Source of the DNA: Flavobacteriales bacterium
Lineage (GTDB): Bacteria > Bacteroidota > Bacteroidia > Flavobacteriales > Flavobacteriaceae
Reading direction: 5' to 3'
Assembly: GCA_011524915.1 (NCBI GenBank)
Contig: WTJH01000159.1
Location: 1 to 34,632, forward strand
DNA length: 34,632 nt
Shown here: one piece after another, positions 1 to 34,632 of the stretch
Layout of the letters: every line of letters starts with the position of its first letter
How positions within the stretch are numbered: the first letter of the stretch is position 1
Program-made: the position numbers and the translations under genes
Notes under the pieces: model-generated
Told to the model about the DNA's origin: nothing
Databases searched by the model: none
The model's input: only the letters and a program-made list of their open reading frames with translations

Positions 1-2
1 AT

Positions 3-851
3 TTTTTGGAGTTAACCAAGTTCCGGCTGGCCATTAGTGTCATGTTTTCTTCCCTCGCAGGATATGTTTTAGCAACCGATCGGTACGAGGTTACCACCCT
101 TTTATTCCTCTGGATAGGAGGTTACGGAATGGTTGGAGCTTCCAATGCTTTCAACCAAGTTATAGAGGCTGATTTTGATGCGCAAATGAAGCGTACTCGG
201 AATCGACCCATTCCCGCAGGACGTATGTCTAAAACAACGGGCATCCAAATTGGAGCTGCTCTAACCATCATTGGAACTGTAGTTTTATACTATATCAATG
301 CGCGAACTGCATTCTTTGGATTGCTGTCTTTGCTGATTTATGTAGCAGCTTATACCCCTCTGAAACGGAAATCGTCGCTCTCTGTATTTGTAGGCGCCTT
401 TCCGGGAGCCATTCCATTTATGTTGGGATGGGTGGCAGCTACAGGAAAGTTTGGAATTGAGCCCGGAGTTTTATTTATGGTTCAATTCTTTTGGCAGTTT
501 CCCCACTTTTGGGCAATTGGCTGGATGTTGGAGGAAGATTATAACAAAGCAGGGTTTAAGATGCTCCCCACGGGAGGCGCCAACCAACAAACCGTTTTTT
601 TGATTGTACTCTATACCTTGTGGACCATTGTGGTTTCGCTGTTACCGATGGCTCCCTACACTGGAGATCTACATTTATCCTTGTATGGTGGGCTTGGGAT
701 CATATGCTTAGGGTTAGGGATGCTTTATTTTGCTCTTCAATTGATGCGCGACAGTAGCAAGGAGACCGCCCGAAAATTGATGTATGCTAGTATTCTCTAC
801 ATTACTGCCCTTCAACTTATATATGTTTTTGATAAATTATTAATCGGATGA
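3..851 (+). CDS. ctaB: Protoheme IX farnesyltransferase (heme O synthase), 5' partial
   Basis: Transfers a farnesyl group from farnesyl diphosphate to heme b to give heme O for the neighbouring oxidase; an integral inner-membrane UbiA-type prenyltransferase. The family signature is clear: the Asp-rich prenyl-diphosphate site reads NQVIEADFD (about residues 50-58 of the visible protein), followed by MKRTRNRP. Several hydrophobic helices follow. The reading frame is open to the left edge, and homologues carry a dozen or more residues before the ELTKFRLA segment, so the true start is probably outside the window; the TTG at 6 is unlikely to be the start. The stop overlaps the next gene's ATG in an ATGA junction, so the two are probably translationally coupled. 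Identification is firm. Confidence 0.95.
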   Translation, partial: FLELTKFRLAISVMFSSLAGYVLATDRYEVTTLLFLWIGGYGMVGASNAFNQVIEADFDAQMKRTRNRPIPAGRMSKTTGIQIGAALTIIGTVVLYYINARTAFFGLLSLLIYVAAYTPLKRKSSLSVFVGAFPGAIPFMLGWVAATGKFGIEPGVLFMVQFFWQFPHFWAIGWMLEEDYNKAGFKMLPTGGANQQTVFLIVLYTLWTIVVSLLPMAPYTGDLHLSLYGGLGIICLGLGMLYFALQLMRDSSKETARKLMYASILYITALQLIYVFDKLLIG

Positions 852-1417
852 GTGATATGAATCAACCCCAACAAAAAGCTAAGAAAATGATGCTCTGGGT
901 AGGCATGATTAGCATGACCATGACTTTTGCTGGACTCACCAGTGCCTACGTGGTTAGCAGCGCCCGAGTCGACTGGCTTAAGGATTTCCAGATGCCTTCT
1001 ATTTTTGGGGTTTCAACAATTATTATTCTGTTGAGTAGTTTGCTCTATCATTTGGCTCAGAAGGCGATTCAAAAGGATCAGATTTCACAAGCCAAAGGCT
1101 TTATTTTAGGAACCTTAGTTTTAGCCATTAGCTTTATTTTTACGCAATTTCAGGGGTTTAACCAGATCATTGATTCGGGCTATTATTTTACAGGGCCACA
1201 AAGCTCTATAACAACCTCTTATCTGTATGTCTTGGTGCTGTTGCACTTATTCCACTTAGCTGCCGGAATAATCGTATTGGGGGTTAGCTATTTCAGAGTT
1301 CATACAGGGAGATATGGCGCAGATCGATATTTAGGAATGGAATTGTCTGTGCTTTTTTGGCATTTTCTCGATTTCCTATGGGTATATTTATATGCCTTCG
1401 TCATGCTATACGGTTAA
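848..1417 (+). CDS. Cytochrome c oxidase subunit III, short form
   Basis: Membrane subunit III of a heme-copper oxidase, 189 residues with about five predicted helices (near 15-35, 52-70, 84-103, 124-145 and 164-187). It matches the five-helix form of the family that lacks the first two helices of the mitochondrial protein. The C-terminal WHFLDFLWVYLY stretch and the LHLFHLAAG segment are typical of subunit III. It begins in an ATGA overlap with the heme O synthase gene and precedes a second, longer subunit III gene. Two subunit III genes in tandem occur in other Bacteroidetes oxidase clusters (recalled, not searched). Which one is in the mature enzyme, or whether both are, cannot be told from sequence. 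Confidence 0.9.
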   Translation: MSDMNQPQQKAKKMMLWVGMISMTMTFAGLTSAYVVSSARVDWLKDFQMPSIFGVSTIIILLSSLLYHLAQKAIQKDQISQAKGFILGTLVLAISFIFTQFQGFNQIIDSGYYFTGPQSSITTSYLYVLVLLHLFHLAAGIIVLGVSYFRVHTGRYGADRYLGMELSVLFWHFLDFLWVYLYAFVMLYG

Positions 1418-1424
1418 AAAGTAA

Positions 1425-1448
1425 TACATTTGAACAGGAATAAATTTG
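1425..1448 (+). promoter_or_regulatory. Two candidate Bacteroidetes -7 elements before long coxC
   Basis: The short gap before the second subunit III gene holds two exact matches to the Bacteroidetes -7 consensus TAnnTTTG: TACATTTG at 1425-1432 and TAAATTTG at 1441-1448. Neither has a convincing TTG box 17-23 bases upstream. They may mark an internal promoter in the oxidase cluster, or be chance matches in AT-rich DNA. Confidence 0.25.
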
Positions 1449-1459
1449 ACTAAATATTT

Positions 1460-2440
1460 ATGGAAGTAACAGCAGCAAACTCTGCAGATTCCACCTCGGT
1501 TTGGGGGGGAGGAAATCAGCCGCTTAATGCGAGTTATGGTAAGTTGATGATGTGGTTTTTTATCGTATCTGATGCCTTAACCTTCTCCGGATTTTTAGTG
1601 GCCTATGGCTTTTCACGATTTAAAAATATTAATACTTGGCCCATCGCAGATGAGGTGTTTACGCACTTCCCCTTTCTTCATGGGGTAGATGCTCCCATGT
1701 ATTATGTGGCTTTAATGACCTTTATTCTTATTTTCTCGTCTGTAACTATGGTACTTGCCGTGGATGCGGGTCATCACATGAATAAAGCTAAAGTTACTTT
1801 CTACATGCTCCTAACTATTATTGGTGGAGCTATATTCGTAGGTTCTCAGGCTTGGGAGTGGAAAAACTTCATCAAGGGAGAATACGGAGCTTTAGAAACG
1901 CGTGGAGGACAAATTCTTCAATTTGTTAATGCCGATACAGGGAAGCGTGTTTCATTAGCCGAAGTTGCCAATCCTCAACAACAAATTCGCGAGACACACC
2001 AGGCTTATAATGGTATCTGGTATCAACAAGAAGGAACACTTCCGACCTATACGGTCTCCGAAATTCAGTCTGGATTTGCAGCACAAAATAATCTGACCAT
2101 CCGGACACAAGAACTTACTGCCGATGGACAAAAAACAGTTCTCTCCCGAACGGATGCCTTGGAAAAAATCCAAGCAGCTCAAAATGTAGTTGAGGGCGCT
2201 AATTTGATCCACAACGAATATGGAAATCGTCTCTTTGCAGATTTCTTTTTCTTCATTACTGGATTCCACGGCTTTCACGTATTTTCCGGTGTAGTGATCA
2301 ACATCATCATTTTCTTTAACGTTATCGTCGGTACTTACGAACGCCGAGGACACTACGAAATGGTTGAAAAGGTTGGTCTTTATTGGCACTTTGTAGACCT
2401 GGTTTGGGTCTTTGTATTCACCTTCTTTTATCTGGTATAA
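1460..2440 (+). CDS. Cytochrome c oxidase subunit III with large soluble insert
   Basis: Subunit III of the heme-copper oxidase, 326 residues. Five helices are visible: MWFFIVSDALTFSGF (about 31-50), 80-100, 112-131 ending in the conserved QAWEW, 259-285 with GFHGFHVFSG (His270, His273), and 305-326 with WHFVDLVWVF. Between helices three and four (about 140-255) sits a hydrophilic stretch of some 115 residues, where most family members have a short loop. By comparison with the seven-helix topology this loop should lie on the periplasmic side (inference). Longer subunit III proteins like this are known in Bacteroidetes. It is two bases from the subunit IV gene, so they are cotranscribed. Confidence 0.93.
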   Translation: MEVTAANSADSTSVWGGGNQPLNASYGKLMMWFFIVSDALTFSGFLVAYGFSRFKNINTWPIADEVFTHFPFLHGVDAPMYYVALMTFILIFSSVTMVLAVDAGHHMNKAKVTFYMLLTIIGGAIFVGSQAWEWKNFIKGEYGALETRGGQILQFVNADTGKRVSLAEVANPQQQIRETHQAYNGIWYQQEGTLPTYTVSEIQSGFAAQNNLTIRTQELTADGQKTVLSRTDALEKIQAAQNVVEGANLIHNEYGNRLFADFFFFITGFHGFHVFSGVVINIIIFFNVIVGTYERRGHYEMVEKVGLYWHFVDLVWVFVFTFFYLV

Positions 2441-2442
2441 TC

Positions 2443-2826
2443 ATGGCAGCAGATACACACAAACTTGCAATTTTTAGAGGATTATTAAAGTTTAAATCCA
2501 ATCAACAAAAAATTTGGGGTGTTCTTATCTTCCTTTCAATCGTGACGACGATTGAGGTTGTTTTAGGAATTGTTAAACCCGCTTCATTGATGACTATGTT
2601 CTTAGGGATGAAGCTCCTCAATTGGATATTTATTATTCTAACCATAGTTAAGGCATATTACATCGCATGGGACTTTATGCACATTAGAGACGAAAAAAGC
2701 AGCTTGCAAAGCTCTATCGTTCTTCCCTTGTTGATTTTAATTCCTTACTTGGTATTTATTTTATTAGTTGAAGCAGACTACATTTTTGAAGTTATGCGCA
2801 ATGGGTTTGTAAGCTGGAATTTTTAA
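2443..2826 (+). CDS. Cytochrome c oxidase subunit IV family protein
   Basis: Small membrane protein of 127 residues with three hydrophobic helices (about 23-45, 50-72 and 85-108), matching the prokaryotic COX4-type subunit of caa3/aa3 oxidases. The ATG at 2443 gives MAADTHKL and sits two bases after the preceding stop. A longer open frame reaching back to 2383 lies inside the subunit III gene and was discarded. The role is structural: it packs against the catalytic subunits in the inner membrane. The assignment rests on size, topology and position right after subunit III; no catalytic residues are expected. Confidence 0.88.
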   Translation: MAADTHKLAIFRGLLKFKSNQQKIWGVLIFLSIVTTIEVVLGIVKPASLMTMFLGMKLLNWIFIILTIVKAYYIAWDFMHIRDEKSSLQSSIVLPLLILIPYLVFILLVEADYIFEVMRNGFVSWNF

Positions 2827-2853
2827 GCTAAAACCCTTTAAATACCTTACTTT

Positions 2854-3513
2854 ATGAACGCAAAGGCAAAAAAGATCATCGTTTTAGGAACCTTGTTTTT
2901 TTTGCCTTTGTTCGTTTATATGTTTTTTGCTTCCGGCAAAAACAACTTTGCTCGACTTCCCATATTAACTGAAAATATTGCCGAGTTCGAAGGATTCACC
3001 TCTACCGATCAAATCCCCCAATTAAAAGATCAGATCACCATACTTGGTTTTTGGGGCAATCGATTGGATTTAAAAAAAGCAGAAGCCCTGAATTTGAATG
3101 AAAAGATTTACAAACGCTTTTATCAATTTCAGGATTTTCAGTTCGTCTTCCTCGCCCAAGAAGGTCAGCAAGCTGCCGTAGATAGCTTACGCTATAAACT
3201 ACAGACAGGTGCTGGAACAGATTTGGAAAAGTGGCATGTCATATATGGAGATTCACTTCAAATAACTGAGCAGTTTAAAAGCTTAGGAACACCTTTTCAA
3301 TTATCCGAAAATCTGAGTAGCCCTTATGTTTTTATCATTGATAAAAATCGAGCACTTCGGGGGCGCACTCAAGACAAAGATTTAGATACGCTTTGGGGGG
3401 TCAACGCCCAATCCGTTGCTCAAATCCATAAAAAAATGGTAGACGATGTTAAAGTTATTTTGGCAGAATACCGTTTGGCTCTTAAGAAATACAATTCTGA
3501 CCGCGCAAAATAA
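2854..3513 (+). CDS. SCO-like membrane-anchored protein with no cysteines
   Basis: Protein of 219 residues with one N-terminal membrane helix (about 8-26) and a periplasmic domain. Its layout parallels the SCO protein encoded next: a strand leading to GFWGNR (65-70) where SCO has its CxxxC loop, a long helix, a second strand FQFVFLAQEG, and a late SPYVFIIDKNRALRGR segment matching the SCO stretch with the copper-binding His. Here both cysteines and that His are missing; the whole protein has no cysteine. I infer a thioredoxin-like fold that has lost copper chemistry, acting perhaps as a structural assembly partner. Similar uncharacterised proteins sit in oxidase clusters of related bacteria (recalled). 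Function unproven. Confidence 0.85.
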   Translation: MNAKAKKIIVLGTLFFLPLFVYMFFASGKNNFARLPILTENIAEFEGFTSTDQIPQLKDQITILGFWGNRLDLKKAEALNLNEKIYKRFYQFQDFQFVFLAQEGQQAAVDSLRYKLQTGAGTDLEKWHVIYGDSLQITEQFKSLGTPFQLSENLSSPYVFIIDKNRALRGRTQDKDLDTLWGVNAQSVAQIHKKMVDDVKVILAEYRLALKKYNSDRAK

Positions 3514-3518
3514 AGGCT

Positions 3519-4217
3519 ATGAAGTTTTCTTCAAAGTACGCAGGAGTTCTACTCATCATTATCGTTTTTGGCTATTTATTTATCCCTAAGATTATAAATC
3601 GTGTTCAGCGCGAGGCTGTCGTCGATAGTAGCCGGTCCGTAGAGGCAAAGCCCTTGTCTTATCTCAATATTAACGGAGAAGCTAAAAAAGTCCCCGAATT
3701 TTTAATGCTTAATCAAGACTCTCTCTGGATAGGAGAGTCCGATTTTAAAAACAAAGTATGGGTTGTTGAGTTTTTCTTTACGCGCTGTCCCAGTATTTGC
3801 CCCATCATGAATAAAAACATGAAACGCATCGAGGAGCAATTGGGCAGTCAACCCAATTTTGGAATTGCTTCCTTTTCGATAGATCCCAACTACGACCAGC
3901 CATCCATTCTAAAAGCGTATGCAGAAGTTTATGAGGTCGAAAATCCCAATTGGCATTTTCTAACGGGCCCTTTGGAGACCGTTCATGCATTAGCGAATCA
4001 GGGATTTAACATTTTTGCAGGGATCAATCCGGCTGTTGCGGGCGGTTTTGAGCATCAGGGCTACTTTGCACTGATCGATAAAAAAGGTTATTTTAGATCC
4101 CGTACCGATGCCTATGGCAATCCTGTGGTCTATTATTCGGGTTTAGACGATGATCAAGGAAACGCCCCTGAAGTTGATGCGCTTATCGAAGATATTGAAC
4201 TATTGTTGAAGGAATAA
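3519..4217 (+). CDS. SCO1/SenC copper chaperone for cytochrome oxidase
   Basis: Delivers copper to, or reduces, the CuA site of cytochrome c oxidase subunit II on the outer face of the inner membrane. The 232-residue protein has one N-terminal anchor helix (about 8-23), then a thioredoxin-like domain with the copper-binding motif FTRCPSICP (Cys90 and Cys94) and the third ligand His179 in GFEHQGYF, at the spacing expected for SCO. DPNYDQP (122-128) is the usual family segment. It follows the cysteine-free SCO-like gene by five bases and precedes DUF420, consistent with an oxidase assembly operon. All three metal ligands are present, so it should be functional. Confidence 0.95.
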   Translation: MKFSSKYAGVLLIIIVFGYLFIPKIINRVQREAVVDSSRSVEAKPLSYLNINGEAKKVPEFLMLNQDSLWIGESDFKNKVWVVEFFFTRCPSICPIMNKNMKRIEEQLGSQPNFGIASFSIDPNYDQPSILKAYAEVYEVENPNWHFLTGPLETVHALANQGFNIFAGINPAVAGGFEHQGYFALIDKKGYFRSRTDAYGNPVVYYSGLDDDQGNAPEVDALIEDIELLLKE

Positions 4218-4228
4218 AAATCACTGCT

Positions 4229-4756
4229 ATGGAAAAATCACCTGTTAAAAAATTTCGCCCAGCCATTATTGCCGTATCTGTCGTCGTCCCTTTAGTTGTG
4301 GCTGTTTTATTTACGATTCGAATTCCCAATGTTGAGGCACTTTCATTTTTACCACCGGTATATGCTTGCATCAATGCATTGACAGCTATTATCTTAGTTT
4401 TTGCTTTATACGCCATAAAAAATAATAACGTACTCTTACACGAACAATTGATGAAAACCTCAATTGCTTTGTCGCTTATGTTTTTGGTTATGTATGTGGC
4501 CTATCATATGACTTCGGATCCAACCCCCTATGGAGGAGAAGGATGGAAAAGACCCCTGTATTATTTTATTTTAGTAAGTCATGTTTTGTTATCCATTGGT
4601 ATTATTCCTATGGTACTGATCACCTATGTACGGGCCATTGCTAAATTATTCGAAGATCATAAAAAGATTGCCCGTATCACCTTCCCAATCTGGTTGTATA
4701 TCGCCATTTCTGGCGTCATCGTTTATCTGATGATTTCACCCTATTATGCTGCCTAA
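4229..4756 (+). CDS. DUF420 family membrane protein (oxidase-linked)
   Basis: Integral membrane protein of 175 residues with about five helices (12-30, 43-63, 76-93, 109-133 and 151-170). It matches DUF420, a family of unknown biochemical role often found beside cytochrome oxidase and SCO genes. Conserved-looking histidines sit near helix ends (His71, His93, His118, His144), which could bind heme or metal; this is inference only. The Gly-rich DPTPYGGEGWKRPLYY loop between helices three and four is family-like. The last 11 bases overlap the next small gene, so the two are probably co-expressed with the oxidase cluster. Name is secure; function is not known. Confidence 0.88.
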   Translation: MEKSPVKKFRPAIIAVSVVVPLVVAVLFTIRIPNVEALSFLPPVYACINALTAIILVFALYAIKNNNVLLHEQLMKTSIALSLMFLVMYVAYHMTSDPTPYGGEGWKRPLYYFILVSHVLLSIGIIPMVLITYVRAIAKLFEDHKKIARITFPIWLYIAISGVIVYLMISPYYAA

Positions 4757-4970
4757 GTATTTTATAGCATTCGTTCTTTTATTGTGTTTTGCTTGGGTAC
4801 TGCCTGTGGAGGCTCAATGCTCCATGTGTAGAGCTGTTCTAGAATCTGAAGAAGGACAAGCCACAGCCCGAGGAATCAACAATGGGATTTTGTATCTAAT
4901 GGCAGTTCCCTACATACTCGTAGCTTTTGTTGGTTGGAGAATATTTAAAATATTCCAGAAAAAAGAATAA
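4746..4970 (+). CDS. Small exported CxxC membrane protein of oxidase cluster
   Basis: Small protein of 74 residues. It starts with a hydrophobic signal (about 4-20) ending in a plausible signal peptidase site after VEA, followed at once by QCSMC (Cys25 and Cys28), then a polar stretch and one C-terminal helix (about 48-68) with a short basic cytoplasmic tail. A CxxC pair near the membrane surface suggests redox or copper handling for oxidase assembly, fitting its position after SCO and DUF420, but no function is shown. The gene overlaps DUF420 by 11 bases. The cysteine is not preceded by a good lipobox, so I do not call it a lipoprotein. Confidence 0.8.
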   Translation: MLPKYFIAFVLLLCFAWVLPVEAQCSMCRAVLESEEGQATARGINNGILYLMAVPYILVAFVGWRIFKIFQKKE

Positions 4971-4975
4971 TTTTG
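4968..4975 (+). promoter_or_regulatory. Candidate -7 element TAATTTTG for exporter operon
   Basis: An exact match to TAnnTTTG overlaps the stop codon of the small CxxC gene. It would place transcription start near 4982 and leave a leader of about 68 bases containing the hairpin at 4987-5020. No good -33 TTG lies 17-23 bases upstream, so this is weak. Confidence 0.25.
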
Positions 4976-4986
4976 TAACAAAATCT

Positions 4987-5020
4987 ATAATATCTCCTCC
5001 TTTATTAAAGAGATGATTAT
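4987..5020 (+). terminator. Imperfect hairpin between oxidase and exporter genes
   Basis: ATAATATCTC (4987-4996) pairs with GAGATGATTAT (5010-5020) over ten base pairs with one bulged G, around a 13-base loop, followed by a T-rich but interrupted tail. It could be a weak terminator for the oxidase cluster or a leader structure of the exporter operon. The stem is AT-rich, so confidence is limited. Confidence 0.35.
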
Positions 5021-5049
5021 TTAATGTTGATTTTGTTTAACCCACTACC

Positions 5050-5751
5050 ATGATAAAAATCAAAGAGCTCCATAAATCCTATAAAACGGGAAAGTCTTCT
5101 TTGCATGTACTTAAAGGAATCGATTTTGAAGTGGAACCAGGGGAGTTGGTTGCCATTATGGGATCTTCAGGTTCTGGAAAATCTACCTTATTAAATATCT
5201 TAGGAATGCTCGATGTAGCCGATACAGGAATCTATGAATTAGATGGTGTTCCTATTGAAAATTTGGATGAAAAAAAGGCTGCTCAATACCGAAATCAATT
5301 TTTGGGTTTTGTCTTCCAATCGTTCAATCTAATCAATTACAAAACTGCTTTGGAAAATGTAGCTCTTCCGCTGTATTATCAAGGCGTTAAACGAAAGGAA
5401 CGCAGAGAAATTGCTCTGGACTACCTTTCGCGTGTAGGCCTGGCAGATTGGGCCACGCATTTGCCTAGCGAATTGTCTGGAGGACAAAAACAACGGGTGG
5501 CTATTGCCCGTGCTATGGCATCGAATCCAAAGGTACTTTTAGCCGACGAACCCACCGGAGCACTAGATACGACAACCTCCTATGAGGTTATGGATTTGAT
5601 TCAAAAAATTAATGATGAAGGTCGGACTATTTTGGTGGTAACACATGAGCCGGATATTGCTCAGATGTGTAAGCGTATTGTTCATTTAAAAGATGGAACT
5701 ATAGAAAAGGATAGCCGAGTAGAACAAGTAAAAGCTTTACCCCATGTTTAA
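5050..5751 (+). CDS. MacB/LolD-type ABC transporter ATP-binding protein
   Basis: Cytoplasmic ATPase of 233 residues that powers the two permeases encoded next. All nucleotide-binding motifs are present: Walker A GSSGSGKST (38-46), Q-loop Gln90 in FVFQSFNL, signature LSGGQKQR (142-149), Walker B VLLADEPTGALD (Glu167 catalytic) and the switch His199 in VVTHEPD. The FVFQSFNLI and ADEPTGALD sequences are typical of the MacB/LolD/FtsE group, which act as mechanotransmitters for FtsX-like permeases. The gene overlaps the first permease by eight bases. The substrate cannot be inferred from the ATPase. Confidence 0.95.
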   Translation: MIKIKELHKSYKTGKSSLHVLKGIDFEVEPGELVAIMGSSGSGKSTLLNILGMLDVADTGIYELDGVPIENLDEKKAAQYRNQFLGFVFQSFNLINYKTALENVALPLYYQGVKRKERREIALDYLSRVGLADWATHLPSELSGGQKQRVAIARAMASNPKVLLADEPTGALDTTTSYEVMDLIQKINDEGRTILVVTHEPDIAQMCKRIVHLKDGTIEKDSRVEQVKALPHV

Positions 5752-6973
5752 CAGCGATCGGTGGAGTGAAATTTTTCAGACCATACGTAAAAATCCCCTG
5801 CGAACCGCACTTTCGGGATTTACGGTGGCTTTGGGGATCTTTATTTTCATCATCCTCTTTGGATTGGGTAATGGTCTAAAAAACACGTTTAAAGAGTTTT
5901 TTTTGGACGACGCCACCAATGCTATTTTTCTCTTTGCTGGAAAAACAACAAAACCTTATCGCGGTTTTAAAGCCAATCGACGGATCGAATTCGAAAACGA
6001 TGATCTTGAAGCCATCAAACGCGACTTCAGTTTTTATTTGGAAAGTATTACCCCTCGCATTACCCGTGGGGCTATTGTAAAATATAAAACAGAATCCAAT
6101 AGCTATACGACTCGTGCGGTTGCTCCCGCACATCAGCAGATCGAAAAAAACATCATGATGCAGGGGCGTTATATTAATGCAAGGGATATTGATCTGTCCA
6201 CCAAAGTTGCCGTAATAGGAAGGCTGGTTGCCGAAGATTTGTTTAAAAATGAAGATCCCATGGGGCAAATTATCGATATCAATTCCATCGCCTTTAAGGT
6301 GGTTGGGGTTTTTCAGGACGAAGGAGGAGATAATGAAGAACGCTATATCTATATACCCTACACCACTCGTCAACGTATCGAAGGAGGAACGGATAAATTA
6401 GATCAGATTAATATCACTTTTCGACCAGAGTTGGGACATACGGGGGGGCTTGCTTTTGAAAAAAGCCTAAAAAGATATTTTAAGGACAAAAAGGATATTT
6501 CTCCATCAGACCCAGCAGGGATATATATTCGCAATGTAAACGATCAGCTCAAACAAAATCAGCAGTTTGCTGGAGTACTTCAAATGATTGTCACTTTTGT
6601 TGGCTTAGGAACCCTGATAGCAGGTATTATTGGGATATCAAACATCATGGTGTTTGTGGTCAAAGAGCGTACCAAAGAGCTCGGGATTCGAAAGGCTTTA
6701 GGGGCCTCTCCCTATTCCATTATTGCTATGATTCTTCAGGAGTCTATTTTTATTACAATGCTTTCCGGCTATTTAGGGCTTATTTTAGGGGTGGTTACCC
6801 TCAATAATCTCGGAAATTCTCTAGAAGATTATTTTATAAAAAACCCCTATGTGGATATGAGTACAGCACTGATTGCGACCTTTATCCTCATTCTTTTTGG
6901 AGGGATAGCAGGTTATTTACCCGCACTCCGTGCCGCCCGAATTAAACCCATTATTGCCCTTCGAGATGAATAG
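5744..6973 (+). CDS. MacB-type ABC permease 1 (FtsX domain)
   Basis: Permease of 409 residues with the MacB plan: one N-terminal helix (about 22-42), a large periplasmic domain of some 230 residues, then three C-terminal helices (about 275-300, 325-350 and 372-395). Between the second and third helices lies the coupling segment KERTKELGIRKALGAS, the FtsX-family contact with the ATPase. The family does not pump through the membrane but uses ATP to drive periplasmic export via an adaptor and a TolC channel; all these partners follow here. It overlaps both neighbours by eight bases. With the next gene it probably forms a heterodimer (inference from single ATPase, two permeases). Confidence 0.93.
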   Translation: MFNSDRWSEIFQTIRKNPLRTALSGFTVALGIFIFIILFGLGNGLKNTFKEFFLDDATNAIFLFAGKTTKPYRGFKANRRIEFENDDLEAIKRDFSFYLESITPRITRGAIVKYKTESNSYTTRAVAPAHQQIEKNIMMQGRYINARDIDLSTKVAVIGRLVAEDLFKNEDPMGQIIDINSIAFKVVGVFQDEGGDNEERYIYIPYTTRQRIEGGTDKLDQINITFRPELGHTGGLAFEKSLKRYFKDKKDISPSDPAGIYIRNVNDQLKQNQQFAGVLQMIVTFVGLGTLIAGIIGISNIMVFVVKERTKELGIRKALGASPYSIIAMILQESIFITMLSGYLGLILGVVTLNNLGNSLEDYFIKNPYVDMSTALIATFILILFGGIAGYLPALRAARIKPIIALRDE

Positions 6974-8240
6974 TTTTAAAGTACTTTTTGATCAGGAAAC
7001 ATGGCAAGAAATTTTTGGGTCCATTGCCAAAAATAAAACCCGTACCATCATCACTGTGATTGGGGTTTTGTGGGGAATTTTTATTTATGTTACCCTTTCG
7101 GGCGCGGCCAAAGGTTTGGATAATGGTTTCGAACGCGAATTTGAAAACGTTGCCATGAATTCCCTTTTTGTTTGGGCGCAATCGACAAGCATCCCTTACG
7201 ATGGATTTAAAATTGGCAGAAGCATACAGTTAAAAATTCAGGATGTTGAAACCTTAAAAAAACAAGTTCCAGAAATTCAATACATCGCTCCTCGAAATGC
7301 TTTGGGTGTTTTTGGTGGAAGTGCTCCCTTGGTGGTTAAAGGAAGTCGATCGGGGAATTATAACATTTATGGTGATTTTCCAGAATACACCAAAATAGCG
7401 ACCAAGAAAATTTTTGATGGAGGACGTTTTATTAACACAGCCGATATCCAACAAGAACGTAAAGTATGCGTCATTGGAGAACGTACGCGAGACGAACTTT
7501 TCGAAAAAGATGTAAACCCGATAGGTGGTTATATCCGTATCAATGATATTTATTTTCAGGTCATTGGCGTTCATAAATATGTTGAGGGGGGCGGCTTCGA
7601 AAGCGATGGTGATATTTTTATTCCTTTTACGACCTATAGAAGACTCTACAATACTGGAGACAGGGTCCAATGGTTTACCATTGCAGCTTATGATGATGCC
7701 GATGTAGTTGCCGTGGAGAAACAAATCAAGCAGTCATTAAAACGTATTCATCGGGTCTCACCTAAAGACGAACGCGCTTTTGGCTCCTTTAATCTAGGAG
7801 AGATTTTTGGACGAATTTCAGGTTTTGCCAAGGGGATGACTTTTTTGTCCCTCGTAGTAGGTATAGCAACCATTATTGCAGGGGTTATCGGTATTGGTAA
7901 TATCCTTTTGATTTCCGTTAAGGAACGAACCAAAGAGTTGGGTGTTCGCAGGGCATTGGGAGCCACTCCGGGAGAGGTGCGCATGCAAATCATTTTAGAA
8001 TCTGTTTTTTTAACTACCCTTGCAGGAATCATCGGAATTGTGATTGGTGCTCTAGTGTTGGCAGGAATCAATTGGGGAACTACCGATTTACAAGATTTCC
8101 CCTATACCAATCCGACCGTTCCGGTTTCATTTATCCTAGGGGCCTTGTTTATCATGGTGTTCTTAGGAACTTTAATTGGACTTATCCCAGCTCAAAGAGC
8201 TGTAAGCATAAAACCTATAGACGCATTAAGAGAAGAATAA
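6966..8240 (+). CDS. MacB-type ABC permease 2 (FtsX domain)
   Basis: Second MacB-type permease, 424 residues, with the same order as its neighbour: N-terminal helix, periplasmic domain, three C-terminal helices, and the coupling segment KERTKELGVRRALGAT. I chose the ATG at 6966 (MNSFKVLF), which overlaps the upstream stop by eight bases; an in-frame GTG at 6930 lies further inside the upstream gene and would add 12 unlikely residues. The two permeases are clearly homologous but diverged, especially in the periplasmic domain, which suggests an asymmetric heterodimer rather than a recent duplication. Confidence 0.92.
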   Translation: MNSFKVLFDQETWQEIFGSIAKNKTRTIITVIGVLWGIFIYVTLSGAAKGLDNGFEREFENVAMNSLFVWAQSTSIPYDGFKIGRSIQLKIQDVETLKKQVPEIQYIAPRNALGVFGGSAPLVVKGSRSGNYNIYGDFPEYTKIATKKIFDGGRFINTADIQQERKVCVIGERTRDELFEKDVNPIGGYIRINDIYFQVIGVHKYVEGGGFESDGDIFIPFTTYRRLYNTGDRVQWFTIAAYDDADVVAVEKQIKQSLKRIHRVSPKDERAFGSFNLGEIFGRISGFAKGMTFLSLVVGIATIIAGVIGIGNILLISVKERTKELGVRRALGATPGEVRMQIILESVFLTTLAGIIGIVIGALVLAGINWGTTDLQDFPYTNPTVPVSFILGALFIMVFLGTLIGLIPAQRAVSIKPIDALREE

Positions 8241-8268
8241 TTGTTTACCAAACTATAATCAAGCCTTT

Positions 8269-9387
8269 ATGAAATACCTAAAATATTTTGGAATTGCCGC
8301 CCTACTTTTCGGAGTTCTATTTGCCGCAGCCTACTTTATCAAGACGAATAGTAAATCCATCGTCGTTTATGAAACCGAAAAGGCTGAACGAAGAAGCATA
8401 GAAGAAAAAACCGTGGTTACTGGGAAAGTAATTCCCGAAGATGAAGTGGAAATTAAACCACAGATTTCTGGAATTATAGAGCAACTTTTCGTCGAAGAAG
8501 GGGACTTGGTCCAGAATGGAGATCTTTTAGCAAAAGTGAAAGTCGTTCCCAACGAACAATCGCTTAACAGTGCCGAAGGTCGCCTCGCCAATACAAAGAT
8601 TGTTCTTAAAAATGCGGAGCTGGACTACAAGAGAAATAAGACTCTTTTTGAAAAAGATATCATCTCTAAACAAGAGTTTGAAAATGCGGAACTTCGCTTT
8701 TCTCAGGCCCAACAAGATTTGAGAAACGCCCAATCGGATTTGCAAATTATTCGGTTAGGATCGGCAGGAGGGTCTGCAACCGCCAATACCAATATCCGAG
8801 CAACAGTAGCAGGGACCATCCTTGAAATTCCTGTGAAGGAAGGAGATCAGGTTATCGAGAGTAATACCTTTAATGCAGGAACCACCATTGCCACAATTGC
8901 AGATCTCAATAAAATGATTTTTGAAGGTAAAGTCGATGAAGCAGAAGTAGGTAAACTTTCTGTGGGCATGCCTTTAGAAGTGACTTTGGGCGCCATAGAA
9001 GAACAAACATTTGATGCCAAATTAAAGTTTATTGCTCCTAAAGGAAATGAAGAGCAGGGAGCTGTTCAATTCAAGATAGAAGGAGAAGTTTATTTAGACG
9101 ATTCCATTTATATCCGTGCAGGCTACAGCGCCAATGCTTCTTTGGTCCTCCAAAAGAAAGATAGTGTACTAGCTATTCAAGAAAGTCTTGTTCAATTCGA
9201 TAGAGAAACGGATGAGCCTTATGTTGAAATAAAAACAGGAGAAAAATTTGAACGTCGTGAAATCAAGTTGGGGATTTCTGACGGTATTTATGCCGAAATT
9301 TTGGAAGGGATTAATGTTCAGGACGAGGTAAAAGTGTGGAACAAAACAGAAAAGGTAAAAGGTTCTAAAGAAAGTACGGAAGAATAA
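8269..9387 (+). CDS. HlyD/RND-family periplasmic adaptor of ABC exporter
   Basis: Membrane fusion protein of 372 residues linking the permeases to the TolC channel. An N-terminal anchor helix (about 8-24) is followed by half a lipoyl/barrel-sandwich domain (57-92, with VKPQISG-like IKPQISGIIEQLFVEEGD), a coiled-coil hairpin (about 95-165), the second lipoyl half (176-211), and a beta-barrel domain; the C-terminus ends in a charged tail. This is the standard order of MacA/RND-type adaptors. It lies 28 bases after permease 2 and 10 bases before the TolC gene, so it belongs to the same operon. Confidence 0.93.
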   Translation: MKYLKYFGIAALLFGVLFAAAYFIKTNSKSIVVYETEKAERRSIEEKTVVTGKVIPEDEVEIKPQISGIIEQLFVEEGDLVQNGDLLAKVKVVPNEQSLNSAEGRLANTKIVLKNAELDYKRNKTLFEKDIISKQEFENAELRFSQAQQDLRNAQSDLQIIRLGSAGGSATANTNIRATVAGTILEIPVKEGDQVIESNTFNAGTTIATIADLNKMIFEGKVDEAEVGKLSVGMPLEVTLGAIEEQTFDAKLKFIAPKGNEEQGAVQFKIEGEVYLDDSIYIRAGYSANASLVLQKKDSVLAIQESLVQFDRETDEPYVEIKTGEKFERREIKLGISDGIYAEILEGINVQDEVKVWNKTEKVKGSKESTEE

Positions 9388-9397
9388 ATTTAACCCC

Positions 9398-10822
9398 ATG
9401 AATAAAAGACCATATATCCTAGCTCTTCTTCTTGGGTTCTTTTCAATGGGCCTTCAGGCGCAAGAGAATAAACCCTATACCCTAGAGGACTGTGTCAACC
9501 GAGCCATTGAGATGAATATTAGCATCAAACGGGCCCGCTTAGACTTAGAAAGCTCAGTTTTAGATAAGTCCGATGCCATTGGAAGTTTTCTACCCACCTT
9601 TAATGTTCAAGGATCCCATTCCTGGAATATTGGACTGAATCAGAATATTACGACGGGGCTGCTGGAAAATGTAACCACGCAGTTCTCCTCTATGAGTGGA
9701 AATATCAATACCACCATTTATAATGGAATGCGAAATGTACGCCAACTCCATCTCGCCAATCTCAATATACTGGCACGGGAATATCAATTAAAAGATATGA
9801 CTGAGGATGTTATGTTACTCGTGGCCAATGCTTATTTGCAAGTCAATTTTAGTAAAGAATTATTAAAGGTACAGCAAGACCAACGAGAGGTTAGCATTCA
9901 AGAATTGGCACGGACCAAAGCCTTGATTGCCGAGGGGGTTCTGACGGTAGGCGATATTTTTGAGATCGAGGCGAATTTAGCTTCTCAAGAACAAGCGATC
10001 ATCAATGAGGAAAACAATTTACGCTTAGCTAAAATCAATTTAGCTCAGTTACTTCTGATAGAAGATTACAGCACTTTTGAGTTGGCGGACGAAAAGTTTG
10101 ACATTCCCATTTCAGAAGTTTTACTGGAAAACCCGAAAACGATTTTCGAAACTGCACTTCAAAATCGAAACGATATTAAGCTTGCCCTTACCAATATCGA
10201 AATTGCAGAAACCAATGTGCTTATTTCCAAGAGTGCACTTCAACCGCGTTTATCGGCTTTTTACAGTTACAGTACCCGACTTTCCTATAGCGATCGCTTA
10301 GTGCCTTCTGGAGATTTCTCAGAAGTCCCTATCGGATATGTCGCAGGATCACTCCAAGAAGTACGCACTTTAAGACCTGAAACTCAAATTGCACCGCCCC
10401 AAAATGTTTGGGATCAGTTGTCTCAAAACGACGGGCACAACTTCGGATTAGCCTTAAATATCCCCGTATTCAACGGGAAATCTGCTCAAAACAATCTCAA
10501 GCGGAGCAAAATCAATGTTTTGCAATCTCAACAGTTGTTTGAGCAGCAAAAGTTGGATCTAGAAACAACCGTGAATCAAGCCTTTAACAATGCCGAAGGG
10601 GCCTATAAATTTTATGAAGCTGCTCAAAAAACTGTGGTAGCTCGGGCCGATGCATTAGAAGACGCACAAAAACGGTATCAAGAAGGAATCATGAACTCTT
10701 TTCAGTATGTTCAGGCAAAACAGCGCTATGAATCTGCCGTTTCGGACCTGCTGAGAGCCAAATATGATTATGTTTTTAAATTGAAGGTATTGGAGTTCTA
10801 TTTTGGAATCCCAATCCGCTAG
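9398..10822 (+). CDS. TolC family outer-membrane efflux protein
   Basis: Outer-membrane channel of the exporter, 474 residues. A signal peptide (about 1-21, cleavage after LQA) is followed by YTLEDCVNRAIEMN, the typical start of TolC family proteins, and by two long helical repeats rich in Leu, Asn and Gln (about 45-240 and 265-470) that form the channel trimer. It closes the ATPase-permease-permease-adaptor operon. The tsaB gene begins only six bases later and may be read through from it. The substrate of the whole system is unknown; MacB-type systems export macrolides, peptides or siderophores in other bacteria. Confidence 0.93.
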   Translation: MNKRPYILALLLGFFSMGLQAQENKPYTLEDCVNRAIEMNISIKRARLDLESSVLDKSDAIGSFLPTFNVQGSHSWNIGLNQNITTGLLENVTTQFSSMSGNINTTIYNGMRNVRQLHLANLNILAREYQLKDMTEDVMLLVANAYLQVNFSKELLKVQQDQREVSIQELARTKALIAEGVLTVGDIFEIEANLASQEQAIINEENNLRLAKINLAQLLLIEDYSTFELADEKFDIPISEVLLENPKTIFETALQNRNDIKLALTNIEIAETNVLISKSALQPRLSAFYSYSTRLSYSDRLVPSGDFSEVPIGYVAGSLQEVRTLRPETQIAPPQNVWDQLSQNDGHNFGLALNIPVFNGKSAQNNLKRSKINVLQSQQLFEQQKLDLETTVNQAFNNAEGAYKFYEAAQKTVVARADALEDAQKRYQEGIMNSFQYVQAKQRYESAVSDLLRAKYDYVFKLKVLEFYFGIPIR

Positions 10823-10828
10823 TTCTTT

Positions 10829-11518
10829 ATGGCTTGGATTTTACAGTTAGAAACCAGTAGTAAAAATTGTTCAGTTGCCCTAAGTCATCAGGGCCAGACA
10901 GAGTTTCTTTTGGAAGAAGCTCATGAGCAGTATTCCCACGGTCAGGATCTACACCCGCTGATTCAGAAACTCATGGATCAGGCGCCTATTGAACTTAAAA
11001 ACGTGGAAGCTATTGCCGTAGGTAAAGGACCTGGATCCTACACCGGATTGCGTATAGGAGTATCGGCAGCCAAGGGAATGGCTTACGCTCTCGATCTTCC
11101 CTTGATTGGGATCAATAGTTTGGAATTGATGGCTCATGGAGCAGAACCTACACAGCAAGGCTATTATATCCCTTTGGTGGATGCGCGACGGATGGAGGTT
11201 TACACCTCAGTTTTTGACCAAAAGCTCAACGAGATTAGACCTACTCAAGCGCTTATATTGGAGCAAGAAAACACATTTTTGGACTTAAATCCAGACCTTC
11301 CACACTATTTTTTTGGGGATGGAACAGCTAAAGCAAAGCCACTTTTTACCCAAGAAAATTTTTATTTTTTGGAGGCACCCTTATTTCCTTCAGCTGCTCA
11401 TATGAGTTCTTTAGCTTTTGAAGCCCATCAAAATAAGGCCTGGGAATCGGTCGCCTACTTCGAGCCGTATTATTTGAAGGAGTTTATGATCACTCCCCCC
11501 AAAAAAAAGACACCTTAG
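10829..11518 (+). CDS. tsaB: tRNA threonylcarbamoyladenosine biosynthesis protein TsaB
   Basis: Partner of TsaD and TsaE in making the t6A37 modification of ANN-decoding tRNAs; an ASKHA-fold protein without its own catalysis. The hallmark GKGPGSYTGLRIG (65-77) and the N-terminal ILQLETSSKNCSVAL are diagnostic. Length (229) is normal. Near the 3' end the coding strand has a run of six C and eight A (11495-11508), encoding PPKKK. The stop overlaps the stop of the convergent thioredoxin-domain gene by four bases, leaving no room for a terminator between them. Confidence 0.95.
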   Translation: MAWILQLETSSKNCSVALSHQGQTEFLLEEAHEQYSHGQDLHPLIQKLMDQAPIELKNVEAIAVGKGPGSYTGLRIGVSAAKGMAYALDLPLIGINSLELMAHGAEPTQQGYYIPLVDARRMEVYTSVFDQKLNEIRPTQALILEQENTFLDLNPDLPHYFFGDGTAKAKPLFTQENFYFLEAPLFPSAAHMSSLAFEAHQNKAWESVAYFEPYYLKEFMITPPKKKTP

Positions 11519-13545
11519 GCGTGCTTTAAAATTTGGGCTGCTTCCTCAATGGTAGATACGGCAGCTAAACAGCTCTGATCCTTACAGATGTATATGGCTA
11601 AGTTTTGGGAGGCAGCTTTGTTTTCTAAGGCAGGGATCTTGGTATTGGAGTGTAAACGTCCCCATAGGACTCTGCTTGGAGTCGATTGCTTCAGTTGTTT
11701 TAAGGCCGATTTGGATGGAGTACCTCCCACATATACCTGTTGAATTTTAGGGAGTTCTATCGCTAATTTCAGCCAATATCCATGGGCCCTGGGATGATCT
11801 AAAGCAAAGGGTAGTTGCTGGTCTAAAAGTTTTTGGGCGTCTTGGATCCAGTCCCATTTTTCAAAATAATACCCCAGTTGAAAAAGATTTTCACACAGTA
11901 TGGCATAGGGGGAGGGGATCACATCGTCCTGATTTTGATGTACTTCAAAAAAGACTTCTTTGGTGGATCGGGAGCTAAAAGTAAACTGCATTTGATCGGA
12001 ATCCCAAAATAAATCAAGGACTTGTTTTTGGAGTTCGAAAGCTTCTAGTAAATATTTTTCCTCCCAAGTATATTGGTACGCCTCCACACATAGGGAGATC
12101 AGCCATGCATAGTCTTCTAAAAAAGCAGGGTTATAGGGCCCTTTTGAGCTGTAGTTCCGGTAGAGCTGATTCGAGCTATTTTTTAACTTCCGCAGGAGAA
12201 ATTCTATGTTTTTAAGGGCTAAATCAGCTGCTGAATCTTTTTCAAAAACAGAGGCTACAGCCAACAGACCTTTACTTAAAATAGCATTCCATGAGCAAAT
12301 AATAAGCTGGTCTAGAGGCGGTTGTTTTCTTAGCTTCCGGTGTTGAAGAAGTGTCGTTTCCCAATCTAATTTATACGATTCAAGCGTTTCTTCTGTAAGC
12401 GAATGCTCTATACAAAATTGCTCATCTGATAGAGGTCTATGTAAAATATAAACACCTTCCCACGCCAATTCAGGGGCGATGCCATAATAACTCTTAAAGG
12501 TATCGAATGGATTTAAAGGCAGCCCTTCTAATTCTTCCAGAGTCCACGTATAGTAGGCTCCCTCTCTTTGTTGTTGAGTGCTTGCGTCCCAGCTATCGGC
12601 ATCCCAAGCAGCCCAAAAGCCCCCTTCAGAAGTAGTCCAGTATTGGGCAATAAAATCTACCGTTTTATCTACAATTTCCTTGTAGAGGGGGGATTTTGAT
12701 ACTTTATATCCCTGTGCATAACTGGCGAGCAATTGCCCGTTGTCGTAGGCCATTTTCTCAAAATGAGGAATATTCCAAGTCTGATTTACACTATAGCGGG
12801 CAAAGCCACCTCCGACTTGGTCAAAGATTCCACCGCGTCCCATCTGATCCAGTGTTTTATGCCAATGTTGGTTCCATTGGGGAGCATTGAAATACAGTCC
12901 AATGGCATACCACAAATCGATTTGGCAGGGCATAGGAAACTTTGGACCACCAGAGAAGCCACCGGCTATGGGATCGGTTTTTTCCCAGAGGTTTTCCCAA
13001 GTTTTTGACATGGATTGGTCTTGTGAGACCAGACGCTTTTCTGTGCTATAGGCATTTAAGAGCTCTACCATTTGTTTGCCGTAGGCCACAAGTGATTGAG
13101 GTTTTTCAGTTTGGATTTGAATAATTTTTTGGAGGGATCTAAGCCAATCTTGAGCAGAGAGATAGGTACATCCCCAAAGCGGCTGACCGTTGGGGAGAGC
13201 AACGATATTCAGGGGCCATCCCCCTTGTTGGGTCAGTAATTGAAGGGCAAGCATATAGGTCTGATCAACATCTGGGCGTTCTTCTCGATCCACTTTGATA
13301 TTGATAAAATGACGATTCATAAAGCTACTTACCTGGGGGTCAGAAAAGGCCTCTTTGGCCATGACGTGGCACCAATGACAGCTCGCATACCCAATACTTA
13401 TAATCACTAATTTCTGGTGGGTCTCAGCCCATTCCAGTATCGAAGGATGCCATTCTTGCCAAGCTATTTTTTGCTGGGCGTGTTGCAGGAGATAAGAACT
13501 GTTCGACCGATGAAGTTGGTTGCGTAATGTAGGGGAGCTACCCAT
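11515..13545 (-). CDS. Thioredoxin domain-containing protein, DUF255/YyaL (SSP411) family
   Basis: Protein of 676 residues in the YyaL/spermatogenesis-associated protein 20 family. The N-terminal thioredoxin-like domain carries SCHWCHVMAKEAF with Cys56 and Cys59, followed by KVDREERPDVDQTY (84-97) and GGWPLNI, all family hallmarks; the rest resembles an alpha/alpha barrel of glycosidase type. No signal peptide is seen, so it is probably cytoplasmic. Biochemical role is not established for the family. Its ATG overlaps the NifU gene stop by eight bases, so the two are translationally coupled. At the other end it shares stop-codon bases with tsaB. Confidence 0.92.
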   Translation of the reverse strand: MGSSPTLRNQLHRSNSSYLLQHAQQKIAWQEWHPSILEWAETHQKLVIISIGYASCHWCHVMAKEAFSDPQVSSFMNRHFINIKVDREERPDVDQTYMLALQLLTQQGGWPLNIVALPNGQPLWGCTYLSAQDWLRSLQKIIQIQTEKPQSLVAYGKQMVELLNAYSTEKRLVSQDQSMSKTWENLWEKTDPIAGGFSGGPKFPMPCQIDLWYAIGLYFNAPQWNQHWHKTLDQMGRGGIFDQVGGGFARYSVNQTWNIPHFEKMAYDNGQLLASYAQGYKVSKSPLYKEIVDKTVDFIAQYWTTSEGGFWAAWDADSWDASTQQQREGAYYTWTLEELEGLPLNPFDTFKSYYGIAPELAWEGVYILHRPLSDEQFCIEHSLTEETLESYKLDWETTLLQHRKLRKQPPLDQLIICSWNAILSKGLLAVASVFEKDSAADLALKNIEFLLRKLKNSSNQLYRNYSSKGPYNPAFLEDYAWLISLCVEAYQYTWEEKYLLEAFELQKQVLDLFWDSDQMQFTFSSRSTKEVFFEVHQNQDDVIPSPYAILCENLFQLGYYFEKWDWIQDAQKLLDQQLPFALDHPRAHGYWLKLAIELPKIQQVYVGGTPSKSALKQLKQSTPSRVLWGRLHSNTKIPALENKAASQNLAIYICKDQSCLAAVSTIEEAAQILKHA

Positions 13546-14422
13546 TGATGGCTACTACAGAATCTACTTTTCCGGGCAGCATATCCTTGAGCATGGTCTC
13601 TATTCCATTTTTAAGGGTAAAGGTAGAGGAGGGACAACCGCTACACGCCCCTTGCAATACGACTTGAAGCTCTTTGGCTTGTTCATCAAAAGACTGAAAA
13701 ACGATATTTCCCCCATCCGAAGCAACGGCAGGTTTGATATATTCTTCTAGTATATTGATGATTTGAGTTTCCAGTTGGGTACGGTTTTCGTCGGCTGTTT
13801 CCAATGCTTCCGATTGTGCCTGACTTTGGGTCTTTTCCACGACAATCACGCCTTGAGCAAGTTGTTCTTGAAGAAAAGAACGGATTTCCATCACCACGTC
13901 TTCCCAAGCCATAGAATTATATTTGGTGATCGATAGGTAATTATAATCCACAAAAACCTCTCGAACAAAAGGAAACTGGAAGAGGGCTTTAACCAAAGGA
14001 GCTTGTTGAGCTTCATCGATGTTTTTAAATTCAAACGATTCTTCGACAAGAGCTTTATTCGCTACAAATTTCATCACCTCTGGGTTTGGGGTGCTTTCGG
14101 CATAGATCGATACCGGAACTTTTTTGGCAACAAACTCGGGTTTAAAAACCATCCCGCCATCCGCTAGGTAATTTTTGATCTGATCTGCTACTTCGACCAA
14201 TACATCTTCCCATTCCAAGATATTGAAACGTTGCACCAATAATTGGTCTGCACTCAATTGGACCTCTTTGACAAAAGGGAGGTAGAATAATTGTTGTACC
14301 AAGGGAGCATCTGCTGCTTCATCTACATTTTGAAATCTAAAACTTCCCGAAAGATTTAGGGGAGTTTCGAATTTAAAGGATGCCCATTGGGGGTCTTTTT
14401 GTACGGCGGCATGAATTTCCAT
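13538..14422 (-). CDS. NifU family iron-sulfur cluster scaffold with doubled N-terminal domain
   Basis: Protein of 294 residues with three parts: two tandem NFU N-terminal-type domains (about 10-95 and 105-195; both contain a DEAxxAPLV.xLF.xPFV.EV pattern, at 34-54 and 136-156) and a C-terminal NifU domain (about 215-294) with GACSGCPSS, whose Cys260 and Cys263 bind a [4Fe-4S] cluster when paired in a dimer. It probably carries or delivers Fe-S clusters. A TAATTTTG element lies just upstream. It is first in a two-gene operon with the thioredoxin-domain protein and divergent from gamma carbonic anhydrase. The doubled N-domain form is common in Flavobacteriia (recalled). Confidence 0.93.
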   Translation of the reverse strand: MEIHAAVQKDPQWASFKFETPLNLSGSFRFQNVDEAADAPLVQQLFYLPFVKEVQLSADQLLVQRFNILEWEDVLVEVADQIKNYLADGGMVFKPEFVAKKVPVSIYAESTPNPEVMKFVANKALVEESFEFKNIDEAQQAPLVKALFQFPFVREVFVDYNYLSITKYNSMAWEDVVMEIRSFLQEQLAQGVIVVEKTQSQAQSEALETADENRTQLETQIINILEEYIKPAVASDGGNIVFQSFDEQAKELQVVLQGACSGCPSSTFTLKNGIETMLKDMLPGKVDSVVAING

Positions 14423-14435
14423 CGGCTATTTTTTT

Positions 14436-14443
14436 CAAAATTA
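14436..14443 (-). promoter_or_regulatory. Candidate -7 element TAATTTTG for NifU operon
   Basis: On the minus strand TAATTTTG is an exact TAnnTTTG match, 13 bases before the NifU-family ATG, implying a very short leader. No clear TTG box was found at the normal distance upstream. On the plus strand a near match, TAATTTCG at 14479-14486, could serve gamma carbonic anhydrase. Confidence 0.4.
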
Positions 14444-14504
14444 ATCATTGCAGAAAAGGAAATAAAATTCAGAAGCCCTAATTTCGTTAAAAACCGCATT
14501 TTAG

Positions 14505-15023
14505 ATGTTAGTAAAATCTGTTCGTGGCTATACCCCTAAGGTGGGAAAGGACTGTTTCTTGGCAGAAAATGCTACCCTCATTGGTGATGTAGTGTTGGGA
14601 GATCAGTGTTCTGTTTGGTATCAGGCCGTTGTCCGAGGCGATGTTCATTCCATCCGTTGTGGTGATCGGGTCAATATACAAGACGGTGCCGTTATCCACG
14701 CTACATTTGAACGGGCAGCGACAACCATTGGCAACGATGTTTCCATCGGTCATAATGCCATCGTCCATGGATGTACCATTCACGATCAAGTATTGGTAGG
14801 GATGGGGAGTATTATTATGGACAATTGCGTGGTGGAGTCGGGAAGTATTATTGCTGCTGGAGCGGTTCTCCCCCAGAATACTCATGTTCCTGCAGGAAGT
14901 ATTTTTGCAGGAGTACCGGCCAAAAAAATAGGAGAAGTCTCCAAAGATTTACAAAAGGGAGAAATTGAACGGATCGCTCAAAATTATATTCAATACGCCT
15001 CTTGGTTTAAGGATCAGGCATAA
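14505..15023 (+). CDS. Gamma carbonic anhydrase family protein
   Basis: Left-handed beta-helix protein of 172 residues built from hexapeptide repeats, of the YrdA/gamma carbonic anhydrase family; cytoplasmic trimer with zinc at subunit interfaces. Expected metal ligands are present: His65 in AVIHAT, and His83 and His88 in IGHNAIVHGC. The VLVGMGSIIMDN and FAGVPAKK stretches are typical. Many family members have weak or no measured CO2 hydration activity, so the catalytic role is not certain. It is a single-gene unit, divergent from the NifU operon and closed by a strong terminator. Confidence 0.92.
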   Translation: MLVKSVRGYTPKVGKDCFLAENATLIGDVVLGDQCSVWYQAVVRGDVHSIRCGDRVNIQDGAVIHATFERAATTIGNDVSIGHNAIVHGCTIHDQVLVGMGSIIMDNCVVESGSIIAAGAVLPQNTHVPAGSIFAGVPAKKIGEVSKDLQKGEIERIAQNYIQYASWFKDQA

Positions 15024-15052
15024 AAAAACCGAAGCATTGCTTCGGTTTTTTT
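15022..15052. terminator. Bidirectional intrinsic terminator
   Basis: CCGAAGC (15029-15035) pairs perfectly with GCTTCGG (15039-15045) around an ATT loop, flanked by seven A on the left and seven T on the right. On either strand this gives a GC stem followed by a T run, so it can end both gamma carbonic anhydrase (plus) and the convergent outer-membrane operon (minus). It is the only strong terminator I see in the window. Confidence 0.92.
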
Positions 15053-15074
15053 ATGGATTGTATGGAGCGAATTC

Positions 15075-15584
15075 TTAGAATCCTAACTCTTTCTTTACAT
15101 CGGGCATAATGTTTTTTCCGTTGGCGACTAATACACCACCTCCTTGAGATGCATCAAGTACATAGTCAAAACCTTGAGCTGAGGCAACCTTTTCGATAGC
15201 CGTACGAGCTTTGTCGTACAAGGGACGCATCATTTCAACTTGTTTTTTCTGTAAGTCTTGAGAAGCTGTTTCTCTAAAGCTTTGGATGTTTTGTTGAAGT
15301 GACTCTAATTCTTTCTGACGGGCCTGATTGGTAATCTCTGTTTGATTTTCGGCATCGGCAGCATAGGCTTGGGCCTTGGCTTGAAATTCTTTTAGGGAAG
15401 CCTCGATATCCGTAGCATAGGTTTTTTCGAGTTTTTCTAATTCTTTTTGAGCAGCGATTACTTCAGGCATTTCAGCGAAAAGCTGTTGAGTATCGATGTG
15501 AGCAACTTTGGACTGAGCTTGAGCAGTAGTGAATGAAAACAATACACAAGCCAGTGCGGCAAAGATTTTCGTTTTAAAGATCAT
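15075..15584 (-). CDS. OmpH/Skp family periplasmic chaperone, copy 2
   Basis: Periplasmic chaperone of 169 residues for unfolded outer-membrane proteins on their way to BamA. A signal peptide (about 1-23, cleavage after AQA) is followed by KVAHIDTQQLFAEMPE, the typical OmpH start, and a charged helical hairpin (about 40-120) that forms the tentacles of the trimer, ending in a small beta domain (FDYVLDAS). It is the last gene of the operon and stops about 20 bases before the bidirectional terminator. The paralogue lies 19 bases upstream. Confidence 0.92.
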   Translation of the reverse strand: MIFKTKIFAALACVLFSFTTAQAQSKVAHIDTQQLFAEMPEVIAAQKELEKLEKTYATDIEASLKEFQAKAQAYAADAENQTEITNQARQKELESLQQNIQSFRETASQDLQKKQVEMMRPLYDKARTAIEKVASAQGFDYVLDASQGGGVLVANGKNIMPDVKKELGF

Positions 15585-15603
15585 TTTTGTTGAAGTTAAA
15601 ATG

Positions 15604-16203
15604 TTATCGGTTCAATTTTGATTTTACAGCCTCAATCTTTTCTTTTCGCTTCTTGAGCTTTTCTTGGCGCTGAAGCTGTTGAATTATGAGTTTGCTAATA
15701 TCGTAATTTTTTGAAGAAAACAACATGTTTGGAGAACTGGAACGGTCAAAAACAAAGTCGTATTTTTTATCAGTTGCAATTTTTTGTACCAATCCCATCA
15801 CTTGATCCTGAATGGGTTGAATCAGTTGCACTCTTTGTTTGATTAAATCCCCATTGGGACCGAAACGACGTTCTTGCATTTGGACAATTTCACGTTCAAA
15901 TTCTTGAATCTCGATTTCTCGATCTTTTATCAATTCTGGGGTAAGTAAAACTTTTTCGGCTCCTAACTGTTCCCGCAATTGTTTTGCTTGAAGTTTTTTA
16001 AGTTCAATTTCCTCTTTCCACTTTAGAATACGTTCGTCTAACAATCGACTGGCCTTTTGATATTCCGATAGTTCAGCCAAGATCAAATCCATATCCAAAT
16101 AGGCGATCCGAACCCCTCTTTGAGCACTGAGATTGCCTCCCCAAAGGACCGATAATAGACAGAAGAACAGAGTTGAACGGAGCGTTTTCATATATATTGA
16201 CAT
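15604..16203 (-). CDS. OmpH/Skp family periplasmic chaperone, copy 1
   Basis: Second OmpH/Skp paralogue, 199 residues from the first ATG, or 195 from the in-frame ATG at 16191 (MKTLRSTLFF), which makes a more classical signal peptide; sequence alone does not decide. The signal is followed by RIAYLDMDLILAELSEY, a helical hairpin rich in Glu, Lys and Gln, and a KYDFVFDRSSSPN beta segment. It differs from copy 2 by a strongly basic C-terminal tail (KLKKRKEKIEAVKSKLNR). Position directly after bamA fits delivery of substrates to the BAM complex. Confidence 0.9.
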   Translation of the reverse strand: MSIYMKTLRSTLFFCLLSVLWGGNLSAQRGVRIAYLDMDLILAELSEYQKASRLLDERILKWKEEIELKKLQAKQLREQLGAEKVLLTPELIKDREIEIQEFEREIVQMQERRFGPNGDLIKQRVQLIQPIQDQVMGLVQKIATDKKYDFVFDRSSSPNMLFSSKNYDISKLIIQQLQRQEKLKKRKEKIEAVKSKLNR

Positions 16204-16258
16204 GCCAAATGAGATAATATTCTATACTAAAAACGCCTGAGGACTCTTTTTATTTTGT

Positions 16259-18814
16259 TTAGAAGCGTTGCCCAATCACAAAGTGGGTTTCCCAACCGTT
16301 GGGGGTATTACTTCCCGACGAGATGCTATCGAAACCATATCCGAAGTCAATACCCAACAGTCCAAAAGCAGGCATAAAAATTCGGACTCCTGCTCCGGCA
16401 GATCTTTTAGAATTAAAAGGATTGAAATCTCGGAAACTATCATATCCATTTCCAGCTTCTAAAAAGCTAAGCGCGTAGATCGAAGCGGAGGGTTTAAGTG
16501 TAATGGGATAGCGCAGTTCCATGGTGAATTTGTTGTAGATCAGGGATCCGTCATTGGATGACAGCGATTGGTTTTCGTATCCTCTAAGCGCAATGGTTTC
16601 GCGTCCATCAAGCGCATAATTGATCATTCCATCTCCTCCCAAGAAAAAACGTTCGAATGGTATGTTTCCGCGATCCGGGTTGTAAGCTCCTAAGAATCCA
16701 AAGTCTGCTTGGGTTTTTAAGACTAATTTGTCGAACAAACGCGTATACCACTGTCCATTAAATTTAACCTTGTAGAATTCTAACCATTGAAATTTCTCCT
16801 GATCAATTTTAGCTTGATCCGGGTCCCCGGCTTGATTTTGAAATTCTGCTTGGTCTTCTAGATTGGAAAAATCTTGTCCTGTGATAAGCGAATAGGGGGG
16901 AGTAAACTTTGCACTGATCAAAAATTCTGACCCTCCCATAGGAAAAATCGGGTTGGTATAAGTGTTGTTTCGACTCAGAGCTATCGTGTACGCTAGATTA
17001 TTGGATTCTCCGTCCCCAAACGTAAACAATCCCGTATAGTAGTTTTGTAGGTTGTAGTACTGAAATGAAATGGATTGGGAAAGCGTAAAATAGTCGTCCG
17101 GTACACGCAGGCGTTTGGCCAATCCTAAGGTAATTCCACTGATCTGGAAGGATTGAGTTTTATCTGCAAGCCCGGTATAAAAATCATAGCGATATTGTAC
17201 GGTATGTGATAGCGAGGTTGAAAACTGAACCGGTTGACGCCCGCCCAGCCATGGTTCGGCAAAGCTAAAGCTGTAGGTGTTGAAAAACTGACTGGCTTGT
17301 AAGCGCAGACTCAACGTTTGACCATCCCCCATGGGTAGTGGACGGTAGGCTTTTTTGTTGAAGATGTTCTTCATGGAGAAGTTGTTAAAGGAAAGCCCTA
17401 AGGTTCCTATAAATCCTCCACCTCCATAACCTCCTTGGAGTTCGATCTGACTCGCTCCGGCTTCAATAAGCCCATATTCGATATCCACAGTTCCTGCATT
17501 GGGATCGACCGCCTTAAAGTCAGGCGTAATTTGTTCAGCGTCGAAAAAGCCTAACTGACCCAATTCTCGAACCGTACGTACGACCATGTCCTTGCTGTAT
17601 AATTCTCCGGGTTTGGTTCGTAATTCACGGAAGATTACATGATCATTGGTTTTGGTATTCCCAATCGCTGTTATGGTATTGAAACGGGCAATCTTCCCTT
17701 CCGTAATTCGGATTTCATAGTTGATGGTGTCTTCCTTGGCACTCACCTCAACGGCGTTGACATTAGAGAATAAATAACCGTTGTTCTGATAGAGATTTGT
17801 CAAGTCGTCTCCATCGGGTTTAGAAGTGTCGGAAATACGTTTTTTAAGCAATACACCATTGTATGGATCTCCTTTCTGAATCCCCAGCTTGCGCGTAAGG
17901 AAGTCGGAGGTGTAGGCACTATTTCCGATAAAGTTGATATCTCCAAAGTAGTAGCGTTTTCCTTCCTCTACAGCTAATTTAATCGCTAGGGTATTGTCGT
18001 CATTCGTTATCAGTGTATCTGCCGTAATACGTGCATCTCGATATCCTTTTTCTTTAAAGAAATTGATCAATTCTTCTTTATCGGAGCTAAAGTCGGCTGG
18101 GATATACTTGGATTTTTTCCAAAAACGCCCTGTAAATTTCTGTTTGGTGTTTTTGAGTTGTTTGCGAAGTCTTAGATCCGAGAAAATCTCATTCCCTTCA
18201 ATAGCGATCTCTTTGATTTTTACACGAGGCCCTCGATCGACCCGTACCACCATCTTTAGGCTATTGTTCTGCAGGGAATCGGGGATCAGGTTCAGTTGAA
18301 CCTTAGTGTTCATAAAACCCTCTTTTCGGAATTTATTAAGGATGTAGTTTTTAGTGTTGGTCAAAAAACTTTCCGAAAGTTTCTTCCCTTTGGTCAGCTC
18401 TGTTTCTTTGAGTAGGATTTCGGATTTCCCTTTTTTAACCCCTACGATTTTAACATCGGAGAGTGTAGGCAATTCTTTGATTTCAATCTCGATACCGATT
18501 TTATCATCCCGAACATAATTGATGTAAAAATTGATATCACTAAAGAGTTCGAGTTTCCAAAGCTTTTTAATGATGCTACTAATTTCCTCTCCCGGAACTG
18601 TAATTTGCATTCCTTTTCGCAAACCACTGTAAGAAATTACCGTTTGGTTGTTAAAGGTTTTTAAGCCAGAAACAGCGATGGAGTCAAGGGTATATTTTTT
18701 GCCTGGGAGGTAGTCTTCCGTTTGTCCAAAGCTGAGCTGAGAGAACAATAGAATTGTCCAAAAGAAACAAAACAGCTTGATGTTACGATTGAAGTTGTTG
18801 ACTTGTTTTTCCAA
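16259..18814 (-). CDS. bamA: Outer-membrane protein assembly factor BamA
   Basis: Core of the BAM complex, inserting beta-barrel proteins in the outer membrane; 851 residues. A signal peptide (about 1-30) is followed by periplasmic POTRA domains (about 38-430) and a C-terminal barrel with the loop-6 motif RGY (744-746) and a terminal Phe. The only usable start is TTG at 18814: no in-frame ATG or GTG exists between the upstream in-frame stop and the mature protein, and this start gives a good signal peptide with a basic n-region and LFCFFWTILLFSQLSFG core. The start lies 32 bases inside uppS, which suggests coupled and possibly restrained translation. Confidence 0.94.
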   Translation of the reverse strand: MEKQVNNFNRNIKLFCFFWTILLFSQLSFGQTEDYLPGKKYTLDSIAVSGLKTFNNQTVISYSGLRKGMQITVPGEEISSIIKKLWKLELFSDINFYINYVRDDKIGIEIEIKELPTLSDVKIVGVKKGKSEILLKETELTKGKKLSESFLTNTKNYILNKFRKEGFMNTKVQLNLIPDSLQNNSLKMVVRVDRGPRVKIKEIAIEGNEIFSDLRLRKQLKNTKQKFTGRFWKKSKYIPADFSSDKEELINFFKEKGYRDARITADTLITNDDNTLAIKLAVEEGKRYYFGDINFIGNSAYTSDFLTRKLGIQKGDPYNGVLLKKRISDTSKPDGDDLTNLYQNNGYLFSNVNAVEVSAKEDTINYEIRITEGKIARFNTITAIGNTKTNDHVIFRELRTKPGELYSKDMVVRTVRELGQLGFFDAEQITPDFKAVDPNAGTVDIEYGLIEAGASQIELQGGYGGGGFIGTLGLSFNNFSMKNIFNKKAYRPLPMGDGQTLSLRLQASQFFNTYSFSFAEPWLGGRQPVQFSTSLSHTVQYRYDFYTGLADKTQSFQISGITLGLAKRLRVPDDYFTLSQSISFQYYNLQNYYTGLFTFGDGESNNLAYTIALSRNNTYTNPIFPMGGSEFLISAKFTPPYSLITGQDFSNLEDQAEFQNQAGDPDQAKIDQEKFQWLEFYKVKFNGQWYTRLFDKLVLKTQADFGFLGAYNPDRGNIPFERFFLGGDGMINYALDGRETIALRGYENQSLSSNDGSLIYNKFTMELRYPITLKPSASIYALSFLEAGNGYDSFRDFNPFNSKRSAGAGVRIFMPAFGLLGIDFGYGFDSISSGSNTPNGWETHFVIGQRF

Positions 18815-19511
18815 ATCTGCGTTCGCGTTGTTGATAATTTAAAATGGCCTGATGTAAATCCTCTTTGCCAAAATCGGGCCAAAGTTTATCCGTAAAATAG
18901 AGTTCAGCATATGCAATTTGCCAAAGTAAAAAGTTACTGATTCGTTTTTCACCACTGGTGCGGATCAATAAATCTACATCTGGTAAATTTCGCGTGTAAA
19001 GATGCTCATTTATAACGGATTCGTCAAGGTTTTCTAGTGAAATTGTATTCCTTTTAACTTTTTCGGCCAAGCATCTGAAAGTCTGAACCAATTCTTCCCG
19101 ACTGCCATAACTCAAAGCAAGCGTAAGAACCATTCCGGTATTGTTTTTGGTCTTTTGAGTTACATATTCCAATTCCTCACGAACAGCTTTGGGAAGATTG
19201 CCCAAGTTTCCAATCGCATTGAGTTGGATATCGTTCTGCATCATTTTCCGAAATTCCCCTCGGAGCGAGCGAACCAACAGATTCATCAGTACACTGACCT
19301 CTTCCTTGGGGCGTTCCCAGTTTTCCGTTGAAAAGGCGTATAAAGTCAGATGAGGAACTTTAATTTCCCGAGCAGCTTCCACTATGGATCGGACAGAGTC
19401 TACTCCGTGCTTATGTCCGTAAATTCTTGGTTTACCTTGCTCTGTAGCCCAGCGTCCATTGCCATCCATTATGATAGCCACATGATTAGGTATATTTGAG
19501 AATTCCATCAT
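18783..19511 (-). CDS. uppS: Isoprenyl transferase (undecaprenyl diphosphate synthase)
   Basis: Makes the C55 lipid carrier for peptidoglycan and surface polysaccharides by cis-condensing isopentenyl diphosphate onto farnesyl diphosphate. Signature HVAIIMDGNGRWA (10-22, Asp16 binds Mg), LTLYAFSTENW (56-66), and DLLIRTSGEKRISNFLLWQ near the C-terminus are all present. Length 242 is normal. There are two adjacent ATGs (ATGATG); the first overlaps the DUF6089 stop. Its last 32 bases contain the bamA start. Association with bamA and ompH links lipid carrier supply to envelope assembly. Confidence 0.96.
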   Translation of the reverse strand: MMEFSNIPNHVAIIMDGNGRWATEQGKPRIYGHKHGVDSVRSIVEAAREIKVPHLTLYAFSTENWERPKEEVSVLMNLLVRSLRGEFRKMMQNDIQLNAIGNLGNLPKAVREELEYVTQKTKNNTGMVLTLALSYGSREELVQTFRCLAEKVKRNTISLENLDESVINEHLYTRNLPDVDLLIRTSGEKRISNFLLWQIAYAELYFTDKLWPDFGKEDLHQAILNYQQRERRFGKTSQQLQS

Positions 19512-20233
19512 TTATCTTTGCAATAACACGGAAGATCGCCAAAGGTAAAGGAAATTGTTAAGCCAGAAAATACATACCAATCATTATTCCCAATATTCCC
19601 AAATCGGTTCTGGCTTACATCGGGATTGGGATCACTTCCATCCAGATTGTCGGTCAGTGCATAGCGAGCTCCAACCTCTAATCCCAATACAACTGTGGGC
19701 GTAGGGTTAAGTTTTACTCCAAAAATGACAGGCACGGCTACATCTTGGGTGGTTCCATAGTCCACCAATTCGGGAACCGCCCGTAGTCCTGTGGGTACAG
19801 TACCTCCTGGATTTTCGTGGTATTGAAGCTTGTAGCGGAAGTAGCTCAATCCTAAGTAGAGATAGGGACTAAAGTTCACTTGTTCGGTATGTAGGTTAAA
19901 ATCTAAAAAATTGAATTCCATACCTGCCGAAAACTCTTGAATGGAGTTGTTGACTTTATAATTTCTCCAAAATCTACCCAATTCTGCTGAAGCATAGTCC
20001 GCATTTTTTAAATTGGCCTGTGTAATACTGGCCCGAAGGGAGTATCGAGTTGTTAAGTTCCATTTATAGATAATTCCTGTGGCATAACTCCCAGGAACCA
20101 AATAAGCCGTATTTCCAACATCTCCAATGTAGGTGCTGGCTCCTAAAAATCCGCCAACCTCATGATATTGCCCCATCGCTTTGGACAAACCAAGCGATAC
20201 AAGCAAACAGATATAAAGGCTTCGTATTTTCAT
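19508..20233 (-). CDS. DUF6089 family protein, probable outer-membrane beta-barrel
   Basis: Protein of 241 residues from the ATG at 20233 (MKIRSLYICLLVSLGLSKAMG, a good signal peptide); a longer frame from a GTG at 20263 would put ten extra residues before it and was rejected. The mature part begins QYHEVGGFLGASTYIGDVGN and is made of alternating beta-like strands with aromatic and Tyr-rich ends (YLYLGLSYFRYKL, GVKLNPTPTVVLGLEVGARYAL), as in eight-stranded barrels. The C-terminus is unusual, CYCKDK. The family is of unknown function and sits between NAD kinase and uppS in many Flavobacteriia (recalled). It may be a BAM-linked outer-membrane protein, which is inference. Confidence 0.85.
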   Translation of the reverse strand: MKIRSLYICLLVSLGLSKAMGQYHEVGGFLGASTYIGDVGNTAYLVPGSYATGIIYKWNLTTRYSLRASITQANLKNADYASAELGRFWRNYKVNNSIQEFSAGMEFNFLDFNLHTEQVNFSPYLYLGLSYFRYKLQYHENPGGTVPTGLRAVPELVDYGTTQDVAVPVIFGVKLNPTPTVVLGLEVGARYALTDNLDGSDPNPDVSQNRFGNIGNNDWYVFSGLTISFTFGDLPCYCKDK

Positions 20234-20297
20234 GAAACAGACCTTGGGCACGTTGGGGTGCACTAAGGGGTAACATAAAAACTGATTTCAGCTGATT

Positions 20298-21182
20298 TTA
20301 TTGTACGTTTCGGGTGTCTAATCCCCAAAACAGTTTATTGCGTAAAGTCGAGAAAAAATGGGTGTTTTGAAGTTCTATGGTTTCTACTTCAAAGGCTGCT
20401 TTTTCCACAAAAATTTTATGCCCATTTTGAATGTTGACCAAACGAGAATCGAGTGTCAGTAAATGATTTTTAGCCCGCCCTTGAACTTCTAACTGTATGC
20501 GATTATCATCAGGGACAATAAGCGGGCGCATGGTAATATTATGCGGCGCAATCGGATTTAATACAAAATTCTTACTCTGTGGAGTCAATACGGGCCCCCC
20601 AGAACTTAAGGAATAGCCAGTAGACCCGGTGGGGGTAGAAATGATTAAGCCATCTGCCCAATAGGTGGTCAATTTTTCCCCATTGATGTGGGTCTCAATG
20701 TTGAGCATGGAGGTAGTGTTCTTGCGGTAGACCACTAATTCATTAAGTGCGTAGGGAAACTCTACTATCCCATCAATAGCCGGTTCGGTTGCTATTTTGA
20801 GTAAGCTTCTTTTAATGGTGCGATATCTCCCAGCAAAAAAGTCATCCAAGCCATCTGCAAGAGATTCCTTTTGAAGACTCGTTAAAAAACCTAAAGTTCC
20901 GGTGTTAATCCCTAAAATAGGTACTCCAGACTGGCCCACAAAAGGGATGGACCTAAGTAAGGTGCCATCACCTCCAACAGAGAAAACACAGTCCAATTCA
21001 AAGTCTAATTGTTTTTTACTGTTAAAAAATTGATAGCGTTCCTGAAGTTCTGGTTTTAGATGGGGTTTTAATCGCTTGTCAATAATAAAGCTATGCCCAT
21101 GTACAGATAAATATTCAATAATCTGGTGGGCATAAGCTACCGTTACTGGGGTGTCATAGGCACTAAAGAGAGCAATTTTCAT
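20298..21182 (-). CDS. NAD kinase
   Basis: Phosphorylates NAD to NADP in the cytoplasm; 294 residues. Diagnostic motifs: SVGGDGTLLRS (68-78) with the catalytic GGDG, NTGTLGFL (93-100), NELVVYR (147-153), and TPTGSTGYSLSSGGPV (183-198). First gene of the outer-membrane biogenesis operon, divergent from pdxJ across a 114-base gap with candidate -7 elements in both directions. A 64-base gap to DUF6089 holds no element I can name. In some relatives a CBS-domain gene precedes it; here that position is occupied by the divergent promoter region. Confidence 0.95.
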   Translation of the reverse strand: MKIALFSAYDTPVTVAYAHQIIEYLSVHGHSFIIDKRLKPHLKPELQERYQFFNSKKQLDFELDCVFSVGGDGTLLRSIPFVGQSGVPILGINTGTLGFLTSLQKESLADGLDDFFAGRYRTIKRSLLKIATEPAIDGIVEFPYALNELVVYRKNTTSMLNIETHINGEKLTTYWADGLIISTPTGSTGYSLSSGGPVLTPQSKNFVLNPIAPHNITMRPLIVPDDNRIQLEVQGRAKNHLLTLDSRLVNIQNGHKIFVEKAAFEVETIELQNTHFFSTLRNKLFWGLDTRNVQ

Positions 21183-21218
21183 CCCTACAATTGTTTAATA
21201 CTTAAAGGCATTGCCCTA

Positions 21219-21226
21219 CAAAAGTA
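21219..21226 (-). promoter_or_regulatory. Candidate -7 element TACTTTTG for NAD kinase-BamA operon
   Basis: On the minus strand an exact TAnnTTTG match lies 36 bases before the NAD kinase ATG, implying a leader of about 30 bases. No convincing TTG box is present 17-23 bases further upstream. The position in the divergent gap supports a promoter. Confidence 0.4.
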
Positions 21227-21274
21227 CATTATTTATATGGGACCTTTTGCACGGCTGATCCGCATAATATGTGC

Positions 21275-21282
21275 TATTTTTG
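21275..21282 (+). promoter_or_regulatory. Candidate -7 element TATTTTTG for pdxJ
   Basis: An exact TAnnTTTG match ends 14 bases before the pdxJ ATG, predicting a leader of under ten bases. The nearest TTG upstream (21247-21249) is 25 bases away, slightly beyond the usual spacing. Confidence 0.42.
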
Positions 21283-21296
21283 TAAAAAAAATTGAG

Positions 21297-22010
21297 ATGA
21301 CACAACTCAGTGTAAACATCAATAAAGTCGCTACGCTGCGCAATGCTCGAGGAGGAAATCAGCCCAACATCATCCAAGTGGCTACCGATCTCCAAAAATT
21401 CGGAGCCCAAGGAATTACGGTTCACCCCAGACCCGACGAACGGCATATCCGCTATGCAGATGTTCGGGAACTTCCCGCTTGTATTCATACCGAATTTAAT
21501 GTAGAAGGGAATCCTTCCAAAGCTTTTATTGATCTGGTCTTAGAAGTGAAGCCTGCCCAAGTGACTTTGGTGCCCGATGCTCCTGATGCGATTACTTCTA
21601 ATGCCGGATGGGATGCCATTAGGGAACAAGATTTTCTAAAAGGAATTATACAAGAATTTAAAAACGAAGGAATTCGGACCTCCATATTTCTAGATCCAGA
21701 TCCAGAGCAGGTCTCTGCAGCCTTGGATACCGGAACGGATCGTATTGAGCTATATACCGAAGCTTATGCAACGGGCTATCCCTCAAATCCTGAGGCAGCC
21801 ATAGCACCTTATATTCAAGCCGCCCAAAAAGCTCAAGAATTATCCTTAGGCTTAAACGCAGGCCACGATTTAAGTTTAGAGAATATCGCTTATTTCGCTC
21901 AGAATATTCCGGATCTACTCGAGGTTTCTATCGGCCACGCATTGATCTGTGAAAGCTTGTATTTAGGTTTCGAAAATGTGGTGCCCATGTATCTGAATAA
22001 GCTCCAATGA
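21297..22010 (+). CDS. pdxJ: Pyridoxine 5'-phosphate synthase
   Basis: Last step of the DXP-dependent vitamin B6 pathway: condenses 3-amino-2-oxopropyl phosphate with deoxyxylulose phosphate to pyridoxine phosphate. The 237-residue TIM barrel starts MTQLSVNINKVATLRNARGG, with TVHPRPDERHI (41-51; His43, Arg45, His50 active site) and later VTLVPD, DTGTDRIELYTEAYA and LNAGHDLS, all typical of PdxJ. The ATG at 21297 fits the family start; an in-frame ATG at 21126 lies inside the divergent NAD kinase gene and beyond the candidate promoter. It overlaps the hydrolase gene in an ATGA junction. Confidence 0.96.
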   Translation: MTQLSVNINKVATLRNARGGNQPNIIQVATDLQKFGAQGITVHPRPDERHIRYADVRELPACIHTEFNVEGNPSKAFIDLVLEVKPAQVTLVPDAPDAITSNAGWDAIREQDFLKGIIQEFKNEGIRTSIFLDPDPEQVSAALDTGTDRIELYTEAYATGYPSNPEAAIAPYIQAAQKAQELSLGLNAGHDLSLENIAYFAQNIPDLLEVSIGHALICESLYLGFENVVPMYLNKLQ

Positions 22011-22783
22011 TCCCACAATTATACAGTCATATAATTGAAGGTCAAGGACCTGATTTATTGATTTTACACGGGTTTTTAGGTATGTCAGACAATTGGAAAA
22101 CTCTTGGCAAGCGTTGGGCCGATGCGGGTTATCGGGTGCATTTGATCGATCAGCGCAACCATGGACGTTCTTTTTGGTCCCATGATTTCTCCTATGAAGT
22201 AATGGCTGCAGACCTTCAAAATTATATCCAAGCGCATCAACTCCAAAACATCAGAATCATCGGGCATTCTATGGGTGGAAAAACACTCATGTATTGGCTG
22301 GGGAAATATGCTGCTCAGCCCACCCATGCAGTAGTAGCGGATATTGCTCCCAGAGCTTATCCTCCACATCATGAAGATATTTTGAAAGCCCTATCCGAGA
22401 TCGATTTCAATGGACTCAAATCTCGACCAGCTGTGGAAGAGGTTCTTGGGGCAAATATTACCGACCCGGGCTTACGTATGTTTTTGATGAAAAACGTACA
22501 CCGCAAAGCCGACCAAAGTTTAGGCTTACGACTCAATATTGAAGTTTTGGGACAAGCAGGTGCAACGGTAAGTGAAGCACTGCCACAAACCTTTACCTCT
22601 TCGGTTTCAACCCTATTCTTAGGAGGGGCTCAATCGGATTATATTCGTTCCGAAGATCACCAGCAGATTTATGACCACTTTCCCCAAGCACAAATAGATT
22701 ATATCCCCAATGCGGGTCACTGGTTGCATGCCCAACAACCGGAACTGTTTTACCAACGGGTAGAACGTTTTTTTGAAATTTAA
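22007..22783 (+). CDS. Alpha/beta fold hydrolase (YbfF-like esterase)
   Basis: Cytoplasmic hydrolase of 258 residues. The oxyanion-hole strand LLILHGFLGMSDNW (17-30), HLIDQRNHGRS (45-55), nucleophile elbow GHSMGG with Ser88, likely acid Asp211 in GGAQSDYI, and catalytic His238 in NAGHWLHAQQP give a complete triad. The DQRNHGRS stretch and overall length resemble the YbfF group of acyl-CoA/ester hydrolases, but the substrate is unknown. Translationally coupled to pdxJ; the pairing is seen in related genomes (recalled), though no shared pathway is obvious. Confidence 0.9.
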   Translation: MIPQLYSHIIEGQGPDLLILHGFLGMSDNWKTLGKRWADAGYRVHLIDQRNHGRSFWSHDFSYEVMAADLQNYIQAHQLQNIRIIGHSMGGKTLMYWLGKYAAQPTHAVVADIAPRAYPPHHEDILKALSEIDFNGLKSRPAVEEVLGANITDPGLRMFLMKNVHRKADQSLGLRLNIEVLGQAGATVSEALPQTFTSSVSTLFLGGAQSDYIRSEDHQQIYDHFPQAQIDYIPNAGHWLHAQQPELFYQRVERFFEI

Positions 22784-22792
22784 TTTCACAAG

Positions 22793-22831
22793 CCAACCCA
22801 GAGTTGTGATAAATTCCTGACATAGGGTTGG
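22793..22831. repeat. 7-bp inverted repeat overlapping promoter -33 box
   Basis: CCAACCC (22793-22799) and GGGTTGG (22825-22831) are perfect inverted copies separated by 25 bases. The right arm covers the TTG of the candidate promoter for the acetyltransferase. It could be an operator for a dimeric regulator, but arms this short also arise by chance. Confidence 0.25.
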
Positions 22832-22855
22832 GAGCCAAGTAAAAAGCTAATTTTG
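22828..22855 (+). promoter_or_regulatory. Bacteroidetes-type promoter for acetyltransferase-aspartate kinase
   Basis: TTG (22828-22830), a 17-base spacer and TAATTTTG (22848-22855) match the full Bacteroidetes sigma-ABfr consensus. The start of transcription would fall near 22862, a few bases before the ATG at 22869. This is the best promoter match in the window. Confidence 0.6.
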
Positions 22856-22868
22856 CCAAAAATAAATT

Positions 22869-23360
22869 ATGGATTTTAAGATCCGAAAAGCAGTAGTGAG
22901 TGACAGTCCTTCGATCTTAGGACTGATCCAAGAGTTAGCGACTTTTGAACGCGAACCCGATGCCGTGGAAGTAAACCTTCAGGATATAGAAGAGCTGGGT
23001 TTTGGTGCAGCACCTGCTTTTGAATGTTGGGTAGCTACACTTGCCGAAGAAGTGGTTGGGATGGCTTTGTTTTATCCTCGTTTTTCGACTTGGAAAGGCC
23101 CCACACTCCACTTGGAGGATCTGATCGTTCAGGAACAGCATAAGGGCAAGGGAATTGGAACCGCCCTCTATCAAAAATTTATTCAAATCGCCGAGCAACG
23201 CAAGTTGCGCCGCGTGGAGTGGGTAGTACTCGATTGGAATACACCCGCAGTAGAATTCTACAAAAAGAGTGGTGCGGACGTCCTAGACGATTGGCGTACC
23301 GTACAGATGGATCTAGAAACCATGCGTAATTATATCAAACAGAATCATGAAAGTATTTAA
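22869..23360 (+). CDS. GNAT family N-acetyltransferase (diamine acetyltransferase-like)
   Basis: Acetyltransferase of 163 residues with a complete GNAT fold: N-terminal IRKAVVSDSPSILGLIQELA, core strand LHLEDLIVQ (80-88), the acetyl-CoA loop EQHKGKGIGTAL (89-100) and the late VEFYKKSGADVLDDW with the likely general-acid Tyr131. The EDLxV and FYxxxGA pattern and length resemble spermidine/spermine or thialysine acetyltransferases, so an amine substrate is plausible but unproven. It has its own promoter and overlaps aspartate kinase by 14 bases. Confidence 0.9.
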   Translation: MDFKIRKAVVSDSPSILGLIQELATFEREPDAVEVNLQDIEELGFGAAPAFECWVATLAEEVVGMALFYPRFSTWKGPTLHLEDLIVQEQHKGKGIGTALYQKFIQIAEQRKLRRVEWVVLDWNTPAVEFYKKSGADVLDDWRTVQMDLETMRNYIKQNHESI

Positions 23361-24603
23361 GTTTGGAGGAGCATCTGTAAAAGATGCCGATGGGATTAAA
23401 AATTTAGCTTCTATTTTAAAAAGGTATCCCTCTTCAGGATTGGTAGTCGTTATTTCGGCTATGGGGAAAACTACCAATGCCATGGAAGCGGTAGTCGAAG
23501 CATATTTTAAGGATCCTCAGAATCGACCGAATCATATACAAGCGATTCGGGAGCAACACATCGAGGCTATTGAAGCCCTTTTTGAGGATAAAGCTGCGGT
23601 GTATCTCCCCAAATTACAGGCAATTTTCGAAGAACTCCATACCCTTTTGGAGCGCAGTAAGTCTCCTAATCACAGTTTTATCTATGATCAGATTGTTTGT
23701 TTTGGAGAAATTCTCTCCACTTCGATCGTGTCTTGGTATTTAGATTTTATAGGACTCGATGTGGATTGGCTAGATGCGCGAAGTTGTGTCAAAACAGACG
23801 ATTATTATCGGAATGCAAACTTGGATTGGGAACAAACTCAAGCGCATATCAGAAAAGCAGTCGACCCCAATAAGATTACCATTACTCAAGGTTTTATCGG
23901 GAGTGATTCCAATAATTTTACAACGACACTCGGTCGGGAAGGTTCCGACTATACGGCAGCGATTTTTGGGTATTCCTTAAACGCAGCGGAAGTCGCTATT
24001 TGGAAAGATGTCCCAGGAGTAATGAATGGCGACCCACGCGTTTTTCAACCCACCACTCTTTTGGAAACAATCTCCTATCGAGAGGCGATAGAATTGGCGT
24101 ATTATGGAGCTTCTGTGATCCACCCCAAGACCTTACAGCCGCTTCAACGAAAAGAGATCCCACTTTTTGTTAAATCCTTTAAAGATCCCGAAGCCCCCGG
24201 AACAGTTGTTGGTAGAGGTCACGTCCTAGAGCCCATGGTACCTTGCTATATTCTGAAAAAGAACCAGACACTACTCCATCTATCCACCATAGACTTCTCT
24301 TTTATCGTGGAAGATAATATCAGTGAGATTTTTAAGCTTTTACATCAAACGCAAATGCGAGTAGAATTGATCCAAAACTCTGCGATCAGCTTTTCGGTCT
24401 GTGTTTACAATAAATACGACCGTTTAGATGAACTGGTACAGCAACTTCGGAATTCCTTTAAGGTCGAGGTACACGACCAAGTATCCCTCTATACGATAAG
24501 ACACTATTCTGATGCGGCCATCGCCTACATCAAAGAACACGGGGGGCAAGTGATGCTGGAGCAAAAAACACCCGAAACCGCTCAATTCGTGATGCAGGCC
24601 TAA
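23347..24603 (+). CDS. Aspartate kinase (monofunctional)
   Basis: Phosphorylates aspartate at the entry to lysine, threonine, methionine and diaminopimelate synthesis. The 418-residue protein begins MKVFKFGGASV (KFGGAS is the kinase signature), with GREGSDYTAAIFG (about 197-209) in the active site and a C-terminal ACT region (about 300-400) for feedback control. No homoserine dehydrogenase domain is attached. The start lies within the end of the acetyltransferase gene. The stop TAA shares bases with the stop of the convergent ArsC-like gene (overlap 24600-24603). Confidence 0.94.
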   Translation: MKVFKFGGASVKDADGIKNLASILKRYPSSGLVVVISAMGKTTNAMEAVVEAYFKDPQNRPNHIQAIREQHIEAIEALFEDKAAVYLPKLQAIFEELHTLLERSKSPNHSFIYDQIVCFGEILSTSIVSWYLDFIGLDVDWLDARSCVKTDDYYRNANLDWEQTQAHIRKAVDPNKITITQGFIGSDSNNFTTTLGREGSDYTAAIFGYSLNAAEVAIWKDVPGVMNGDPRVFQPTTLLETISYREAIELAYYGASVIHPKTLQPLQRKEIPLFVKSFKDPEAPGTVVGRGHVLEPMVPCYILKKNQTLLHLSTIDFSFIVEDNISEIFKLLHQTQMRVELIQNSAISFSVCVYNKYDRLDELVQQLRNSFKVEVHDQVSLYTIRHYSDAAIAYIKEHGGQVMLEQKTPETAQFVMQA

Positions 24604-25022
24604 GAGGCGATGTAGCTTTTTACAAAGTTTTCTGAAAATTCTGAGATTTCGTTTCTGGTCTGGTCAAAGGCGGCTTCAACAATTTCAGCAGTGTCCTCAA
24701 TTTTTGAGGGGTCAGAAAAATTTTGATGGATACGTACGGCACTTTTGGACGGGAATACAGGACAATTTTCAGCCGCATGGTCGCAAACCGTAATGATATA
24801 GTCAAATTCAATCGACATATATTCATCTACATGATTGGATTGATGATGAGAAATATCGATTCCAATACGCTCCATAGCAGCTACAGCTTTAGGGTTGAGC
24901 CCATGGGTTTCGATACCAGCGCTGTAGATATTTGCTTGGCCTCCAGCAAAATAGTTGAGTAGTCCGTGTGCCATCTGGCTTCGGCAAGAATTTCCAGTAC
25001 AGAGAACGAGTACATTTTTCAT
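24600..25022 (-). CDS. ArsC-like low-molecular-weight phosphatase-fold protein
   Basis: Protein of 140 residues with the phosphate-binding loop CTGNSCRS (8-15). Cys8, Cys80 (ITVCDHA) and Cys87 (ENCPVFP) keep the spacing of the three redox cysteines of thioredoxin-coupled arsenate reductase (ArsC of plasmid pI258), so arsenate reduction is chemically plausible. No arsenite pump, ArsR or other ars gene is nearby, so its true role could be as a protein-tyrosine phosphatase or a stand-alone reductase. Last gene of the ribF-to-here minus-strand run, five bases after the dehydrogenase. Confidence 0.87.
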   Translation of the reverse strand: MKNVLVLCTGNSCRSQMAHGLLNYFAGGQANIYSAGIETHGLNPKAVAAMERIGIDISHHQSNHVDEYMSIEFDYIITVCDHAAENCPVFPSKSAVRIHQNFSDPSKIEDTAEIVEAAFDQTRNEISEFSENFVKSYIAS

Positions 25023-25027
25023 AAGAT

Positions 25028-25978
25028 TCAGTTGGGTAGGGTATAAAAATTTTGAATTTTATCCACCAATGTTTGAGCCAATCTTTCATGACTTTCGTAG
25101 GTCCAGCCGGCTACGTGAGGACTTAAGATAACATTGGGGTTTTGAATTAATGCTTCCAATTCCGGGAGCTGTTTGTTGGAACCGACTTTAGAAAATGATG
25201 CATTTTCAAATTCTAAAACATCCAGTCCAGCACCTAATATTTTTGTAGAGGCTAGACCTTGCAATAGACTCTGGGTATGAACGACAGATCCCCGAGAGGT
25301 ATTTAGCAACCAAAACGGATGTTTCATCCGATTCACAAATGCTTCATTAAAATAGTAGCGCGTATCTTCCCCTTGAGGGAGGTGAAAGCTTAAGACATCA
25401 CATTTTTCTTGAATCGTTTCCAAAGAAACTTGTCTGGCACAAGAATCTCCCATCTTGGGAAGGATGTCGTGGCAGTAAACAGTACACCCAAAACCTTGCA
25501 ATTTTTGAGCAAAACTTTTTCCGGTATGTCCGTATCCAATGATACCCACCGTTCGGCTTCCCAATTCCCATCCGCGATGTGCTTCTCTAAGCCACTGCCC
25601 TTGAGCAATGGAGCTTTGACCCGACGGAAGTTTATTGAGCAGCCCCAACAACAGTCCAAGGGCGTGTTCGCCTACCGCATTACAATTGCCTTCTGGAGCC
25701 GCAAAAACAGCTATTTTTCGAGATGCAGCTGCTTCTAAATCAATGTTTTCAAGTCCTGAGCCTACCCGTCCAATAAATTCCAACTGTGGAGCGTAGGACA
25801 GTAAATCGCTATTCACAGGAATACGACTTCTCAATATAAGCCCGTGGTAATGTTTTAATTCTTCTTGTATGGATTCCAAAGAATCTTGATAGGCTTCGGT
25901 ATTTTCAAAACCCAAAGCTGCAAGACCTTGCATCAGTTGAGGATGATTTTGGTCGATATGGAGAACCCTTTTTTTCAT
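25028..25978 (-). CDS. D-2-hydroxyacid dehydrogenase (phosphoglycerate dehydrogenase-like)
   Basis: NAD-dependent 2-hydroxyacid dehydrogenase of 316 residues. The Rossmann motif VGIIGYGHTGKSF (Gly148, Gly150, Gly153), GRVGSGLENID (70-80), NTSRGSVV with catalytic Arg229, GLDVLEFE with the active Glu, and SPHVAG with His288 are all present. It resembles SerA but lacks the C-terminal ACT domain, so it may be a short phosphoglycerate dehydrogenase or a related enzyme; substrate unproven. No serB or serC is adjacent. Between mgtE and the ArsC-like gene in a probable operon. Confidence 0.88.
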   Translation of the reverse strand: MKKRVLHIDQNHPQLMQGLAALGFENTEAYQDSLESIQEELKHYHGLILRSRIPVNSDLLSYAPQLEFIGRVGSGLENIDLEAAASRKIAVFAAPEGNCNAVGEHALGLLLGLLNKLPSGQSSIAQGQWLREAHRGWELGSRTVGIIGYGHTGKSFAQKLQGFGCTVYCHDILPKMGDSCARQVSLETIQEKCDVLSFHLPQGEDTRYYFNEAFVNRMKHPFWLLNTSRGSVVHTQSLLQGLASTKILGAGLDVLEFENASFSKVGSNKQLPELEALIQNPNVILSPHVAGWTYESHERLAQTLVDKIQNFYTLPN

Positions 25979-25987
25979 GGGCAGAAG

Positions 25988-27346
25988 CTAAAAGCCTAGA
26001 ACAATTTGAGCAAAATAAAAGAAGAGGAAAATCCCAAAAATATCATTGCAAGTCGTGATAAAGGGTCCCGTTGCAATAGCAGGATCGATCCCTCTTCGGT
26101 CCAATATAATCGGGACAAAAGTTCCTATAAGTGCAGAAATAACGATAACTCCCATCATGGATCCAGCAATCGTAAGACTCAAGATCAGTTCTTGCTGCAT
26201 CAAACGCCCGAAAATGATAAGCATAAGCGCTAGAAAAAATCCATTGATCAGACTCAAACCCACTTCTTTCATCAGTCGAGAAAGCAGGGATCCCTTGACC
26301 ACATCATTGGCCAATCCTTGTACAATAATTGCCGAAGACTGCACTCCTACATTACCCGCCATAGCTGCAATCAGGGGTGTATAAAAAAACAGATTTCGCA
26401 ATTCGGGCAGATTCATAATCGACTCGAAATCTTGTAAGATAAAGACACTTCCAAGCCCTCCTAAAAGTCCGAGGAACAGCCAGGGTAAGCGTGCTTTGGT
26501 AAGTTCAAAAATGGTGTCATCTGCTTCTACATCTGTGGAGATCCCAGCGGCTAATTGATAATCTTTATCTGCTTCTTCTTTAATGAAATCAACAATATCG
26601 TCAATAGTGATGCGCCCTTGAAGTTTTTTTTCGGCATCGACAACTGGGATGGCCTCTAAATCGTATTTAGACATAATCTTACTGACTTCCTCGGCAGGTT
26701 CTTCAGTGGTGACAAAATCTACCTTAGGAATGTAGATATTTTTCACTTTGGACTGATTTTTAGCCGTAATCAGGTCCTTTAAGGAAAGACGACCCAAAAG
26801 GACATTGTGTTGATCGACCACATATATGGAATGTACACGGGTAACTTCTTCGGCTTGCGCTCGAATTTCGTCCAGGCATTTGTTGACCGTCAAGTTTTCG
26901 TCCACTTTGATCAGTTCTTTTGCCATCAGACTCCCGGCCGTATTTTCGGCATACTGAATCAGCTCTCGAATATCTTCTGCATGAGAACTATCCGAGATTT
27001 GTTCGATCACACGTTCTTGACGAATTTCGGGAAGTTCAAGAATAATATCTGCAGCGTCGTCTGTATCCAATTCATCTACATGAGCTGCGATTTCTTTAGC
27101 CGAAAGTTGCTCCAACAGTTGGAGTCGGAAATCTTCGTCCACTTCGGCAAGTGCATCAGCGGACTTTTCGCTCTCGATCAGTTTGACCACAAATGTGGCT
27201 TCCTCTATCGTCAATTGTTCAATGATCTCCGCTATATCGGCATAGTGTAAGCTCTCCATTTGAGCGATCAGAGCCTTTTCCTCCGAGGCTTCAATCCAGT
27301 CTCGAATTTGGGATATTAACGTCTTATCGATTTGAAAATTGGCCAT
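25988..27346 (-). CDS. mgtE: Magnesium transporter MgtE
   Basis: Magnesium channel of the inner membrane, 452 residues. The order is standard: N-terminal helical superhelix domain (about 1-125, rich in Asp and Glu), two CBS domains (about 130-250) that sense cytoplasmic Mg, a plug helix, and five C-terminal helices (about 280-452). [18 protein letters not shown] and the late [10 protein letters not shown], whose Asp lines the pore, are family hallmarks. I prefer the ATG at 27346; a TTG two codons upstream is possible. The start lies 23 bases inside the rsmA gene, implying coupled translation. Confidence 0.94.
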
Positions 27347-28112
27347 GCTCAATTTGTTGGGTTAGTGCAACAAAATCCGCGCCAGAGAGCTGTTCTGGAC
27401 GTTGGTCAAAGATACTATCTTCTGTAATACTTTTGTCCAGTTGAAAGCTTTTTAAACTATTTCTTAATGTTTTCCGTCTTTGCTGAAAACTTGTTTTGAC
27501 CACCCGAAAGAGTAGTTTTTCATCGCAGGCTAAGGAAAAATTTTCCTTTCGAACCATTTGCATCACACCCGAGTCTACTTTGGGAGGGGGCGAAAATACT
27601 TGAGGACCGACCGTAAACAGATAGGTCGTTTCGTAGAACAATTGGCATAAAACCGACAAAATTCCGTAGGCTTTGGTTCCGGGGGCTTCGGTTAGGCGTT
27701 GGGCGACTTCCTTTTGAAACATTCCCCCAAAAAAAGGAATTTGATCTCTGTATTCCAGCACCTTAAAAACTATTTGTGAGGAAATATTGTAGGGGAAGTT
27801 CCCAATAATACCCAAAGATTGTTTCGGAAATTGATCGGCTAAATTAATTTTTAAAAAGTCTAGAGCATGGATCCGTCCTTCAAGTTGAGGGAAGTTTTGA
27901 TGTAGATAATCCACAGACTCCAGATCGATTTCTATCAGGTGTAATTGGTTAAAATGCGGCTCCAGAAATTGGGTAAGAACCCCCATTCCAGGACCGATTT
28001 CAATAACCGTATCTACGGTTGTATCATCCAGCGTTTGAGCTATTTTTTGAGCGATATTGAGGTCCGTCAAAAAGTGCTGCCCGAGATGCTTTTTAGCGCG
28101 TACGGGTTTCAT
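27324..28112 (-). CDS. rsmA: 16S rRNA (adenine1518-N6/adenine1519-N6)-dimethyltransferase
   Basis: Dimethylates two adjacent adenosines in the 3' terminal hairpin of 16S rRNA during 30S maturation. The 262-residue protein begins [14 protein letters not shown], typical of RsmA/KsgA, with the SAM-binding [13 protein letters not shown] (38-50), acidic EIDLESV (61-67) and catalytic NFPYNISSQ (105-113). [10 protein letters not shown] in the C-terminal domain is also conserved. It starts in an ATGA overlap with the DUF4286 stop and runs into mgtE. Confidence 0.96.
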
Positions 28113-28423
28113 GAGTTCCAGTCTAATTCTTCCAATAAAGAACCAAAATACAGGACTTTAGACTGGAATTTTTCTCGAGAGGCTTGTTCAATTTTTCCGT
28201 CCGACTGTCCCAAAAACAGCTGTAAGCTTCGAGCAGATTCAAAAAAAAGTTGAATGGCAAAACTTTGGCCTTCTCCAGTATCCTGACTCCGAACCCAAAG
28301 CAGCTTGGGAGGTTGGCAAAAATTGTCGGTCGGAAGCTCAGAAGCGACAAATTTCGGTAGCCACCCTTTCCATTCCTCCACTAGGTCGAGGTCTACTTGT
28401 GCAGTAAGATTATAAATCCACAT
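28109..28423 (-). CDS. DUF4286 family protein
   Basis: Small cytoplasmic protein of 104 residues with N-terminal [21 protein letters not shown], matching the DUF4286 family, which is common in Bacteroidetes and has no known function. A ferredoxin-like or antibiotic-monooxygenase-like alpha/beta fold is plausible from the alternation of strands and helices, but unproven. It sits two bases after serS and overlaps rsmA by four bases, a fixed order in relatives (recalled), which hints at a translation-related role. Confidence 0.85.
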
Positions 28424-28425
28424 AT

Positions 28426-29697
28426 TTAGTCAATACGGTCAAAGCCGGTGTAGGGGACCAACACTTCAGGGATCTGAATCCCTGCTTCCGTTTGGAAGTT
28501 TTCGAGTAGTGCAGCCAGTATTCTTGGAAGAGCCAAAGCACTTCCATTAAGGGTATGAACCCGTTCTTTAGAACCCGTTTCTGTTTTGTATCGGAGTCCT
28601 AAACGTTCGGCCTGATAGCTGTCGAAAGTGGAAACGGAACTGACTTCAAGCCATCGTTCTTGAGCAGCAGAATACACTTCGAAATCATAGGTCAAGGCCG
28701 AAGTAAACCCGAGGTCGCCCCCACAAAGGCGGAGAATCCGGAAAGGGAGTCCTAGGGCCTCTAATATTTTTTGTACATGGGCAACCATGGCTTCTAGGGC
28801 ATCCAAAGCATTTTCAGGCTTTTCGATGCGGACAATTTCTACTTTGTCGAACTGGTGTAAACGATTCAGCCCCCGAACATGCGCTCCATAGCTTCCCGCT
28901 TCCCGTCGAAAACAGGGGGTATAGCCAGTTAAGCAGATCGGTAAATCGGTATGAGACAAGAGTTGATCCCGAAACAAGTTGGTTAAGGGGACTTCCGCAG
29001 TAGGGATCAGATACAGTTCGTCGTCTTGGACATGATACATTTGTCCTTCCTTATCGGGGAGTTGTCCTGTTCCAAATCCAGAGGCCGCATTGACCAGATG
29101 GGGAACTTGCATTTCGGTATAGCCAGCCGCTGTATTTACATCCAAGAAATATTGAATTAAAGCCCGTTGTAAGCGAGCTCCTTTATTGGTATATACTGGA
29201 AATCCAGCTCCTGTAATTTTACTTCCCAATTCGAAATCGATCAATTGATATTTTTGGGCCAATTCCCAATGCGGGAGGGCTTCAGCGGAAAGCTGAGGGA
29301 TCTCAGAAACTTCAAAAACCACTTGATTGTCTTCTTCAGAACTTCCGGCCGGGACCACTTCTTTGGGAACATTAGGAATACTTGAGCGCAACTCTAAAAT
29401 TTCAGTTGCCAATTCCTGAAGTTTCTCCTGATCTGTTTTGGTTTGAGTTTTTAGGCTAGCGGTTTCAGCTTTTAAAGCTTCAGCTTCTTCTTTTTTCCCC
29501 TGTTTAAAAAGACCGCCAATTTCTTTGGACAGTTGGTTGGCTCGAGCCAAATTCTGATCCAATTGTGTTTGCAATTGTCTTCTTTGTTGGTCCAATTCCA
29601 GGAGTTGATCGACCAAGGTTAGGGCTTCAAAATTTCTTTTTTGTAAGCCTTCGATGACTTTTTGCCGGTCTTCCCTCAGGATTTGCATCGCTAACAT
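28426..29697 (-). CDS. serS: Serine--tRNA ligase
   Basis: Class II aminoacyl-tRNA synthetase of 423 residues charging tRNA-Ser (and tRNA-Sec where present). N-terminal long coiled-coil arm (about 28-100) contacts the tRNA variable arm. Class II motif 2 is in PCFRREAGSYGAHVRGLNRLHQF and motif 3 in LNGSALALPRILAALLENFQ; TAEVPLTNLF binds serine. The start MLAMQILREDRQKVIEGL fits the family; an internal ATG three codons later is possible. A TACCTTTG element lies 23-30 bases upstream, so it may have its own promoter in addition to the ribF one. Confidence 0.97.
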   Translation of the reverse strand: MLAMQILREDRQKVIEGLQKRNFEALTLVDQLLELDQQRRQLQTQLDQNLARANQLSKEIGGLFKQGKKEEAEALKAETASLKTQTKTDQEKLQELATEILELRSSIPNVPKEVVPAGSSEEDNQVVFEVSEIPQLSAEALPHWELAQKYQLIDFELGSKITGAGFPVYTNKGARLQRALIQYFLDVNTAAGYTEMQVPHLVNAASGFGTGQLPDKEGQMYHVQDDELYLIPTAEVPLTNLFRDQLLSHTDLPICLTGYTPCFRREAGSYGAHVRGLNRLHQFDKVEIVRIEKPENALDALEAMVAHVQKILEALGLPFRILRLCGGDLGFTSALTYDFEVYSAAQERWLEVSSVSTFDSYQAERLGLRYKTETGSKERVHTLNGSALALPRILAALLENFQTEAGIQIPEVLVPYTGFDRID

Positions 29698-29719
29698 AAT
29701 CTTCCAATTTTAGTTGGCT

Positions 29720-29727
29720 CAAAGGTA
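29720..29727 (-). promoter_or_regulatory. Candidate -7 element TACCTTTG for serS
   Basis: On the minus strand TACCTTTG matches TAnnTTTG exactly, in the 42-base gap between ribF and serS, with a predicted leader near 16 bases. No TTG box at normal spacing was found. Confidence 0.38.
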
Positions 29728-29739
29728 TTTAAAAACCCC

Positions 29740-30675
29740 TTAAGATTCGATTTCTTTCGCCCACTTCCGACAGCGAATTGCATCTGCTTCCAATTGAGCT
29801 TTTAAGGCTTCCATAGAGTCGAAAGCTTTTTCTTCTCTGATATTTTTTAAAACCTCCACCCGAAGATGACTTCCATAGATGTCCCGATCGAAGTCAAACA
29901 GGTGGATTTCAATGGTTTGTTGGGTCGCTTGTAGGGTAGGGCGGGTACCGATATTCATCATGCCATAGAAGGCTTGCTCTGCCAAGTGGACGCGAACCCA
30001 ATAGACCCCTTTAGGAGGCAGGAGTTTGTAAGATTCCTCAATTTCAAGGTTGGCTGTTGGGAAATTGATCTGACGGCCCAGTTGTTCCCCTGTAACAACA
30101 CGACCACTCAATTGAAAAGGACGGCCCAAAAATTTATGAACCCGAGTCCAGTCGCCAGCAGCGATAGCACGTCGAATTTTGGTTGAACTTACAGCAATGG
30201 CTTCAATGTCTTGGGCTGGGATTTCGTGTACTTTAAAATCATACACATCTCCAAGGGCTTTTAAGTCCTCAATATTGGATTCTCTATTGCGACCAAAGCG
30301 GTGGTCATAGCCCATAAAAATTTCGCCCACATTGAGCTTTTCGACTAAAATTTCCCGTGTAAATTCTAAGGCGGATAATCTGGAAAATTCGAGACTAAAG
30401 GGATGAATGATCAAGGTGTCTACTCCAAGAGCTTCTAAGCCTTTGATTTTTTCGTCTAAAGTATCGATGAGTTTCAGCTCTACATCCTTTTGCAGTACCT
30501 GTCGGGGATGGGGAAAAAAGGTCAAGACAACAGCCTTGAGATCGTTCTTTCGTGCGGTTTTCACCAGCTTTTTGATGATCTTTTGATGGCCAATATGTAG
30601 GCCGTCGTAAGTCCCTAAGGTGAGGACCGATTTTTGCTCCGAAAAATAGTTTTCTAACTGATGAACTACTATCAT
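29740..30675 (-). CDS. ribF: Bifunctional riboflavin kinase/FAD synthetase
   Basis: Converts riboflavin to FMN and then FAD. The 311-residue protein has an N-terminal nucleotidyltransferase domain (TLGTYDGLHIGHQK, with HxGH; GYDHRFGRNRES) and a C-terminal flavokinase domain (GEQLGRQINFPTANL, GVYWVRV, NIGTRPT). I chose the ATG at 30675; a TTG one codon before it is in frame but less likely. It is first in a minus-strand run with serS, DUF4286, rsmA and mgtE, and divergent from the metalloprotease gene, with an upstream TACTTTTG element. Confidence 0.96.
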   Translation of the reverse strand: MIVVHQLENYFSEQKSVLTLGTYDGLHIGHQKIIKKLVKTARKNDLKAVVLTFFPHPRQVLQKDVELKLIDTLDEKIKGLEALGVDTLIIHPFSLEFSRLSALEFTREILVEKLNVGEIFMGYDHRFGRNRESNIEDLKALGDVYDFKVHEIPAQDIEAIAVSSTKIRRAIAAGDWTRVHKFLGRPFQLSGRVVTGEQLGRQINFPTANLEIEESYKLLPPKGVYWVRVHLAEQAFYGMMNIGTRPTLQATQQTIEIHLFDFDRDIYGSHLRVEVLKNIREEKAFDSMEALKAQLEADAIRCRKWAKEIES

Positions 30676-30700
30676 CAAAATTTATACATTAGTGTCATTA

Positions 30701-30708
30701 CAAAAGTA
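30701..30708 (-). promoter_or_regulatory. Candidate -7 element TACTTTTG for ribF
   Basis: An exact TAnnTTTG match on the minus strand, 25 bases before the ribF ATG, in the 83-base divergent gap. No good TTG box upstream. On the plus strand of this gap I see no consensus promoter for the metalloprotease. Confidence 0.4.
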
Positions 30709-30758
30709 GTGTATTTCCTTTGCTATGAAGAGGTTTCCACTCCTGCAGTTACTAATTT

Positions 30759-33700
30759 ATGTTTTTAAGACGTCTTTTTTTCGTTTGGCTTGCGATAGGC
30801 TTTGGTTGGCATATGTCGGCTCAGCAGTTGTGGATAGCTGAGTCTCATGATACAACTCCTTCAAAGGACTTTCAATACTTCAAACTCCAAAAAAGTCCTT
30901 CAAAAAAAGATTTCTCTCAAAAGAAAGTTTTTGAAACTCGGTTAGAATTTCCAAATGAGGATGGAGTTCTAGAAACTTTTCAGCTCAAAGAAACAGAGGT
31001 TTTAAGCCCGGAGCAACAGCTCAAATATCCATGGATTCGAACCTATGCAGGCTACAGTACTTCTCGGAATGAAGTACGTGTTCGGGTAAGCCAAAGTAAA
31101 AAAGGCTATTGGGTTTGGATGCAAACAGCCACGGGAGATTACTTTATGCAGCCTTCCCAAAAATATCCCGATTCGCATTTGTGGTACAAAAGAGATCAAG
31201 GGAAAAATACGTCCTTTAAGTGCAGCACGCCTATGGGGGGTTCCAAAGAATGGAACCAAGTTTCCGAGCAGCATTCCGCCAAAGGAATTCTCAACGACCG
31301 TATACGAACTTTTGACATTGCTGTAGCAACAACAGGAGAATATGGAGCTTTTTGGGCCGATGAAGACCCCGATAATGGAACTCCCGAAGAAGATGTTTTG
31401 GCAGAAATTGTTCGGTCCATCAACCGAATTAACGAAGTTTTTGAAACAGACCTGCAAGTGCACTTAAGGTTGGTGACCGGAACTGAACTCATCAGTCTAG
31501 ACCCAGCAACAGACCCTTTTAATGGAGATGTTTCTTTAAACACTCAAATACAGAATTATTTGGATACCCAAGTGGGGAATGCCAACTACGATGTCGGGCA
31601 TTTGTTGGATTATGATGCACCTAATGGAAATGCTGGGAGCATTGGAAATGTTTGTCGGACTGGATCCAAGGGAAGTGCTTTTTCGGCACACGATTTTCGA
31701 GATGCCTATAATGTTGAATATCTAACGGATTATTTCGATCTTGATTTTTTCGGTCACGAATTGGGGCATCAATTTGGAGGGACGCACACCTTCGGGTTTA
31801 GTTTTGAGTCTGCAGGGGCCAATATGGAACCCGGAAGTGGATCGACCATCATGGCATATGCAGGAATTACGGGGACCGATGATGTTCAAAATCATGGAGA
31901 TGCCTATTTTCATTACAAGAATATTGAGCAAATCAATGCGTATATCAATACGCAAAGTTGTCAAAGTGACGGTGCTTTATTTACCAATACGGCTCCACAA
32001 ATAGCGCCTTTAACAAATGTTACTATTCCGCAGGGAACCGCCTATAAATTGAGTGCAACAGTAACCGATGCGGATAGTTCAGATCAGTTGTATTATTGTT
32101 GGGAACAATTGGATAATGGGCGTGTACGCCGCGAAGATTTTGGTCCTACCAAACTCACAGGAGCTATGGCACGATCCAGACCTCCCGTTTTGGATAGTGT
32201 ACGCTATATCCCCGAAATGCCGGCTATTCTCGGGGGAAACCTAACCCAAACCAATCCCACTCGAGGCTCCCGTTGGGAGACGGTATCGACCATAGGTCGA
32301 GACCTCAATTGGGGGCTAACAGTTCGCGATCGTTTCGCCTCAGATACCGATCTCCAAGGGCGCGTCTCTCAAGCAGCTTTTGAGATCAGTGTTCATGCCA
32401 ATTCAGGTCCTTTTGTTTTCACCTCTCAAGATTCCAATACCCAATGGAGTGGAGGACAACTGGCAACCATCCGATGGGACGTAGCCCAGACCAATAGAGC
32501 GCCCATCAATGCGAGTCATGTACGGATTTTGCTGTCTACCGATGGGGGGCAAACCTTCCCTCATGTGTTGGCAGAGCAGACTCCCAACGATGGTGTTGCA
32601 GAAATAGCAGTTCCCTTAGGTGTTCAGACGGCCCAAGCCCGGCTATTGATCGAACCGCTTGGGAATCTCTTTTTAGCTGTAAATGCGCAAAATTTCCCGA
32701 TCGAACGCAAGGATATCGGCCTGCGGTTCGATAGTTTAACCCTTGAACGATGCAGCAATGCCTCAAATCAAATTACGTTTGAATTGAGTCGTATGCCCGC
32801 ACAATCCGGAACAATAGAGCTTACTGTTGTAGAGCAGTCCAATGCTTTAACTCTAAACCTGCCACAAACACAATTTTCTAGTGGACAAACAACGGGTGTT
32901 TTGGAGATTTCCAACCTTACGGCCATCCCTTCTGGGAACTATACACTTCGTTTAAGAGCTCAATTGGTGGGGCAGACTTCCTCTGCAACAGTAGTGGACA
33001 CTTCTTTAAATTTAAATATCCGATCGGCAACCCTCAGCGCTCCCAATTTACAGAGTCCTGCAGATGGGAATCAAGATTTAGATGCCTATGTAACCCTCAA
33101 CTGGAATGCCGATGCCAATGCGAGTAGTTATAGAGTAGAAATCAGTACTGCCCAAGATTTTAGCAGTTTAACCTATAGCTCCACAACCGAAGCAACACAG
33201 CTGACCACGCCTCAACTAGATTCCGACACCACCTATTATTGGCGGGTTAAAGCACTCAACAGTTGTGGGGAAAGCGTCTTTAGTACAGTGCGAAGTTTCC
33301 GAACACAAATCACCAGTTGCCACAGCTATAATGCCGCAAACCTCCCCCGAACCCTTACGGATGCTACCGCTTTGGCTCGTGGAGTTACCCGAGCTGAAAT
33401 TTTTGTTCAAGACAACTTATCCATTTTGGATCTAGAACTCGAAGTGGATATCACCCACACTTGGCTAGAAGATTTGGCCTTGGTATTGATATCTCCTAAC
33501 GGTCAACGGGTACAACTCACCGACCGAATTGGTGAAAACCAAGACAACTATAGAAGAACCATCTTTGATCAGGAAGCAGAGGCTTCCATAACGTCTGGAG
33601 AACCTCCCTATACGGGTCGCTTCCGTCCAGCAGGAGACTTATCAGTTTTCTACAATACCGATTCTGGCGGAACTTGGGTGCTTGAGATTACCGACAATGA

Positions 33701-34598
33701 GCCCGAAGATGTGGGAAGTCTCAGAACAGCCGAACTCACCATTTGCTACAATGGGGTTCCTGAGCTGAATAGCGATCGAGATGTTTTCCCAGATTCCTCA
33801 GATAATTGTCCTTTGATCACCAACCCCGACCAAGCAGACTCGGATGGGAATGGTGTTGGAAATCTCTGTGACTTGTATGATGCACAAAACTTAACGATCC
33901 AAAAATTAGACGCCACTTGTGCCACCAATAACAATGGGGAGATACGTATTCAGGCTCGGGCGCAATTCGAGTATAGTGCACGACTCGAAGGTGCTTCCAC
34001 CAACCTTACCAAAGCCTTAGTCGATCAGCAAACCAGCTTTACCAACTTGGCACCCGGGAATTATCGAGTATGTGTTACATCTACTGCCGATGCAGCCTAC
34101 GAATACTGTTTTCAGACGACTGTAGGGGCTCCCGAATCGCTACAGGTCCAAGCACAGCTTTTATACGAGGCTAAAATGGTTCAATTGAATCTTTCCGGGG
34201 GAGATCGCTTCCGGATTCAGATGGCGGATCAAACGTTCGAAGTCAATCAACCCGGTATTTGGACCACCCCCATCCCAGAAGAGTGGACCGAGCTTGTGGT
34301 AACTACGGATCTAAGTTGTCAAGGCAAATTTACCCAATGGATAGGGACAGCGCTAAAACCACAGCTAGCGCCCAATCCGGCTACTAGCTTTGTGGAAATA
34401 TTCTTGCCTGAAGCTGGAGTTTACAACATTTACCTTTTAACTACAGACGGACACAAACTACTTGAAACTTCTGCAACGATTGAAAAATCTTCTGGTGGGA
34501 ACCACCGATTAGAGCTCAGCACTATCCCTGCTGGAGTGTATGTGATGCAGGTGCAAGGAACCCAGTTGGGACATACGTTTAAATTGATTAAAAAATGA
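30759..34598 (+). CDS. Secreted reprolysin-like zinc metalloprotease with T9SS sorting domain
   Basis: Large exported protease of 1279 residues. Signal peptide (about 1-21, MSAQ), prodomain (to about 180), zincin domain with HELGHQFGGTH (His333, Glu334, His337, His343) and Met-turn Met365 in STIMAYAG, as in M12-type metzincins. Then Ig-like/linker region (about 410-760), a fibronectin type III-like domain (762-848), a proprotein-convertase P-like domain (872-998), a calcium-binding thrombospondin type 3-like DSDxDxxxDxxDNC stretch (1005-1038), a further beta module (1045-1130) and a T9SS type A sorting domain (about 1200-1279, with LAPNPAT and AGVYVMQV). It should be delivered to the surface or medium by the type IX system and degrade proteins. 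Substrate unknown. Confidence 0.93.
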   Translation: MFLRRLFFVWLAIGFGWHMSAQQLWIAESHDTTPSKDFQYFKLQKSPSKKDFSQKKVFETRLEFPNEDGVLETFQLKETEVLSPEQQLKYPWIRTYAGYSTSRNEVRVRVSQSKKGYWVWMQTATGDYFMQPSQKYPDSHLWYKRDQGKNTSFKCSTPMGGSKEWNQVSEQHSAKGILNDRIRTFDIAVATTGEYGAFWADEDPDNGTPEEDVLAEIVRSINRINEVFETDLQVHLRLVTGTELISLDPATDPFNGDVSLNTQIQNYLDTQVGNANYDVGHLLDYDAPNGNAGSIGNVCRTGSKGSAFSAHDFRDAYNVEYLTDYFDLDFFGHELGHQFGGTHTFGFSFESAGANMEPGSGSTIMAYAGITGTDDVQNHGDAYFHYKNIEQINAYINTQSCQSDGALFTNTAPQIAPLTNVTIPQGTAYKLSATVTDADSSDQLYYCWEQLDNGRVRREDFGPTKLTGAMARSRPPVLDSVRYIPEMPAILGGNLTQTNPTRGSRWETVSTIGRDLNWGLTVRDRFASDTDLQGRVSQAAFEISVHANSGPFVFTSQDSNTQWSGGQLATIRWDVAQTNRAPINASHVRILLSTDGGQTFPHVLAEQTPNDGVAEIAVPLGVQTAQARLLIEPLGNLFLAVNAQNFPIERKDIGLRFDSLTLERCSNASNQITFELSRMPAQSGTIELTVVEQSNALTLNLPQTQFSSGQTTGVLEISNLTAIPSGNYTLRLRAQLVGQTSSATVVDTSLNLNIRSATLSAPNLQSPADGNQDLDAYVTLNWNADANASSYRVEISTAQDFSSLTYSSTTEATQLTTPQLDSDTTYYWRVKALNSCGESVFSTVRSFRTQITSCHSYNAANLPRTLTDATALARGVTRAEIFVQDNLSILDLELEVDITHTWLEDLALVLISPNGQRVQLTDRIGENQDNYRRTIFDQEAEASITSGEPPYTGRFRPAGDLSVFYNTDSGGTWVLEITDNEPEDVGSLRTAELTICYNGVPELNSDRDVFPDSSDNCPLITNPDQADSDGNGVGNLCDLYDAQNLTIQKLDATCATNNNGEIRIQARAQFEYSARLEGASTNLTKALVDQQTSFTNLAPGNYRVCVTSTADAAYEYCFQTTVGAPESLQVQAQLLYEAKMVQLNLSGGDRFRIQMADQTFEVNQPGIWTTPIPEEWTELVVTTDLSCQGKFTQWIGTALKPQLAPNPATSFVEIFLPEAGVYNIYLLTTDGHKLLETSATIEKSSGGNHRLELSTIPAGVYVMQVQGTQLGHTFKLIKK

Positions 34599-34632
34599 TA
34601 CAACGGAGCTGTTTTCTTTTGAGTTTAATCGC
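34595..34632 (+). CDS. Start of a probable exported protein, 3' cut by window edge
   Basis: ATG at 34595 overlaps the metalloprotease stop (ATGA) and opens a frame that runs to the window edge without a stop: MIQRSCFLLSLI. The basic residue followed by a hydrophobic run looks like the start of a signal peptide. Only 12 codons are visible, so the product cannot be named. The ATGA junction, used by at least four other gene pairs in the window, supports a real coupled gene. Confidence 0.5.
   Translation, partial: MIQRSCFLLSLI

Follow-up and report, generated by a model that had tools for sequence, protein, structure and literature searches.

A ligand-free SCO-like protein next to a complete SCO in the cytochrome oxidase operon of Flavobacteriaceae, and a possible division of one chaperone between two genes

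Organization of the locus

The window, i.e. the whole stretch of 34,632 nucleotides that was analyzed, carries close to its start an operon in the order UbiA-type protein, two subunit III-type proteins, COX4, a ligand-free SCO-like protein (hereafter F), a complete SCO (hereafter S), a DUF420 protein and a 74-residue protein. F ends 5 bp upstream of the S gene. The genes for COX2 and COX1 adjoin one another elsewhere in the same genome. The features are the following, all on the forward strand:

6 to 851, forward: UbiA family protein (PF01040), presumably a heme O synthase, the type being assigned by context
848 to 1417, forward: second subunit III-type protein (PF00510)
1460 to 2440, forward: cytochrome oxidase subunit III, long form (PF00510)
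2443 to 2826, forward: oxidase subunit IV, COX4_pro (PF03626, E 6.1e-13), start taken at 2443
2854 to 3513, forward: F, SCO-like and ligand-free, 219 aa (open reading frame, family alignment, SCO profile homology, structure model)
2860 to 2934, forward: anchor helix of F, a predicted membrane helix, residues 3-27, with invariant Pro18 (DSSP on the model; conservation)
3061 to 3075, forward: position of the lost CxxxC in F, a gap after residue 70 and Lys at residue 74 (alignment)
3316 to 3318, forward: position of the lost SCO histidine in F, now Ser155 (alignment)
3415 to 3507, forward: long C-terminal helix of F, residues 188-218, with the ancestral tail DDVKVILAEYR..KK (DSSP on the model; tail comparison)
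3519 to 4217, forward: S, active SCO copper chaperone, 232 aa, without an AEY tail and with residues 217-231 as its last helix (PF02630, E 6e-24; model of S)
3786 to 3800, forward: CxxxC of S, CPSIC, residues 90-94 (alignment)
4053 to 4055, forward: ligand histidine H179 of S (alignment)
4229 to 4756, forward: DUF420 membrane protein (PF04238, E 1.7e-42)
4746 to 4970, forward: 74-aa protein, conserved in the operon, no family assigned (Pfam search; synteny)

The subunit III encoded at 1460-2440 has a long insert, and Pfam COX3 covers only residues 258-325 of its 326. The 74-aa protein carries CSMC near its start, closes nearly all of these operons and has no Pfam match over the cut-off. A scan for promoters and terminators in the window gave nothing above chance.

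F is a descendant of SCO proteins

The initial annotation had taken F, by eye, for a parallel of S in anchor, strand order and C-terminal segment. BLASTP between F and S revealed no similarity (best E 4.6), so the parallel could have been chance; the kinship itself emerged from profiles, as hhalign of 39 F members against 23 SCOs gave a probability of 99.6% (E 1.2e-23, 197 columns). Against single operon SCOs from other families of the order of the window (group O, 19 loci) the F profile reached E 6.7e-37 with 23% identity over 220 columns, anchor and tail included, compared with 9.5e-19 and 13% identity against S. By sequence, F thus appears nearer to the undivided operon SCOs than to the S adjoining it. 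F itself matched no Pfam or NCBIfam model at E 1, and SCO1-SenC was absent among the 25 Pfam families listed for 39 F members. Another Pfam identity was considered and rejected, the matches being weak and scattered (Thioredoxin_8 in 3/39, best E 0.0013; Redoxin in 4/39, best E 0.0053). Sequence searches of the PDB with F alone and with the F profile returned chance matches only.

The AlphaFold2 model of F (mean pLDDT 94.5, pTM 0.85) shows a predicted single N-terminal anchor (hydrophobic helix 3-27), a thioredoxin-like core, as had been anticipated, and a last helix of 31 residues (188-218). In VIA-align the two best solved structures were SCO proteins (4hde, Z 15.4, 153 residues aligned, 2.6 A; 1xzo_A, Z 14.2, 153 residues), followed at Z 12.9 or below by thiol-disulfide proteins, peroxiredoxins, human SCO1 (12.4) and yeast Sco1 (12.3). 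Foldseek, ordered by E-value, placed aq_2194 of Aquifex and ResA above BsSco and on its own would not point to SCO specifically. The fit of peroxiredoxins and ResA-type proteins to the fold of F (Z 11-13; Foldseek) would agree with another descent, from proteins of thioredoxin or peroxiredoxin fold, and with a chance location in the operon; given that the best VIA-align matches are SCOs and that the profile match to the operon SCOs extends through anchor and tail, this origin is scarcely credible. Taken together, the profiles and the fold of the confident model show that F descends from SCO.

The copper ligands are missing from F and complete in S

As the initial annotation stated, the 219-residue product of the open reading frame contains no cysteine; residues 159-171 read VFIIDKNRALRGR. 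In the joint alignment, the ligand columns of window F hold a gap (first Cys), Lys74 (second Cys) and Ser155 (His). Both Cys columns are Cys in 40/40 S, 19/19 group O SCOs, 13/13 single operon SCOs from other orders (group C) and 16/16 other genomic SCOs, compared with Cys at either column in 0/41 F. All of these SCOs have the ligand histidine, as does 1/41 F; Ser predominates at this column in F, which bears out the reported lack of the SCO histidine. The absence of cysteine holds for the ligand columns throughout F, while total absence is not family-wide: among the named loci, which are the best 80 of at least 436 stretches confirmed by tblastn, F is free of Cys in 69 and has a CxxxC in none. 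Some F branches carry Cys outside the ligand columns, often near residue 194. The description of the neighbor as a complete SCO was correct (PF02630, E 6e-24), and C90, C94 and H179 of S are invariant across 23 SCOs.

Copper binding by F would not be expected, since the ligands are missing. F shares fold, membrane anchor, length, the IDK..LR region and the link to oxidase genes with SCO1/SenC (PF02630) and differs from it in lacking CxxxC and the His ligand and in escaping the Pfam model. A review of bacterial oxidase assembly characterizes Sco by the motif CXXXCXnH (PMC9145763); its main text contains no word beginning with Flavobacter or Bacteroid. Despite its SCO descent F is not filed here as an SCO chaperone, because it lacks the defining ligands, and it may work like half an SCO.

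The known precedent of a ligand-less SCO is from plants. Arabidopsis has a complete SCO, HCC1, and a second homologue, HCC2, that lacks the Cu-binding Cys and His; COX activity is normal in the HCC2 knockout, and a role in stress was proposed (PMC3971200). HCC2 and F are both ligand-less SCO homologues next to a complete SCO; HCC2, however, is cysteine-rich and dispensable for COX activity, while F is cysteine-poor, bacterial and located in an oxidase operon. Ligand loss in the two is assumed to be independent. By analogy with HCC2, F might be a regulator or stress protein that departed from copper assembly. This appears distinctly unlikely, as the cysteine-free F of the window and of 69 of the best 80 of at least 436 loci leaves no room for thiol chemistry, and F has remained in the oxidase operon. 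In openly licensed PMC papers we found no report of a bacterial ligand-less SCO, although the genome survey of Banci et al. 2007 may mention such sequences.

F is conserved in the oxidase operon under purifying selection

A match to F at E 0.001 was obtained in 44/60 related genomes, 36/37 within the family of the window (Flavobacteriaceae). Among the eight matching genomes outside this family, three have F (G045, G047 and G048) and five a single operon SCO; F is also present in G059. In an order-wide draw 179/296 genomes matched the F profile, single SCOs included, and 49/50 listed genomes of the family of the window did so at E 2.6e-65 or better, the family totals referring to listed genomes and the 97 genomes without a match being unlisted. 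The best 80 of at least 436 loci belong to Maribacter, Zobellia, Muricauda, Cellulophaga, Arenibacter and many marine Flavobacteriaceae.

That F is kept beside an active SCO, as had been proposed from the window, is general: S directly follows F in 78 of these best 80 loci and the remaining two are contig ends. COX4 lies within 200 bp upstream of F in 77 of the same best 80 of at least 436; it is 1.3 and 4.4 kb upstream in two others and was not seen in one (L119). In G016 (L017, L184) the operon is dispersed: F is retained alone beside what by eye is an ABC exporter, and SCO, DUF420 and the 74-aa gene lie away from it. In G230 (L136), a listed genome of the same family, a transitional ligand-free SCO occupies the position between COX4 and the gene for the 74-aa protein, and a complete SCO lies behind it; the ligand-free copy is more SCO-like, scoring 66 bits against SCO and 46 bits against F.

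COX2 was found in 34/37 genomes of the family and in 15/23 others. Outside the family F occurs in 4/15 COX2-bearing genomes and is missing from 11/15, and therefore CuA assembly does not generally require F. G023, which lacks F, also lacks matches to PF02630 and PF00116 (SCO and COX2); G002 and G025 have F without a COX2 match, the COX2 model being weak here (most E-values near 1e-5).

In a class-wide draw 25/295 genomes matched at E 1e-20 or better, nine from the family of the window and 16 others. Ligand-free SCOs in other orders of the class were sought and rejected: at this threshold, and with G476, G480, G509 and G532 set aside, the 13 loci from 12 of the 16 non-family genomes all encode CxxxC SCOs, and no second SCO-like open reading frame was detected in their stretches.

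Median dN/dS values from close pairs with dS above 0.1 were 0.095 for F (45 pairs), 0.084 for S (44), 0.069 for DUF420 (42) and 0.033 for COX4 (44). F is conserved under purifying selection. A decaying SCO relic, which the loss of all ligands might bring to mind, is hardly to be reconciled with a dN/dS so near that of the active SCO and with the presence of F in 36/37 genomes of the family, and we regard it as very improbable. Synteny and selection would be compatible with any oxidase-related role, and a non-catalytic role in oxidase assembly, as first proposed, would fit the operon and the joint absence of F, SCO and COX2 in G023.

Anchor, core and tail of the undivided SCO are divided between F and S

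In the F-less genomes that were read, the operon position is occupied by a single SCO (19 loci O, 13 loci C). These 32 undivided SCOs unite a copper site, an F-like anchor and an AEY tail in one protein; they share operon place, anchor and tail with F and differ from it in having kept both Cys and the His (32/32). In the anchor zone F is 13% identical to S, 28% to O and 35% to C, and S is 16% identical to O and 18% to C. In the core zone identity to O and C is 17-18% for F and 37-47% for S. At the AEY column Tyr is found in 37/41 F and 31/32 undivided SCOs (the other has Phe) and in 0/40 S, with a median of 14 (F), 12 (O), 16 (C) and 0 (S) residues after it. The final helix accordingly has 31 residues in the model of F and 15 (217-231, pLDDT 91.6) in that of S. 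The tail pattern misses 4/41 F and 5/19 O, the NF..L pattern 6/41 F and 4/19 O; neither matches any of the 40 S. Up to its truncation, the tail zone of S shows 35-36% identity to C and O. The difference between the anchors is a matter of degree, because 31/40 S also carry Pro at the Pro18 column.

Of the parallels drawn in the initial annotation, that of the anchor with S did not hold: the F anchor is closer to that of single operon SCOs elsewhere. The AEY tail is kept in F and missing in S. The anchor and tail that F retained and S did not keep had been overlooked, and are the more telling feature.

Conservation within each protein follows the same division. Identity within F (36 of the family of the window) is 48% in the anchor, 55% in the tail and 33-39% in the core; within S (35) it is 55-59% in the core, 56% in the tail and 47% in the anchor. 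From these alignments the constraint is reversed as well, F being more alike in tail and anchor than in the core. As judged by sequence, F retains anchor and tail with the copper site gone; in S the copper site is preserved, the tail is missing and the anchor differs. This suggests a chaperone that was split, one half for docking and the other for carrying the metal.

Origin of F and S

A 73-row tree recovers F as monophyletic (98/99), the transitional copy of G230 and family f13 included; its joining point is not firm because the F branches are long. A second tree, of 65 rows, omitted F as well as L159_X (dropped for its long branch in the 73-row tree) and the L136 rows. There S falls within the operon-SCO clade (100/100), separate from eleven other genomic SCOs, and clusters with single SCOs of its own order (98/90). 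The position of S inside this clade fits duplication within the operon followed by reciprocal loss. The best explanation for F is a degenerated, constrained SCO paralogue that arose by duplication of the single operon SCO. The active SCOs of f13 are separate from the other S in both trees and may have a different origin or represent a later replacement. L157 and L160, from family f5 (G040 and G053, no COX2 match), carry SCOs inside the S clade, as if retained or transferred after loss of the oxidase.

A possible two-protein SCO

To our knowledge, docking or positioning and copper handling are joined in every SCO described so far. In Paracoccus (ScoA/ScoB) and in humans (SCO1/SCO2), which like the genomes studied here have two SCO paralogues per organism, both copies keep the ligands, in contrast to the ligand-free F. 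The functions of ScoA and ScoB overlap (PMC9145763). Whether SCO serves CuA by transferring copper or by reducing the thiols of subunit II is described as still debated (PMC3971200).

With the balance about even, we infer that F and S together serve CuA assembly as a two-protein SCO in which the metal-free F provides the docking. Through its anchor and tail, F would occupy the site on the nascent oxidase where the old SCO sat (on subunit II, or on subunits III or IV, whose genes are neighbors of F), and the thioredoxin-like domain of F would contact subunit II or S. S would thereby be enabled to deliver copper or reducing equivalents, and F and S would jointly perform the task of one SCO elsewhere. 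The wider proposal, that in Flavobacteriaceae and a few neighboring families SCO was split by reciprocal loss into two obligate partners, both needed for CuA assembly, is more tentative, and we put it forward as a possibility that falls somewhat short of probable.

The main rival of a docking role is a lasting structural one: F, a single-helix protein with a periplasmic domain, would have lost copper and then become an accessory subunit that stays in the mature aa3 oxidase or in the supercomplex which this oxidase forms with alternative complex III. The place of F directly after COX4, the conservation of its anchor and tail and the separate location of COX2 and COX1 would agree with this, as would the Flavobacterium johnsoniae oxidase, which forms a supercomplex with alternative complex III and was isolated as such (PMC8552683, PMC8361435). 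No PDB chain resembles F, which does not decide the matter because the PDB also holds no close relative of this subunit III (best E 1.6e-12, residues 258-325 only). An argument against a structural subunit is that SCOs are assembly factors, and the undivided SCO, which shares anchor and tail with F, is one of that family; overall, we consider a structural subunit rather unlikely.

Beyond the precedent of plant HCC2, what is new is the division of the anchor and tail of an undivided SCO and its copper site between F and S. A natural pair of genes that separates the metal site from the presumed docking elements would allow the two functions to be removed singly. The F family comprises several hundred genes (at least 436 stretches), is unnamed in Pfam and NCBIfam and belongs to a respiratory operon of a large bacterial family.

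A degenerate CuA site where F occurs was considered and ruled out, as COX2 keeps CNKICGxxHYNM with and without F (14 genomes). The usual motif of the CuA loop is CSEICG; Lys stands in place of Glu in all 14 genomes examined (L141-L154).
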